Below, piece after piece: positions 1-64,000 of a DNA stretch of 64,000 nt. Under the pieces are notes generated by a model, which worked only from the letters and a program-made list of their open reading frames with translations, was not told the origin of the DNA and searched no databases. Position 1 is the first letter of the stretch. Every line of letters begins with the position of its first letter. This DNA comes from an uncultured Pseudomonadota bacterium. GTDB lineage: Bacteria > Pseudomonadota > Gammaproteobacteria > Steroidobacterales > Steroidobacteraceae. Location of the stretch: NCBI GenBank assembly GCA_903838705.1, contig CAILZL010000004.1, positions 124,001 to 188,000 of the forward strand. Reading direction: 5' to 3'. The translations under genes were made by a program, and so were the position numbers.

Positions 1-2661
<2,661 letters not shown>

Positions 2662-2721
2662 GCTTTTCCAGTTTCAGTGAGTCGGTCATAAACTTGCACA
2701 AGCAGCCAGTGCACGGCGGTG

Positions 2722-2729
2722 ATTATAAT
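2722..2729. promoter_or_regulatory. Palindromic -10 element in the amgK/lptD divergent spacer
   Basis: ATTATAAT contains a perfect TATAAT on both strands (plus 2724-2729, minus 2727-2722), about 50 bases from the lptD ATG and 60 from the amgK ATG. No well-spaced -35 was found on either strand: plus TTGCAC at 2694-2699 is 24 bases away. It may be a symmetric bidirectional promoter core. Inference only. Confidence 0.4.
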
Positions 2730-2778
2730 CACGGCTTTCTTACGTCGTACTTGAGTCTGTCAGGCCCCAGCCCAATCC

Positions 2779-5040
2779 ATGCATTATCGGTTCCTCTACC
2801 TGACCTGCGCACAGGCTGTCCTGTTGATGCTGACCATGCCGGGGCAGGCAGCGGCACAGGCTCTGACATGCTCGAACGGTAACAATAACAGTTCCAGCAC
2901 ACCTCACCCTGCCGTCACAACCGGCAGAATCAATATTTCGGAATTGCCGGTTGAGCTGTTTTCCGGTGGCGCCGAAGTCGGCACCGATGGCTGGAGTACA
3001 TTGAGTGACAAGGTGAAAGTCACTCAGGGTGACCGCAAGATCGGCACCGAACTGCTGCGGTACAACACGCAAACCGGAGAGATGATCGCCAGCGGTGCGT
3101 TCAGTCTGGAAGATACGAACCTGTTCCTGTCAGGATCCAATGCCAGTATGGACAGCACAGGCGGCGCCAGAGTCGACAAAGCGGGCTTTCTGCTCAAGAG
3201 CAACGCGGGCCACGGCACAGCAGACAGCATCCAGCTCAATTCCGCAGGCAACCTTTCGCTTGATCAGGTGAGCTACACCACCTGCCCTACAGCCGATCCG
3301 GCCTGGGAACTTAAACTTTCGGAACTTGATATCAATCAGGCGATGCGTACCGGCACAGGGCGAAATGTACGCCTGCAATTCAAAGGTGTACCGATCTTCT
3401 ATACACCCTGGATTTCCTTCCCGGTCGGCAATGAACGCAAAAGCGGCTTTCTGTTTCCGAGCCTTGGCGGCTCCTCACGTGGCGGTAATGCACTGTCAAT
3501 TCCATGGTACTGGGATATCGCTCCAAACTACGATGACACAATCACGCCCAGTTACGTCACCACTCGCGGTGTCAAATTCGACAACGAATTCAGATATCTC
3601 AGTTCATCAGCCAAGGCTACTCTGGTCACAGGGTACCTGCCGATGGATAAACGAACTGGGCAATGGCGAGGTGCAGCCAGCCTGAATTACCGCAATATCC
3701 TGAATGACAATCTGCTTTTTGATATCCATGGTAATTCAGTAAGTGATCATGCATGGTTTGAAGACTTTGGTACAAGCAGTGCCATTACAAGCCAGGTATA
3801 TCTGCAACGTGCTCTCGTCGTTTCAGCACAATCACAACGCTGGCATGCCGAATTGCTGGTCCAGAATCTGCAAACACTGGATGATGATATCGCGCTGGCG
3901 GATCGTCCTTATACACAATTACCAAGACTGAGCATCAATGGCCAGCAGTCACTGCCGCTTGGAGTCAACTTTTCACTCGACAGTGAATTGGGCTACTTCA
4001 CCCGTGGACTTGTTGACACAGTAACCAACACACGCAGCATTACCGGCACCCGCCTGTATATGAACCCGACACTCAGCATGCCCATGAACCGGCCCGGCAT
4101 GTTCCTGACACCCAGCATGGGCTGGCATTACACGCATTACCAGCTCAACAATACGATTAACGGTCAGGCTGCAAGCCCTTCCCTGTCCGCACCTTTGTAC
4201 AGTGTAGATACCGGATTGGTGTTCGAGCGTCTGGCAGGCAGTCAGCAGCAACGCATGTATACATTTGAACCACGACTGTTGTATGTATATGTGCCTTACC
4301 GTGATCAGAGTGATCTACCGGCTGCATTCGATACCGACATTCCTGATCTGAATCTGGTGCAATTGTTCAGACCAAACCGGTTCATCGGTCCCGATCGACT
4401 GGGAGATACCAACCAGCTCAGCGCCGGGATCACCACCCGGCTGTTGAGCACCCAAGATGGCAGTCAGTATATGTCGGGCACTCTGGGACAGGCTTTCTAT
4501 CTCGACACCCCCTGCATCACCTCTCTGACCCAATCCCAATGCAGCACTAATGGGAACAGCACACGATCTTCTGATATGATCGGCGAACTGTCGCTATCGG
4601 CCTACCGGAATTTCAGCGTGAGTCTGGGGACCCAGTGGAGTCCGGCCGGGCAGCGCACACAACGTGCCGATGCTTTCATTCAGTACCGCTCAGACAACAG
4701 CCATATCATCAACCTCGGTTACCGCTATGACAGGAGCTCGGTGGAACAGTGGGAGTCAAGTTTTGCATGGCCTTTGGGTAGCGTCTGGAACGGCTACGGC
4801 CGGGTAGTCTATTCGCAGCTGGACGGCAAATTTCTGGACCATTTTGCTGGGCTGGAATATCGATCCTGCTGTTTCAACATTCGTGCCGTGGTCGGTCGGG
4901 CCATCACCACCCGCAGCGGTCAGTACGATACTCAATACAAGTTGCAGCTTGAACTCAAGGGTTTATCCAGTGTCGGAACCGCAGATGCTTTCCTGGCAGG
5001 CGGAATTACCGGATACTCCGCGCGCGCCACGACCAACTAA
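2779..5040 (+). CDS. lptD: LPS-assembly outer membrane protein LptD
   Basis: A 753-residue protein with a signal peptide (cleavage near QAAAQA), an N-terminal OstA/LptA-like jellyroll (about 45-200: RINISELPVELFSGG... SLDQVSYTTCP) and a large C-terminal beta-barrel. Four cysteine areas are visible (ALTCS, TTCPT, the TPCITS/QSQCS pair, and RSCCF near the end); the tail CC corresponds to the conserved cysteines used in LptD disulfides. With LptE it inserts LPS into the outer leaflet. It is followed by surA, a chaperone for outer-membrane proteins including LptD. No clear Shine-Dalgarno precedes ATG 2779; it was chosen because it gives a complete signal sequence. Confidence 0.93.
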   Translation: MHYRFLYLTCAQAVLLMLTMPGQAAAQALTCSNGNNNSSSTPHPAVTTGRINISELPVELFSGGAEVGTDGWSTLSDKVKVTQGDRKIGTELLRYNTQTGEMIASGAFSLEDTNLFLSGSNASMDSTGGARVDKAGFLLKSNAGHGTADSIQLNSAGNLSLDQVSYTTCPTADPAWELKLSELDINQAMRTGTGRNVRLQFKGVPIFYTPWISFPVGNERKSGFLFPSLGGSSRGGNALSIPWYWDIAPNYDDTITPSYVTTRGVKFDNEFRYLSSSAKATLVTGYLPMDKRTGQWRGAASLNYRNILNDNLLFDIHGNSVSDHAWFEDFGTSSAITSQVYLQRALVVSAQSQRWHAELLVQNLQTLDDDIALADRPYTQLPRLSINGQQSLPLGVNFSLDSELGYFTRGLVDTVTNTRSITGTRLYMNPTLSMPMNRPGMFLTPSMGWHYTHYQLNNTINGQAASPSLSAPLYSVDTGLVFERLAGSQQQRMYTFEPRLLYVYVPYRDQSDLPAAFDTDIPDLNLVQLFRPNRFIGPDRLGDTNQLSAGITTRLLSTQDGSQYMSGTLGQAFYLDTPCITSLTQSQCSTNGNSTRSSDMIGELSLSAYRNFSVSLGTQWSPAGQRTQRADAFIQYRSDNSHIINLGYRYDRSSVEQWESSFAWPLGSVWNGYGRVVYSQLDGKFLDHFAGLEYRSCCFNIRAVVGRAITTRSGQYDTQYKLQLELKGLSSVGTADAFLAGGITGYSARATTN

Positions 5041-5058
5041 TTTCCTAACCGTGCAAAA

Positions 5059-6381
5059 ATGAGCTTCATGAAGTACCTGAATCAAGTTTCGGTTCTGCTA
5101 TTGATGAGCTGCCTGCTTTTCTCAGGCGTAACCCAGTCTGAACCGCGACAGCTATCCACACGGGGTGATTCACTGGATCGCATCGTTGCAGTGGTCAATG
5201 ATGGGGTCATCCTGAGCAGCGAGCTGGACAAGGAAATTTCACGGATCACAGCCCGGCTCAGGCAACAAAAGACTGAACTTCCCAGCCAGACCATACTGCG
5301 CACACAGGTACTGGATCGCCTGATCCAGCAGGAGCTCCAGCTCCAGCGTGCTGAAAAGGGCGGCTTGAAAGTTACTGATGACATGCTCAACAGCATGCTC
5401 AACGATATAGCAAACAGCAATGGCGTGAAATTCAGTGACCTGCCAGCAACTATCGAGGCACAGGGCCAGTCCTATGCGGCCTATCGGGAAGACATCAGGC
5501 GGGATATCGCCCTGCAGATCATGCAACGTGATGTAGTTTCGAATATCAAGATCACACCACGTGAACTCGAACAGGCGCTTGCCAGACAATCCCGCACCCC
5601 CGATGCCAACGCAGAATACAACCTTTCGCACATTCTCATTGCGGTAGCCAGCAACGCCACGCCGGAACAGCTGGCACAGCGGGAAGCGCGTGCCAATGAA
5701 GTTGTCAGCAAGGCAAAAGCCGGCCAGAGCTTTGCAGAGCTGGCAGTCAGTTACTCAGATAGCAGTACCAATGTGGATGGCGGCAATCTGGGCTGGCGCA
5801 ATGGCACACAACTTCCTTCCATCATTGCAGATCGCATTCCCGGACTGAAAGCAGGGGAATTGACCGAGATTATCCGTTCACCCAGCGGATTTCATATTTT
5901 CAGGTTGAATGACAAACGCGGTGGAACAGCCAGTCAGGAACTTCAGTCGCAGGTTCATGCACGGCACATCCTGCTTAAAACAACAGAAGTTGAGGATGAC
6001 AATACCGTCAAACAACGCCTTGAGAAAATTCGCGCGCGCATTCTGGCTGGCGAAGATTTCGCAGCTATTGCCTCAGTAACTTCACAGGACCCCGGATCAG
6101 CCGTGCAGGGAGGCGACCTTGGCTGGGCCGGCCCCGGAGTATTTGTGGGTGAGTTTGAAAAGGCAGTGGACAAGCTCGACGAGAATGAAATCAGCGAACC
6201 GTTCAAATCGCAATTCGGCTGGCACATCGTACAGTTACTGGGTCGTCGAACCCAGGATGTCAGCGAAGAAAACAGGCGGAACAAAGCGTATGCCGCGCTA
6301 CGCGAGTCCAGAGCCGAAGAAGCCATCAACCTGTGGATACGTGAATTGCGCTCCAACGCTTATATTGAAGTCCTGCTGTAA
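5059..6381 (+). CDS. surA: Periplasmic chaperone and peptidyl-prolyl isomerase SurA
   Basis: A 440-residue protein. A signal peptide (hydrophobic 10-23) is followed by the N-terminal chaperone domain ([18 protein letters not shown], residues ~36-170) and two parvulin domains: P1 from about 185 ([10 protein letters not shown] ... GGNLGWRNG) and P2 from about 296 (VHARHILLK ... [10 protein letters not shown]). The C-terminal helix returns to the chaperone core in the family. It escorts unfolded outer-membrane proteins to the Bam machinery. It starts 18 bases after lptD; ATG 5068 is an alternative start three codons downstream. Confidence 0.94.
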
Positions 6382-6404
6382 ATAGCAACCGCAATAGCCT
6401 ATTC

Positions 6405-7382
6405 ATGCTGCCACGCATTGCGTTGACCACTGGAGAGCCAGCCGGTATTGGCCCGGATCTGACGTTAGCCATTTCGATGCGGGAATGGCCGTGCCAGCTG
6501 GTAGTGATCGGCGATCCTGAGTTACTCAAAACTCGTGCACAACAGCTGGGCTATTCGATTCAGGTAGTCTCATACCACCCCGGACAATACACGCCACACT
6601 CAGCAGGCGTGGTTACCTGTTTGCCGGTCAAACTGAACAGTTCTGTTCAATCAGGCAAACTGGACAAGGCCAATGCCCGCTATGTGCTGGAGCTACTGAA
6701 TCGTGCATGCAGTGGCTGCATGGATGGTGAGTTTTCTGCAATGGTGACCGCTCCCGTACAGAAAAGTGTGATCAATGATGCGGGGATTCCCTTCACCGGC
6801 CACACTGAATATCTGGCCGAACGCTGCGGCGGCAATCTTCCGGTCATGATGCTGATAGCGGGTACACTCAGGGTAGCGCTGGCAACGACGCATTTGCCAC
6901 TGTTGCAGGTGAGTGCAGCAATCACACCCGCGTCTTTGCAGCGAACTTTGACAATCCTGCACCATGACCTGCGCACCCGTTTTGGCATAACCAATCCGCG
7001 CATCATGGTACTGGGACTTAATCCGCACGCTGGCGAATCTGGACATCTGGGCCGCGAGGAACTGGATGTGATCGAACCCGTCATCAGACAGCTTAGATCA
7101 CAAGGGATGACCATCGACGGACCGCTGCCGGCAGACACAGCGTTCACTCCATTACACCTTCAGCATACTGATGCAGTACTTGCCATGTATCATGACCAAG
7201 GTTTGCCGGTACTCAAGTATGTCGGATTCGGCAATGCAGTAAATGTCACATTGGGCCTGCCCATTATCCGCACTTCCGTAGATCACGGTACCGCACTTGA
7301 TCTTGCCGGCACCGGCAAAGCCGAATCAGGCAGTCTGAGCGCGGCCCTGCAACTGGCCATTGAAATGAGCAGGTCTTCATAG
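6405..7382 (+). CDS. pdxA: 4-hydroxythreonine-4-phosphate dehydrogenase PdxA
   Basis: 325 residues, the usual length. Family features include [10 protein letters not shown] near the N-terminus, [11 protein letters not shown], the metal/substrate segment [27 protein letters not shown], and DTAFTP followed by [12 protein letters not shown]. It oxidises 4-phosphohydroxy-L-threonine with NAD in pyridoxal 5'-phosphate synthesis, in the cytoplasm. It starts 23 bases after surA and its TAG stop shares one base with the GTG start of rsmA, so the genes are translationally coupled. Confidence 0.94.
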
Positions 7383-8155
7383 TGCACCCGATACGGAAAC
7401 GTTTTGGACAACATTTCCTGTGCGATCAGGCGGTGATCGATCACATTGTCTCTGTCATTGACCCGCAACCCTCCGAGCATCTGGTTGAAATCGGCCCCGG
7501 CCTTGGCGCACTCACCCTGCCGGTTCTGGCACATGTACATCAGATGGATGCGATAGAGATTGACCGTGATGCAATTGCAGCACTGAAAGTCAGCTCAGCA
7601 AGCACAGGAACATTACGGATACACGAAGCAGATGTACTCAAATTCGACATAGGCAGTTTACGTCACGATGAAAAATTACTGCGGCTGATTGGTAATCTGC
7701 CCTACAACATCTCCACTCCCCTGATTTTCAAACTGATTGAACAACGGACTCACTTCAGGGATATGCACTTCATGCTGCAAAAGGAAGTTGTGGATCGAAT
7801 GGCCGCCTCACCGGATACTGAACACTATGGGCGTCTTACTGTGATGCTGGCGCCGTGGCTAAAAGTGCAACCCCTGTTTGACATCGGTCCGGAAGCCTTC
7901 CGGCCGCCACCGAAAGTGATATCCACTGTCGTACGCTTAACCCCCTATGACAAACCGCCATTTTCCATCCACGACTATGGCTTGTTTTCTCGCGTGGTGA
8001 TGGCTGCATTCTCACAGCGCCGCAAGACACTCCGGAATGCCTTGCGTACGCTCATGACCAGCGAACAGATTGAAGCGGCCGGAATTGATCCGGGCCTGCG
8101 TGCAGAAGTACTGCCTCCGGAAAGCTTCGCGACACTGGCGTTACAACTGCAATAA
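7382..8155 (+). CDS. rsmA: 16S rRNA dimethyladenosine transferase RsmA (KsgA)
   Basis: A 257-residue SAM-dependent methyltransferase. RKRFGQHFLCD at the N-terminus, the SAM loop EIGPGLGALT, the acidic residue in DAIEIDRD, and the catalytic motif NLPYNISTPL are all present. It dimethylates two adjacent adenines near the 3' end of 16S rRNA during small-subunit maturation. The start is GTG at 7382, overlapping the pdxA stop by one base; the RKRFGQ motif falls at the expected distance from it. Confidence 0.94.
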   Translation: MHPIRKRFGQHFLCDQAVIDHIVSVIDPQPSEHLVEIGPGLGALTLPVLAHVHQMDAIEIDRDAIAALKVSSASTGTLRIHEADVLKFDIGSLRHDEKLLRLIGNLPYNISTPLIFKLIEQRTHFRDMHFMLQKEVVDRMAASPDTEHYGRLTVMLAPWLKVQPLFDIGPEAFRPPPKVISTVVRLTPYDKPPFSIHDYGLFSRVVMAAFSQRRKTLRNALRTLMTSEQIEAAGIDPGLRAEVLPPESFATLALQLQ

Positions 8156-8245
8156 CAGACAGATAATGCTCTGTGCCCGGCATGCCGCCAGCGGGTGAAC
8201 ACTGGTATAGTTCATCACATTCCACTGCCCGCTCTACCACGCGCC

Positions 8246-8629
8246 ATGAAGACCCAGACCGTTCACAAGATTCGCGTCGATGTCAGTACCAGCTACATTG
8301 AAGATCAGTCGCGTCCGGATGAGGGACGGTTCGTGTTTGCCTACACCATCACCATACACAATGAGGGAACCATTGCAGCTCAGCTGCTGACCCGGCACTG
8401 GATCATCACTGATGCGAATGGCAAGGTGCAGGAAGTCCGGGGTGAAGGCGTGGTAGGTGAGCAACCGCATCTGCAACCCGGGCAAGGCTTCCGCTATTCA
8501 AGCGGAGCAGTTATTGAAACACCGGTGGGCGCAATGCAGGGCAGCTATCAGATGCTGGCTGATGACGGTGCGCACTTCGATGCCGACATTGCCCCCTTCC
8601 GTCTGGCAAAACCCGGCCTGCTGCATTAA
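8246..8629 (+). CDS. apaG: ApaG family protein
   Basis: 127 residues, the usual ApaG length, single beta-sandwich domain ([19 protein letters not shown], then [21 protein letters not shown], then GVVGEQPHL). ATG 8246 was preferred to one at 8195 because the upstream 17 residues are not part of the family. The molecular role is not settled; the fold also occurs in F-box and polymerase-interacting eukaryotic proteins. It sits between rsmA and apaH, 8 bases before apaH, the standard gene order. Confidence 0.92.
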
Positions 8630-8637
8630 TCAATGTC

Positions 8638-9477
8638 ATGGCCATTTTCGCCATTGGTGACATTCAGGGCTGTTGCGACGAATTCGAGCTACTGCTGGAT
8701 CGGCTGCGTTTTAACCCGGCAAAAGATCAGCTCTGGCTGACGGGTGATCTGGTCAACCGGGGCCCACGTTCACTTGATACGTTGCGGCTGGTGAAATCTT
8801 TTGGCTCAGCAGCCATTACCGTACTGGGCAACCACGACCTGCACTTGCTTGCTGTCGCATCCGATCCACAGGCCAGACGCAGGTCGAAGGATACGCTTGA
8901 TGACATTCTCAATGCACCCGACCGGGATGAGTTACTGAACTGGCTGCGTCATCAACCCATGCTGCACCATGATGCGCAGCTTAAACTTACATTGATTCAT
9001 GCCGGCCTGCCGCCGCAATGGGACTTATCGCTGGCCAGTGAATGTGCCCACGAGCTGGAAACAGCGTTACGTGACCCTGCCCAGGCGCGCACATTGTTTC
9101 AGAACATGTATGGCGATCTGCCGGATCGCTGGGATGATCAGCTACAAGGTACAGAGCGACTGCGTTTCATTACCAATTGCCTGACCCGACTGAGAGTCTG
9201 CACTCAGGATGGCAGACTGAAGCTCAATGCCAAAGGGTCGCCAGACAGTCTTAAAGCCGGACTGTATCCATGGTTCCGGGTACCCAACCGCCGCAGCCGA
9301 GGTGAACGTATCGTCTGCGGTCACTGGTCAGCACTGGGATTTCATGATGCCGATAACGTCCTGTCACTGGACACAGGATGCATTTGGGGTGGCAGCCTGT
9401 GTGGAGTCCGGCTGGATAAGGCTGCTGATGCTGTCCACATCCCTTCAATTTCCGGCGGTCTGCCAATTGAATACTGA
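8638..9477 (+). CDS. apaH: Diadenosine tetraphosphatase ApaH
   Basis: 279 residues with the calcineurin-like phosphoesterase motifs in order: GDIQGCCDEF (GDxxG), LTGDLVNRGP (GDxVxRG), LGNHDLHLLAV (GNHD), and downstream metal-binding histidines LIHAGLPP and CGHWSALG. It cleaves Ap4A symmetrically to two ADP and can decap NpnN-RNA in enterics. It is the last gene of the lptD-apaH block; the next genes start 90 bases later and belong to a different pathway. Confidence 0.94.
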   Translation: MAIFAIGDIQGCCDEFELLLDRLRFNPAKDQLWLTGDLVNRGPRSLDTLRLVKSFGSAAITVLGNHDLHLLAVASDPQARRRSKDTLDDILNAPDRDELLNWLRHQPMLHHDAQLKLTLIHAGLPPQWDLSLASECAHELETALRDPAQARTLFQNMYGDLPDRWDDQLQGTERLRFITNCLTRLRVCTQDGRLKLNAKGSPDSLKAGLYPWFRVPNRRSRGERIVCGHWSALGFHDADNVLSLDTGCIWGGSLCGVRLDKAADAVHIPSISGGLPIEY

Positions 9478-9494
9478 CTCAGGGCAAGCAACAG

Positions 9495-9523
9495 CAAGAT
9501 TACCCCGAATCAGTTGCGGTAAC
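9495..9523 (+). repeat. 29-bp imperfect direct repeat, copy 1
   Basis: This 29-base segment upstream of the kynurenine operon matches 13558-13586 downstream of it at 23 of 29 positions without gaps by my count; the last 15 bases match at 14 (ATCA[G/A]TTGCGGTAAC). No promoter function is evident. Both copies lie in non-coding DNA. Confidence 0.5.
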
Positions 9524-9567
9524 AGCAGCACTGCGGCAGAGTTAACGCAGTTGTCCTGAGAATCACC

Positions 9568-10092
9568 ATGAGTCATCTGCAAGCCTTCAACTTCCGTAAA
9601 TGGATCGATGAAAATCGCGAATTTCTCAAGCCGCCGGTAGGTAATCGCTGCGTATTTCGCGATTCAGAATTCATCATCATGATAGTAGGCGGACCGAACA
9701 TCCGAACGGATTATCACGTTGATCCAAGCGAAGAGTTTTTCTATCAGCTGGAAGGGGATATCACCCTGAAAACCATACAGAATGGTGAGTTTGTGGATGT
9801 ATCGATTCACGAAGGCGATGTGTTCCTGTTACCTGCAAACATGCCTCATTCTCCCCGCCGTCCCGCCAATACGGTCGGACTGGTCATTGAACGCACCCGC
9901 AAGCCAGATGAAGTAGAAGGCCTGCTCTGGTTCTGCGAACAATGTCATCACAAACTGTATGAAGAATTTCTTCACATCGGTGATATCGAGTCGCAATTGC
10001 AGGCCGTGTTCGAACGATTTTACAGTTCAGCAGATCACCGCACCTGCAAACAGTGCGGCAACATCATGCCCATTCCGGACAGTCGCCCCTGA
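9568..10092 (+). CDS. nbaC: 3-hydroxyanthranilate 3,4-dioxygenase
   Basis: 174-residue cupin dioxygenase. VDPSEEFFYQLEGD carries the metal-binding Glu of cupin motif 1, preceded by the His in DYHVDP; LPANMPHSPRRP is cupin motif 2. A C-terminal rubredoxin-like iron site is present as two CxxC pairs (CEQC and CKQCG), as in bacterial enzymes. It opens the ring of 3-hydroxyanthranilate to give 2-amino-3-carboxymuconate semialdehyde, which cyclises to quinolinate, the NAD precursor. It is the first gene of a tightly packed kynurenine operon; its TGA overlaps the next ATG. Confidence 0.92.
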   Translation: MSHLQAFNFRKWIDENREFLKPPVGNRCVFRDSEFIIMIVGGPNIRTDYHVDPSEEFFYQLEGDITLKTIQNGEFVDVSIHEGDVFLLPANMPHSPRRPANTVGLVIERTRKPDEVEGLLWFCEQCHHKLYEEFLHIGDIESQLQAVFERFYSSADHRTCKQCGNIMPIPDSRP

Positions 10093-10895
10093 TGAATACT
10101 CTCTGTGTAGAGATTGCCGGAAAATCATATCGTGCTGCGACAGATTCAGCCTGCGATATCTCGATACCAATCCGGTTCAATGCAGATCAACTGCAAGCCT
10201 ATGGCGCACCTGCAGCACAGGCTGATGTTTACTGTGCTGACGGTTTCATCGGCGATGTGAATCAGGGTGGCAGCTGTAACTGCCAGCGTTATCACCTGAC
10301 ACCCCACTGCAACGGCACTCACACCGAGTGTATTGGTCATCTCACTCAGGAACTGATTGGTGTAAATACACTGGTGCGGGAGAGCCTGATGCTGGCAAGA
10401 CTCATCACGGTTACTCCGATAACCGTCAGCATCAGCGAACATGAAACAGATCTGTTGATCAGCCTGCAATGCCTGCAAACACAGCTCTCAGCGACGCATC
10501 GCCCTGCGGCTTCTGCCGTGATTGTGCGCACCTTGCCCAACTCGGATAACAAGCTGACACGCAATTACGATATGGGTAGCAGCCCCGCCTATTTTGAACC
10601 GGCTGCACTGGCCTGGTTAGCTGGAACCGGCGTTGAACATCTGCTGGTCGATCTGCCTTCTGTCGACCGGATGAATGATGGTGGAAGGTTACTGGCGCAC
10701 CGTGCTTTCTGGGGCATGCCAGCGGGCACTACGCATGCCACACATGCAACCCGGCCAAATGCAACTATCACCGAACTGATCTATGTTCCTGAACAGATAC
10801 CGGATGGCCTGTACCTGCTAAGCCTGCAGGTCGCACCCTTTGTTGCCGACGCCGCACCCAGCCGTCCGTTACTTTATCCTCTTCTGCCAACATGA
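10092..10895 (+). CDS. Cyclase-family metal-dependent hydrolase, probable kynurenine formamidase
   Basis: 267 residues. The metal-binding signature of the cyclase/KynB family (HxGTHxDxPxH) appears in a variant form, PHCNGTHTECIGH (about residues 73-85): one residue longer before GTH, with Asp replaced by Glu and Pro replaced. Further conserved-looking segments are GTGVEHLLVDLPSVDR and a late ATITELIYVP. Its ATG overlaps the dioxygenase stop (ATGA) and its stop overlaps kynU. The operon lacks any other formamidase, so hydrolysis of N-formylkynurenine to kynurenine is the inferred role. The variant motif means it is not a standard KynB. ATG 10092 chosen over an earlier in-frame start at 10053 because of the coupled overlap. 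Confidence 0.7.
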   Translation: MNTLCVEIAGKSYRAATDSACDISIPIRFNADQLQAYGAPAAQADVYCADGFIGDVNQGGSCNCQRYHLTPHCNGTHTECIGHLTQELIGVNTLVRESLMLARLITVTPITVSISEHETDLLISLQCLQTQLSATHRPAASAVIVRTLPNSDNKLTRNYDMGSSPAYFEPAALAWLAGTGVEHLLVDLPSVDRMNDGGRLLAHRAFWGMPAGTTHATHATRPNATITELIYVPEQIPDGLYLLSLQVAPFVADAAPSRPLLYPLLPT

Positions 10896-12175
10896 CCACC
10901 CGAATCGCTGCCACTGCTCATCTTGAAGAAGCCTTGGAGCGCGATCGTGCTGATCCCTTGTCAGCCTGTCGCGAACAATTTCATATTCCTCTTACTGCAA
11001 CTGGTAAACCGCAAAGCTACTTTTGCGGGCACTCACTCGGTCTGCAACCCAGGAGCACCGCAACCCTCATCGATGAAGAGCTGCAAGCATGGAAAACCCA
11101 GGGTGTTGCCGGTCATTTCACAGGCCCCCGGCCCTGGCTGTCCTATCACGAACTGATGACGCCAACTCTGGCTGACCTGTGCGGTGCACTACCCATTGAA
11201 GTAGTAGCAATGAATTCTCTGAGTGTGAATCTGCAACTACTGCTCATCAGCTTTTACAGACCCACCCCGCAGCGACACAGAATATTGATAGAGGCCAGCG
11301 CCTTCGCTTCAGACCGGTATGCCGTCAGTGCACAACTGAAACTGCATGGTTACGACCCAGCGCAGGCGCTCGTGGAACTTTCTCCTCGCCCCGGTGAAGA
11401 CCTGCTGAGAACAGAAGATCTGCTATCAGTTATCGAACGGGAAGGACACAGCATTGCCACCATACTATTACCGGGTGTCCAATATCTGACCGGCCAGTTG
11501 TTCGATATGCAGCGCATTACCCGCATAGCCCAACAACATGACTGCACCATTGGTTTCGATCTGGCGCATGCTATTGGCAATGTTCCCTTGCAACTGCATG
11601 ACTGGAATGTCGATTTCGCAGTGTGGTGCAGCTACAAATATCTGAACAGCGGGCCGGGCGCAATTGGCGGCGCGTTTGTACATGAACGTCATGCACAAAA
11701 TCAGCAACTACCACGATTGGCAGGCTGGTGGGGACATGACAAGAAAACCCGTTTTTCCATGCCGCATGACTATTCGCCATTACCGGGTGCAGAAGGCTGG
11801 CAGCTGTCCAATCCATCTGTATTTGCCTGTGCACCACTATTGAGTTCACTCGACATCTTCAGGAAGGCTGGCTTGCAGGCTTTACGCAGCAAATCAGTAC
11901 AGCTCACCACCTATATGTATTCCCTGCTGCAGGAATACAGCCCGCAAATCAGCATCATCACGCCTGCCGATCCACAACAGCGAGGCTGTCAGTTGTCACT
12001 GCGACTTCCAATGACACATACAGAGTCAAAACTCATCCATGAACAGTTGATCAATCAGGGAATGATATGTGACTGGCGGGAGCCGGACATTATCCGCGTT
12101 GCGCCCACACCATTGTACAACACCTTCGAAGATGTCTGGAAACTGGTGCAAGCTTTACAGGGATTGCTGAAGTGA
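10892..12175 (+). CDS. kynU: Kynureninase
   Basis: 427-residue PLP enzyme of aminotransferase fold type I. The N-terminal YFCGHSLGLQPRS segment is typical of kynureninases; the PLP aspartate lies in IGFDLAHAIGN and the PLP-binding lysine in WCSYKYLNSGPGA. It cleaves 3-hydroxykynurenine to 3-hydroxyanthranilate and alanine. It overlaps both neighbours by four bases (ATGA upstream, GTGA downstream), showing translational coupling of the whole pathway. Confidence 0.94.
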   Translation: MTTRIAATAHLEEALERDRADPLSACREQFHIPLTATGKPQSYFCGHSLGLQPRSTATLIDEELQAWKTQGVAGHFTGPRPWLSYHELMTPTLADLCGALPIEVVAMNSLSVNLQLLLISFYRPTPQRHRILIEASAFASDRYAVSAQLKLHGYDPAQALVELSPRPGEDLLRTEDLLSVIEREGHSIATILLPGVQYLTGQLFDMQRITRIAQQHDCTIGFDLAHAIGNVPLQLHDWNVDFAVWCSYKYLNSGPGAIGGAFVHERHAQNQQLPRLAGWWGHDKKTRFSMPHDYSPLPGAEGWQLSNPSVFACAPLLSSLDIFRKAGLQALRSKSVQLTTYMYSLLQEYSPQISIITPADPQQRGCQLSLRLPMTHTESKLIHEQLINQGMICDWREPDIIRVAPTPLYNTFEDVWKLVQALQGLLK

Positions 12176-13539
12176 GCGCGCATCAACCGGTAACAATCGC
12201 CGGTGCCGGGCTCGCAGGTTGTCTGATGGCCATCCTGCTTGGTAAACGAGGTGTGCCGGTTCGATTGATTGAACGTCGCCCCGATCTGCGCAAACACTCA
12301 CTGCCTGCCGGACGTTCGATCAATCTCGCGCTGGCAGATCGTGGCATTCATGCACTGAAGCAGGCAGGGGTATTTGAAGCCGTCGAACCATTGCTGACTG
12401 CCATGCCCGGCCGCTGTCTGCATGATGTCAATGGCGGCACACAGTTCTTCCGATACGGTCAGCGCGAGCATGAAGTCATTTATTCCATCTCTCGACCAGG
12501 CCTTAATCAACTGCTACTGAACCATGCCGAGCAACTACCTGCTGTTGAAATTCAATTTTCAACTGCCTGCAATCATGTCGATCTGAAGCAGCGACAACTA
12601 ACACTCCAGAATTCTGAAACATCACAAACAAGCGTGGAGGGTTACTCGACTCTGATCGCTGCTGATGGCTCCGCCTCAGTAGTCAGACAGGCAATTTCGG
12701 ACGGCCGACAGTCACATACAAGCATCGACTTCTTACCACATGGTTACAAGGAATTGTCCTTGCCTGCCACCCCATCAGGGCAGCATCAACTGGAACCACA
12801 TGCACTGCATATCTGGCCACGCGGTGGATTCATGTTGATTGCCCTGCCGAATGTGGATGGTTCATTCACCGTCACACTATTCCTCCCTTATGAAAACACT
12901 GAAAATCCCGCTGAATGCTTCAATGGTCTGCATGATCAGAATGTAATTCAGGCATTCTTCAAGAAACACTTTCCTGATGCACTGTCATTGATGCCTGATC
13001 TGGCAGAAGAATTCCTCACTCATCCCACCGGCAGAATGTCGACAGTACGCTGCTCCCGCTGGACGGATGGGCAAAGCGCATTATTAATCGGTGATGCGGC
13101 ACACGCCATCGTGCCATTCCATGGCCAGGGCATGAACTGTGCATTTGAAGACTGTGTAGAACTGGACGCACTGATGCAGCAGTACACACCCGCCAGCGCC
13201 TTCACCAGATTCGAAAAACTGCGTAAACCCAACGCCAATGCCATTGCAGATATGGCACTGGAGAATTATCTTGAGATGCGCGATAGCGTGCGTCATCCCA
13301 GATTCCTTCTGCAAAAGGAACTTTCGTTCAAACTGGAACAGGCACATCCGCAGCGTTTCATTCCACGCTATTCGATGGTGATGTTCCACCATGAAATTCC
13401 GTATGTCATGGCTTATCAGCGCGGAAAGATACAGACGGAAATTCTCGATGACCTCACAGCTGATATTCATCATCTGGATCAGGTGAACATGAGCCGGGCT
13501 ACAGCGATGATCAATTCAAAACTGGACCCGGTCCGGTAA
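12172..13539 (+). CDS. kmo: Kynurenine 3-monooxygenase
   Basis: 455-residue flavoprotein hydroxylase. FAD-binding GAGLAGCLMAILLGKRG at the N-terminus, RSINLALADRG for substrate-side contacts, and the second FAD motif LLIGDAAHAIVPFHGQGMN are intact. It hydroxylates kynurenine with NADPH and O2. The C-terminal ~60 residues are mildly hydrophobic as in the family but no clear membrane helix is seen. GTG start at 12172 overlaps the kynU stop. Last gene of the operon. Confidence 0.94.
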   Translation: MSAHQPVTIAGAGLAGCLMAILLGKRGVPVRLIERRPDLRKHSLPAGRSINLALADRGIHALKQAGVFEAVEPLLTAMPGRCLHDVNGGTQFFRYGQREHEVIYSISRPGLNQLLLNHAEQLPAVEIQFSTACNHVDLKQRQLTLQNSETSQTSVEGYSTLIAADGSASVVRQAISDGRQSHTSIDFLPHGYKELSLPATPSGQHQLEPHALHIWPRGGFMLIALPNVDGSFTVTLFLPYENTENPAECFNGLHDQNVIQAFFKKHFPDALSLMPDLAEEFLTHPTGRMSTVRCSRWTDGQSALLIGDAAHAIVPFHGQGMNCAFEDCVELDALMQQYTPASAFTRFEKLRKPNANAIADMALENYLEMRDSVRHPRFLLQKELSFKLEQAHPQRFIPRYSMVMFHHEIPYVMAYQRGKIQTEILDDLTADIHHLDQVNMSRATAMINSKLDPVR

Positions 13540-13557
13540 TGTACCTGTACGTACCCT

Positions 13558-13586
13558 CAAGATGCTGCCGGATCAATTGCGGTAAC
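13558..13586 (+). repeat. 29-bp imperfect direct repeat, copy 2
   Basis: Copy downstream of kmo, 19 bases after its stop; pairs with 9495-9523 in the same orientation, so the two copies bracket the four-gene kynurenine operon. Confidence 0.5.
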
Positions 13587-13601
13587 TTAGCATCAGGAGA
13601 G

Positions 13602-14324
13602 TCAATTAATGACCTTATACAAGCGTTCATCGAGCGGACTGCCTGTCTTCGGTTCCAGTTGATTGCGGAATGAACGCGTATAATCTGCGGCCATATTCCG
13701 CATGTATGAAGCATTATCCTTCCAGACTGAAACCAGCGTGAAATGATTGCTGCGTGTATTTCCCTGCAGAACATTGCAGTACACGTTGCCCGGAGCCGAT
13801 CGACTCTCCTCTGCATATTGCTGAAGGAGACTGTCCATCCCTTGAGCTCCACCGGCAATATCAACATGAGTCAATACCAGAACAGCAGTTTCTGATACTC
13901 GATTCAGCTCCACATCCATCAACAGGGAATGATAGGGCCGCTGGTCATAACTGCCTGTTCGCAGCAGACGTAATTTATCCTGAAGGTTCGCATAGGTTGC
14001 ACTGCCCAGATGTCCCTCAAATGCAGCATTACTCTGCCATTTCTCAATGATCGCGAGTCGACCCGCCCGATCGAGCTGCTCCAGCAGCGTGATGCTGCCG
14101 TATCCAGCCTGCGTATTGCTGGTTTCGCGATACTGTTTTAATGCAGCAAGTGCACTATTGACGGATTCAGGCAGTACATCAACATACGTGACGGCATGAA
14201 CGGCCGCCGATTCATTAACTTGTGAATATGCCGGAACGCTCAGCAGAATCAGCAGACCATTCAGCATGAAACATCTGCAAATCACACGTAGTTGATGCAT
14301 TCCGCTGCTTTTCCAGAATCTCAT
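13602..14324 (-). CDS. Exported tandem ABM (antibiotic-biosynthesis-monooxygenase-like) domain protein
   Basis: 240 residues: a signal peptide (hydrophobic MLNGLLILLSVPAYS, residues ~20-34) followed by two ferredoxin-like ABM repeats. Repeat 1 spans ~43-125 (VTYVDVLPE ... LEQLDRAGRLAIIEKWQS ... FEGHLG), repeat 2 ~145-230 (VLVLTHVDIAGG ... NHFTLVSVWKDNASY). Such domains act in quinone oxidation, heme degradation or as ligand-binding modules; nothing here selects one. Shorter starts (Met9 or Met20) would still keep the signal peptide. It lies 27 bases downstream of the exported oxidoreductase-like lipoprotein, probably in one transcript. Confidence 0.65.
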   Translation of the reverse strand: MRFWKSSGMHQLRVICRCFMLNGLLILLSVPAYSQVNESAAVHAVTYVDVLPESVNSALAALKQYRETSNTQAGYGSITLLEQLDRAGRLAIIEKWQSNAAFEGHLGSATYANLQDKLRLLRTGSYDQRPYHSLLMDVELNRVSETAVLVLTHVDIAGGAQGMDSLLQQYAEESRSAPGNVYCNVLQGNTRSNHFTLVSVWKDNASYMRNMAADYTRSFRNQLEPKTGSPLDERLYKVIN

Positions 14325-14351
14325 GGGTGCAAATTACTTAATCAGCTTAAG

Positions 14352-15551
14352 CTATTTCTGCTTTGCTCTGGCTGCATCAACCAGCAATACAACCTTACCC
14401 TCAGTACTACCTTCATGGTTTTTATCCTGAGCAATCGCCGCCTGCTCCAGCGGGTATGTCGCATCCACATGCAACTTCAGCTTGCCGGCCTGAGCCAAAT
14501 TGCTAATCTCAGCCAGCAATTCAGCATCAGTCAGTGCGCTGGCAGCTGAGGCGCCGCTGATCGCTATGCAGGTTACGCCTGCCGCTGCACAGGCTGCTGC
14601 ACCGGGCACACCTGAAACACTGGTCATCACCCCGCCCTGCTTCATGATTTTGAGTGCCCGGGTTGCAGTTTCGACACCCACGGTTTCAATCACTACATCC
14701 ACGGGTTGTCTGACCACTTCTTCAAATTTGACCTGCTTGTAGTCAATGGGCTCGTCCACCCCGATAGACCGGAGATAATCATGATGAATGCTGGATGCCG
14801 TGCCCAGTACATATGCACCGCGTGCCTTGACGATTTGAGCAACTGAGCTGCCAATGCCACCGGCAATGCCATCAATGAACACGCGCTGACCTGCTCGGAC
14901 ATTGGCCTGATTGACTGCACGCAGAGCAGTAATGCCCACTGTTCCCAATCCTGAGGCCTCTGCATAGGTCAGGCCGGTGGGCTTAGCCGCCACCCTGCTG
15001 ACTGGCGCGATTGCATATTGTGCATATGCACCATTCAGTGAGCCGCCCTGACCGGAATTGATCTTGGCAAAAACAGCATCCCCGACTTTAAAGCTGGTGA
15101 CACCTGCACCCACCCGGGCCACCACTCCTGAAAAATCCAGACCGGGAACACTTTTCGCTATAGCACCCTGCGCAGGAGTACCACCCGCGGCGCCAGCCTG
15201 AGCCGGGCCAGCTGCCATTCCTTCTCCTCCTGGCACTGGCCCTGCCGCCATCCCGGCTGCCATGCCGCCTCCCTGCCGGTTGCGCCAGTCAATAGGGTTG
15301 ATCGCAGCGGCATAAATCCGGATCAGCACCTGTCCCTCGCCCGGCTCCAGAACAGGTATGGATTGCAGGCTCAATACTTCAGGGCCGCCATTGCCTGACT
15401 GTACGATTGCGCTCTGCTGTGATGGTATTACCAGCGACTCTGCCTGCCGTTCCGCACCGGACTGCCGGCTGGTATCCGGACTGATACTGCATGCAGCCAG
15501 CATTGTCAGACTTACTGTGATCTGCACAGCCACAGACAGGTAATATTTCAT
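14352..15551 (-). CDS. Lipoprotein with zinc-less quinone-oxidoreductase/alcohol dehydrogenase (MDR) fold
   Basis: 399 residues. The N-terminus is a lipoprotein signal with lipobox LAAC (Cys20). From ~40 follows an MDR catalytic domain (GEGQVLIRIYAAAINPIDWR; VPGLDFSGVVARVG) and a Rossmann domain with IDGIAGGIGSSVAQIVKARG. Between the conserved DWRNRQ and VPGLDFSG is a Gly/Ala/Met/Pro-rich insert (~97-135) with three MAAG units. A membrane-anchored, apparently periplasmic protein of a cytosolic NADPH-dependent family is unusual. A good Shine-Dalgarno (GAGGTGGG) precedes ATG 15551, so the signal sequence is probably translated. Confidence 0.75.
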   Translation of the reverse strand: MKYYLSVAVQITVSLTMLAACSISPDTSRQSGAERQAESLVIPSQQSAIVQSGNGGPEVLSLQSIPVLEPGEGQVLIRIYAAAINPIDWRNRQGGGMAAGMAAGPVPGGEGMAAGPAQAGAAGGTPAQGAIAKSVPGLDFSGVVARVGAGVTSFKVGDAVFAKINSGQGGSLNGAYAQYAIAPVSRVAAKPTGLTYAEASGLGTVGITALRAVNQANVRAGQRVFIDGIAGGIGSSVAQIVKARGAYVLGTASSIHHDYLRSIGVDEPIDYKQVKFEEVVRQPVDVVIETVGVETATRALKIMKQGGVMTSVSGVPGAAACAAAGVTCIAISGASAASALTDAELLAEISNLAQAGKLKLHVDATYPLEQAAIAQDKNHEGSTEGKVVLLVDAARAKQK

Positions 15552-15726
15552 GATCCCACCTCAAGGTTTGTAAATCATTATTCAATACTATAGTGCGTTA
15601 ACCGAGGACTCAGACAGATCCAGTCTGCAATGAACCCCGGAACCCTGTACGAATTTTTCAGCAAATCAGGACGGCACTTTCCCACCCTGAACGATAGAAT
15701 GGCTCCACACGCCAGAACCATACACC

Positions 15727-16416
15727 ATGCACATACTGCTTGTTGAAGATCATCAGGACATCGCTGAAAACATCAGCGACTACTTTATTGCCAAAGGATA
15801 TCAGGTCACACATGCCAGTGATGGCATTCAGGGCCTGGCACTCGCACGCGCCAGCCAGCATGATGTGATCGTGCTGGATGTCATGCTGCCGGGCATGAGC
15901 GGCATCGAGCTTTGTCGCCAGTTACGCAGTACCCACACCGTTACCACGCCTGTGCTGATGCTGACTGCCAGAGATATGCTGTCGGACAAGGTGGCCGGCT
16001 TTGATGCAGGGGCGGATGATTACCTGATCAAACCCTTCTCTCTGGTGGAACTGGAGATGCGTCTCAAGGCTCTGACGCGACGTCACGCGCCTGCCACTGC
16101 GGCAACCACCCTTACAATCAGCGACCTTACCTTTGATCTGTGTACGCTGGAAGCCGAACGAGCCGGTCAACCCATCAAGCTCAACCCGACCACTCGCCGG
16201 CTGCTGTCCATACTGATGCAGAATACGCATCGGGTCGTCACCCGCATCGAACTTGAACAGGCCATCTGGGGTTTTGAAACCCCTGAAGCAGATGTGCTAC
16301 GCACTCACATGCACACCTTGCGGACGGCCATCGACAAGGGATTCACCCCACGCCTGCTGCATACCATCCATGGCACGGGTTATCGATTGTTCGTTGACCC
16401 GGACGACTCACAATAA
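15727..16416 (+). CDS. OmpR/PhoB-family response regulator
   Basis: 229 residues: receiver domain 1-~115 with acidic pair in LLVEDHQD, phospho-acceptor Asp51 (VIVLDVMLPG), Thr in LMLTARD and Lys in YLIKPF; winged-helix DNA-binding domain ~130-225 (TRRLLSILMQN ... VRTHMHTLR-type recognition region, HTIHGTGYRLF). Transcribed with the following histidine kinase (ATG overlaps the stop TAA). Targets are unknown; the divergent exported oxidoreductase-like lipoprotein is a candidate because of its position. Confidence 0.88.
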   Translation: MHILLVEDHQDIAENISDYFIAKGYQVTHASDGIQGLALARASQHDVIVLDVMLPGMSGIELCRQLRSTHTVTTPVLMLTARDMLSDKVAGFDAGADDYLIKPFSLVELEMRLKALTRRHAPATAATTLTISDLTFDLCTLEAERAGQPIKLNPTTRRLLSILMQNTHRVVTRIELEQAIWGFETPEADVLRTHMHTLRTAIDKGFTPRLLHTIHGTGYRLFVDPDDSQ

Positions 16417-17711
16417 TGTTGCGCTGGCCGGATATTGAAGTAGCCGGAATCAATCTGGCACATATGAACCTGCGACAGCGGATCGCAGGCACCATGCTGG
16501 CGCTGGTCACTGCCGCTGGTGTGATTCTGGCGGTATCAACATTAGTGGCCAACCGTCGACTCGAACAGAACGTCACCTACGACCTGCTTTCCGAAGAACT
16601 CAATCACTATCAGCAGCGTCTGCATCAGGATCCGGGCATTGAGCCGTTGCACTCAGCACAGCTGAACATCTACCGGTCACGAGATCTGGCAGAGCTGCCT
16701 CCTGAAATTGCGCGCTATGCACCCGGGCAGTATGGCCCGGTGCGTATCAACAATCATTACCTGCGTATTCTGGTAAGAGATACGGAATTCGGTCGCCTGT
16801 ACATCACTTATGACATCAGTACACAGCTTGTTTATCAACGCATCGTTGCAACGATTCTCGCAATTGGGCTGATCGCCACGCTGATCCTCACGGCTTGGGT
16901 GGCCTATGCCCTGTCGGGCCGGCTGGTGGACCCGATCAAACAGCTGGCATCTCGTCTGAATGCCATTGATCCAGGCGAGCGACAGTTACGCATCAGTGGC
17001 GACTTTCATGGCAATGAACTGGAGCCCATCGCCAGCTCAGTGGATACTTTCCTGGAACGGCTGGATGGATTTGTTGAACGGGAACAGTCATTCACCTCCA
17101 CTGCCAGTCATGAGCTGCGAACACCACTGGCCGTTATTCAGGGAGCGGTTGAATTACTCGAGGATCAGCACGCAGGCAAGCCCCACTCGCAAAAGGCCCT
17201 GTCGCGTATCCAGCGTGCCGTACGAGAAATGGCAGACTTCACTGACGCTTTGCTGTTGCTCTCGCGTGAAGAGCGTCAGGTCAATGCAAGTGACACGATT
17301 TGTGATCTGAACACGCTGATTCCACGTATTGTCGAGGATCAGCAGATCACCTCGGCGCACCAGTCTTTACAGTTCAACCTCGCATCCCGCCAGCCAGCCA
17401 GAGTTTCTGCACCGGACAGTATGGTGACCATGGTCGTCAGTAATGTCATCCGCAATGCCCTGCAACATAGTGAAGGGCATCCGGTGCAATGTCGCCTTGA
17501 GGGAGCGGAATTCACCGTCAGCAATCATGGGCAGATCGCCGCAGAACAGCTTGAGCACATTTTCAAGCGTGGGTACACCACTCGCAGTGGCGGCCACGGC
17601 ATGGGACTGTATCTGGCAAAACGGATTTGCGACCGCTATGGCTGGAAAATCACCGTTGCCAACAAGGATGACCATGTCGATGCCCACATTTCATTTATTA
17701 ATAACGCATAA
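16416..17711 (+). CDS. Membrane sensor histidine kinase
   Basis: 431 residues. TM1 about 23-45 and TM2 about 146-168 flank a ~100-residue periplasmic sensor; then HAMP (VAYALSGRLVDPIKQLASRL), a dimerisation/phosphorylation helix with H-box ASHELRTPLAV, and a HATPase domain with N-box NVIRNALQHS and G-box GGHGMGLYLAKRIC. It phosphorylates the response regulator encoded just upstream. The start at 16416 overlaps the regulator stop by one base; ATG 16464 (MNLRQR) is a shorter alternative that keeps TM1. Confidence 0.87.
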   Translation: MLRWPDIEVAGINLAHMNLRQRIAGTMLALVTAAGVILAVSTLVANRRLEQNVTYDLLSEELNHYQQRLHQDPGIEPLHSAQLNIYRSRDLAELPPEIARYAPGQYGPVRINNHYLRILVRDTEFGRLYITYDISTQLVYQRIVATILAIGLIATLILTAWVAYALSGRLVDPIKQLASRLNAIDPGERQLRISGDFHGNELEPIASSVDTFLERLDGFVEREQSFTSTASHELRTPLAVIQGAVELLEDQHAGKPHSQKALSRIQRAVREMADFTDALLLLSREERQVNASDTICDLNTLIPRIVEDQQITSAHQSLQFNLASRQPARVSAPDSMVTMVVSNVIRNALQHSEGHPVQCRLEGAEFTVSNHGQIAAEQLEHIFKRGYTTRSGGHGMGLYLAKRICDRYGWKITVANKDDHVDAHISFINNA

Positions 17712-17775
17712 ACACGGCGACGGGTGATGCGCTCCGTTAAACTGCCTGTTTATATACATCCAGACTGACCCGTCC

Positions 17776-19377
17776 ATGACTGAACGCGAACAGATGCAAT
17801 ACGACTACCTGGTGGCAGGTGCCGGCCCGGCTGGTCTGGCCAGCGCTATTCGTCTGAAGCAATTGCAACCCGATGCGGCAATTTGCGTACTGGAAAAAGC
17901 GGCTTCACTGGGCGCACATTCAATTTCTGGTGCGGTACTTGAACCCGGCCCACTGAATGCACTGCTGCCTGACTGGCGAAACAATTATCCGGGCATGGTT
18001 GTAGTGGCCGTTGAAGATGAGTTCCGTTACCTGACTCGCCGCAAATCTTATCGGCTGCCTTTGCCACCGCCCATGCGCAATCACGGCAACCTGATCGTCT
18101 CGCTGAGTCAGCTTACTGCCTGGCTGGGTTCACAAGCAGAAACACTGGGCATTGATATTTTTCCGGGTTTTGCAGCGTCCCTGCCACTCTACAACGAGCA
18201 AGGCAGCGTGATCGGGGTACAGATCGGCGATATGGGACTGAATGCCGACGGTACTGAAGGCGCAAACTACTCTCCGGGTGTAGAAATTATCGCTGGCACC
18301 ACACTGGTGGCTGAAGGATGTCGAGGTTCACTGGCAAAGCAACTGATTCAACGCTTCAAACTTGATGCAGATAAATCCCCGCCCACATTCGGTCTGGGCT
18401 TCAAGGAACTCTGGCAGTTGCCACCAGGTCGGGTAAAACCTGGACTGATCCAGCACAGTGCCGGCTGGCCACTGGACAGCAAAACTTATGGCGGCAGTTT
18501 CCTGTACCACCTCGACAATGATCGTGTGTACCTTGGATTTGTAGTAGGTCTGGATTATCAGGATCCACGCTTCACTCCTTTTGAGGCATTCCAGCAATTC
18601 AAGCATCACCCTTCAATACATGGCTTGCTGGAAGGTGGTGAAATATTGTCAGCCGGAGCACGCACCATCGCTGCAGGCGGCTGGCAATCCTTGCCCAAAA
18701 TGGAAATGCCGGGTGCGCTGTTGATAGGTGATTCGGCCGGTACCTTGAATGTTGCCAAGATCAAGGGCATCCACCAGGCAATTCGTTCCGGTGTGGCTGC
18801 TGCCGAACATCTGGTGACACAGGGATCTACAGCCGGCTTTGATTCATACTGGAGAAAATCCGCCGGTGGCAGTGAGCTGTTCAAAGTTCGCAATATCAAA
18901 CCCGGATTCAAACATGGCTTCTGGGCCGGGCTGGTAAACGGAGCACTGGAAACGTTTACCGATGGCAGAACACCCTGGACCCTGCAAAATCATGCTGATG
19001 CCACACAACTTAAAACACTGACCGATTACACATCGCCCGAACGTCACTGGCTGGAACGTGACCTGCCCCCACGCGACCGGCTGTCCTCCGTATTCTTTGC
19101 GAATAACGCGCATGAAGAATCACAACCTGTACACCTGAAGGTGAGCGACACCACCATCTGTGCAACCAAGTGCGCAAATGAGTTTGGCAATCCCTGTGAA
19201 CGCTTCTGCCCTGCCGGAGTATATGAGATGGTCACAGATGATTCCGGAAACAGGCAGCTACAGATAAACGCCGCCAACTGCGTGCATTGCAAAGCCTGCG
19301 ATATCAAAGACCCGTACGGCATTATCACCTGGACTCCACCTGAAGGGGGATCAGGCCCCAATTATCAGGATCTGTAA
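17776..19377 (+). CDS. Electron transfer flavoprotein-ubiquinone oxidoreductase
   Basis: 533 residues, normal length. FAD loop GAGPAGLASAIRLK, LEKAASLGAHSISGAVLEP, membrane/ubiquinone region GFKELWQLPPG, and the C-terminal ferredoxin-like cluster with Cys in CERFCPAGVYE and CVHCKACDIKDP for one [4Fe-4S]. It passes electrons from ETF (fatty-acid and amino-acid dehydrogenases) to ubiquinone at the inner membrane. The etfAB genes are not in the window. The following zapE starts 5 bases downstream. Confidence 0.94.
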   Translation: MTEREQMQYDYLVAGAGPAGLASAIRLKQLQPDAAICVLEKAASLGAHSISGAVLEPGPLNALLPDWRNNYPGMVVVAVEDEFRYLTRRKSYRLPLPPPMRNHGNLIVSLSQLTAWLGSQAETLGIDIFPGFAASLPLYNEQGSVIGVQIGDMGLNADGTEGANYSPGVEIIAGTTLVAEGCRGSLAKQLIQRFKLDADKSPPTFGLGFKELWQLPPGRVKPGLIQHSAGWPLDSKTYGGSFLYHLDNDRVYLGFVVGLDYQDPRFTPFEAFQQFKHHPSIHGLLEGGEILSAGARTIAAGGWQSLPKMEMPGALLIGDSAGTLNVAKIKGIHQAIRSGVAAAEHLVTQGSTAGFDSYWRKSAGGSELFKVRNIKPGFKHGFWAGLVNGALETFTDGRTPWTLQNHADATQLKTLTDYTSPERHWLERDLPPRDRLSSVFFANNAHEESQPVHLKVSDTTICATKCANEFGNPCERFCPAGVYEMVTDDSGNRQLQINAANCVHCKACDIKDPYGIITWTPPEGGSGPNYQDL

Positions 19378-19382
19378 GTACC

Positions 19383-20534
19383 ATGCCCGGTAATCAGGAC
19401 CCACAACTGCATTCACAAACCCTGCTACAGGCGCGCCAGATCGACTCGCTTGTCGCGCACTATGAAAATGAATTGATTCGATTGGGGCACCAGGCCGATG
19501 CGACACAGCGCCATGCTGTTTTGCAACTTGATGATCTGCGTCGACGTCTGCTGATAAGCACTCAGCCCAGAAGCTTCTGGCAACGCCTGCTGCCGCGCCA
19601 GAACACTGAAACACAACTGGAGCGTGGCCTCTATTTCTGGGGTGGTGTCGGCCGCGGCAAAACCTGGTTGATGGATCTTTTCTATCACAGTCTGCCCTTC
19701 AAACAGAAACAGCGCAGCCACTTCCATCGCTACATGCAGTTCATTCATGAAGAACTGAAACGACACCGCGATCGCGCCGATCCACTGGACATCATCGCTG
19801 AACAGATCGCGCATAAAACTCGCGTACTGTGCTTCGATGAACTGTATGTCTCAGACATTGCCGATGCCATGCTGCTGGGCAACCTGTTTCGTGGTCTGTT
19901 TGATCGCGGCGTGACACTGGTGGCCACCTCCAATTGCGCACCCGATGAACTGTACAAGGACGGGTTGCAGCGGGTGCGCTTCCTGCCCACGATCAAACTG
20001 ATCAAGGAAAACACTCAGATTCTGAACATTGACAGTGGCATTGATTACCGCCTGCGGCATCTGGAGCATGCACGTACCTGGTTTGACAACCAGCAGCCCG
20101 GCACTCAACAGGAAATGCTTTCCCTGTTCATGCATCTTACGGAAGGTGCAAGCTCAGAGAACGGTAGCCTGGAACTCAATCATCGCAAACTCAAGGTAAA
20201 GCGGATCAGCAGCAACGCGTTGTGGTTTGAATTCAAGGAATTGTGCGATGGTCCGCGTGGCTCTGCGGATTACATTGAGCTGGCACGTTGCTACCACTCT
20301 ATTTTCATTTCCGGTATGCCGCAATTGAATGCCAGCACCGACAATCAGGCCCGACGCTTCATCAATCTGGTGGATGAATTTTATGATCGGGGTGTAAAGC
20401 TGTTTGTATCGGCAGCCACACCACCAGAAGACATTTATCAAGGCACGCAGCTCGGATTTGAATTCCGGCGCTGCCTGAGTCGTCTGACCGAAATGCAATC
20501 CAGAGAATACCTTTCCCTGCCACACAAGCCTTGA
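19383..20534 (+). CDS. zapE: Cell division ATPase ZapE (AFG1-like)
   Basis: 383-residue AAA-like ATPase. Walker A is WGGVGRGKTWLMDLFY, Walker B LCFDELYVSDIADAML, sensor region LVATSNCAPDELY, and the C-terminal RFINLVDEFYDRGVKLFVSA is characteristic of the AFG1/ZapE family. In E. coli ZapE associates with FtsZ and is needed under low oxygen or heat; the fungal homologue is mitochondrial. It lies right behind the ETF-QO gene. Confidence 0.92.
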   Translation: MPGNQDPQLHSQTLLQARQIDSLVAHYENELIRLGHQADATQRHAVLQLDDLRRRLLISTQPRSFWQRLLPRQNTETQLERGLYFWGGVGRGKTWLMDLFYHSLPFKQKQRSHFHRYMQFIHEELKRHRDRADPLDIIAEQIAHKTRVLCFDELYVSDIADAMLLGNLFRGLFDRGVTLVATSNCAPDELYKDGLQRVRFLPTIKLIKENTQILNIDSGIDYRLRHLEHARTWFDNQQPGTQQEMLSLFMHLTEGASSENGSLELNHRKLKVKRISSNALWFEFKELCDGPRGSADYIELARCYHSIFISGMPQLNASTDNQARRFINLVDEFYDRGVKLFVSAATPPEDIYQGTQLGFEFRRCLSRLTEMQSREYLSLPHKP

Positions 20535-20575
20535 ACCTGCAGTCTGACTATTTGTTACTCATTAAGGAGACTTCC

Positions 20576-21082
20576 ATGACTACCATATCCATGTATAACG
20601 CATCTGTTCCAGTTTTCATCAAGATGCTCAACAATCTCAATGCAATCCTCGGCAAGGCTGAGACCTGGTCAGAAGCAAAGAAAATCGATGAAAAATATCT
20701 GATGACAGCGCGAATCGCCCCGGACATGCTGCCTTTCACCAAGCAGATCCAGATCGCCACCGATGGCGTAAAAGGCTGTGCTGCGCGTCTGGCAGGTATC
20801 GAAGTTCCAAAGTATGAAGACAACGAAGCCAGTTTCGCTGACTTAAAAGCGCGTGTTGCCAAGACCATTGTGTTTCTTGAAACCATCAAGCCTGAGCAGG
20901 TCAATGGTTCTGAAGACAAACACATCGAACTCAAATTCGGCCCCAATTCCTTTTCATTCAAGGGCCTTGATTACCTGCTGACCTTCGTCAATCCCAACCT
21001 TTATTTCCATTTCACCACTGCCTACGCAATCCTGCGTCACAATGGTCTGGATATCGGCAAGAAGGATTTTCTCGGCGGTTGA
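20576..21082 (+). CDS. DUF1993 family protein
   Basis: 168-residue protein; helical, resembling DinB/YfiT-type four-helix bundles. SMYNASVPVFIKMLNNLNAIL at the N-terminus and the C-terminal NLYFHFTTAYAILRHNG are family hallmarks; the C-terminal His residues could bind metal. No function is established. ATG 20576 is chosen over 20531 because AAGGAGA precedes it at good spacing and the family begins at this Met. A strong hairpin follows the gene. Confidence 0.85.
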   Translation: MTTISMYNASVPVFIKMLNNLNAILGKAETWSEAKKIDEKYLMTARIAPDMLPFTKQIQIATDGVKGCAARLAGIEVPKYEDNEASFADLKARVAKTIVFLETIKPEQVNGSEDKHIELKFGPNSFSFKGLDYLLTFVNPNLYFHFTTAYAILRHNGLDIGKKDFLGG

Positions 21083-21096
21083 GTCTTTTGAATCAC

Positions 21097-21120
21097 GAGC
21101 GCGACTGACTGGTCGCGCTC
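21097..21120. terminator. Bidirectional intrinsic terminator-like hairpin
   Basis: GAGCGCGAC-TGACTG-GTCGCGCTC forms a 9-bp GC-rich stem with a 6-base loop between the convergent DUF1993 and FG-GAP genes; TGTTT follows on the plus strand. The U-tract is weak, but position and stem strength fit termination. Confidence 0.65.
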
Positions 21121-21185
21121 TGTTTACTGCTCAATTATTTTCCCTGGAATCGAACAAGTCACTGTAGTGATATTGCTTCACTACC

Positions 21186-22697
21186 CTAGCGCTTGATGTC
21201 CATACTGCCTTTCTTGCCGTAATAGACGCGCGCCCAGCCCTGCTTCCCTTCGCCGCCATCGCGTGCACCCACAACAATGTCGGGCGCACCATCACCATTC
21301 ACATCACCTGCGGGAAAGAGACCGAACCCGATAGCGTTGGCGCCATCGTCAGCATTCAGAACCATCGGCTTGCTGCCCCAGCCTTTTGCGCCACCAAAGA
21401 AAACGTAGATACCCGCGCCTTTATCTGCTGTGCCCACAGGTGCACCAGAAATGAAATCCTGAAAACCATCGCCATCAAGATCTCCAGCAGGCGCCATTGA
21501 GCGCCCCACACCTCCCGACCCTATTCCCACCGCTGTCCAGACTCTGTCAGCGGATAATCCCCTGGGCCCGCCCAGATAGGCATATACCTTGCCTGCGACA
21601 CCTGTGCCGCAGGCATAGTCGCGCGCACCGATTGCCACATCAGCAATACCGTCATGATTAATATCACCGACCGCAAAGAGTCCTTCACCCAGATGTCCCT
21701 TGGGAAACTCACCATCAAACTTCACGCTATATGTTTGTGGAAAACCTTTGGCAGTTGCATAAAACACATACATGGTGCCGGGCACCGTGTTTTTTGAGTT
21801 ATTACCGCCTGTCCCGCCGGTTGCACCGATAATCAGATCCGTGAATCCATCACCATTGACATCCGCACCCGTAATCGAACGACTGAATTCGTCATTGGCC
21901 TTTTCACCGGTACTTGTGAAATACGGCTTTGGATCAACGCCCGTTCTGGTGCCCAGAAAAACATAAGCCTTGCCCTGATTAGGCAGTGAACCTGCAAAGC
22001 CCGAAGCACCGAGCAGTAGATCATTGATTCCATCCTTGTTGATATCAACAATATCGAAAGTGCGGCCAAATTCACTACCCTTCACTTCGCCCAGCAAAGT
22101 TTGCGAAGGCGTTGCTGAAATTCCTTTGGGTCCGCCCAGGTAGATATATACCTTGCCTTGATGTGTTCCAGCACCACCATTAAACCCATGCGAACCTACT
22201 ATGACGTCAGCATAGCCGTCGCCGTTTATATCACCGGCAATCAGCGTACGGCCAAACTCACCCTTGGCCTGTTCACCCTGCAACACAATCGCGGGCGTAG
22301 TAGATAATCCGGCTTTAGAGCCTTTGTAGATATACACCATGCCCTTGCTGTCACCTTTAATGACATCACCACGGGCACCGACCACGATGTCGGTAAATCC
22401 ATCGTGGTCGATATCTCCCGATGCCACTGCCACACCGTACTCATCACCCGAATTCTCGCCTTTGAGATGAGTAAACTCAGGTTTGAACACATCCGTTACT
22501 GGCCGGGTCGAAGTGATTTGATCCACACAAGGCGCAAGCGGAGCTGCAGGCACAGAGTTAACTTCGGCTGCAACTCTTTCCCGGTTGCCTGACGCATTCT
22601 GAGCCATGCCAGATTGAGTCGCTCCCTGGAATGCAGTTGCAATGAGCAATCCGCTCACTGCGACAGATACAATCCTGAAAGGAATTTGATTACGCAT
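21186..22697 (-). CDS. Exported FG-GAP (integrin-alpha-like) beta-propeller protein
   Basis: 503 residues with a signal peptide (hydrophobic ~8-22, AFQGATQSGMAQ) and seven FG-GAP repeats each carrying a Ca-binding loop of the type DxDxDGxxD: DIDHDGFTD, DINGDGYAD, DINKDGIND, DVNGDGFTD, DINHDGIAD, DLDGDGFQD, DVNGDGAPD. Seven blades make a complete closed propeller. It is probably periplasmic or surface-exposed and used for binding; ligand unknown. ATG 22697 chosen because AGAGGG precedes it; an upstream in-frame start at 22721 lacks this. Confidence 0.82.
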   Translation of the reverse strand: MRNQIPFRIVSVAVSGLLIATAFQGATQSGMAQNASGNRERVAAEVNSVPAAPLAPCVDQITSTRPVTDVFKPEFTHLKGENSGDEYGVAVASGDIDHDGFTDIVVGARGDVIKGDSKGMVYIYKGSKAGLSTTPAIVLQGEQAKGEFGRTLIAGDINGDGYADVIVGSHGFNGGAGTHQGKVYIYLGGPKGISATPSQTLLGEVKGSEFGRTFDIVDINKDGINDLLLGASGFAGSLPNQGKAYVFLGTRTGVDPKPYFTSTGEKANDEFSRSITGADVNGDGFTDLIIGATGGTGGNNSKNTVPGTMYVFYATAKGFPQTYSVKFDGEFPKGHLGEGLFAVGDINHDGIADVAIGARDYACGTGVAGKVYAYLGGPRGLSADRVWTAVGIGSGGVGRSMAPAGDLDGDGFQDFISGAPVGTADKGAGIYVFFGGAKGWGSKPMVLNADDGANAIGFGLFPAGDVNGDGAPDIVVGARDGGEGKQGWARVYYGKKGSMDIKR

Positions 22698-22741
22698 GGC
22701 ATTCCCTCTGAATAACAGCACTGGAGTTTATTTCGTGACAA

Positions 22742-23509
22742 TCAGTAACCGATGCCGATTCGTTTTCCAATGGCTTTCGGATGTTCCACTTCATCGATGA
22801 AGGCAACAGCAAAGTCTTCCTGCGATATCCCAGTCTCCTTACCGCTTTCATCAGTCAGGACGTCATCGCCACCAATACGATATTTCCCTGTACGTTTGCC
22901 AGCTGCTATTCCTCCCGAAGGGGACAGCACAGTCCATTTCAGACCCGGCACTGCCTGATAGTTATTAAGAACAAGCTGATGCGCCATGACGCGCCCGTAA
23001 AATGCAGTGCCCTCTTCATATTTGCCACTCTTGAGGCCCTGCACTCCATTCCGATACAGGGTAGCCTGATTGCCCACCTGAAGCACTCGCGGTGCCTTGC
23101 TGCCCAGCTTTTTTGCGGCCGCAATGTAGGTCAGTGATGCCTTGTTATCGACTTCTTCCTCCGCAGAGTTATCCGCACCATTGCCACGAATTGACATGAT
23201 CACGGCATCCGCACCCGGGATGATTTCCAGCATTGAGTTCAGATCTGTTACATCTCCCTTCACAGCCTTGAAGTTGGGGTTAGTGATGGTCAGCGACTCG
23301 GGTTTACGGGAGACGCCAGTGACCTTATGACCACGGCTAAGGGCTTCCGCGACGATCTTGGAACCGATATTGCCACTGGCACCATAAATGACCAGATTCG
23401 CTGCACTGACGCTGAATGATGCAAGCAGCATGCAGCCTGCCAACATCAAGCCGGCAGTAATTTGACGGGCCAACAGACCTTCCACTGCTGATAAATTGAA
23501 TTTACTCAT
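22742..23509 (-). CDS. NmrA-like NAD(P)-binding Rossmann protein with signal peptide
   Basis: 255 residues. After an N-terminal hydrophobic signal (ITAGLMLAGCMLLASFSVSA, cleavage after VSA) comes a Rossmann domain starting LVIYGASGNIGSKIVAEA (GxxGxxG), VTGVSRKPES, GDVTDLNSM and the YEEGTAFYGR region, as in atypical SDR / NmrA-like proteins. There is no twin-arginine motif. Export of a nucleotide-dependent enzyme by Sec is unexpected; the signal could instead be an anchor with the domain in the cytoplasm. It is upstream of the FG-GAP gene in the same orientation, 44 bases apart. Confidence 0.75.
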   Translation of the reverse strand: MSKFNLSAVEGLLARQITAGLMLAGCMLLASFSVSAANLVIYGASGNIGSKIVAEALSRGHKVTGVSRKPESLTITNPNFKAVKGDVTDLNSMLEIIPGADAVIMSIRGNGADNSAEEEVDNKASLTYIAAAKKLGSKAPRVLQVGNQATLYRNGVQGLKSGKYEEGTAFYGRVMAHQLVLNNYQAVPGLKWTVLSPSGGIAAGKRTGKYRIGGDDVLTDESGKETGISQEDFAVAFIDEVEHPKAIGKRIGIGY

Positions 23510-23694
23510 TATGGCTCCCCTGAGATAGTAATCTGATCAACAAGCAGAATAAGCGGCTCCACTGAGTTCCGCAACGCCGATCATGGGACCTGAATACCTG
23601 GCGATTCAATCACCCTTCTTTACTTCCGTTCCTTCCGCCCTTTTTTATTTTGCTTGGCGTGAGCATCTACACACAATTTCAAAAGCACAACCGT

Positions 23695-23955
23695 TCAAGT
23701 CCCGGCTGTGCGATTCCTGTACGCAAACCATACAAAGTCAATCAAAGCAATAGCTGTCAGCAGCCAGGACAGTATATAGACAAGTTGCACGTAGACCTGA
23801 TCCTTGAATCCGATCGTTGCATCAAATAGCCAAAGCAGAAAAACCACCATGCCAAATCTTTCATACCACACAAAGGCCGGGCGACTTTTACGAATCTGAA
23901 GTTCTTCCATGTACTTGTGTAAAACATGGCTCCAGTTGATTTTTGGTAATTCCAT
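23695..23955 (-). CDS. Small two-TM membrane protein of unknown function
   Basis: 86 residues. Two hydrophobic helices (FGMVVFLLWLFDATIGF ~33-49, and LVYILSWLLTAIALIDFVWFA ~58-78) follow a polar N-terminus. No catalytic motif. I do not recognise the family. It is flanked by ~185-190 base non-coding spacers on both sides, so it is likely monocistronic. Start ATG 23955 gives the only complete reading. Confidence 0.5.
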   Translation of the reverse strand: MELPKINWSHVLHKYMEELQIRKSRPAFVWYERFGMVVFLLWLFDATIGFKDQVYVQLVYILSWLLTAIALIDFVWFAYRNRTAGT

Positions 23956-24147
23956 AATGAGAGATATTGTTATTCAGCCCGTAACGATCATGATCAATCG
24001 ACCTGACCGTCATTTTAGTCAGGCCAGCTAATGTCAGCGACAATTGTTGAGCTTATTTGTTAACGTCTCAGGAAATTCTTTGGTCAGTTTTGTGAAGAAA
24101 GGTAATTACAGCCGCTTCACTACACATAAGTACCCTGCTCAGGGCTT

Positions 24148-25017
24148 CTACATCGATTCCTGGAATACAAGCTCAGTAAAGCTAGGAAAGGGAGCACCCA
24201 TCCCGCCACCCGGAGGATCATCACCCACCTCTGACTTGATCTCCTCCAGTGACTTGCCCTGCTTGACCAGCGCCTGAATCTTTGCCCGCTTAGCTTCTGT
24301 CTGTTTCAGCTTGGCCTGAATGTCTGACTTGCTCAGCACCATCCCATGCCCGGGTACGAACTGATCTGAATCCAGATGCAACATGCCTGTAGAAGTAGTG
24401 ATCCAGCCCAGTGTTGTGCCGCCCTTTTCACTATGAATGCGAGGATCACCATTCGCTGTTAAATCGCCAGTAAAAACCACCTTCTCCTTGGGCAGATAGA
24501 TCACCAGATCACCGCTGGTGTGCGCCGGGCCCCAGTGGTAGCCCTCAAATTTGACACCCTCTATCACAAAGCTTTCCTTGTTCTTTGTTAATACTTCGGT
24601 CGGCAAATGACCCACGGGTGGCGCGCCTCGGCCACCTGCCGCCAACGCCTGCTCCTGTTCCTTCCTGTTGTTCTCATGAGCAATGATCCGTATACCCTCC
24701 GGAAATGAGGCGAGCCCGTTAACATGATCGCCATCGCTATGAGTGAGGATGACCGCTTTCACAGGTTTGGTTGTGATCTTTGCGATTTCTTCGAGTAATT
24801 GTTTGCCGCTTTCGGCGCTGATCTTCGCGTCGATTACGATGACACCCTTATCACCGATAATCACGCCACTGTTTCCACCACCCCCGGATATCCAGAAAAT
24901 ATCAGGTTTCAACTGGTTTGTTGCCAGCGGTGCCGTGGCAGGGGCCTGCGCGAATGCCAGAACGCTGATGCTCTGTAAAACAATGAGCGATACCCACATA
25001 CGAGTTCGTGAAAACAT
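24148..25017 (-). CDS. Exported metallo-beta-lactamase-fold hydrolase
   Basis: 289 residues, signal peptide to about residue 24 (LIVLQSISVLAFAQA). The MBL core has GGGNSGVIIGDKGVIVIDA, the first metal motif as LTHSDGDHVNG (HxDxDH in place of the usual HxHxDH), the second metal His in YHWGPAHTSGDLVIYLP, FTGDLTANGDPR and the last His in FVPGHGMVLS. It may hydrolyse a periplasmic ester or lactam; substrate unknown. The SoxH/quinoprotein-relay type is the nearest recognisable subgroup. The Asp in metal site 1 is the notable departure. Confidence 0.78.
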   Translation of the reverse strand: MFSRTRMWVSLIVLQSISVLAFAQAPATAPLATNQLKPDIFWISGGGGNSGVIIGDKGVIVIDAKISAESGKQLLEEIAKITTKPVKAVILTHSDGDHVNGLASFPEGIRIIAHENNRKEQEQALAAGGRGAPPVGHLPTEVLTKNKESFVIEGVKFEGYHWGPAHTSGDLVIYLPKEKVVFTGDLTANGDPRIHSEKGGTTLGWITTSTGMLHLDSDQFVPGHGMVLSKSDIQAKLKQTEAKRAKIQALVKQGKSLEEIKSEVGDDPPGGGMGAPFPSFTELVFQESM

Positions 25018-25213
25018 GACATCTCCCCTGTCTATCAGGATGGACTATGAGCAAGCAATGCTTATCAGCATGCCATACACAGTCGTAGCGTCATCAGAAG
25101 ATTTGTCAATGATGAACCGGCGTACCGATTTAACTCAGGGCTTACAGAAATAATTACAAGCCGCTGCCGCAACCGGGAATCCGTTGGGCCATATTTATCT
25201 GTATTTCAGTCGT

Positions 25214-26110
25214 TTAAAGACCCAGTGACTCCATCACGCCAGCAATTTCTTTTTCAGACTCGCTGACAAGCTGCCGGCATTGTTCGGCTGAAATACCGAA
25301 TCGTGTCAGCACCTGGTTGGATGACATGAGCATATCAAACTGCTCCGGATCCTGTATCTCGTCAATCATGACTGTACTGAGATACAGAATGCCCGTAAGG
25401 TTCAGTTCAACATGTTCCGCATCGCTGTCGAAATATTCATACTCACTCACTGCCTCTACAATGGCAGGTGGTAACTTCCATTGTTCAAGCAAGGCACTTG
25501 CAATGGTTACGTGCCAGTCACAAGCCAGTTCAGATTGAGTTGAATCATCTGCCAGCACTTCTGGATGCCGGCTTGACTTGATCAGCAGGTAGAGCTTGCC
25601 TACGCTGTGCAGCAACCCTGTGAGCAAAGCAAGATCCGGATTGACCTTGCTGTGATTTCGCGCCAGGGCACCACACAGTGCAGCCACAACCACACTTTTC
25701 TGCCATAACTCACGTAGCGGTTGAGCAACCACCTGCAATTCCCTTGTAGCACGCAATTGAGCCATAGCGTAGGACGCGACTGCGCCACGCAGCTGATTAA
25801 GACCCATGCGCCTGATCGCCGACGCCAGATCAGCCACCGGACTGCCACGCGGATTCAGTGCCACTGAATTCGCCATACATAGAATGCGACTGGTCAGAAC
25901 CGGCTCAGAACCGACCAGCCTGACCAGTTGCTGCGTGCTGACATTTTCATCCACAAGCGCACGCTGAATGCGCACCGCAATATCCGGGTAACCCAGCAGA
26001 GTGATTGTGTCCTGACCGAGATCATCAGTCAGCTCGGACACCACGCTGGCATAAGGACTTGGGGATCCAGCACCACTTGCAGCATCAGACATTACATTGG
26101 CATGCGACAT
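25214..26110 (-). CDS. HDOD-domain protein
   Basis: 298 residues. HDOD core ~40-235: LLGYPDIAVRIQRALVDENV, SRILCMANSVAL, the LASAIRRMGLNQLRGAVASYAM segment, and ALLTGLLHSVGKLYLLI, where the HD pair of true HD phosphodiesterases is absent (His-Ser). Such proteins are regulatory scaffolds in signalling and motility. A sigma-28-type promoter lies just upstream (26167-26193), placing it with the chemotaxis regulon. It is downstream of cheD in the same orientation but can be transcribed alone. Confidence 0.82.
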   Translation of the reverse strand: MSHANVMSDAASGAGSPSPYASVVSELTDDLGQDTITLLGYPDIAVRIQRALVDENVSTQQLVRLVGSEPVLTSRILCMANSVALNPRGSPVADLASAIRRMGLNQLRGAVASYAMAQLRATRELQVVAQPLRELWQKSVVVAALCGALARNHSKVNPDLALLTGLLHSVGKLYLLIKSSRHPEVLADDSTQSELACDWHVTIASALLEQWKLPPAIVEAVSEYEYFDSDAEHVELNLTGILYLSTVMIDEIQDPEQFDMLMSSNQVLTRFGISAEQCRQLVSESEKEIAGVMESLGL

Positions 26111-26166
26111 GAACTGATCTCCATATAACAGCTCGACACAAACTTCCCACCCTCTCGCAAATCATA

Positions 26167-26193
26167 TTGTCGGCCGCGATGGCTCCGACTTAA
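26167..26193 (-). promoter_or_regulatory. Sigma-28 (FliA)-type promoter for the HDOD gene
   Basis: On the minus strand TTAAGTCG-N11-GCCGACAA compares with TAAAGTTT-N11-GCCGATAA: 5/8 at -35, 7/8 at -10, exact 11-base spacer. The expected start is about 50 bases before the HDOD ATG. It lies between the cheD stop and the HDOD gene. Confidence 0.65.
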
Positions 26194-26200
26194 GTTCAAT

Positions 26201-26884
26201 TCAGAACAGTTCGACATCGCCGCCCTTCGCCTCATTCTCGACATTCTTGAGGTACATGCGTTCACGCTCGAACAGAGTGTCATTGCGTACCGCAGCCAGT
26301 TTCTTCACCCTGATCTTGCCGGTGTCCGGAAAGTACTGCACCTTGCGCGGGTAAATATCGCCAAGATCCTCACCCGAAACGTCAAACCCTTCATCCAGCA
26401 TGTACTTACGAACGAACTCAATGTTACGCGCACCGATATCCATAGCCATCGCTTCGAGCACCTTGCCGCCGCCCACCAGTTTCACTTCAAGCTGATCCCG
26501 TCGTCCTCCCAGCTTCAGGATGTCGTTAACCAGCCTTTCCATCGCCACATTTCCGTAACGGGTCGCAGCACTGGCTGCCGCACCCCATGAACTGGTTCCC
26601 TGTGAGGTATCCAGCGGCAACATGAAATGATTCATGCCGCCCACGCCGATCCGCTTGTCGCGTACGCACGCAGACACACAGGAACCGAGCACCGTCGTGA
26701 TCATCTCGCTGGACGTGGTTACGTAGTATTCGCCCGGCAGCAGACGAGCAGCAAACACGGAATTCTCACGATCCCAGTAGCGGCTGACGTGCTCGAACTG
26801 CGGCAGGGCACGCGGCGGTGTTCTGGGCGACGCACCGGGCGTTGCCACTCCTGCCGAATCGGATTGTTGTAGCGTATATGTCAT
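26201..26884 (-). CDS. cheD: Chemoreceptor glutamine deamidase CheD
   Basis: 227 residues. The papain-like catalytic Cys is in TVLGSCVSACV and the His in GVGGMNHFMLP; RYGNVAMERLVNDILKLG and VKLVGGGKVLEAM follow as in the family. CheD deamidates glutamines of chemoreceptors and can partner CheC-type phosphatases. The C-terminal tail ends GGDVELF, the same VELF ending as the adjacent small protein at 26893-27351. Eight bases separate the genes. Confidence 0.92.
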   Translation of the reverse strand: MTYTLQQSDSAGVATPGASPRTPPRALPQFEHVSRYWDRENSVFAARLLPGEYYVTTSSEMITTVLGSCVSACVRDKRIGVGGMNHFMLPLDTSQGTSSWGAAASAATRYGNVAMERLVNDILKLGGRRDQLEVKLVGGGKVLEAMAMDIGARNIEFVRKYMLDEGFDVSGEDLGDIYPRKVQYFPDTGKIRVKKLAAVRNDTLFERERMYLKNVENEAKGGDVELF

Positions 26885-26892
26885 TCCTATCC

Positions 26893-27351
26893 TTAGAACA
26901 GCTCGACATGACCTTGCTTGCTGTCGACAGATGAGCTGCTTTGCATCACTACTTTATCTGTAGGCCAGGCCAGAATCTGATCAAACAGCATCCGTTCATC
27001 TTCCATACTGAACTGATTACGCACTGATCGCAGAATATCGCGCCAGTCATTCTGGCCCACATTAGATGTCAGAGCTTGTTGTAACTCCGACAATGCATCG
27101 CGCACATGCGACAGGCGCTGCACCATCTGATCATGATACGGCATAGCCATCATTGCCTCTCTGGCATGGGTGCGCAAAGCAACGCCGTACTCTTTCATAG
27201 TGGGCGGAAACTCTGCTGTGACCAGCGCGATTCCTGCCACTGCATCAGATAGAGTACTTACCTGTGAGTCTGCATTGCGTAATGCAACTTCAATTTGCAT
27301 TGCCGCCAGTTGCAGGATTGCGCTGATTGGTGATGGATTAAATTGGCTCAC
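26893..27351 (-). CDS. CheZ-like small helical chemotaxis protein with VELF tail
   Basis: 152 residues, predicted all helical, no signal peptide. The segment MPYHDQMVQRLSHVRDALSEL (residues ~91-111) aligns with the CheZ catalytic helix: compare GYQDLSGQIIRSV of the CheZ at 42478-43197. Tyr, catalytic-type Asp, and Gln in DxxxQ spacing, then a Val, coincide. The last residues GHVELF match the CheD tail (GDVELF). It lies between cheY (13 bases upstream) and cheD (8 bases downstream) in the che operon. I infer a phospho-CheY phosphatase or CheY-binding adaptor. It is not annotated by any family I can name. Confidence 0.6.
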   Translation of the reverse strand: MSQFNPSPISAILQLAAMQIEVALRNADSQVSTLSDAVAGIALVTAEFPPTMKEYGVALRTHAREAMMAMPYHDQMVQRLSHVRDALSELQQALTSNVGQNDWRDILRSVRNQFSMEDERMLFDQILAWPTDKVVMQSSSSVDSKQGHVELF

Positions 27352-27364
27352 GCGTCAAACTCCG

Positions 27365-27733
27365 TTACAGCACGCGGGCCATGGTAGCCAGCAGCTGATC
27401 GGGATTGAACGGCTTAACTATCCAGCCGGTTGCACCCGCGCGCTTGCCCTCCATTTTTTTCTCCTGACTCGATTCGGTAGTCAGCAGCAACAACGGTGTC
27501 AGCCGGTAACTGGGTAATGCACGCAGCTCACTGACCAGGGTGATTCCATCCATGCGCGGCATATTGACATCAGTAATAACCAGATCAACGGAATTTTCAC
27601 GCGCATATTCCAGCGCTTCCTGCCCATCTGCGGCTTCAACAACGCTATACCCGGCAGACAGCAGCGTGGCTTTCACCATCTGCCGCATCGAGGCCGAGTC
27701 ATCCACCGTCATGACCGTTCTTGCCATCATCAA
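27365..27733 (-). CDS. cheY: CheY-like response regulator (che operon copy)
   Basis: Single receiver domain of 122 residues: acidic pocket VDDSASMRQ, phospho-acceptor Asp54 (VITDVNMPRMDG), Thr-Thr in LLLLTTESS and Lys in GWIVKPFNP. No output domain. This resembles CheY paralogues that work with a dedicated che operon; the second copy at 42072 is the more likely flagellar-switch regulator because it is co-transcribed with cheZ. Start may be Met1 or Met2 (MARTVMTVDDS). Confidence 0.9.
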   Translation of the reverse strand: MMMARTVMTVDDSASMRQMVKATLLSAGYSVVEAADGQEALEYARENSVDLVITDVNMPRMDGITLVSELRALPSYRLTPLLLLTTESSQEKKMEGKRAGATGWIVKPFNPDQLLATMARVL

Positions 27734-27769
27734 ACTCCAGAAATTCTCAAACCGAAAGCTTTGGCTTAC

Positions 27770-28888
27770 CTATCTGCCCGTACCGGACTTCACTGATGAG
27801 ATAACAGGCGCGCCCACACTATCTGCCAGTTTCAGCAAGGTGGCAGCCACACGTCCCAGAGGCACAACTTCCTGAGCCCCGCCCAGCTTAACCGCAGCAC
27901 CGGGCATACCCCAGACCACACTGGTAGCTTCATCCTGAGCGATGGTTGGTGCGCCAGCCTCAAGCATCTCCTTCAAACCGTGAGCACCGTCATCACCCAT
28001 TCCGGTGAGAATGGCGCCGACTGCATTGGGTCCGACGTTCTGCGCAACCGACCTGAACAGAACATCGACACTGGGCCGGTGACGATTCACTGGCAGACCA
28101 TCGCTCAAACGACACAGATAGCGCGCACCATCGCGCTCAACCATCAGGTGCTTGTCACCGGGTGCGATATAAACATGGCCCGGCAAAATATACTGTCCAT
28201 CATGCGGCTCACACACTGACATGGCGCATAGTGAATCGAGTCGACGCGCAAACGGTCCGCTGAAGGCAGCAGGAATATGCTGCGCAATCACAACGGCCGG
28301 AGTATCAGCAGGTAATCCCATCAGCACATCGCGCAAGGCTTCTGTGCCGCCCGTGGAAGAACCGATGGCAATAATGCGATCGGTAGTCTTGAGCATGCGC
28401 TGACCGCTGACTGCGGGTAGTACCGCATCAGCACTCAGCTTGGGCTGAACCTTGGCCATCGCTTCGTTGCCCGTCCAGGCACGCACTCTGGCACCCGCAG
28501 CAATTCGCACCTTGGCGATGATCTCTTCTGAAAAATCGTTGAGCGTTCCAGCGAGATCAACCTTGGGCTTGGACACGAAATCCACCGCACCCAGTTCCAG
28601 TGCCTTGAGGGTGGTATCAGCTCCCCGCTCGGTGAGTGAGGAAACCATGATCACCGGCATCGGTCGAAGACGCATCAGATTGCTGAGAAATGTAAGCCCG
28701 TCCATACGCGGCATTTCAACGTCCAGCGTCAGCATATCAGGATTCAGTGCCTTGATCTTGTCACGGGCAATGTAAGGATCTGCCGCAGTACCTATCACTT
28801 CAATATCTGATGCCGAATTCAGAATTTCTGTCAGCATCTGACGGACCAGCGCTGAATCATCCACGATCAATACGCGTAACTTCTTCAT
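27770..28888 (-). CDS. cheB: Chemotaxis protein-glutamate methylesterase CheB
   Basis: 372 residues: receiver domain with Asp56 ([13 protein letters not shown]) and a C-terminal methylesterase domain with catalytic Ser in [13 protein letters not shown], His in [13 protein letters not shown] and Asp in [11 protein letters not shown]. It removes methyl groups from receptor glutamates when phosphorylated by CheA. Immediately downstream of cheR (2-base gap). Confidence 0.95.
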
Positions 28889-28890
28889 GA

Positions 28891-29760
28891 TTAATCCTCC
28901 ACGCGCCGGTAGATTGTCCTGCCAATCAGTTCATAGCGATCAGTTACACGATGCAGACTTTCGGAATGCCCCAGATACAGAAAGTCTCCGGGACGCTGCA
29001 ATTCCGCCATGCGTTCAAACAGTATCTTCTGTGTGGGCTTGTCAAAATAGATGATCACGTTGCGACAGAAGATCACATCAAACGGTCCCCGCATGGGCCA
29101 GTCATTCATCAGGTTCAGCTGCTTGAAAGTAATCAGTTCCTGAAGTGAAGGGGAGACCTTCACCTTGCCCTTCACGCCTTCACTAAGCGTCTGGAAATAC
29201 CTGGCCACTCGCGCCTGTGACACTGACTCAAGTCGCTCCTGTGCATAGATGCCTGCGGAAGCTGTTGCCAGTACCTGCGTATCCAGATCAGTCGCCAGAA
29301 TTCTGGCATCTATCCCGACCAGCAGTTCCTTCTGTTCACGCAGCACCATGGCTGCGCTGTAAGGTTCCTCACCCGTTGAACATGCACAGGACCAGATGCG
29401 CAACCGCCCTGATCCTTGGGCACGCCGCGATATTGCCGGCAGCACTTCTTTGGCAAGATGATCAAAATGATGCGACTCGCGAAAGAATGAAGTCAGATTG
29501 GTAGTAACTGCGTTGATGAACTCTTCAAGTTCGGCTGTATCTGACTTCTCCAGCTGTGCAATGTAGGGTGCGAATCCGGACAACCGCAGTGCGCGCAGGC
29601 GACGCACCAGCCTTCCGTAGATCATTTCACGCTTCGATTCGAAGAGCGCAATCCCGGTATGCTCGCGCACCAGTTCGCAAATACGCTTGTACTCTCCATC
29701 AGAAAGCACAAAGTCACTTGGTCCATTACTGGACACCGCCACGGCACCGGATGTATTCAC
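28891..29760 (-). CDS. cheR: Chemotaxis protein methyltransferase CheR
   Basis: 289 residues. N-terminal helical domain ([20 protein letters not shown]) and SAM-dependent methyltransferase domain with [17 protein letters not shown] and [13 protein letters not shown]. It methylates receptor glutamates. The two receptors of the operon end in EWNEF and EWKEF, the xWxxF type of tail bound by CheR beta-subdomains. The start is GTG at 29760 preceded by AGGGA. Confidence 0.95.
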
Positions 29761-29780
29761 AATCGTTTCCCTGTTAATTC

Positions 29781-30302
29781 CTATGAATTCAGCTGACCTG
29801 ATGCACCTGCTTCAACACATTCAGAAACCAGCGAATCAATATCGAGCAGCATCACCATCTTGTTGTCCACTGTAGCAATGCCATTGACACAGTCACTGTC
29901 AATGCTGCCACCCAGATCCGGAGTCGGCTTAATCGCATCGCTGACAAAGCTGTACACCTCTGACACGGCATCCACAACAATGCCGACCGTCTTTTCACCC
30001 TTGGTACCTTGCACCCGCACGACAATGACCACTGTAGAGGCGTCGAATTCACGCTGCTCAATGTTGAACCGGGCACGCAGATTGATCACCGGCACAATCA
30101 TGCCGCGCAGATTCATCACACCGAGCACATAGGCAGGCGCATAGGGCACTCTGGTAACCTTGTCCCAACCTTTTATCTCCAGTACTCGCATGATGTCGAT
30201 GCCGTACTCTTCACCTGCACACACAAAGGTCAGATACTGAGCGCCGCCGGGTGTGCCCACGGCATTCGATGAATCAGAAGCTGCTGTTGCTGTCTGTGTC
30301 AT
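29781..30302 (-). CDS. cheW: CheW adaptor (copy 1)
   Basis: 173 residues; ATG 30302 with AGGAG 6 bases upstream was chosen over a far upstream in-frame start. SH3-like CheW domain: YLTFVCAGEEYGIDIMRVLEIKG, VMNLRGMIVPVINLRARF, and VGIVVDAVSEVYSF. It links CheA to receptors. It follows the first-described receptor gene by 10 bases. A second CheW is encoded at 35953-36441, so the operon brackets its two receptors between two adaptors. Confidence 0.93.
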   Translation of the reverse strand: MTQTATAASDSSNAVGTPGGAQYLTFVCAGEEYGIDIMRVLEIKGWDKVTRVPYAPAYVLGVMNLRGMIVPVINLRARFNIEQREFDASTVVIVVRVQGTKGEKTVGIVVDAVSEVYSFVSDAIKPTPDLGGSIDSDCVNGIATVDNKMVMLLDIDSLVSECVEAGASGQLNS

Positions 30303-30312
30303 GGTGATACTC

Positions 30313-32934
30313 CTAAAACTCATTCCATTCGTTATCACTTGCCGATCCGGCTGCACCGTTTGCCACCTTGCGTGCCGGCGCTGGATTGCCGGCAGCAGAA
30401 GTACCGGTGGTTCTGTTTGACGCAGATGACCACGGACGATCAGCTGAACGACGCTCAACCTTCGCAGTACTGCCAGCCTGAGCTTCATTACCTACCTGGT
30501 AACGCGCAATCATGCCGTTCAATGTCTGTGCCTGTTCAACAATCGCCCGGCTAGCCAGCGCAGCCTGCTCAACCAGTGCCGCGTTCTGTTCCTTGGCATC
30601 GTCCATTTTCATGACGGCCTTATTTACCTGTTCGATACCTGAGGATTGCTCACGGCTGGCCGCAGCAATCTCCGCAACGATATCGGTCACTTTCTTGACT
30701 GCACCCACAATCTCATCAAGGGTCTTGCCTGATTCATCGACCAGGCGCGTGCCTTCTTCCACTTTGGCGACGCTGTCCTGAATCAGCGTCTTGATTTCTT
30801 TTGATGCCGTGGCACTGCGCCCTGCCAGATTACGTACTTCAGTTGCCACCACCGCAAAGCCACGACCCTGTTCACCGGCGCGCGCAGCTTCTACCGCTGC
30901 GTTCAGTGCCAGCAGATTGGTCTGGAAGGCAATTTCTTCAATCACACCGATGATGTCGGCTATCTTCTTCGATGCTTCATTAATGCCACCCATGGCTTTC
31001 ACCGCAGAACCGACCACCAGACCACCCTTCTCGGCTTGCTGGCGTGCTGCCATGGCCAGCTGGTTGGCCTGACCTGCATTGTCGGCGGTCTGCTTGACTG
31101 ATGAAGTCATCTCGTCCATTGACGAAGCGGTTTCTTCCAGGCTGGAAGCCTGTTCTTCAGTGCGTTCAGACAGATTGTTGTTGCCTTTGGCAATTTCTTC
31201 GGCATCGGACTGCACTTCGCTGGCAGCGACTTTCACCTGTTTGATCAGTACCGCCATTGATTCCAGAAGGGAATTGATGCCTTTGCACAGAGATTCAATT
31301 TCACCGGTTTTGCCATTGGTGGAGATGCGTTGGGTGAGATCACCGTCAATGGCAGTCTTCACCACATTCTGGGTTTCCTGCACAGCCATCTGCAATTGCT
31401 GTGACAACTGCACCTTCTCAGTCACGTCGGTTGCGTACTCAACGACCTTCACCGGCTTGCCATTGACATCAAGAATCGGATTGTAAGAAGCTTCAACCCA
31501 TATCTCTCTGCCACCCTTGCCAACCCGCTTGTACTGACCCGCCTCGAACTCGCCGCGCTTTAACTTCTCCCAGAGCAGCCCGTGCTCAGCATTGCCGGCA
31601 CCAGTTGCTTCAGTAAACAGGCTGTGGTGTTTGCCCTTGATCTCATCAAGTGAATAACCAAAGCTCTTCAGGAAATTGTCGTTTGCAAAGCGCACCGTAC
31701 CATCCAGTTCGTACTCGACCACTGCCTGCACTCTGCCAATCGCAGTCATCTGGCCCCGAATATCTTCATTCAGCCTGGCTTCATCAGCGATCGACTTGCA
31801 CAACTTGTCACGCAGATCGCCCAGTCTGGCCAGCAAGGTACGGGTCTCGGTGGTACCCACCTGCTCAAGATTCAATCCGTCATATTTTCCAGCACGCATT
31901 TCATCCATTGCCTGCAATGCCTGTGTGATTGGCTTATTGATGGCCCGAACCAGCATCATGCTGAGCACGGCTGCCACACCCAGTAACAGAGCGGTCAGAC
32001 TCAGATTTTTATACAAGTCCAACTTGGTTGACTTATAGCGGTCATCAACAATCTTCTGAAAGGCCTCGGAAATCGGATCATGGATGTTATCTCTGCTATG
32101 TAATGCCGCCTGCCATTGCATCAATGCATTCGCTAAAGACTTTCCTTCCGGATGAGCCAACTGAAGAAGTTGCAGGGTATTATCTGATGCCTCCGAGTAC
32201 AGAGCTTTCGACTCCGTAATAGCCTTGTCAAACTGACCACGTAATACCGGATTTGAACCACCGACGATGTCCACATTACTCTGTATCACATCAAACTGGT
32301 TTAATATCACACCTGCTTGCTGTGCGATAAACTGCTGAGCTTTCTCGGTGTTAACATCTGGATTGCGTAATTGAATCAGCTGATCTGCAACTTTCCCAGT
32401 GTGCTCAATCGTTACTGGCAACCGGGTTGCTACCACATCACCCAGGTAATAACTTTCCAGAGCTGGATCAAGTGTAATGCCTGAATTCTCTGCGATCTTA
32501 AGGCTAAATTCATTCAGCTCGCTGCTTAGACTTCCAAGGTGTTGCCGTGAGGCGGCGTTGTCCATCGCGGACAGCTGCACACTTATTTTTTCCCACTGTG
32601 TGCGCATATTAAGCGCATCTATATCGAGAAGATGTTCACGGTTTATCTGTAAAGTAAGATCTCGTATTTCCTTCTGAAGACCGGCCAATTCGTTACCAGT
32701 AATTTGCTGCCCTGCTTCAGCCACCTCAGCAAAAATCGCCAGCTCGCCTACCTTGCCGGATAGATCCAGAACAAGCTCGTCAACTTGCGCTCCTTGCAGT
32801 TCAGATTTGGCAGTTTGTATGGTTGAGATTGAATTAGTAACATAAGAGTACGTCATCAGCGTCAATGGCAGAAGCAAAGCCAGCCCCGTCACGAGTAGAT
32901 AGGTTGACGATCTGGCTGCGGGCAGTTTGAACAT
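30313..32934 (-). CDS. PAS-containing methyl-accepting chemotaxis protein (873 aa)
   Basis: TM1 ~12-30, long periplasmic helical sensor domain ~34-300 (LYSEASDNTLQLLQLAHPEG), TM2 ~310-332 ([21 protein letters not shown]), HAMP, a PAS domain ~400-500 (VEYELDGTVRFANDNFLKSF ... VVEYATDVTEKV), a second HAMP-like segment and the cytoplasmic signalling hairpin with tip [22 protein letters not shown]. The C-terminus is DNEWNEF, an xWxxF pentapeptide for CheR/CheB docking. Ligand unknown; the PAS may sense redox or energy state. It is a tandem paralogue of the 934-residue receptor upstream. Confidence 0.93.
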   Translation of the reverse strand: MFKLPAARSSTYLLVTGLALLLPLTLMTYSYVTNSISTIQTAKSELQGAQVDELVLDLSGKVGELAIFAEVAEAGQQITGNELAGLQKEIRDLTLQINREHLLDIDALNMRTQWEKISVQLSAMDNAASRQHLGSLSSELNEFSLKIAENSGITLDPALESYYLGDVVATRLPVTIEHTGKVADQLIQLRNPDVNTEKAQQFIAQQAGVILNQFDVIQSNVDIVGGSNPVLRGQFDKAITESKALYSEASDNTLQLLQLAHPEGKSLANALMQWQAALHSRDNIHDPISEAFQKIVDDRYKSTKLDLYKNLSLTALLLGVAAVLSMMLVRAINKPITQALQAMDEMRAGKYDGLNLEQVGTTETRTLLARLGDLRDKLCKSIADEARLNEDIRGQMTAIGRVQAVVEYELDGTVRFANDNFLKSFGYSLDEIKGKHHSLFTEATGAGNAEHGLLWEKLKRGEFEAGQYKRVGKGGREIWVEASYNPILDVNGKPVKVVEYATDVTEKVQLSQQLQMAVQETQNVVKTAIDGDLTQRISTNGKTGEIESLCKGINSLLESMAVLIKQVKVAASEVQSDAEEIAKGNNNLSERTEEQASSLEETASSMDEMTSSVKQTADNAGQANQLAMAARQQAEKGGLVVGSAVKAMGGINEASKKIADIIGVIEEIAFQTNLLALNAAVEAARAGEQGRGFAVVATEVRNLAGRSATASKEIKTLIQDSVAKVEEGTRLVDESGKTLDEIVGAVKKVTDIVAEIAAASREQSSGIEQVNKAVMKMDDAKEQNAALVEQAALASRAIVEQAQTLNGMIARYQVGNEAQAGSTAKVERRSADRPWSSASNRTTGTSAAGNPAPARKVANGAAGSASDNEWNEF
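30651..31100. repeat. Near-identical direct repeat within receptor genes, copy 1
   Basis: About 450 bases encoding the signalling-tip region (including SVAKVEEG and the [14 protein letters not shown] core) match 33354-33803 without indels at a constant offset of 2703 bases; the proteins are almost identical over ~150 residues here while their sensor domains differ strongly. Confidence 0.8.
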
Positions 32935-33000
32935 GATTAGTTACCACTCGATATAAAAGCAAATTTGTCACCACATCCGGTCTCTACAGGATGACATTTA

Positions 33001-35805
33001 TCAAAATTCCTTCCACTCGGTATCATCCGCACCAACAGCACTCTTTCGTGGCATTGATTCACGTGCGGGAACACCAGTTCTGGCTGCCGGCCTGGTCCAG
33101 GGTCGGCTGGCGGTGCGACGCTCCTTATCGGGCGTTACAACAGTAGTCCGTGATTCAGATTTCACAGGTGCAAATGCTGCCTGCCCTTCATCACCGACCT
33201 GATAACGCGCAATCATTTCACTGAGTGTCTGCGCCTGTTCAACAATGGCCTGACTGGCAGCCGCAGCCTGCTCAACCAGCGCGGCATTCTGCTGCGTGGT
33301 ATCGTCCATCTGCATCACAGCCTTGTTCACCTGCTCAATGCCAGAGGACTGTTCACGGCTGGCGGCAGCAATTTCCGCCACAATGTCAGTTACTTTCTTG
33401 ACTGCCATGACAATCTCATCAAGCGTCTTGCCTGATTCATCCACCAGCTTGCTGCCTTCTTCCACCTTGGCCACGCTGTCCTGAATGAGTGTCTTGATTT
33501 CCTTTGAAGCAGTGGCGCTGCGCCCTGCGAGATTGCGTACTTCAGTTGCTACCACCGCAAAGCCACGACCCTGTTCACCAGCGCGCGCAGCTTCTACCGC
33601 TGCATTCAGCGCCAGCAGATTGGTCTGGAAGGCAATTTCTTCAATTACACCGATGATGTCGGCGATCTTCTTCGATGCCTCATTGATGCCACCCATGGCT
33701 TTCACTGCAGATCCCACTACTGCACCGCCCTTCTCGGCTTGCTGCCGTGCGGCCATCGCCAGCTGATTGGCCTGACCTGCATTGTCGGCGGTCTGCTTGA
33801 CGGTAGATGTCATTTCTTCCATGGAAGAAGCTGTTTCTTCCAGACTGGAGGCCTGTTCTTCAGTACGCTGGGACAGATTGTTATTGCCCCTGGAGATTTC
33901 TTCTGCACCTGTGTGTACTTCACCCGCAGCGGATTTGACGTTCCTGATGAGGTTGGCCATTGACTCGACCAATGAATTAACCCCTGCACATAACGCTTCA
34001 ATTTCACCAGTCATGCCGGCAGTCTGAATACGGGGTTGCAGGTTGCCCTCAATGGCTGAATTGACAACTTTGCGCGTCTCATCCACAGCCGTCTGCAATT
34101 GCGCTGACAACTGGACTTGTCGCATGGTTGATTCAAGCAATGAATTAACACCACCGCAGAGTTCTTCCAGCTCACCTGTCTTGCCCTGCATCGGAATACG
34201 CTGCGTTACATCACCGTTGATCACCGCTTTTACTGCCGTCTGAGTTTCCTGTACAACAGATTGCAACTGCTGTGACATCAGGACCTGCTCGGTAATGTCA
34301 GTGGCATAGGCAACGATCTTGAACGGCTTACCGTGGCTATCAAGTACCGGATTGTAGGAAGCCTCAACCCATATCTGCTGGCCGCTCCTGGTGATGCGCT
34401 TGTACTGACCCGCATCGTATTCGCCGCGTAGCAGCTTCTCCCAGAATGCACGGTGCTCACCTCCCGCTGCATACACTGGCTCCGTTAGCAAACTATGGTG
34501 CTTGCCGTTAATTTCATTCGGGGAATAGCCGAATATCCGCACAAAGTTTTCGTTCACAGAACGTACTGAGCCATCCAGATCCAGTTCAATCACGGCCTGC
34601 ACCCGGCCAATCGCCGTCATCTGGCCTTGAATGTCTTCCTTCAGGCGAGCTTCATCCGCAAGAGTTTGACATAGCTTGTCACGCAGTGCACTCAGTTGTG
34701 ACATCAATGTGCGCGTCTCGGCGGTGCCGATCTGCTCAAGATTAAGCCCGTCATACTTGCCACCTCGCATCTCGTCCATTGCCTGTAAAGCTTTTGTAAT
34801 TGGCTTATTGATGGCTCGTACAAGCAAGACGCTCAGGAACGAGGCAATCGCCAGCAGCAGGGCTGTCAGGCTCAGATTGGTGTATAGAGCTGAGCGAGTT
34901 GAGGTAAAGCGCTCACTGACAATTTTATGGAAGCCTTCTGAAACTGGATCGTGTATCTGATGAATACCATGCAAGGCTGTCTGCCACTGCGCAAGCGCCG
35001 CACTCACCTCTCTGAGATCAGGATGTGCAGCCTGTAACGTCTTCATGGTCTGTTTAGAAGCTTCCTTGTAAAGCGCATTGGAACCTGCAATCACAGAATC
35101 ATACTGCCCCTTCATGGCAGCCGTTGACCCGCCCACCACTTCGACATTCCGCTGCATTACTTCATATTGCTGAAGTACCACGCCAGCTGCCATAGAGGCT
35201 TTCTCACGAACCTGTTCTAAATCAGCATCTGCGAGATGCAGCTGGTTCAGGGCGGCGCTGGCAAGCCGTGTCTGCTCAATTACAATGGGCAATCGGGTCG
35301 CCACCACATCACCCAGGTAGTAACTTTCCAGAACCGGATCAAGTGTTATTCCGGAACTGTCTGCCACCTTGAGACTGAATTCATTCAGTTCATGACCGAG
35401 ATCACTGAGCTGTGTTACCGTGCTGCTGCTACTCATTGTAGCCAGTTCTGTGCTGAGCTTTTCCCACTGACTACGCAGCCCCAGAGCGTCGACCGCAGCC
35501 ATGTGCCCACGATTGACTTCTGTCGCAGTGTCACTGACCTCCTTAATCCGGGTTGCCACCAGTGCGGCGTCGGCTGATCTGCCCGATTCAGTTTCAGCGG
35601 CGAGAATCGCCAGCTCCCCTGTTCTGCCGGCGAGATCAATCAGCAGCTCATTCAGCTCTGCACCCTGCAGCTCTGCTTTTGCTCCGTCTATATTCACAAC
35701 TGAGTTGTGTATATATGAGTAAGCCAGCCATGACATCGGCAGCAGCAAAGCAACCCCTGTCACCAGCAGGTAGGTAGACGTCTTGAATGCGGGCAATTTG
35801 AACAT
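33001..35805 (-). CDS. PAS-containing methyl-accepting chemotaxis protein (934 aa)
   Basis: Architecture as in the 873-residue neighbour: TM1 ~11-30, periplasmic domain ~34-300, TM2 ~310-332, HAMP, PAS ~400-500 ([20 protein letters not shown] ... [12 protein letters not shown]), but with two consecutive HAMP-like segments after the PAS (VIEGD-type repeats NGDVTQRI and EGNLQPRI) instead of one, which accounts for the extra ~60 residues. Signalling tip identical to the neighbour. Tail DTEWKEF (xWxxF). It lies between cheW copy 2 and the 873-residue receptor gene. Confidence 0.93.
33354..33803. repeat. Near-identical direct repeat within receptor genes, copy 2
   Basis: Partner of 30651-31100, same orientation. 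Recombination between the copies would delete ~2.7 kb and fuse the two receptors. Confidence 0.8.
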
Positions 35806-35952
35806 GATAAATACCTGTCAATAAACTACGGACTTTTTGTTGCATCCCGGATTTGCAGCGGTTTGCGACAACCAATTTCAATTCACACAGTTTCACCACA
35901 GACAGCAACCCGCTTCCCAGTTGCTGCCCACCAGAATCATCAAACACTCTCG

Positions 35953-36441
35953 CTAATGCATCTGCTGACCCGAAACAAGACGATCAGCATCCAGCAGGAT
36001 GATGGTCTTGCCATCAAGGTGAGCCAGGCTTTGCACCATCTCGCTGGATGCAAGGCTGCCAATCTCCGGCATTTTATGAAGCTGGTTTTCGTTGACGTCA
36101 CAGACTTCAGAGACAGCATCGACCACCAGACCAATGATCTGGTTATCAGCAGCAAGTTCGACCCGGATGACAATGACCACAGTTGCCGGCCCGAAGGTAG
36201 TAGGAGTCAGAGCGAGTCTGCGTCTCAGGTCAATCACCGGCACGACGCTGCCACGCAGATCCATTACACCCAGCACCCATTCCGGTGACTCTGGCAGTGT
36301 GGTCACCGATGACCAGCCCCGTATTTCCTGAACTGTCTGGATGCCCACACCGTATTCTTCGCCATCCAGCTGGAAGGTCAGATACTGTCTGGTTGATGTA
36401 TCAGCTGATCTGTTAGCTACAGCATTGCTGGTTTGACTCAC
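35953..36441 (-). CDS. cheW: CheW adaptor (copy 2)
   Basis: 162 residues with the CheW fold: YLTFQLDGEEYGVGIQTVQEI, VMDLRGSVVPVIDLRRRLA, IGLVVDAVSEVCDV. The start GTG overlaps the cheA stop (GTGA), so CheA and this CheW are translationally coupled and likely form the core complex. It differs clearly from copy 1 in sequence, so a recent duplication is unlikely. Confidence 0.93.
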   Translation of the reverse strand: MSQTSNAVANRSADTSTRQYLTFQLDGEEYGVGIQTVQEIRGWSSVTTLPESPEWVLGVMDLRGSVVPVIDLRRRLALTPTTFGPATVVIVIRVELAADNQIIGLVVDAVSEVCDVNENQLHKMPEIGSLASSEMVQSLAHLDGKTIILLDADRLVSGQQMH

Positions 36442-38534
36442 GCAGCCTCCCTTGCCGGGTCACGCGCGTTTTGCTGCTGGATGAAATTACTGATGACGCC
36501 CGGCACATCCAGAATGAGCGCCACACGACCATCGCCCAGCATGGTTGCACCGGTCAGACCTGTGATCTGACGGAAATTGGTTTCGAGACTCTTGATGACA
36601 ACCTGCTGCTGTGACATCAACTCATCAACAAACAGTCCTATGCGCTTGCCATCGGCTTCGACAATCATCAACAGCCCATTAGACAGCTCTGTACGGTCGG
36701 CGACGATATCGAACAGTTCATACAGTCGCACGATGGGAATGTACTCATCGCGCAGCCGGAATACTTCAGAGCGATTTGCAATAGTGCTCACCTGCTCGGG
36801 CCGTATCTGGATGGTCTCAACGATCGAGACGATAGGTACCACATAGGTTTCCGAGCCGACGCGTGCAAGTTGCCCGTCGAGAATGGCCAGAGTCAGTGGC
36901 AATCTGATTCGTACCGTGCTGCCCTTGCCCAGAGTCGAGTAGATCTGCACATGGCCACCAATCTCGTTGATGTTGCGCCGTACCACATCCATGCCGACTC
37001 CCCGTCCCGATACATCACTGACCACTTCGGCAGTTGAAAAACCGGGAGCAAAGATCAGATTCAGGATTTTCTCTTCGGACAGTTCCTCATCCGGTCCTAC
37101 CAGTCCACGCTCACGCGCTTTGGCGAGAATCCGGTCGCGATTTAGTCCGCCGCCATCATCACTGACTTCAACAATGACATTGCCACCCTTGTGATATGCA
37201 TTGAGTTCAATGGTGCCTTGAGCAGGCTTGCCTGCTGCAAGCCGCTTGTCCGGGGTCTCGATGCCGTGATCCACTGAGTTGCGCACCAGATGCACCAGCG
37301 GATCACCGATCTTTTCAAGCACTGTCTTGTCGAGTTCGGTCTGATCACCGGTCATCTTCAATTCAAGATTCTTGCCCAGACGCTGCCCCAGATCACGAAT
37401 CATGCGCGGGAAACGATTGAACACCGAGCTGATCGGCAGCATGCGTACGCGCATGACACTTTCCTGAAGTGAACGCATGTGCCGTTCCAGCTGCGCCAGT
37501 GCGTTACGCAGTTCTTCAGCCTGCCGGCCTTCCATGGGAGCAGCCAGCTGACTCAGCACTGATTGCGTGATGGCCAGTTCACCGACTGAATTCAGCATCT
37601 CATCAATTTTTTCGATGCTGACACGAATGGATCCGCCTTCACTGCCTGATGAACGTGGTGCTTCAGGACGGGATGCGGCTCCTGCCGCCACAGATGGCGC
37701 CGGTGGTGGTGTCGCTGCTGCAGTTTCACTCGCTGCAATCGCATGATCTGCTGCCGGTGTAGCTGTCGGTTGTACAGCAGCCGCGGACTGAACGGGGGTG
37801 AGCGGCTCGATATTCAGCTCGCATTCACCATCAACCCATTCGAATATCTGCTCCACTTTGCTTCGTTCCGCATCACTGCGTAACTCAATTTTCCAGGAGA
37901 GCATGCACACTTCCGGATCGAGATCTGCAAGCGTTGGTACCTTGTTTGCGTCTACGCGAGTTGTCATTTTTCCCAGCAGTGACAGCTCACGGAGCATGCG
38001 CACGGGATCATTGCCGTGCTGGAGCATCTGCACACCGGGCACAAGGCTGATACGCCAGCCGGGTACGACATCCACACTGGGAGCAGCGACTGGCGCAGGC
38101 ACAACAGCTGCGCCGACTGCTGCCGGAACAGCCGTGGCAGCAGAGTTACCGTTCATGATCGCCTGTAACTCTGCGTGCAGAGCGGCGGTACGTTCCGTAT
38201 CGGAGGCCTGTTTGGTCTGGGTTGCGGTCAGCATGTCCCGCATGACATCCACTGAACGCAACAGCACATCTACTATTGTTGGATCAACCTGCCGCTTGCC
38301 GCTGCGCAGTTGATCCAGCAGCGTTTCTGCCGTGTGAGTGAACGCCGCTATATCCTCAAACCCGAATGTTGCACTGCCACCCTTGATGGAATGTGCCACA
38401 CGGAAAATGGTATTGATGATTTCCGAATCTGCATCGCCAGAGCTCAATTTGAGCAAGGCGGCTTCCATTGACTCCAGGGCTTCAAAGCTTTCCTGAAAGA
38501 ATGATTCGTGAAATTGCGCAAGATCCAGACTCAT
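36438..38534 (-). CDS. cheA: Chemotaxis histidine kinase CheA
   Basis: 698 residues. P1 Hpt domain with phospho-His48 (RVAHSIKGGSATFGF); a middle region ~155-250 (GWRISLVPGVQMLQHGN ... LSWKIELRSDAERS) of the type found in many beta- and gammaproteobacterial CheA proteins; an Ala/Pro-rich linker; P3 dimerisation (SIRVSIEKIDEMLNSVGELAI); P4 ATPase with HLVRNSVDHGIE (N box) and GRGVGMDVVRRNI (G box); and a C-terminal CheW-like P5. It follows the STAS gene by 6 bases. Confidence 0.95.
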   Translation of the reverse strand: MSLDLAQFHESFFQESFEALESMEAALLKLSSGDADSEIINTIFRVAHSIKGGSATFGFEDIAAFTHTAETLLDQLRSGKRQVDPTIVDVLLRSVDVMRDMLTATQTKQASDTERTAALHAELQAIMNGNSAATAVPAAVGAAVVPAPVAAPSVDVVPGWRISLVPGVQMLQHGNDPVRMLRELSLLGKMTTRVDANKVPTLADLDPEVCMLSWKIELRSDAERSKVEQIFEWVDGECELNIEPLTPVQSAAAVQPTATPAADHAIAASETAAATPPPAPSVAAGAASRPEAPRSSGSEGGSIRVSIEKIDEMLNSVGELAITQSVLSQLAAPMEGRQAEELRNALAQLERHMRSLQESVMRVRMLPISSVFNRFPRMIRDLGQRLGKNLELKMTGDQTELDKTVLEKIGDPLVHLVRNSVDHGIETPDKRLAAGKPAQGTIELNAYHKGGNVIVEVSDDGGGLNRDRILAKARERGLVGPDEELSEEKILNLIFAPGFSTAEVVSDVSGRGVGMDVVRRNINEIGGHVQIYSTLGKGSTVRIRLPLTLAILDGQLARVGSETYVVPIVSIVETIQIRPEQVSTIANRSEVFRLRDEYIPIVRLYELFDIVADRTELSNGLLMIVEADGKRIGLFVDELMSQQQVVIKSLETNFRQITGLTGATMLGDGRVALILDVPGVISNFIQQQNARDPAREAA

Positions 38535-38540
38535 GACGAT

Positions 38541-38891
38541 TTATCCTGCACTGCCCAGAGATGACACACCGGGACTTTCCAGCAATGACCCGACGCCCAT
38601 CAGTTCGATGGCTTCTTCGAGTACTGCTGAGCGGCACTTCCAGAAGAAACCCAGGTTTTTTTCCAGACAGTCGAGTGAAAACGCAACCAGCAACTGCACA
38701 CCGGTCGCATCGATGCGTTCAACAGCAGTGCCGTCAAGCTCATAAGGAGCCGGTCTGGCAAACTGCTCCAGCATGTGTGCTTTAAGCGCAGCGGCTTCAT
38801 GTATGGTGCAGGCACCAGTCAGCACAATGCGTCCGGTTGATTCTTTGGGTGCAGAGGCAGTGGTATCGGTATTTTTAGAGCGCTTGCCCAC
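38541..38891 (-). CDS. STAS-domain protein upstream of cheA
   Basis: 116 residues. STAS fold: GRIVLTGACTIHEAAALKAHML, YELDGTVERID-like core (ELDGTAVERIDATGVQLLVAFSLDC) and a C-terminal helix. The usual anti-sigma-antagonist Ser/Thr position is occupied by ATG (Ala-Thr-Gly: DATGVQLL), keeping a phosphorylatable Thr. GTG start at 38891 with AGAGGT ahead. First gene behind a sigma-28-type promoter, immediately before cheA; such STAS genes recur at the head of che operons but their role is unclear. Confidence 0.82.
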   Translation of the reverse strand: MGKRSKNTDTTASAPKESTGRIVLTGACTIHEAAALKAHMLEQFARPAPYELDGTAVERIDATGVQLLVAFSLDCLEKNLGFFWKCRSAVLEEAIELMGVGSLLESPGVSSLGSAG

Positions 38892-38935
38892 AACAGACCT
38901 CTATGTCTATGGATTAAACAAAATGACGTAACCCC

Positions 38936-38962
38936 TTTTCGGCCGTGCACAACGCTTCTTGA
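38936..38962 (-). promoter_or_regulatory. Sigma-28 (FliA)-type promoter for the STAS-cheA operon
   Basis: Minus-strand TCAAGAAG-N11-GCCGAAAA against TAAAGTTT-N11-GCCGATAA: -10 matches 7/8, -35 4/8, spacer exactly 11. The -35 TCAAG is shared with the cheY-cheZ promoter at 41997. Expected start ~40 bases before the STAS GTG. Confidence 0.6.
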
Positions 38963-38997
38963 TGTGATGCGGTTGACACTTTTTGATACATTTGACC

Positions 38998-39339
38998 TTA
39001 CGATCCAGTGTTTCGGGTTCGCTCCTCTGGCCGGATGACATCGGTCAGCCGCACTCCACACTTGTCATTGACCATTACTGCTTCGCCATGCGCCAGCAAC
39101 CTGCCGTTCACCAGAACATCAAATGCATCGCCCACTTCACGATCCAGCTCTATCACTGAACCGGCAGTGAGCTGCAGCAGACCGCGTATGGGAATGCGGG
39201 TTCGGCCCACTTCGAGGGCAAGAGTGACCGGCAGATCTGCCGCGTCTTCCAGTTGCAGAGGCGTTTCGCCTTGAGCTGTCTGAGCTGGCGCCCGATAGTC
39301 ATTGAACTGAACCGCTTCAGCAAAAGGTTGTGTAGTCAC
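38998..39339 (-). CDS. fliN: Flagellar motor switch protein FliN
   Basis: 113 residues. A variable N-terminal 30 residues is followed by one SPOA/C-ring domain: DLPVTLALEVGRTRIPIRGLLQLTAGSVIELDREVGDAFDVLVNGRLLAHGEAVMVNDKCGVRL, cited here only by its ends LPVTLALEVGRT and VRLTDVI. It forms the base of the C ring with FliM. GTG start at 39339 with GGAGG ahead, overlapping the fliM stop (GTGA). Confidence 0.93.
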   Translation of the reverse strand: MTTQPFAEAVQFNDYRAPAQTAQGETPLQLEDAADLPVTLALEVGRTRIPIRGLLQLTAGSVIELDREVGDAFDVLVNGRLLAHGEAVMVNDKCGVRLTDVIRPEERTRNTGS

Positions 39340-40349
39340 ATTGCACCTCCAGTGGCAACCAGAGCCTGTGAACGGCTGCGCCTGTTAATACGGTTGGTTA
39401 CTTTGACGGCCAGCTGTCCACGCGATGAACCCAATGTGCCGCGCACAAAGGGCACACCCTCAGCGAGTAAAGTGACATGTCCATCAAAGTCACATGGAAT
39501 GACATCTCCGGCCTTCAGCTTGAGTACCTGCCCCACATTGAGACTTGAATGACCCAGAATCGGTACCAGATCAACTTTTACTTCTTCAACTTCTTCCCGG
39601 ATGGTCTGCATCCAGTTTTCATTGACTTCAGCCTGTTCGCTGCGCACTGCCGTATCAAGCAGCTCACGGATAGGCTCGATCATGGTGTACGGCAAGGTCA
39701 CATGAATCTCACCGCTGCCGCCTTCCAGTTCAACCTTGAATGACGTGACAACAACGATTTCTGACGGACCGACGATGTTGGCAAAATGCGGATTCATTTC
39801 GGAGTTCAGATACTCAACCTGCAACTCACTGACAGGTGCCCATGCCTCCTGCAAATCCTGAAATGCCTGTTTAAGCACCAGCTGGATGATGCGATTCTCT
39901 GTTCCGGTGAACTCACGGCCTTCAATCTTGGCGTGCCGTCCAGTTCCTCCGAAGAAATTATCAACCAGGGTAAACACCAGCCTGGAGTCCATGACAAATA
40001 ATGCAGTACCCCGCAGCGGAGCCAGCTTGATCATATTGAGACTGGCAGGCAGGTGCAGGGTCTGCACGTATTCACTGTATTTTTTCACCTGGATGGGCGA
40101 CACCGATATTTCCGGTGTCCGGCGGACCATATTGAACAACGCAATACGCAACAGTCGCGCATACCGGTCATTGATCATCTCAAGTGTCGGCATACGTCCA
40201 CGCACGACACGCATTTCTGTCGAGATGTCGTAACTACGGACTTCACCGGATACGTTGGTACCGCCGTCTACAGGCACATCAGCGCCATCCACGCCATGCA
40301 GCAGCGCATCAATTTCGTCCTGACCAAGAATTACAGCACCGTCATTCAT
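39336..40349 (-). CDS. fliM: Flagellar motor switch protein FliM
   Basis: 337 residues. The N-terminal phospho-CheY-binding motif LGQDEIDALLHG (~8-19) is intact, followed by the CheC-like middle domain (LEMINDRYARLLRIALFNM ... TGTENRIIQLVLKQAF) and a C-terminal SPOA domain (LKAGDVIPCDFDGHVTLLAEG). It transmits CheY signals to FliG. It is preceded by fliG (67-base gap) and coupled to fliN; normal enteric-type fliM-fliN-fliOPQR order is not kept, since che genes follow. Confidence 0.95.
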   Translation of the reverse strand: MNDGAVILGQDEIDALLHGVDGADVPVDGGTNVSGEVRSYDISTEMRVVRGRMPTLEMINDRYARLLRIALFNMVRRTPEISVSPIQVKKYSEYVQTLHLPASLNMIKLAPLRGTALFVMDSRLVFTLVDNFFGGTGRHAKIEGREFTGTENRIIQLVLKQAFQDLQEAWAPVSELQVEYLNSEMNPHFANIVGPSEIVVVTSFKVELEGGSGEIHVTLPYTMIEPIRELLDTAVRSEQAEVNENWMQTIREEVEEVKVDLVPILGHSSLNVGQVLKLKAGDVIPCDFDGHVTLLAEGVPFVRGTLGSSRGQLAVKVTNRINRRSRSQALVATGGAM

Positions 40350-40416
40350 CGCAAAGTCAACCTCATATAAATACGTCTCATAGCAAACCGGATATCAAAC
40401 AAGCATCGTAGATTGG

Positions 40417-41424
40417 CTACACATATTCGTCGCCGCCCTTACCACCGAGCTGAATTCGACCTTCATCTGACATACGTCTGGCGATAACCAGAATTTCCTT
40501 ATGGACTGCTTCAACTTCACTGAGCTTGACCGGTCCCTTTGATTCAAGATCTTCCCGCAAAGTTTCTGATGCTCTGGATGACATGTTCTTGAAGAAGCGT
40601 TCCTTGAGTGCGTCATCCGCACCCTTCAGAGCGATAATCAATTTGTCATTCTGAATTTCACGCATCAGTTCCTGCATGCCACGATCATCAACATCTATCA
40701 GGTCATCAAACACAAACATCAGGTCCTGAATCTTCTGCGCCAGATTAGTATCTGTTTTGCCGATTTCTTCGACAATTTTTCCCTCTGTGGCTGCACCGAC
40801 CAGATTGAGAATGCCAGCCGCAACCTTCGGTCCACCAAAACCGGAGGATTTTGATGCTCCACCGCCGCTGAACTGTTTTTCGAGCACCTGATCCAGCTCA
40901 TCGAGCGCGGATGGATGCACACCTTCAAGCGTTGCAATACGGGTGATAATGTCGGCACGCATGATTTCCGGCATGGCATTGAGAATGGCTGCCGACTGAT
41001 CTGAATCCAGGTATGACAGAACGATTGATATGATCTGCGGATGTTCATTGCGCAGCATGTCCGCCACCTGTTTGGCTTCCATCCATTTGAGCGCTTCAAG
41101 TCCGCGACTGCTACGACCACCGAGTATCCTGTCAATCACTGCATTGGCCTTGTCTGCACCCAGCGCTTCCTTCAATACATTGCGCAAGTACTGATCCGAA
41201 TCCACACCGATGGATGTTTGAAGCTCAAGATCAGTAGAAAACTTATTCAAAACCGAGCTGACCCCTTCCCGTGATACACCGGTAATCTGCGCCATGCTGG
41301 AACCAATGCGCTGGACGACCTTGGCATCCAGTTGTTTCAGAACGGCGGCGGCAGCTGACTCACCTAGAGTCATCATAAGAATGGCTGCGCGCTCTATTCC
41401 TGAATATGTAGCTTGAGCTGTCAT
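40417..41424 (-). CDS. fliG: Flagellar motor switch protein FliG
   Basis: 335 residues. N-terminal FliF-binding domain (SGIERAAILMMTLGESAAAAVL), middle FliM-binding domain with the EHPQ motif (NEHPQIISIVLSYLD), Gly-rich hinge (KQFSGGGASKSSGFGG) and C-terminal torque helix region (FDDLIDVDDRGMQELMREI, KNMSSRASETLREDLE). Complete, so the motor function is probably intact. ATG 41424 chosen: an earlier in-frame start at 41508 would place 28 unrelated residues before the conserved N-terminus and overlap the preceding ORF. Confidence 0.95.
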   Translation of the reverse strand: MTAQATYSGIERAAILMMTLGESAAAAVLKQLDAKVVQRIGSSMAQITGVSREGVSSVLNKFSTDLELQTSIGVDSDQYLRNVLKEALGADKANAVIDRILGGRSSRGLEALKWMEAKQVADMLRNEHPQIISIVLSYLDSDQSAAILNAMPEIMRADIITRIATLEGVHPSALDELDQVLEKQFSGGGASKSSGFGGPKVAAGILNLVGAATEGKIVEEIGKTDTNLAQKIQDLMFVFDDLIDVDDRGMQELMREIQNDKLIIALKGADDALKERFFKNMSSRASETLREDLESKGPVKLSEVEAVHKEILVIARRMSDEGRIQLGGKGGDEYV

Positions 41425-41434
41425 AATTGATTTA

Positions 41435-41671
41435 TTACCTTGCCCACTGTTCGAGAATGAATGCCACTTGCTGCGGCCTGCCCTTTGCCACTTCGAGAAG
41501 CCAATCACGATATTGGACTGGATGGACAGAATCTGACCCGTTCATTGCCTTGAGTAGACATGCTGCTGTATGCAATGAATCAGATTCATCAATACTGATA
41601 CTGCCGAGCACATTACCCTCCCATAAAGATGGGAACGGCTGCGCTCGCTGATGGCTATCTAATGGCGTCAT
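41435..41671 (-). CDS. Small ORF ending in a FliF-like FliG-binding tail
   Basis: 78 codons, stop 10 bases before the fliG ATG. Residues ~58-77 read WLLEVAKGRPQQVAFILEQW. From memory this fits the FliG-binding C-terminus of FliF (Salmonella ...NDPRVVALVIRQW...): Pro, Val-Ala, hydrophobic pair and Gln-Trp coincide. Nothing else in the ORF resembles FliF: no membrane segment and no ring-building domain. A sigma-54-type promoter lies 46 bases upstream, so there is no room for a longer FliF here. It could be a separate FliG-binding peptide or the remnant left after fliF moved. No strong Shine-Dalgarno (GGAG about 10 bases ahead). Confidence 0.5.
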   Translation of the reverse strand: MTPLDSHQRAQPFPSLWEGNVLGSISIDESDSLHTAACLLKAMNGSDSVHPVQYRDWLLEVAKGRPQQVAFILEQWAR

Positions 41672-41716
41672 CTGTCCGGCACTCCTGACTTGTACACACT
41701 GTGTTGCGAGGAATAT

Positions 41717-41732
41717 TGCAAATGCCGTGCCG
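41717..41732 (-). promoter_or_regulatory. Sigma-54 (RpoN)-type promoter for the fliG operon
   Basis: Minus-strand CGGCAC-GGCAT-TTGCA against TGGCAC-N5-TTGCW: one mismatch (first base). Expected start near 41706, about 35 bases before the 78-codon ORF that precedes fliG. It fits class II flagellar genes in sigma-54/FleQ systems. Confidence 0.75.
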
Positions 41733-41996
41733 CCATAAATTGTGTGGAGCGGTTCACACTTGTGCGGCCAGAATGACTTCGAAACGTCAGTTATCCGTCG
41801 TTATCAGGATTAATGGGTGAAAACAGATGGCGTCCTCTACCCATCAACCATTCACATCTCATTAACTCTAGACATTGCATCAACATGGAGATGGCGACTG
41901 CTTCCGGACAATCCACGTTGTTATCCAACAGTTTCACAAGCGTGAATGCGTGATCCATGTCACATGAGAGGCGTCTGAAATACGTCTTGTACCGGC

Positions 41997-42023
41997 TCAA
42001 GTAGCCCGAGAGGTTGCCGATAG
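41997..42023 (+). promoter_or_regulatory. Sigma-28 (FliA)-type promoter for cheY-cheZ
   Basis: TCAAGTAG-N11-GCCGATAG against TAAAGTTT-N11-GCCGATAA: 5/8 and 7/8 with exact spacer. Expected start near 42030, ~42 bases before the cheY ATG. Confidence 0.7.
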
Positions 42024-42071
42024 TCATTGAAGATCAATGGCGCAGTTGCGTCGCAGAGAAGAGAGAACAGC

Positions 42072-42473
42072 ATGGCTGCACAATCGAACATGAGCATTCT
42101 GGTGGTTGATGACTTTTCGACCATGCGACGCATTATCAAAGGTCTGCTACAGGATCTTGGCTATAGCAATGTGACCGAGGCGGATGACGGACTGACCGCG
42201 TTACCATTATTGAAAGCCGGTAATTTCGACTTTCTGATTACAGACTGGAACATGCCCGGCATGCCCGGCGTAGAGTTGTTGCGTCAGGTTCGGGCAGATG
42301 AAAGACTCTCCAAGATGCCTGTGCTGATGCTTACCGCTGAAGCCAAGCGAGAGCAGATTATTGAAGCAGCTCAGGCGGGCGTCAGCGGCTATGTGATCAA
42401 GCCATTTACTGCAGCCGTTCTGAAGGAAAAGATCGAGAAGATCTTCGCCACCAAGACCCAGTCAGCGGCCTAG
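42072..42473 (+). CDS. cheY: Chemotaxis response regulator CheY (flagellar-switch copy)
   Basis: 133 residues; receiver only. Acidic pair in [16 protein letters not shown], Asp58 in [12 protein letters not shown], Thr in [10 protein letters not shown], Lys in GYVIKPFTA. The DFSTMRRI and DWNMPGM segments are the typical flagellar CheY forms, unlike the che-operon copy at 27365. ATG 42072 is preferred over a TTG at 42027: a purine-rich GAGAAGAGAG lies upstream, and the receiver starts directly. cheZ follows after 4 bases. Confidence 0.94.
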
Positions 42474-42477
42474 CCTC

Positions 42478-43197
42478 ATGAATGCCGTTCAACGAGGGAT
42501 GGCCTGCAACGCCGTCCTGGTGCAGGCATTGAATGATGCGCTGGAACAGAATGACCAGGCAGCATTTACCCTGGCCCTCTATGAACTGAATGCCGCGCAG
42601 AACTCCTCTCTGATGAGTGGGGTAAGACAGGTCGCCGGTGACTTACAGGCAGCTCTTGAACAATTCCGTATTGACTCCCGGCTGCTTGATCTGGCCGAAC
42701 GGGAGATACCTGATGCCCGCCACCGACTGGCTCATGTACTAAAACTGACAGATGAGGCGGCACACCGGACAATGGATCTGATCGATCAATCCTGTCCTCT
42801 GCTTGATGCCATTACCCATAAAGCAGAAAGCTTGTTGTGCGCCGGCAATGCATCTGGAGGGATACGCAACGAATCGGCGAATGAAATGGCATTGTTTGCA
42901 GACACCGCACTCGTCAATGCCAGATCGGTGCGCAGTATGCTCACTGATGTATTACTGACACAGGGATATCAGGATCTGAGCGGACAAATCATCCGTAGCG
43001 TGATGAAACTGGTCGGCGAACTGGAACTGGCTCTCAACACGCTGGTCAGGATAGGTAATCTTCAGACAACTACAGCCTGTCAGAAACCCGACATCAGTTC
43101 ACACGGCTATGGCCCTGTAATCCCCGGCGTGCATCACGGTAATACCGTCGGCGACCAGCAGGATGTGGATGCCATGCTGTCCGGACTGGGTATGTAA
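42478..43197 (+). CDS. cheZ: Protein phosphatase CheZ
   Basis: 239 residues; long helical hairpin with the catalytic segment GYQDLSGQIIRSVMKLV (Asp and Gln of DxxxQ) and a flexible linker ending in the CheY-binding peptide DVDAMLSGLGM, like the classical acidic-hydrophobic CheZ tail. It dephosphorylates CheY-P. Coupled to the preceding cheY. Convergent with ureG (20-base gap). Confidence 0.93.
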   Translation: MNAVQRGMACNAVLVQALNDALEQNDQAAFTLALYELNAAQNSSLMSGVRQVAGDLQAALEQFRIDSRLLDLAEREIPDARHRLAHVLKLTDEAAHRTMDLIDQSCPLLDAITHKAESLLCAGNASGGIRNESANEMALFADTALVNARSVRSMLTDVLLTQGYQDLSGQIIRSVMKLVGELELALNTLVRIGNLQTTTACQKPDISSHGYGPVIPGVHHGNTVGDQQDVDAMLSGLGM

Positions 43198-43217
43198 CCC
43201 CACACAAAGTTGCTCGC

Positions 43218-43844
43218 TCACGCCGGCACAGGCGACGCGCGTAACATGCCTTGTTTGATAATAAAGTTGATTACGGTATCCAGGCCATTGCCTGTTTTCA
43301 TATTGGTGAATACAAACGGCCTGTCACCACGCATCTTCTTTGCATCACGATCCATCACATCCAGTGATGCACCCACATAAGGTGCCAGATCCGTCTTGTT
43401 GATGATCAGCAGATCGGATCGCATGATCCCCGGACCACCCTTGCGGGGAATCTTGTCTCCAGCTGCCACATCAATAACATAGAGCGTCAGATCAGAGAGC
43501 TCAGGACTGAAGGTGGCAGCGAGATTGTCGCCACCGCTTTCCACAATGATCAATTCAAGGTCCGGAAATGCTTCCATAAGGTCATCAATTGCCGACAGAT
43601 TCATGGAGGCATCTTCACGAATCGCGGTATGTGGACACCCTCCTGTTTCCACCCCTCGTATGCGGTCCGGCGTTAACGCCTGACTGCGGATCAGAAATTC
43701 GGCATCCTCGCGGGTGTAAATGTCATTAGTGACCACCGCGATCCGGTAACGCTCGCGCAGTTGCTTGCACAATGCATCCACCAGCGCCGTCTTTCCTGAT
43801 CCAACCGGGCCACCCACACCCACACGCAGAACACTATTACTCAT
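43218..43844 (-). CDS. ureG: Urease accessory GTPase UreG
   Basis: 208 residues. P-loop [18 protein letters not shown], the metal-binding CPH of [33 protein letters not shown] and [10 protein letters not shown] are all present. UreG energises nickel delivery to urease with UreD/F/E. ATG 43844 chosen over 43883; the family starts with this segment. Last gene of the ure cluster. Confidence 0.95.
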
Positions 43845-43896
43845 AGAAACCCCACTATAAAACCGTGACAACCTGAACTGCATTACAACAGCTCAA

Positions 43897-44448
43897 TTAT
43901 TGAGGAGATGCCGGATACGGCAGGCAAGAGCGACGCATGTTTATCGCCTTCATCAGCAATTTCGCAAGCCGATACCCGGTCACATACAGGATAGCGGTAC
44001 TGAGCGCGAAACCTGTCAGGTAACTGACGCCACCTGATTGATGAGGAAACTCAGTACCATACTCATAACCTAGTAACAGCCCCATACAGGTAATCAGCAG
44101 CACACTGATTGAAAGTGCAAAGCTTACTGACCCCATCATCAGCAAGGTCAGCATAATGACAGCAGCAGCGATTTTCGGTTCAACATGACCCAGCGAAACC
44201 TGTGAGTATCCAAGCCCGATACCCAGCAACATCACCAGTGCAAAGCCAGCGGGGACTGCCCAGCATTGTGCTTTACTGAATTGTGCAGCACAACAACCTG
44301 CTACAAGCATCGCAACCAGATGATCGATACCATCCAGAGGATGTAACAAGCCGCTCATCATGCCGGACGACAGATCATGTCCCGGATGCGCCATTGCCCA
44401 TGCGGGGGCAAACAGACAGCTCACGGCGATACATACAGACTTTTTCAT
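43897..44448 (-). CDS. HupE/UreJ-type nickel transporter
   Basis: 183 residues, signal peptide, then the HupE/UreJ signature HPGHD and GLLHPLDGIDHLVAMLV (His/Asp in TM, nickel ligands), six hydrophobic helices in total. It is a secondary permease that brings Ni2+ for urease. Located between ureF and ureG, a normal position for ureJ. Confidence 0.9.
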   Translation of the reverse strand: MKKSVCIAVSCLFAPAWAMAHPGHDLSSGMMSGLLHPLDGIDHLVAMLVAGCCAAQFSKAQCWAVPAGFALVMLLGIGLGYSQVSLGHVEPKIAAAVIMLTLLMMGSVSFALSISVLLITCMGLLLGYEYGTEFPHQSGGVSYLTGFALSTAILYVTGYRLAKLLMKAINMRRSCLPYPASPQ

Positions 44449-44456
44449 GACTTCTC

Positions 44457-45158
44457 CTAGGATCTGAACAATCGGGTGTACTGGGTTTCATGCCAGGCAC
44501 TGGCCATACCATGCGATGGCGAGGCCATACTTATTTCTTCATCAGCCAGCCGAGTCGCGGCCGTAACCAGTGACGGAATGCAAGGCAATAACTCATTGAG
44601 CATACGCTGCCCCGCAGATTGACCGAGTGGCAGCAACTTTAATGCTGCGAGCACCTGATTTTCACACCAGGCCCAGAGATACCCCTGGCCGGCCTGCTCT
44701 GCGCTCACCAGCCATCTTGCGGCTGCGAGTGCGAACAGGCATGCATAACTGGCTTGTTCGTGCCGACACCATGGGCCCGCATCACTCATACCCAGCGACA
44801 CCAGTACTTTGGCAAGTGATCGCCCAAGATGCCGCTCTTCTGCCCGCAGCTCTTCTGTTTCACGCGAAGCCAGCAGGTAGGCACTCCAGTATCGAGCCTG
44901 ATTTTCATTATCGCGACTCCATGCATCATGCATGCGGATAAGCAAAGGCAGATCCAGCGTGGCAACCGTGTGCCGCGCGATACCAAGCACCCAGCTCTGC
45001 GTAGTGGCCTCATCGTGTACCCAGCCTGCATGCACAGCGTATTCAAGACCCTGTGAAAAGTTGTAGGCACCCACCGGCAATGCCGGACTGACCAGCTGAC
45101 ACAACCTTAGCAAGGCCAGTGGATCCTGCTCTGCTCTCTGTGACTCAATCATGCGCAT
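44457..45158 (-). CDS. ureF: Urease accessory protein UreF
   Basis: 233 residues, helical. [34 protein letters not shown] is the family start (quoted in part: [16 protein letters not shown]). C-terminal [21 protein letters not shown] matches the UreF tail. It bridges UreD-urease and UreG. It overlaps ureE by 14 bases. Confidence 0.93.
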
Positions 45159-45639
45159 GGGGATGATTCGCCCTCAGCACAAATGAATGATGGTGTGAAT
45201 TACCTGCACCCGCATGTGCATAGGCACCGGCTTCTGGCTCAAATGGCAACAACTTACAGGTGACAGTGAAACCCAGACCACGCACCATTTCGTCGAGAAC
45301 GTGATCATGCAGGTAACGTAACCAGCCATTACCAACCTGCAATGAAATATGCCGATTACCCAGGTGATAAGCTGCGCGCGCCAGTTGCCATGGATCATCT
45401 GCCTCGACCACTGATACTTGCTCTGCGGCAGCAACCACCTCTACTACCCGGTCATCATCTGCCAGAAGGCAGTCACCGCCGCGCAATAGCGTGCCGCGTT
45501 CCAGTATCAGGCCCACTTCTTCGCCGGTATCCAGCTGCGCACGCAGACGGCTTCTCTGGCGCATTTCAAATGGCAGCACCAGACGTGCCTGCACAGCCCT
45601 GTCCGTATCAATGCGTTGTGTGATATTGACCAGTTTCAT
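45145..45639 (-). CDS. ureE: Urease accessory nickel metallochaperone UreE
   Basis: 164 residues. N-terminal peptide-binding domain ([19 protein letters not shown] ... [16 protein letters not shown]), middle Ni-binding domain with [13 protein letters not shown], and a C-terminal His-rich tail ([18 protein letters not shown]). It delivers Ni to UreG. ATG 45639 follows the ureC stop by 4 bases; a start at 45693 would add 18 residues inside ureC. Confidence 0.93.
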
Positions 45640-45643
45640 GTCA

Positions 45644-47344
45644 TCAGAATAAAAAATATTTCTGTGCAAGCGGCAGGACGGTCGCCGGTTCACAGGTCAG
45701 TAATTGCCCGTCAGCACGCACTTCATAAGTCTGCGAATCAACTTCAATGTGCGGCTGATAATTATTCAGAACCAGATCTTTCTTGCGTATGCTGCGGGTA
45801 CCACGCACGGCTACCAGTTGCTTCTTCAAGCCCAATCGTTCTGCCATGCCGCTGTGCAGTCCCGCTTGTGAGACAAAACTCACTGAGGTGGCATGACGCG
45901 CTCCGCCCAGTGCACCGAACATGTGCCGGAAATGCACCGGCTGCGGCGTGGGAATCGAAGCATTGGCATCTCCCATGGGAGCCGCTGCGATCATGCCCCC
46001 TTTGATGATTAAGGCAGCCTTGGCGCCGAAGAATGCGGGCCTCCACAACACGATATCAGCCAGCTTGCCCACTTCAATCGACCCTACTTCATGAGCCACT
46101 CCATGGGTCAATGCCGGATTGATGGTGTACTTGGCAATATAGCGACGCACACGATAGTTATCGTTGCGGGCTGAATCCTGCGCCAAAGTACCACGCTGCA
46201 CTTTCATCTTGTGCGCAGTCTGCCAAGTACGGGTAACCACCTCACCGACCCGGCCCATGGCCTGTGAATCCGAGGAAATCATGGAAAATGCACCGAGGTC
46301 ATGCAGGATGTCTTCAGCGGCAATGGTCTCTCGACGGATTCGTGATTCGGCGAATGCCACATCTTCGGCAATTTCCGGATCAAGGTGATGACATACCATC
46401 AGCATATCCAGATGTTCATCAATGGTATTGATGGTATAGGGTCGCGTCGGATTGGTAGAAGACGGCAGCACATTGGCTTCACCGCAGGCCTTGATGATGT
46501 CCGGTGCATGGCCACCGCCCGCGCCTTCAGTATGATAGGTGTGAATTGCACGACCCTTGAATGCAGCAAATGTGTCCTCAACAAAACCCGACTCATTCAA
46601 AGTGTCGGTATGAATAGCAACCTGCACATCGTAGTCATCCGCCACACTCAGACAGCAATCTATCGCCGCCGGCGTGGTACCCCAGTCTTCATGCAGCTTC
46701 AGCCCCATCACTCCTGCCTTGACCTGCTCCACCAGTCCCTCCGGTAAGGAGGCATTGCCTTTGCCAAGCAGACCGAAGTTCATCGGCAGATCTTCCAGTG
46801 CCTGATACATGCGTTCGATATGCCAAGGTCCCGGCGTGCAGGTAGTGGCGTTAGTACCCGTTGCCGGGCCAGTGCCACCTCCGATCATGGTGGTCACACC
46901 CGACATCAGCGCTTCGTCAACCTGCTGCGGGCAGATAAAATGTATATGTGAGTCAATTGCACCGGGTGTCGCAATCATGCCTTCACCTGCAATGATTTCA
47001 GTACCGGGGCCAATAATGATGGTGACACCGGGCTGAACATCGGGGTTGCCGGCTTTGCCGATGCCGGCAATGCGACCATGCTTCAGGCCTATATCCGCCT
47101 TGACGATACCCCAGTGATCAATGATCAGCGCATTGGTGATCACCGTATCGACACATTCAGCTGCTGGGCGCTGACTCTGACCCATGCCGTCGCGGATGAC
47201 CTTGCCGCCACCGAACTTCACTTCTTCACCATAGATAGTGAAGTCACGTTCAACTTCTACAATCAGATCGGTATCACCCAGACGTAAACGGTCACCCGTA
47301 GTGGGCCCAAACATCTCGGCATAGGCGCGTCGATCCATCTTCAT
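45644..47344 (-). CDS. ureC: Urease subunit alpha UreC
   Basis: 566 residues, full length. Ni ligands in [14 protein letters not shown], carbamylated Lys in [33 protein letters not shown], the active-site flap with [21 protein letters not shown], and metal Asp in the [14 protein letters not shown] segment. It hydrolyses urea to ammonia and carbamate in the cytoplasm. Start overlaps the ureB stop. Confidence 0.96.
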
Positions 47345-47646
47345 AGTGATCCCATCACCTTCTGCTGGAAACCATAAACCCTGCCTTCACCTGCATAACG
47401 CACCAGCTCTACTTCACGGGTCTGGCCGGGCTCGAATCGCACCGCAGTACCGGACGCAATATTCAGGCGAAAACCTCGAGCAACAGATCTGTCGAACTGA
47501 AGCGCCGAATTAGTCTCGAAGAAGTGATAGTGAGAACCCACCTGTACCGGTCGATCTCCGGTATTGGCCACCTGCACTCTGACTGTGGGCCTGCCCGGAT
47601 TGAGTTCAATCTCACCCGATTCAGCAAACAATTCACCTGGAATCAT
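47341..47646 (-). CDS. ureB: Urease subunit beta UreB
   Basis: 101 residues, single domain: [18 protein letters not shown] at the start, [21 protein letters not shown] and the C-terminal [14 protein letters not shown]. Separate UreA, UreB and UreC chains, as usual in proteobacteria. Lies 23 bases after ureA. Confidence 0.95.
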
Positions 47647-47669
47647 GTTGGCATCACTTCTGAATTTAT

Positions 47670-47972
47670 TTATGGAATTGGCTGATGGACAGTCACCAGC
47701 TTGGTACCGTCAGGGAATGTAGCTTCCACCTGTACTTCAGGAATCAGTTCGGCGATACCCTCCATCACCTCATCGCGCGACAGCAGAGTTGTACCGAAGT
47801 GCATCAGATCAGCCACAGTGCGTCCATCGCGAGCACCCTCCATGATGGCAGCAGAGATATAAGCAACCGCTTCCGGATAATTCAGTTTCAAGCCACGCGC
47901 CTTGCGCCGCTCTGCAAGCAATGCAGCCGTAAACAGCAATAGTTTGTCTTTTTCTCTAGGAGTCAATTCCAT
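47670..47972 (-). CDS. ureA: Urease subunit gamma UreA
   Basis: 100 residues: [40 protein letters not shown] and [18 protein letters not shown], the last being the usual C-terminal strand of the gamma subunit. Twenty-four bases downstream of ureD. Confidence 0.95.
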
Positions 47973-47996
47973 CGTTCATGCCTTGTAGTACTCACA

Positions 47997-48860
47997 TCAG
48001 GTAACCCATATCCGCGGAGGAACTGCAGGTCTGTCCAGCAAACGGGGGCGTAGACAGGCCCAGACCTGCTGCAGCATCGCCTTCAGCTCTGCACCATCTG
48101 TGCACAGACATCTACACAGCAATGCGCCATCCACCAGAGTGCAACTGAATGCTTGCACATCCAGTGCCAGATCGCGCACCGCACTGACATCTGCTGTTGT
48201 AGCCGGGTATGCAACCAGACTGCCCAGCGCGCTACGACCATTCAGCCCCCATTTGGCCTGCTGCATTTCGTGCCCACCCTGAATGCGCAGATGATCAAGT
48301 AACAAAGGCTTGCCAGCGAGCCACACCTCCAGTGCCTGATGCAGATCGCCTTCATCGAAGGTTTCCCGGCTTGCGCGCCGGCCGTAACAGGCCATCTCCC
48401 AGCCGATAAATCGCGATGATTTGTCCAGATCTATCCTGGTACGCATGCGCACAGCCGTGCCATTAAAGAAAATGGATTCCTGAGGCAGCCACTCCAGTGT
48501 TGCCTCATTGAGCTGCAAATGCTGCTCTATCACCGCCTGCCGTCCATGCGCTGCCCGGTAAAATTTGGTGGCTGCGGGTGTAGTGATTACCGCATGTGTG
48601 CCGCTCGCAAGTGAAGCATTCAACTCTATGTGATCACCTGCAACCACCCCGCCCGGCGGGTGAATAAGGTAAACATGGCAGGGCGCCCCTTCCGGATAGA
48701 AGGGTCGCTGCACCAGTAAAGGGCCTGCGTGCTGACGGTGACTTAATACAGTGCAGTGCTCGCGCGCAGTGAATCCCAACTGCAACCTGGCATACCAACC
48801 CTGTGGAATAGTCATGGGCGACGTTGAGCCCGTCGATTGCAGTGTGGAATCCGCGATCAT
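47997..48860 (-). CDS. ureD: Urease accessory protein UreD
   Basis: 287 residues, beta-rich scaffold. Family segments: WYARLQLGF near residue 23, RPFYPEGAPCHVYLIHPPGGVVAGD, TPAATKFYRA, LEWLPQESIFFNGT and CYGRRASRETFDEGD. It binds apo-urease and carries nickel from UreF/UreG. Met16 (48815) is a possible shorter start; neither has a strong Shine-Dalgarno. 129 bases separate it from urtE; no promoter was recognised there, so urt and ure are probably one long transcript. Confidence 0.93.
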   Translation of the reverse strand: MIADSTLQSTGSTSPMTIPQGWYARLQLGFTAREHCTVLSHRQHAGPLLVQRPFYPEGAPCHVYLIHPPGGVVAGDHIELNASLASGTHAVITTPAATKFYRAAHGRQAVIEQHLQLNEATLEWLPQESIFFNGTAVRMRTRIDLDKSSRFIGWEMACYGRRASRETFDEGDLHQALEVWLAGKPLLLDHLRIQGGHEMQQAKWGLNGRSALGSLVAYPATTADVSAVRDLALDVQAFSCTLVDGALLCRCLCTDGAELKAMLQQVWACLRPRLLDRPAVPPRIWVT

Positions 48861-48989
48861 GCTGCGATGTAAGAGGATTATTGTTGCTGTGCGTGTGAAG
48901 TATTTACAGGCATGACCGGACTTCTAATCGTCGTCGCGCGGCATGCCCTGCACTCTCCTTGCAAGTAGCGAGCCCGTTTACCCGCCTGA

Positions 48990-49685
48990 TCAGACAGTCA
49001 GGTGCTGTCGTACCAGCTCGTCACTCAGCTCACTGATCTGTCCCCCAACCACCATGCGTCCCTTATCAAGGATGCGAAATTCACTGGCCACTCGACGGGC
49101 AAAGGGCAGTTTCTGCTCCACCAGCAGGACAGTCAGGCCGATTTCACGGTTGAGCTTCTGAATCAGCTCACCTATTTCATGCACGATGTTCGGCTGAATA
49201 CCTTCTGTAGGCTCATCAAGAATCAGGAAACGCGGCTCGATGACCAACGCACGCCCGATGGCCAGTTGCTGCTGCTGACCACCCGAAAGGTCACCACCAC
49301 GCCGACCCAGCATCTGCTTCAGTACCGGAAACATTTCAAATATATGGTCAGGAATGGATCTACGTCTGTCCTGCCGCACCGGTAACCCGATACGCAGATT
49401 CTCCTCAACAGTCAGCTGCGAAAATATCTCACGCCCCTGCGGCACATAGCCAATACCGAGTGAAGCACGACGTTCAGCAGAGACATCACGCAACTCTTTA
49501 TCTTCAAACTCAATCTGGCCGGATTGAGTTGTGAGCAAACCCATGATGCATCTGAGCAGGGTCGTCTTGCCCATTCCGTTGCGTCCCATCAGGCAGGTGA
49601 TAGAACCTTTCGGTACCGTCATCTGCACGTCCCATAAGGTGTGACTACCGCCATAGAATTGATTCAGGCCGTTAATGTTCAGCAT
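48990..49685 (-). CDS. urtE: Urea ABC transporter ATP-binding protein UrtE
   Basis: 231 residues; LivF-type ATPase. Walker A GRNGMGKTTLL, signature LSGGQQQQLAIGRAL, Walker B RFLILDEPTEGIQP. The adjacent urtABCD and urease genes fix urea as substrate; LivF-like alone would be ambiguous. Starts 3 bases after urtD. Confidence 0.93.
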   Translation of the reverse strand: MLNINGLNQFYGGSHTLWDVQMTVPKGSITCLMGRNGMGKTTLLRCIMGLLTTQSGQIEFEDKELRDVSAERRASLGIGYVPQGREIFSQLTVEENLRIGLPVRQDRRRSIPDHIFEMFPVLKQMLGRRGGDLSGGQQQQLAIGRALVIEPRFLILDEPTEGIQPNIVHEIGELIQKLNREIGLTVLLVEQKLPFARRVASEFRILDKGRMVVGGQISELSDELVRQHLTV

Positions 49686-49688
49686 GCA

Positions 49689-50513
49689 TTACTCGCCAAG
49701 ATAGACTTCTTTGACCTTGGGGTTGCTCTGCACCTGATCCATGCTGCCTTCAGCCAGCACACTACCTTCATGCAGAACGGTTACAGTCCTTGCGATAGAA
49801 CGCACGAACACCATATCGTGCTCAACCACCACCACCGAGTGCTTGCCAGCCAGTGAAGTCAGCAACTCGGCTGTGCGTTCCGTTTCCTGTGGTGTCATGC
49901 CGGCCACCGGCTCATCGACAAGCAGCAGTTGTGGGTCCTGCATCAGCAACATGCCTATTTCCAGCCATTGCTTCTGTCCATGCGACAATGCCCCTGCGCG
50001 TCGATGTACCTGTTCCTGCAGACCAATGGTTTCAAGCACACTGTCGATGTTTTCCCGTTGCTGCTTGCTGAGTCTGGCATGCAGATTCGGCCATACCGTC
50101 TTGTGACCGGAAATGGACAACTCCAGATTCTCGTAAACGCTATGCTGTTCGAACACAGTAGGCTTCTGGAACTTCCGGCCGATTCCGGCCTGGGCAATTT
50201 CCGGTTCGGTGAGCTCCAGCAGATTCAGTGTCTGTCCGAACCACGCGGAGCCACTGTCGGGACGGGTTTTACCTGTAATCACATCCATCATTGTGGTCTT
50301 GCCGGCACCATTGGGACCGATGATGCAACGCAACTCCCCGACATTGATATAAAGCGTCAGGGCATTCAGAGCCTTGAAACCATCGAAGCTGACCGTAATG
50401 TCTTCCAGATACAGAATAGTCTGGTGTGAAATATCCGCACCCGGTGCACGGCTGCGTTTGTCAGGACCTATCCAGCGCTGATATTGCTGTTTGAAAAGCG
50501 CACTTGCATTCAT
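49689..50513 (-). CDS. urtD: Urea ABC transporter ATP-binding protein UrtD
   Basis: 274 residues; LivG-type ATPase with an N-terminal ~30-residue extension. Walker A GPNGAGKTTMMDVITG, signature LSHGQKQWLEIGMLL, Walker B LLLVDEPVAGMTP. ATG overlaps the urtC stop (ATGA). Confidence 0.93.
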   Translation of the reverse strand: MNASALFKQQYQRWIGPDKRSRAPGADISHQTILYLEDITVSFDGFKALNALTLYINVGELRCIIGPNGAGKTTMMDVITGKTRPDSGSAWFGQTLNLLELTEPEIAQAGIGRKFQKPTVFEQHSVYENLELSISGHKTVWPNLHARLSKQQRENIDSVLETIGLQEQVHRRAGALSHGQKQWLEIGMLLMQDPQLLLVDEPVAGMTPQETERTAELLTSLAGKHSVVVVEHDMVFVRSIARTVTVLHEGSVLAEGSMDQVQSNPKVKEVYLGE

Positions 50514-51658
50514 ACGGCATCCTTCACTTTGCTACGCAACCCCACCAGACCTTTCGGCAGAAAGAGTGTTGCCAGTACAAACAGAGCGCCGAGGGCATAC
50601 AACCAGAATTCAGGCAAGGCCGCCGTAAAATAAGTCTTGGCATAGTTGACCAGCACGGCACCAGCCACAGCGCCGTAGAGTGTGCCACGTCCACCTACGG
50701 CCACCCAGATCACCACTTCAATTGAATTGATCGGTGCGAATTCACTCGGGTTGATGATGCCAACCTGCGGGACATACAAGGCACCGGCAATACCGGCAAG
50801 CACTGCCGAGAAGGTGAAGATCCATACTTTGTAGGATTCAACGCGATAGCCTATGAAACGCGTGCGGCTTTCAGCATCGCGGATGGCCGCAACAACCCGG
50901 CCGGCACGCGAGGCGACAATGTAACGACATGCCATATAAGCCAGCGCCAGTACAATCACAGTACATATAAACAGTCCGATACGGGTACCGGGATTGTTCA
51001 GCGCAAAACCCAGCAGGTCTTTGAAATCAGTAAACCCGTTGTTACCGCCAAAGCCCATGTCATTACGGAAGAATGCCAGCATTAATGCATAGGTCAGCGC
51101 CTGAGTAATGATCGACAGGTACACGCCGGTCACCCGCGACCGGAAAGCCAGCCAGCCAAATGCATATGCCAACAGTCCGGGTGCCAGCAGCACCATGATC
51201 ATGGCAAACCAGAACATGTCGAAGCCATGCCAGAACCAGGGCAATTCCTTGTAGTTCAGGAACACCATGAAATCCGGCAACACCGGATCACCGTACACAC
51301 CACGCGTACCGATCTGCCGCATCAGATACATGCCCATGGCGTAGCCACCCAGCGAGAAGAAGGCAGCATGTCCCAGACTTAAAATGCCGCAGTAGCCCCA
51401 CACCAGATCGACTGCGATCGCCAGCAGCCCATAGCAGAGATATTTGCCGAGCAATGTCACGGTATAACCTGACAGGTGCATGGCCGAATTTTCCGGAACG
51501 AACAGATGCAGCACCGGTACGGCAACACCGAGTAACAGCAAGATACCCAGCAGAATCTGACCGCCGCGATCACCACGCATCGCCTGCCATAAACGGCCAG
51601 CGGTACTCTCTTCATTCAATACCATGCCAGCCGGAGGATTACCTGTGAGAGATGTCAT
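50510..51658 (-). CDS. urtC: Urea ABC transporter permease UrtC
   Basis: 382 residues. LivM-type permease with about ten hydrophobic helices; motif GYCGILSLGHAAFFSLGGYAMG is diagnostic, and GIINPSEFAPINSIEVVIWVAVGGRGTL is the UrtC form of the EAA-like loop (quoted in part: INSIEVVIWVAVGG). ATG 51658 is used: the in-frame codon at 51664 is TTG and would overlap the urtB stop. Confidence 0.93.
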   Translation of the reverse strand: MTSLTGNPPAGMVLNEESTAGRLWQAMRGDRGGQILLGILLLLGVAVPVLHLFVPENSAMHLSGYTVTLLGKYLCYGLLAIAVDLVWGYCGILSLGHAAFFSLGGYAMGMYLMRQIGTRGVYGDPVLPDFMVFLNYKELPWFWHGFDMFWFAMIMVLLAPGLLAYAFGWLAFRSRVTGVYLSIITQALTYALMLAFFRNDMGFGGNNGFTDFKDLLGFALNNPGTRIGLFICTVIVLALAYMACRYIVASRAGRVVAAIRDAESRTRFIGYRVESYKVWIFTFSAVLAGIAGALYVPQVGIINPSEFAPINSIEVVIWVAVGGRGTLYGAVAGAVLVNYAKTYFTAALPEFWLYALGALFVLATLFLPKGLVGLRSKVKDAV

Positions 51659-51660
51659 GT

Positions 51661-53358
51661 TCAACCCTCCGCTGCCCGGCCCTTCTGCGGGAACAATCCG
51701 CGCGGCCGACGCTGAATAAACAGAATGAGGAAGATGAGCACGAATATCTTTGCCAGCACTGCACCGGCATACGGTTCAAGCAACTTGTTCACCACACCGA
51801 GCGACATGCCGCTGATCAGCGTTCCCCACAAATTCCCGACACCGCCGAACACCACGACCATGAAGGAATCAACGATGTATTGCTGACCAAGATTAGGGCC
51901 TACATTGGTCAGCTGGCTAAGTGCCACACCTGCCACACCTGCAATACCTGAACCCAGACCAAAGGTCATCGCATCAACCCAGGCGGTACGAATACCCATC
52001 GCCCTGGCCATGGCCCGGTTCTGAGCCACCGCTCTGACATTCAAGCCCAGTGTGGTTCGCTTCAGCACCAGCAACAACGCCACAAACGCCAGCGCCGTAA
52101 ACAGCACCACATACAGCCTGTTATAAGTCAGCGCGAACGCTTCATTGAGCTGCAATGAACCGGACATCCAGTCAGGGGTCTGGACCGGTCGGTTGTTGGC
52201 GGTAAAAACATCTCTGACTATCTGCTGCAGGATAAGACTGACGCCAAATGTAGCCAGCAAGGTTTCCAGAGGCCGTCCGTATAAAAATCTTACAAGTCCA
52301 CGCTCAATCAGCACTCCGACCAGTCCCGACACCATGAAGGCAGCGGGAATCGCCACAAGCACTGATATACCGATATGATCCGGCATCAACAGCTGTATAA
52401 CGTAAGTGGTATAGGCACCGAGCATCATCAGCTCGCCATGCGCCATATTGATGACCCCCATCACCCCGAATGTAATTGCCAGCCCGATCGCGGAAAGCAC
52501 CAGCACCGAGCCCAGGCTGATACCAAAAAAGACCGTTTCACCTGCGCCATACAGGCTGCGCATACTCTCCATGTGTGTCACCAGCTTGAGAGCAGCAGCG
52601 CGCACCTCAACATCCAGTTCGCTATAGCCGCCACTCTCATCAGGTGTTACCAGCTGCTTCAGGCGGTTGTACACATCAGGATTCATGCTTCCCTGCAAGG
52701 TTTCAATCGCAGCCAGTCGTGTCTTTGCTTCACTGCTGTCCAGATCGACCAATGCGAGACCGATACTAATAGACTCTTTTATTTTCGGATCAGTTTCCCT
52801 GCCCAGCTGTGCACGCAGTGCCGCAGCTGAAGCCTCGTCAAGTGAACGCAGCATCTCGGTCACTGCTGCCGCACGCTTTTCAGCCAGTTCACTACTTAAA
52901 TCGAATTGAGCCACTGCAGCACGCAGCGCCTTGCGCAGTGAATTGTTCGTACCAATTTTTTCAAACCCTTCAACCGGCTCGCTACCCGCAGCCTGAAGAG
53001 TGATTGCATCAACAAGCTTAAGACCATCCTCAGCTTCTGTACCGATGAACACTTTGCCATCAGCTGTTCGTGAATACAGACTATCTTCAAGAAACGCTGT
53101 CAGCACCGAACGGGCAGCGGGTGTCTGCAACTTCAGAAGCTTCAGTACGATTTCGCTTTTATCGCTGTAGGTTGCAGCAGGTAACTGCATGACGAGCGCA
53201 TCATATCCCTCTGCCATTGCACTGCTGGCAGAACTGGCAGTTGCTTCACTGCTATCAGCAACTTCCTGAGCCTGAACAGAAACAGCAAGAAATGAAAAGC
53301 AGATACAGGCAATCAGGTTCAGCCAGCTTCGGATGTCGCGCCCCGTTGAAAGAAGCAT
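51661..53358 (-). CDS. urtB: Urea ABC transporter permease UrtB (with long N-terminal domain)
   Basis: 565 residues. Signal-like N-terminus (LIACICFSFLAVSVQA), then ~230 residues of repeated helices (KSEIVLKLLKLQTPAARSV ... AALRAQLGRETDPKIKESI), probably periplasmic, then LivH-type permease helices: FGVMGVINMAHGELMMLGAY, GVLIERGLVRFLYGRPLETLLATFG and MVVFGGVGNLWGTL. The N-terminal extension is known in many proteobacterial UrtB proteins and may help dock UrtA. Follows urtA across a 92-base spacer holding a hairpin. Confidence 0.92.
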   Translation of the reverse strand: MLLSTGRDIRSWLNLIACICFSFLAVSVQAQEVADSSEATASSASSAMAEGYDALVMQLPAATYSDKSEIVLKLLKLQTPAARSVLTAFLEDSLYSRTADGKVFIGTEAEDGLKLVDAITLQAAGSEPVEGFEKIGTNNSLRKALRAAVAQFDLSSELAEKRAAAVTEMLRSLDEASAAALRAQLGRETDPKIKESISIGLALVDLDSSEAKTRLAAIETLQGSMNPDVYNRLKQLVTPDESGGYSELDVEVRAAALKLVTHMESMRSLYGAGETVFFGISLGSVLVLSAIGLAITFGVMGVINMAHGELMMLGAYTTYVIQLLMPDHIGISVLVAIPAAFMVSGLVGVLIERGLVRFLYGRPLETLLATFGVSLILQQIVRDVFTANNRPVQTPDWMSGSLQLNEAFALTYNRLYVVLFTALAFVALLLVLKRTTLGLNVRAVAQNRAMARAMGIRTAWVDAMTFGLGSGIAGVAGVALSQLTNVGPNLGQQYIVDSFMVVVFGGVGNLWGTLISGMSLGVVNKLLEPYAGAVLAKIFVLIFLILFIQRRPRGLFPQKGRAAEG

Positions 53359-53396
53359 GTATGTCCTTTCGTATAGTTTAATCAGTTGGATTGGAC

Positions 53397-53414
53397 CGCC
53401 TCATCCATGAGGCG
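53397..53414. other. Hairpin between urtA and urtB
   Basis: CGCCTCAT-CC-ATGAGGCG, an 8-bp perfect inverted repeat in the 92-base urtA-urtB spacer. No U-tract follows on the minus strand, so an mRNA-stabilising or partial-attenuation role that raises UrtA over the permeases is more likely than full termination. Confidence 0.55.
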
Positions 53415-53450
53415 TTAATCTCGATTTACAAGTCAGATCATCAATATGAA

Positions 53451-54737
53451 TTACTTGTAGTTCTGGCCACTGCACACCTTGGTGACAGTGTTGTAGTTAC
53501 CACACTTCAGCTTCACCCAGTCCGCTTCGATGACCTTGCTTTCAGGCAGATAGTCAGTCCATGCATCACCCGCCACCAGACCCGGAGTTTTCCACACAAC
53601 ATTGAACTGACCATCGGCGCGAACTTCACCAATCAGAACCGGCTTGGTCAGATGGTGATTAGGCAACATCTTTGCCACGCCACCGGTCAGATTGGGGGCT
53701 TCAATGCCGGGCATGGCATCGATCACTTTAGTGGTATCAGTAGTCTTGGCCTTTTCAACTGCTTTAACCCACATCTGGAAACCGATTACTGTCGCCTCCA
53801 TCGGGTCATTGAAAGTACGCTTCGGATTCTTGGTGAATGCCTGCCACTTGGCGATCCACTCCTTGTTGATCGGTGCATTGACGCTCTGGAAATAATTCCA
53901 TGCTGCCAGGTGTCCAACCAGTGGCTTGGTGTCGATACCAGCCAACTCTTCTTCACCAACCGAGAACGCTACGACCGGAATGTCTTCAGCAGAAATCTTC
54001 TGATTACCCAGTTCCTTGTAGAAAGGTACATTGGCATCACCATTGATGGTGGAGACGACAGCGGTTTTCTTACCAGCCGAACCGAATTTCTTGATATCAG
54101 AAACAATACCCTGCCAGTCGGAATGACCGAATGGGGTGTAGTTGATCATGATATCGGCCTGAGCCACGCCCTTTGACTTCAAATAGGCTTCAAGGATCTT
54201 GTTGGTAGTACGCGGATACACATAGTCGGTACCAGCGAGCACCCAGCGCTTCACACCTACTTCTTTCATCAGATAATCCACAGCTGGAATAGCCTGCTGA
54301 TTAGGAGCAGCGCCGGTGTAAAACACGTTCTTGGAAGATTCTTCACCTTCGTACTGCACCGGATAGAACAGTATGCCGTTGTTCTTTTCGAACACAGGCA
54401 GGACTGACTTGCGCGATACCGAAGTCCAGCAACCGAAGGTCACAGCCACTTTGTCCTTCACCAGAAGTTGCTCAGCTTTTTCCGCAAACAGCGGCCAGTT
54501 TGATGCTGGATCGACCACCACCGCTTCGAGCTTCTTGCCCAGCACACCTCCTTTCTTGTTTTGCTCATCAATCATCATGAGCACGGTGTCTTTCAGGGTG
54601 GTTTCACTGATGGCCATGGTGCCGGACAGCGAGTGCAACACACCCACCTTGATTGTGTCGGCTGCCTGGGCCAGTGTGGCTGAAACCATACTGGCAACCA
54701 GCGTCAACACTGGTATCAATTTGCTATGTTTATTCAT
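53451..54737 (-). CDS. urtA: Urea ABC transporter substrate-binding protein UrtA
   Basis: 428 residues with signal peptide (VLTLVASMVSATLAQA). Amide/urea-binding features: GVLHSLSGTMAISETTLKD, VAVTFGCWTSVSRKSVLPVFE, LFYPVQYEGEESSKNVFYTG and YVYPRTTNKILEAYL, which separate UrtA from branched-chain amino-acid binding proteins. Periplasmic. GAGGTTAG precedes the ATG. 38-base gap after the porin gene upstream. Confidence 0.94.
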   Translation of the reverse strand: MNKHSKLIPVLTLVASMVSATLAQAADTIKVGVLHSLSGTMAISETTLKDTVLMMIDEQNKKGGVLGKKLEAVVVDPASNWPLFAEKAEQLLVKDKVAVTFGCWTSVSRKSVLPVFEKNNGILFYPVQYEGEESSKNVFYTGAAPNQQAIPAVDYLMKEVGVKRWVLAGTDYVYPRTTNKILEAYLKSKGVAQADIMINYTPFGHSDWQGIVSDIKKFGSAGKKTAVVSTINGDANVPFYKELGNQKISAEDIPVVAFSVGEEELAGIDTKPLVGHLAAWNYFQSVNAPINKEWIAKWQAFTKNPKRTFNDPMEATVIGFQMWVKAVEKAKTTDTTKVIDAMPGIEAPNLTGGVAKMLPNHHLTKPVLIGEVRADGQFNVVWKTPGLVAGDAWTDYLPESKVIEADWVKLKCGNYNTVTKVCSGQNYK

Positions 54738-54775
54738 TACACTAACCTCGTAAATAAAGTATATAAAGGTGTGAG

Positions 54776-55804
54776 TTACATCTGGATCTGCAGGCCGAGA
54801 CCATATTTAGTTGAATCTGCGCCCACGTCCTTATCCGACTTGATATAGAAGGCACTGACGCGAGCATTGAATTGCTTGAGGATGTAATTCAGATCAAACT
54901 CATTAGTGGTCCATTTGTCAGATGGCGTAAAGTCAGTTGCTGCATGCTTCGCCAGAACCTGGAACTTCCCAGCTCCAACCTTGACTGGGAACAAATAGGC
55001 TGCAAGTACGTAGTAGCCATCACTTTTCGTACCAGTGTAGCCACCTGAAAAACCTTCATACTTGGCGTACTCCCCTTCCAATGTCACCACACCTGCATTA
55101 GGGAGCTTTTTCTCCATCAAGGCATCAAACGAATAGGACGTATCACTACCAATTACATTGGTAGAAAGCCCAAATGCGAGCAAATCCTTATCACCGTAAT
55201 ACGTACCATTGAGGTAATAACCACCCTCTGGATCCCAGAGATCTATCTGAGCACGCGCCGCATACATTGCCTCTTTACCAGATGCAGGCGCAGGACCGGT
55301 TGTGGAAGGCACATCAAACACACCCGCTGACAGTTTCAGCTTATCGAACTGACCCCAGTAGGCCACACCATCACTGCGGCCCGTAGTCACAAAGGCATAA
55401 CCATCCTGTACACCGTCGTTGTAGACACCCCAATGACTTGCGTAATAGGGTCCGTACAAATTCGCACGATCTGTTGGTGCCAGGAAGCGACCCGCCCAGA
55501 TATTGAACTGATCGGAAAATGCAATCTGGGCAACTGCGTCGATTGGCTTGATCTGTTCGCCGTCGTACTCAGTATTGAACATGAATCCAATCTGGTCACT
55601 TGCCTTGCCACTGAGATAAATACGAGCACTGTTCAGGCTAAAGTCAGTACCTGCATCTTTGTCGCTGACAAGACTGGTTCGCACGCCAGCGCCAACAGAA
55701 ACATCAGCAGCTGAAGCTTGATAGAAAGGAGTGGCGACTGAAATAAGGCCCAGCATGGCAGCAATTTTGCTGATGCCAGATCGAATGTTGCGATGTTGCT
55801 GCAT
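54776..55804 (-). CDS. Outer-membrane porin associated with urea uptake
   Basis: 342 residues, signal peptide (AAMLGLISVATPFYQASA), then alternating beta-strand pattern to a C-terminal GLGLQIQM (terminal aromatic absent, Met last). SARIYLSGKASDQIGFMFNTEYDG and NIWAGRFLAPTDRANLYGP resemble OprP/Porin_O_P and short-chain-amide porins (FmdC-like). Position directly before urtA and behind a sigma-54-type promoter suggests that it lets urea through the outer membrane. ATG 55804 with AAGGG ahead; an earlier in-frame start lies inside the promoter region. Confidence 0.78.
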   Translation of the reverse strand: MQQHRNIRSGISKIAAMLGLISVATPFYQASAADVSVGAGVRTSLVSDKDAGTDFSLNSARIYLSGKASDQIGFMFNTEYDGEQIKPIDAVAQIAFSDQFNIWAGRFLAPTDRANLYGPYYASHWGVYNDGVQDGYAFVTTGRSDGVAYWGQFDKLKLSAGVFDVPSTTGPAPASGKEAMYAARAQIDLWDPEGGYYLNGTYYGDKDLLAFGLSTNVIGSDTSYSFDALMEKKLPNAGVVTLEGEYAKYEGFSGGYTGTKSDGYYVLAAYLFPVKVGAGKFQVLAKHAATDFTPSDKWTTNEFDLNYILKQFNARVSAFYIKSDKDVGADSTKYGLGLQIQM

Positions 55805-55876
55805 AGGATTACCCTTTATGAGGAGTGAGCGAGAATTGAGGGAAGCAATGCGAAAACTTCTCTTCACTACACACAA

Positions 55877-55892
55877 TGCAATCCATGTGCCA
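55877..55892 (-). promoter_or_regulatory. Sigma-54 promoter for the porin-urt operon
   Basis: Minus-strand TGGCAC-ATGGA-TTGCA matches TGGCAC-N5-TTGCW at every defined base. Expected start near 55866, giving a ~60-base leader before the porin ATG with AAGGG. Confidence 0.88.
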
Positions 55893-55992
55893 GCACAGCT
55901 AACACCAGTCAGAGCATAGATATGGCAAGGAATCTCAGAGTTTTATTTAGCAGCTCGCCGATCATCCATGCATCCATTGTCTCGATTTGAAG

Positions 55993-56008
55993 CATCCATT
56001 CTGGTGCA
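55993..56008 (-). promoter_or_regulatory. NtrC-like enhancer site
   Basis: Minus-strand TGCACCA-GAA-TGGATGC resembles TGCACCA-N3-TGGTGCA: the first half-site is perfect, the second keeps TGG and then has one extra base before TGC. About 105 bases upstream of the sigma-54 promoter, the usual enhancer distance. A second TGCAC-type sequence adjoins it (GTGCACTGCACC). Confidence 0.55.
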
Positions 56009-56107
56009 GTGCACAATTAACAGGCCATTCAACGCAGCAGCCACTCTGTAAATTCTGACTGATGCTGCAAGACATGCAGCCTGTGATTTTATATATCAGG
56101 CAGACGA

Positions 56108-58285
56108 CTACGCCTGCTTCAGATCATGATTTTTCACAGGCAGTGAGCGGATTCGCTTGCCTGTTGCCGCAAAGAGGGCATTGCACAGAGCGGGGGCGAG
56201 CGGTGACAGTGGCGGCTCACCGAAACCACCCCAGGCTGTGCCGCCGGTGGGTACCAGCACCGACTCGACCTTGGGTATCCTGTTGATACGCAGCATCTGA
56301 TAGTCATAGAAGTTGGATTGCTCAACCCGCCCGTTCTTTATTGTAATTTCACCCAGCAACGCTGCTGTCAGCCCGTAGACCACATTACTTTCTATCTGCG
56401 CCTTTGCCGAATCGGGATTGACCACATAACCGGAATCAACTGCAACCACAACGCGCTTAACGTCAATTTCACCAGCATCTGATACTGATAGCTCTATTAC
56501 CGCAGCCGCGTAGCTGCCATAGGAATCCTGTACAGCGATGCCGCGATGCACACCTGCCGGCAAGGGAGAATTCCACCCCGCCGCTCTGGCGGCAGCTTCC
56601 ATGACCAGCAGATTTCGATCACCGGCTTTCAGTATGACACGCCGAAATTCCACCGGGTCCTTGTTCGTTGCATGAGCCATTTCATCAATGAAACATTCAC
56701 GCGCAAAAGGGTTTTGTGAATGTGCCACTGCACGCCAGAAGGTCACCGGAACATGCGGCTGTTTCAGAGAGTAATCCACCTGCGTGTTCGGCACGGTATA
56801 AGGCATGTCGATGAATCCACCCAGCGCGTTGGTGTCAATGCCGTTACGTACACGGTCAGGCTGGAAGGAGAGCATGATGCTGGGCGCAGCAATCCGGCTA
56901 TGCCACGCGGTGATATTACCCGCTGCATCAAGTCCGGCCTTCATCCGGTACAACGATACAGGCCGGTAAGCCCCCTGCTTGATGTCTTCTTCACGAGACC
57001 AGGTGAGCTTTACCGGCACATCCAGTCTGGTATTCACCTGCCGGGCAACCAGCACCGCGAGCTTCACAAAGTCCTGCACCACACCGCGCCGGCCAAAGCC
57101 GCCACCCAGATGCATCTTGTGAAACTCCACATTGATCTCGGGAACACCTAAAGCCTTCGCTGCTTCAGTCACTGTGCCTTCAGCATTCTGAGTCGGCGCC
57201 CATACTTCGACCTTGTCGCCCTTCACCCATGCTGTGCAATTCTGCGGTTCCATGGTCGCGTGATTGAGATAGGGCGTGAAGTACTCAGCCTCCATCACTC
57301 TGGCAGCGCCACTCAGGGCAGTTGCTGCATCACCTGTTTTCTTAGCATTCGGGATCGCGGGATCATCCAGTCCGGCACTCAACAGCGCCATGATGGAATC
57401 TGAACTGACATTGCTGTTGCCCGCTTCGTCCCATTCCACTTTCACGGTCTTCAATGCCTGATTGGCGCGCCACCAGTTATCGGCAACCACCGCCACTGCA
57501 TTCTCAAGCCGGACGATCTGTTTCACACCGCGGATCTTCTCAGCGGCAGCTGAATCTACCGACCTGACCTTGCCGCCAAACACCGGACTCTGCATCACCG
57601 AAGCATGCAACATGCCGGGAAGCGTGACGTCAATGCCATAAACCTGCTTGCCCGTCACTTTGTCTGGAATGTCGAAACGCTTTCTGGCTGTTCCAAGCAG
57701 CTTCCAGTCTTTCGGATCTTTCAGCTTCACATCTTTAGGTGCATCCAGTCTGGCTGCCGCATCGGCCACCTTGCCGAACGTAGTACTGCGCCGGGATGCG
57801 GCATGTGTGATGACACCATTCTCGGCCACACACTCACTGGCAGCTACATTCCACTGCTGTGCTGCAGCATTGATTAACATCGTGCGCGCAGTGGCGCCGG
57901 CTCTGCGCAATATTTCGTGAGAGGTACGGATGGATGAACTGCCGCCGGTACTCATGCTGCCCCAGACACGATTACGCTTCATCTGCTCGGTGGTGCTGGC
58001 ATATTCGGCGCTGACATTTTTCCAGTCACATTGCAGCTCTTCAGCCACCAGCATAGGCAGTCCGGTAAAGCTGCCCTGCCCCATCTCGGAACGGGCTATA
58101 CGGACGACGACACGCTCATCTGGATATATCAATATCCAAGCCGTGACCTCCTGTCCGGCCGCCACGCCTCTGGACTGTGCCAGAGAATTCGCAGGCAAAG
58201 TGAACTCGATGGCAAGACCACCGCCGATGGCAGCAGAAGCCTTGAGAAAACTACGACGGGAAGCTGAAGTGACCACGGTATCCAT
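56108..58285 (-). CDS. Tat-exported molybdenum hydroxylase large subunit (isoquinoline 1-oxidoreductase beta-like)
   Basis: 725 residues. Twin-arginine signal SRRSFLKASAAIGGG. Xanthine-dehydrogenase/aldehyde-oxidase type domains: IARSEMGQGSFTGLPMLVAEELQ, RKRFDIPDKVTGKQVYGIDV, the molybdopterin loops LGGGFGRRGVVQDFVK and EPPLSPLAPALCNA. Family enzymes hydroxylate N-heterocycles or aldehydes in the periplasm, with the 2Fe-2S subunit from the adjacent gene as electron acceptor. No cytochrome or Moco-insertion (XdhC/CoxF) gene is in the window. Substrate cannot be told from sequence. Confidence 0.88.
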   Translation of the reverse strand: MDTVVTSASRRSFLKASAAIGGGLAIEFTLPANSLAQSRGVAAGQEVTAWILIYPDERVVVRIARSEMGQGSFTGLPMLVAEELQCDWKNVSAEYASTTEQMKRNRVWGSMSTGGSSSIRTSHEILRRAGATARTMLINAAAQQWNVAASECVAENGVITHAASRRSTTFGKVADAAARLDAPKDVKLKDPKDWKLLGTARKRFDIPDKVTGKQVYGIDVTLPGMLHASVMQSPVFGGKVRSVDSAAAEKIRGVKQIVRLENAVAVVADNWWRANQALKTVKVEWDEAGNSNVSSDSIMALLSAGLDDPAIPNAKKTGDAATALSGAARVMEAEYFTPYLNHATMEPQNCTAWVKGDKVEVWAPTQNAEGTVTEAAKALGVPEINVEFHKMHLGGGFGRRGVVQDFVKLAVLVARQVNTRLDVPVKLTWSREEDIKQGAYRPVSLYRMKAGLDAAGNITAWHSRIAAPSIMLSFQPDRVRNGIDTNALGGFIDMPYTVPNTQVDYSLKQPHVPVTFWRAVAHSQNPFARECFIDEMAHATNKDPVEFRRVILKAGDRNLLVMEAAARAAGWNSPLPAGVHRGIAVQDSYGSYAAAVIELSVSDAGEIDVKRVVVAVDSGYVVNPDSAKAQIESNVVYGLTAALLGEITIKNGRVEQSNFYDYQMLRINRIPKVESVLVPTGGTAWGGFGEPPLSPLAPALCNALFAATGKRIRSLPVKNHDLKQA

Positions 58286-58293
58286 AAGTCCTC

Positions 58294-58740
58294 CTATGCT
58301 TTAGCAGCTGCATGGATCGCAGCGCGAATACGTACATAGGTCCCACACCGGCAGATATTGGTCATGGCCAGATCAATATCCGCATCTGTCGGGTTCGGCT
58401 TTCTTTCCAGCAGATTAACCGCCGCCATGATCATGCCCGACTGACAATAGCCACATTGCGGTACTTCGTGCTCTATCCACGCCTTCTGTACCTTGTGCAA
58501 TCCATTTTGCGAGAGGCCTTCGATGGTGGTAATTTTTTTGCCCTCGATGGCCGCAACCGGCACAGAGCAGGAGCGCATCGCTTCACCATTCACATGCACG
58601 GTGCAGGCACCACACTGCGCAACACCACAGCCATATTTTGTACCCGTCATTCCCAGAACATCACGTAACACCCAGAGCAGGGGCATTTCCGGTTCGACAT
58701 CAACCTGATGGGTTTTGCCGTTGATATTCAGCTTGATCAT
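58294..58740 (-). CDS. 2Fe-2S subunit of molybdenum hydroxylase (IorA-like)
   Basis: 148 residues, no signal. Plant-type ferredoxin domain with Cys motif [21 protein letters not shown] and second [2Fe-2S] domain with CGYCQSGM and CRCGTYVR. Two clusters as in the IorA/CoxS family. It ends 8 bases before the large subunit and is probably carried through the Tat pore together with it. Confidence 0.93.
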
Positions 58741-58912
58741 GATGACTGCTCCAGTGATGAAGACAATTCTGGATTGTTATTGACCGGGAAACACAACCCG
58801 CAGAATGCACCAAATTTCTGACAGCGGCTATCACCCGATATGACAATAGAAACGGGAGAATGTGAAGATCCACTAACAGCATTATCCGCCCATACAGGTA
58901 GAATCAACCCCC

Positions 58913-59950
58913 ATGCGTACAAAAATTAACACTTGGCTAGTCTTGGCAGCACTGCTGGCAGCAGCCGCAGGCGGCTACTTCATCTGGCACAGCAAACCCC
59001 TTGAACTGCAAACCACACAGCTCAAACGCGGTGCCGCCATCAAGGCCGTGTATGCAACCGGCGTGGTCGAACCCACCGTCAATGTTCCGATTGCGCCACG
59101 CGTTGCCGGCAAACTGACCGAATTACTCGTAGATGAAGGCAGCCGGGTGCACAAGGGACAGGCCATGGCCAGACTGGAAGACGCCAATCTTCAGCACGGT
59201 ATCGAACAGCTTGCAGCGCAGGAGCTCTATGCCAGACAGGCACTGGACCGTCAGGAAAATATTGTTGCGCAGGGGCTGGGCGCCAAGGCAGATCGCGACA
59301 AGGCCTATGCTGAGTGGAAGGCGGCCAAAGCGGCTACCGACAAGGCGCGCGAAGAACGCTCTTTCATGGTGTTGCGCTCTCCCAGTGAAGGCATCGTGAT
59401 GCGCCGTGACGGCGAAGTAGGTCAATACATCGCCATCAATCAGACGGTCTTTTATGTAGCAGTTGAAGGCAGTCTGCGTGTCTCTGCCGATGTCGATGAA
59501 GAAGACATTCCACTGGTGATGAAGGGACAACGCGTTCTGATTCGAGCTGATGCCTTTCCTGCCCAGGTACAGAAAGGACAGGTACAGGAAGTGACACCGC
59601 GCGGCGATACCAACACCCGCAGCTATCGGGTACGCATCAGCCTTGCAGCAGATACCCCGTTGCGCGTGGGCATGACCACCGATACCAACATCATCATTGA
59701 AACGCATGACAATGTCTGGCTGTTGCCAGCAAGCGCAGTGAACAATGGCAAGATCTGGCTGGTGCGCAGCGGTAAAGCCGTTCAGACCGAAGTCAAATCC
59801 GGAATCAACGGTGACCGTGAAGTAGAGATTCTGGAAGGCATCGGGCCGGATGATGTGGTGATACTCACACCACCGGCAAGCCTCAAGGACGGTCAGCGCG
59901 TTACGCCTGCCAGTGCAGCCAGCGCGAGCAGCAGCACGGCAACGAAGTAA
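58913..59950 (+). CDS. Membrane-fusion (HlyD/MacA-type) efflux adaptor
   Basis: 345 residues. One N-terminal helix (WLVLAALLAAAAGGYFIW), biotinyl-lipoyl half (PRVAGKLTELLVDEGSRVHKGQ), alpha-helical hairpin (~95-150), second lipoyl half (LRSPSEGIVMRRDGEVGQY) and beta-barrel/MP domains. With the next two genes it makes a MacAB/DevBCA-like tripartite export pump; the outer-membrane partner is not in the window. Cargo unknown. Divergent from the molybdenum hydroxylase. Confidence 0.88.
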   Translation: MRTKINTWLVLAALLAAAAGGYFIWHSKPLELQTTQLKRGAAIKAVYATGVVEPTVNVPIAPRVAGKLTELLVDEGSRVHKGQAMARLEDANLQHGIEQLAAQELYARQALDRQENIVAQGLGAKADRDKAYAEWKAAKAATDKAREERSFMVLRSPSEGIVMRRDGEVGQYIAINQTVFYVAVEGSLRVSADVDEEDIPLVMKGQRVLIRADAFPAQVQKGQVQEVTPRGDTNTRSYRVRISLAADTPLRVGMTTDTNIIIETHDNVWLLPASAVNNGKIWLVRSGKAVQTEVKSGINGDREVEILEGIGPDDVVILTPPASLKDGQRVTPASAASASSSTATK

Positions 59951-59951
59951 C

Positions 59952-61196
59952 ATGCGTCTGCAACTTGGCATCGCCGTCACCCACCTTCTGGCACGCAAGC
60001 GTCAGACGCTGGTGTCGCTGTCAGGCATTGTGCTGGGCACCGCATTCTTTCTCGCTGTATCTGCCCTGATGCAGGGATCAGAAAATGACTTCATCAAACG
60101 ATTGGTGGATAACAGTCCACACATCACCGTGTCGGATGAATATCGCGGCGCAGATACTCAACCCGCAGCGATGCAATGGCCGGATGCCGCAGTGGAAATC
60201 CGCAGCATCAAGCCACAGACAGAAGTACGTGGCATCCGGGGTCATCAGGAGAAACTGGCCTTCATTGAATCCATCCCCGGCCTGCGTGTAGCACCCGCAC
60301 TCACCGGCTCGGTAGTGCTGACCTTTGCTGGCCGCGTTCAAGGTGTTTCGCTCACCGGACTGATTCCAGCCAGCATGCGCAGTGTTTCCACTATCGAAGA
60401 AAAAATGATTGAAGGCTCACTGGATGCACTTAATGCCAATCCGAACGGCATCATTGTCGGCATCGGACTCATCAACAAGTTCAAGCTGGCCATGGGTCGC
60501 AATGTCACTGTCACCACTTCGGATGGAGTGGTGCGCAGCATGAAAATAGTCGGGATATTCCGCACCGGCACTGCCAACTACGACGAAGTGCAGACCTACG
60601 CGTTGCTGAAAAAGGTTCAGTCATTGCTGAACCGCCCTAACCGCGTCAATCGCTTTGTCATCCAGTTGAATGATCCATACCAGGCACGCAACGTGGCGAC
60701 CCTGATTGAACAGCGCATAGGCTACAAGTCCATGTCCTGGCTGGAAGCATCCGAAGACATCATGAACCTGCTCACCGTGCGCAACATCATCATGTACAGC
60801 GTGGTGACCGCCATTCTGGTAGTCGCCGCATTCGGGATCTACAACACCATTTCAACTATTGTGATGGAAAAAACCCGCGACATCGCCATCATGAAATCAA
60901 TGGGGTTTCATGCTAGCGACATTCGCCTGATCTTCATCAGTGAAGGCGTGATCGTGGGACTGATCGGCAGCCTGCTGGGAATTGCAGGTGGACTGGGACT
61001 GATGTGGATACTCGACCACATAACCATTTCCGTTCCATCTTTTGGCGGCCCCACCCACCTGCCCGTGTATCGGGGCAACAAACAGTTCGCCATTGCGTTC
61101 AGCTTTGCAATGCTTTCAGCGATTGCCGCATCGTACCTGCCAGCACGCAAGGGCGGCCGGGTACATCCGGTCGATATTCTTCGGGGTTCAATGTGA
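59952..61196 (+). CDS. FtsX/MacB-type ABC transporter permease
   Basis: 414 residues. TM1 ~18-38 (GIVLGTAFFLAVSALM), a MacB-PCD periplasmic domain ~45-270, and three C-terminal helices (MYSVVTAILVVAAFGIYNTIST, EGVIVGLIGSLLGIAGGLGLM, FAIAFSFAMLSAIAASYL). The cytoplasmic RDIAIMKSMGF motif is conserved. ATG 59952 is immediately after the adaptor stop; an overlapping earlier start at 59913 is less likely. Confidence 0.9.
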   Translation: MRLQLGIAVTHLLARKRQTLVSLSGIVLGTAFFLAVSALMQGSENDFIKRLVDNSPHITVSDEYRGADTQPAAMQWPDAAVEIRSIKPQTEVRGIRGHQEKLAFIESIPGLRVAPALTGSVVLTFAGRVQGVSLTGLIPASMRSVSTIEEKMIEGSLDALNANPNGIIVGIGLINKFKLAMGRNVTVTTSDGVVRSMKIVGIFRTGTANYDEVQTYALLKKVQSLLNRPNRVNRFVIQLNDPYQARNVATLIEQRIGYKSMSWLEASEDIMNLLTVRNIIMYSVVTAILVVAAFGIYNTISTIVMEKTRDIAIMKSMGFHASDIRLIFISEGVIVGLIGSLLGIAGGLGLMWILDHITISVPSFGGPTHLPVYRGNKQFAIAFSFAMLSAIAASYLPARKGGRVHPVDILRGSM

Positions 61197-61894
61197 GCGC
61201 CCTGCTGAAAGCTGATTCGCTGGTGCGCACGCTGCCGCTTACCGTGCCGGTCACGCTGGTGCGTGACATCTCGGTCGAAATTCAGCATGGCGAGTTTGTC
61301 GCCATCATGGGGCCATCCGGCTCCGGTAAATCTTCTCTGCTTTACCTGCTGGGACTGCTGGATATTCCAACCAGCGGCACACTATTGCTGGACGGTCAGG
61401 ACACTTCCGGCTTTGATGAAGATGCACTCGCAGATGTGCGCCTGTCGAAACTGGGATTCGTGTTTCAGTTTCATTTCCTGCTGGCCGAATTCACTGCCAT
61501 GGATAACGTGATGCTGCCCATGCGCAAGCTGGCGCGCCTGAGCGAAGATGCCATGCTGGCTCGCGCTGAAAAGATACTCACGGATCTTGGTATGGCCGAG
61601 CATCGCCATAAACGACCCGATCAGTTATCCGGTGGCCAGCGACAGCGTGTCGCCATTGCACGCGCACTGGCCAATGATCCACTCATCATTCTGGCTGATG
61701 AACCCACCGGCAACCTGGACACCACTTCATCTGCCAATGTCCGGCAGATATTAAGAGACCTCGCCACACAGCAAGGCAAGACGATCATTACCGTGACGCA
61801 TGATCCAACCTTCGCCAAAGCCGCTGACCGACGCATCGGACTGGTAGATGGACGCATTGATCCGGACTGGGTACATCCGGGGATGCAGGGGTAG
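61193..61894 (+). CDS. ABC transporter ATPase (MacB/LolD-like)
   Basis: 233 residues from GTG 61193, which overlaps the permease TGA (GTGA). Walker A GPSGSGKSSLLYLLG, Q-loop FVFQFHFLLAEFT, signature LSGGQRQRVAIARAL, Walker B LIILADEPTGNLD, H-loop TVTHDP. An in-frame ATG at 61004 would lie well inside the permease gene and is rejected. Confidence 0.92.
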   Translation: MSALLKADSLVRTLPLTVPVTLVRDISVEIQHGEFVAIMGPSGSGKSSLLYLLGLLDIPTSGTLLLDGQDTSGFDEDALADVRLSKLGFVFQFHFLLAEFTAMDNVMLPMRKLARLSEDAMLARAEKILTDLGMAEHRHKRPDQLSGGQRQRVAIARALANDPLIILADEPTGNLDTTSSANVRQILRDLATQQGKTIITVTHDPTFAKAADRRIGLVDGRIDPDWVHPGMQG

Positions 61895-61962
61895 AGCGCT
61901 GAAAAGCCTAACTGCTGTGATTATTGCTTACTGTCGAAGCACATGCTGGATCGGAACGAACC

Positions 61963-62352
61963 TTAATTCGCGACTCCGACCTTCGGGAACTTGATGACAA
62001 GGTAGAGCATTATGAGCGCACTCACCAAAACACCAAACGCAGAGGCAGCCAGGATGGGATCAAGAGCTGCTTGGAATAGGCCACCATAGAACAATAGCAA
62101 GCCGACTGACATGACAAGAGCCGAAAGCTGATGCAAATAAAACTGAAACCTCGCCATAGCGACTGCTTCAGCTTCTATCCAAAGCCTGTGGATCAGGCTG
62201 TAAATAAAGGAAACTACGAAGCCAACGAGCAAGATGTGAGCATGCGCGATAAATTCGCTGTGACTCTTCGACGCGGCCATGTAGATTCCCACACACATGC
62301 CAGCGATGGCATAAGCGAGACTGCAGAGCAAGAACTTTCTATCTAATTTCAT
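61963..62352 (-). CDS. Small four-helix membrane protein with His-x-His motif
   Basis: 129 residues, four hydrophobic helices. Helix 2 begins FIAHAHILLVGFVVSFIYSLIH and helix 3 YLHQLSALVMSVGLLLFYGG: histidines in HAH and HQ positions recall heme-ligand or copper-ligand helices of cytochrome-oxidase subunit I / NnrS-like proteins, but the size is far too small. No partner gene is adjacent. Function unknown. Confidence 0.55.
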   Translation of the reverse strand: MKLDRKFLLCSLAYAIAGMCVGIYMAASKSHSEFIAHAHILLVGFVVSFIYSLIHRLWIEAEAVAMARFQFYLHQLSALVMSVGLLLFYGGLFQAALDPILAASAFGVLVSALIMLYLVIKFPKVGVAN

Positions 62353-62671
62353 CGAATGTATCCGATTGCATCAGCCAAGAAATACAACATTGCGGACTAA
62401 TTAGACGCACAGCATGTGGTTAGTTTTTTACTGACCTTAATGGCTCTTTACCACAGTAACTGAGTACTGAATGTGCAATCAGCCATTCAATTATAAATTT
62501 ATTTTGTTGCTGCTTTGTAGCACGACATAAAAGCAATCAGCAAGTATGGATTGGGGAATCGGTGGCTCATGAAGAGACTCACCAGAGAACATATGGCTTT
62601 ATGGATTGAGAGCATCCACAAGCGCCATGTGTTAACCCAAAGGAAAGGGATCGCGCCTGTAACTGGAAAGA
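62353..62671. other. AT-rich spacer downstream of the tRNA cluster
   Basis: 319 bases between the small membrane-protein gene and tRNA-Lys. A 7-bp hairpin with a T5 loop lies at 62418-62436 but has no U-tract in the direction of tRNA transcription. No ORF with a ribosome-binding site and no clear terminator were seen. Confidence 0.5.
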
Positions 62672-62747
62672 TGGTGGGCCGCCTCGGACTCGAACCGAGA
62701 ACCAAGAGATTAAGAGTCTCCTGCTCTACCAATTGAGCTAACGGCCC
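62672..62747 (-). tRNA. tRNA-Lys (anticodon CTT)
   Basis: 76 bases including encoded CCA. Acceptor GGGCCGT pairs with the 3' end, TTCGAGTCC in the T loop, anticodon loop CTCTTAA. Reads AAG. Confidence 0.95.
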
Positions 62748-62762
62748 AGCGTTGCGCTGAGA

Positions 62763-62838
62763 TGGGGTGGACGATGGGACTCGAACCCACGACGGCCGGA
62801 ATCACAATCCGGGGCTCTACCAGCTGAGCTACGTCCAC
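62763..62838 (-). tRNA. tRNA-His (anticodon GTG)
   Basis: Anticodon loop TTGTGAT, T loop GTTCGAGTCC, discriminator C73 and encoded CCA. The base before the acceptor (position 62839) is G, supplying the encoded G-1 of tRNA-His. Confidence 0.95.
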
Positions 62839-62880
62839 CAAAACGTAGTCCGTGCAAACTTTATCTGCCTGTCGCACCGA

Positions 62881-62957
62881 TGGCGCGCCCGGCAGGATTC
62901 GAACCTGCGACCCCCGGCTTAGAAGGCCGGTGCTCTATCCAACTGAGCTACGGGCGC
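62881..62957 (-). tRNA. tRNA-Arg (anticodon TCT)
   Basis: 77 bases; acceptor GCGCCCG, D arm AGCTCAGTTGGATAGAGC, anticodon loop CTTCTAA, encoded CCA. Reads AGA/AGG. Confidence 0.95.
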
Positions 62958-62994
62958 TCGGTTCCGACACCCCTTACCTGCATAAGTCACTGAA

Positions 62995-63071
62995 TGGTCG
63001 GGGCAGCAGGATTCGAACCTACGACCCTCTGCTCCCAAAGCAGATGCGCTACCAGACTGCGCCATACCCCG
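62995..63071 (-). tRNA. tRNA-Pro (anticodon TGG)
   Basis: 77 bases; acceptor CGGGGTA with TGCCCCG, anticodon loop TTTGGGA, TTCGAATCC T loop, encoded CCA. First gene of the four-tRNA transcript. Confidence 0.95.
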
Positions 63072-63122
63072 CCAGAATCGTGCTTATCAGATACGTGCAA
63101 GTGACCCCGCACGGGACGCGGA

Positions 63123-63151
63123 ATCATACGGATCGACCCCACAACCGTCAA
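63123..63151 (-). promoter_or_regulatory. Sigma-70-type promoter for the tRNA operon
   Basis: Minus-strand TTGACG-N17-TATGAT followed by a GC-rich discriminator (TCCGCGTCCCG), typical of growth-rate- and ppGpp-controlled stable-RNA promoters. It lies about 50 bases upstream of tRNA-Pro. Confidence 0.85.
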
Positions 63152-63199
63152 CGCAAATTAGGGCTGAAGCAGGCTCTATTTTAGAAATATCCAGGGAAT

Positions 63200-64000
63200 T
63201 TACCGACGGCGCCATGTGGTGCCCTGTGCACCATCCTCCAGCAGGACGCCGTGCGCTGAAAGTTCGTCACGGATACGGTCGGATTCCTTCCAGTCTTTGG
63301 ACTTGCGCGCGGTAATTCGCAGTGCGATCAGCTCATCAATCTGGGCATCAGTCAGCACCGTACCTTCCTGTTGCGCCGCTGACCGCGCCGCATGGGTTGA
63401 ATAGGCTTCGGGGCCTCGCTTGGGCGCGGCCTTGCGCAGGAATATATCGGGTACTTGCTGCGCGATGCCCAGCACTGAGGCCAGCGCCACCAGCTCGCCC
63501 GCCAGCTGCGACGCCTGCGGTATCTGCCCGGCGGCTTTGGCAATATTGATTTCCCTGGCCAGTTGCTGCAATTCGGAAATGGCCAGTGGTGTATTGAAAT
63601 CATCGTCCATCGCCGTTGCAAACCGTTCGCTGGCAGCACTGCGTGTCAGCGTTTGCGGCGGTTCCAGACCACGCAAGGCCAGGTAAATACGTTCCAGACC
63701 GGCATCTGCCAGATCAAGGTTATCGACGGAATAATTGATCGGGCCACGGTAATGACTGGACAACATGAAGTAACGGATCACTTCCGGATCGCGCACCCAG
63801 GCCAGCACTTCGCGGATGGTGAAAAAATTGCCCAGTGACTTGGACATTTTTTCGTTATCGACACGCACAAAACCGTTGTGCATCCAGTAATTGACGAATG
63901 GTGCATCACAGGCACAGCAGGACTGGGCAATTTCATTTTCATGGTGCGGGAACATCAGATCCATGCCACCGCCATGAATATCGAAGTGCGAACCTAGCAA
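63200..64000 (-). CDS. cysS: Cysteinyl-tRNA synthetase, C-terminal part (start outside window)
   Basis: Open from the window edge; 266 residues visible. Zinc/active-site segment HGGGMDLMFPHHENEIAQSCC, the KMSKS loop (EKMSKSLGNFFTIREVL) and the C-terminal helical anticodon/DALR region (RGLEPPQTL onward, ending GTTWRRR) are intact. The HIGH motif lies beyond the window. It charges tRNA-Cys. Its stop is 48 bases from the tRNA-operon promoter, same strand. Confidence 0.95.
   Translation of the reverse strand: MLGSHFDIHGGGMDLMFPHHENEIAQSCCACDAPFVNYWMHNGFVRVDNEKMSKSLGNFFTIREVLAWVRDPEVIRYFMLSSHYRGPINYSVDNLDLADAGLERIYLALRGLEPPQTLTRSAASERFATAMDDDFNTPLAISELQQLAREINIAKAAGQIPQASQLAGELVALASVLGIAQQVPDIFLRKAAPKRGPEAYSTHAARSAAQQEGTVLTDAQIDELIALRITARKSKDWKESDRIRDELSAHGVLLEDGAQGTTWRRR

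Follow-up and report, generated by a model that had tools for sequence, protein, structure and literature searches.

Gene organization of the che locus

The window analysed here, a 64,000-nucleotide stretch of a contig from an uncultured bacterium of the Steroidobacteraceae, contains a che cluster on the reverse strand and a separate cheY–cheZ pair on the forward strand (Table 1). Within the cluster, a 152-residue protein is encoded by a genuine coding frame of 152 codons with a GTG start, which begins 13 bases past a CheY open reading frame (ORF) and after which cheD starts at a distance of 8 bases. The protein contains the motif A69-M-P-Y72-H-D74-Q-M-V-Q78-R, and the corresponding stretch of the CheZ encoded in the same window is GYQDLSGQIIRSV. 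The original prediction of a DxxxQ-bearing ORF inside the che operon, with a classical cheZ elsewhere, is borne out by the sequence, in which the motif reads as quoted and the separate gene matches the Pfam CheZ family. Homologues of the part of the cluster that extends from cheW to the STAS protein occur elsewhere in a similar order.

Table 1. Features of the che locus and of the separate cheY–cheZ pair; positions are those of the window.
Feature	Position	Strand	Basis
Compact DxxxQ protein, 152 aa	26893..27351	-	ORF, homologues, AF2 hairpin
CheZ-like active-site signature A69-x-x-Y72-H-D74-x-x-x-Q78	27118..27147	-	D and Q invariant in homologue alignments, one of the two gathered with a pattern already holding D and Q
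V-E-L-F C-terminal tail of the compact protein	26896..26907	-	Tail kept in homologues
GGAG, likely ribosome-binding site, 8 nt 5' of GTG	27360..27363	-	Sequence
F7-type cheY, probable substrate	27365..27733	-	Response_reg E 4.7e-29; groups with CheYs beside DxxxQ modules
cheD, own C-terminus -DVELF (VELF 26204-26215)	26201..26884	-	CheD Pfam E 8.5e-28
cheB, same cluster	27770..28888	-	ORF; named by reading of the sequence, no family search
cheR, same cluster	28891..29760	-	ORF; named by reading
Remaining che cluster: cheW, two MCPs ending EWxEF, cheW, cheA, STAS protein	29781..38891	-	ORFs; named by reading
Second cheY, adjoins classical cheZ	42027..42473	+	Groups with CheYs beside CheZ
Classical cheZ	42478..43197	+	PF04344 E 4.3e-38; matches 1kmi_Z E 4.9e-13

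Compact DxxxQ proteins and their predicted fold

Among 20,000 shuffles of the window protein, D...Q occurs in 60%, [FY].D...Q in 3.7% and A..[FY].D...Q in 0.46%. With D...Q in 60% of the shuffles, its presence in a single sequence carries little weight; the motif is considered to be more than chance because the Asp and the Gln are conserved among homologues. A search with the single protein as query produced a match in 12 of 59 genomes (its own and 11 of 58 relatives), and the loci of these 12 genomes hold 13 compact proteins, one locus (L006) containing a second one that was found later by profile. The Asp and Gln are kept in 13/13 and the tail in 12/13 of these proteins, so that the homologues retain the DxxxQ positions on which the original prediction turned. 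At L006 two different DxxxQ proteins (505-876 and 1444-1965) flank one cheY. When 11 compact proteins are aligned, Gln19, Asp74, Gln78, Arg79, Glu119 and Phe123 do not vary.

A family profile searched against 369 genomes of the class matched 66 of them. The 30 compact loci listed from this search, three of whose genomes are shared with the first set of 12, show the Asp and Gln in 30/30 and the tail in 28/30; one exception has extra residues after IDLF and the other, which is also in the first set, has no tail. The residue preceding the Asp in the compact proteins is His, Tyr or Ala, where CheZ has Gln. Named GTDB contigs, one of them titled Steroidobacteraceae, contributed 26 further loci; the search pattern for these contained the Asp and Gln, and they are therefore left out as evidence for the conservation of this pair. 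Compact genes at L056, L058-L062, L064 and L071 sit among housekeeping genes (typA, gltB, glnA and others, named by reading), with motif and tail kept.

Neither the window protein nor its family gave a credible match in Pfam, NCBIfam, the PDB or plasmid sequences. The best Pfam match of the window protein, DUF7939 (E 0.13), lies below the cut-off of that family and was dropped. Some A1 members show scattered matches to unrelated helical families (down to E 3.8e-4), none of which is common to more than 2/11. The window protein has no Pfam match to the CheC/CheX models PF04509 and PF13690 up to E 10, and the MCP signalling domain PF00015 is absent from its 152 residues.

The AF2 monomer model, based on 21 sequences, is of moderate confidence (pLDDT 71.8, pTM 0.48). 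It consists of a hairpin of helices 6-46 and 53-95, with Asp74 and Gln78 in the middle of the second helix, followed by short helices at 103-113 and 117-127, a low-confidence stretch at 133-148 and then the tail. The CheZ-type hairpin anticipated for this protein thus has a counterpart in the predicted fold, and the model matches in outline the hairpin, linker and tail of CheZ. Foldseek and VIA-align 2 applied to the model returned generic helical hairpins, with no CheZ chain (1kmi) among the matches listed, a result that decides nothing.

Receptor-borne modules and the relation to CheZ

The family profile also finds proteins of ∼390-420 residues in which a DxxxQ module lies C-terminal to an MCP signalling domain; PF00015 was present in 6/7 proteins scanned, the seventh being a compact protein. 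In the receptor module, LQFQDRVSQILxHV is accompanied by another conserved segment, around Y-T-x-E-E/Q-R, and by a tail of the form -[VI]TFF or -[VI][ED]LF. Comparison of the compact with the receptor modules using hhalign (prob 98.8, E 1.4e-16) places the Asp, the Gln and the tail in register, and on this alignment the two are clearly homologous. In agreement with this, A4, a profile of the receptor modules alone, gives the window protein a score of 28.9 bits and aligns Asp with Asp and Gln with Gln. It matches 113/369 genomes, including one match in the window's own genome (E 1.4e-6) that is known at the genome level only.

Reading of the A4 matches covered 50 loci and 20 weaker matches out of the 113 genomes. 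The distinct receptor-type members (51, from 68 loci) show D...Q in 51/51 and, by a loose pattern, the tail in 51/51. The 20 weaker matches comprise 17 with the full [QH][FY]xDxxxQ, two with DxxxQ without the aromatic residue and one with Arg for Gln; the aromatic residue before the Asp is missing in 3/20, and the tail is present in 19/20. The protein with Arg for Gln (L227, G150:C101) keeps the tail and the Asp and may represent a natural loss of an active site. Variant receptor-type proteins at L047/L205 and L220 have QFQDxxxQ and end in -IELF, one of them in a frame of more than 600 codons. Over the three sets (13 + 30 - 3 shared + 51) the Asp/Gln pair is found in 91/91 distinct members, although the profiles themselves contain this pair, so that profile-derived counts lean towards conservation. 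As judged from their sequences, the compact DxxxQ proteins and the receptor modules form a widespread family that has no name.

Gene orders around the receptor-type members are receptor-cheY-cheA-receptor-cheW-cheR-cheD-cheB or cheR-cheD-cheB-receptor, with variations. Since these resemble stages 2 and 1 of F7 clusters, and given the tail, we take the ∼400-residue receptors to be McpA-like (Pseudomonas aeruginosa PA0180 type), an assignment made by gene order and tail and not by the PA0180 sequence. In Ortega et al. (2020; PMC7184735), McpA-like is the name used for such receptors of F7 clusters of stages 1 and 2, and the McpA C-terminus is described as strikingly conserved and important, with an unclear role.

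The clear homology to receptor modules, together with a fold search that retrieves only generic hairpins, could be explained if the window protein were a structural relic of a McpA-like receptor, i.e. a helical bundle that lacks the signalling hairpin and in which the Asp and Gln serve packing or array assembly and have no CheY-directed role. This explanation is quite improbable: a polar Asp/Gln pair kept in 91/91 members and in 19/20 weak members, in a CheZ-like context, exceeds what packing would lead one to expect, and the pair is also kept in compact proteins that have no receptor part.

The resemblance to CheZ is carried by the receptor modules. An alignment of McpA-like modules (28 rows, of which hhalign kept 19) compared with 26 CheZ sequences (25 of 30 CheZ loci that passed a motif filter and the CheZ of the window) gives a probability of 87.9, a P-value of 3.2e-6 and a score of 42.2, with Asp on Asp and Gln on Gln; the controls score no higher than 18.1 (60 shuffles of the columns) and 12.1 (reversed CheZ). 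An earlier run with ten full-length receptors (probability 14.9, P-value 0.0018) gave the same register of Asp and Gln. Matches to the Pfam CheZ family at E ≤ 0.01 are produced by 4/19 McpA-like modules (best 2.3e-4, all below the cut-off), which is more receptor modules than match any other of the 24,736 families, the next family being matched by two. A profile that combines all modules shows a weak similarity (P-value 7.6e-4, score 28.9 versus a shuffle maximum of 24.2). A PDB profile search with A4 reaches 1kmi_Z only at E 4.2, behind unrelated and partly designed proteins.

When the compact family is set directly against CheZ, the similarity does not reach significance (P-value 0.86; in a second run P-value 0.14, in the wrong register). 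The Pfam and NCBIfam CheZ models do not match the window protein up to E 10, and CheZ is not among the families listed (25 of 28) when the 11 A1 members are compared up to E 1. The CheZ signature is given as AxxF(Y)QDxxxQ in PMC7750401; the window protein has the Ala (Ala69) and the aromatic residue (Tyr72), with His73 in place of the Gln, and the McpA-like modules (50 loci) have FQD, FED or FDD at this position. The CheZ sequences examined, including that of the window, contain VD..L..LG near the C-terminus, and the corresponding peptide VDDLLxSLG[FM] is absent from the compact family, which ends in -[VI][ED]LF. The window protein fails on the Pfam model, on the direct profile comparison and on the C-terminal peptide; it is therefore not a CheZ by membership, and a reading of it as a shortened CheZ is not supported. 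It is most closely related to the module at the C-terminus of McpA-like receptors, which in turn resembles CheZ. The sequence link between the window protein and CheZ passes through these receptor modules and is likely, though not certain.

CheY lineages, the tail shared with CheD and a proposed function

In a tree of CheY sequences, a single branch (support 99/94) splits 40 distinct CheYs encoded within 250 bases of a DxxxQ module from 29 encoded beside CheZ, the latter drawn from the CheZ loci with the highest scores and from the window itself; the alignment has few columns and long branches are flagged. The window contains one CheY of each side. Together with the gene order in the window, the tree fits the earlier suggestion that the DxxxQ protein is dedicated to the CheY of the che operon. 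According to PMC7184735, F7 clusters of stages 1-2 have a cheY, and where these stages occur cheZ is included only in the F6 clusters.

Immediate adjacency to cheY was rejected as a rule for compact genes, a cheY lying immediately upstream in 7/13, 2/30 and 3/20 loci of the three sets examined. No cheA, cheB or cheR was recognized in 10/20 neighbourhoods examined, and five distinct loci (L005, L007 = L121, L008, L009 and L119) contain a cheY and a DxxxQ gene with no other che gene recognized in the stretch covered. A subgroup (L109, L114, L116 and L122) has a small gene between cheY and the DxxxQ gene; it comprises ∼110 codons with a signal-peptide-like start and a conserved LPPAPS.IPDG, and apparently encodes an exported protein.

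A CheZ-type phosphatase that acts mainly on another receiver, such as the receiver domain of CheB or the flagellar (F6) CheY, would be compatible with cheB being the recognized same-strand neighbour within 250 bases of 10/51 receptor-type genes (no che gene is recognized there for nine), with the gene order cheR-cheD-cheB-receptor and with the association of McpA-like receptors with F6 arrays that is reported in PMC7184735. We regard this as rather unlikely, because 33/51 McpA-like genes have a same-strand cheY within 250 bases that does not belong to the CheZ-adjoining lineage and several compact genes pair with cheY alone. McpA-like receptors are reported in F6 arrays, and McpA of Shewanella oneidensis is reported to signal to Che3 and not to Che1 (PMC9855816), so that the receptor-borne form of the module may have a target other than the F7 CheY.

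The module is found in 102/121 genomes with CheD and 15/248 without (Fisher 5e-54, for genomes that are not independent), counts that may include a few false matches, inspection having covered 20 of the weaker ones; no module was found in 19/121 genomes with CheD. Within the CheD-containing genomes, the pattern expected if the module substituted for CheZ is not seen. The first search found the module in 50/99 such genomes with CheZ and 11/22 without it, and in the wider search it is commoner with CheZ (87/99 versus 15/22, p 0.045). The genome of the window has, besides the DxxxQ protein, both CheZ and a CheX match (G000:C18:53773-54048, E 5.3e-20). The first search yielded 13 genomes that contain the module but no CheZ; eight of these (G041, G067, G125, G188, G202, G220, G255 and G329) have FliM, with no CheZ over the cut-off and no CheX/CheC match at E 0.001.

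The C-terminal tail is shared with CheD. Among the frames of more than 60 codons in the window, only the DxxxQ protein and CheD end in such a tail, and of the 30 CheD loci with the best scores, 28 encode a CheD with -[VIA][ED]LF at its very end or no more than two residues before it. CheD tails like that of the DxxxQ protein were noted in the window and at loci among L147-L176, L129-L146 and L207-L224. Both CheD and the receptor have such tails at eight loci (L207, L210, L214, L216, L217, L218, L223 and L224), and at L137/L201 (both ITFF) and L144 CheD and the adjacent receptor-type protein have tails of one type; however, among ten loci where a receptor-type protein and an entire CheD are both in view, eight have a CheD that lacks the tail. 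Two genomes (G164 and G240) encode a tailed CheD with no module found, and from these sequences the partner of the tail is therefore probably not the module itself. Interpretation of the tail as a CheR pentapeptide was set aside, since in P. aeruginosa McpA, as stated in PMC7184735, a Val at the fourth position from the C-terminal end prevents CheR binding.

A tail held in common with CheD, which is no phosphatase, would also suit an adaptor that binds CheY and has no phosphatase activity, the DxxxQ face holding CheY or CheY-P at the array and the tail acting as a tether; gene linkage and tail conservation fit such an adaptor as well, and the compact members do not have the CheZ-type Gln before the Asp. 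Mere binding would, however, need neither the near-strict Asp and Gln at the CheZ spacing in both compact and receptor forms nor the profile resemblance to the active-site helix of CheZ, and an adaptor of this kind seems unlikely.

On balance, we consider it reasonably probable that the window protein is a small CheY-P phosphatase of F7 systems that uses the mechanism of CheZ. Following the chemistry of CheZ, in which the Asp contacts the active site of CheY-P and the Gln positions the attacking water, Asp74 would make the former contact and Gln78 would position the water. The F7-type CheY, a signal protein that had no phosphatase assigned to it, would be dephosphorylated by the DxxxQ protein and the flagellar CheY would be served by the classical CheZ, while the flexible linker and the -[VI][ED]LF tail could let the DxxxQ protein and CheD dock on one and the same array component. 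Relatives carry this module as part of a McpA-like receptor and not as a separate protein.

A broader and more tentative proposal is that the DxxxQ module could be the missing CheY-P phosphatase of gammaproteobacterial F7 systems in general, fused to a receptor in many and free in others. The docking peptide shared with CheD would then bring phosphatase and receptor deamidase together on a single partner, replacing the CheC-CheD link of other bacteria. Such a module could explain both the F7 cheY genes that have no cheZ of their own (Pseudomonas and Shewanella) and the conserved end of McpA-like receptors. If this is true, the receptor itself would be a signal terminator. A literature search, confined to titles and the openings of abstracts of open-licence papers, found no statement of a CheZ-type motif in McpA-like receptors or in an unnamed operon protein.

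Compared with known systems, the window protein is most like the McpA-like receptors, whose C-terminal module has a DxxxQ segment (LQF[QED]DxxxQ in the receptors), a following helix and a conserved tail with Val or Ile four residues from the end, and whose genes adjoin cheY or cheB/cheD; it differs from them in that the MCP signalling domain is present only in the receptors. Similarities to CheZ (PF04344; 1kmi_Z of Escherichia coli) involve the DxxxQ motif, an aromatic residue two positions before the Asp, the location of these residues on helix two of a hairpin (predicted for the window protein), a low-confidence linker, a short tail with a hydrophobic end and a gene that follows a cheY. The differences from CheZ are that the window protein has no Pfam match or direct profile significance, has His for the Gln before the Asp, carries another tail and is associated with a different CheY lineage. 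The CheC/CheX/FliY phosphatases differ from the window protein in fold and signature, none of them is matched by it in Pfam, and their likeness to it lies only in the proposed function.
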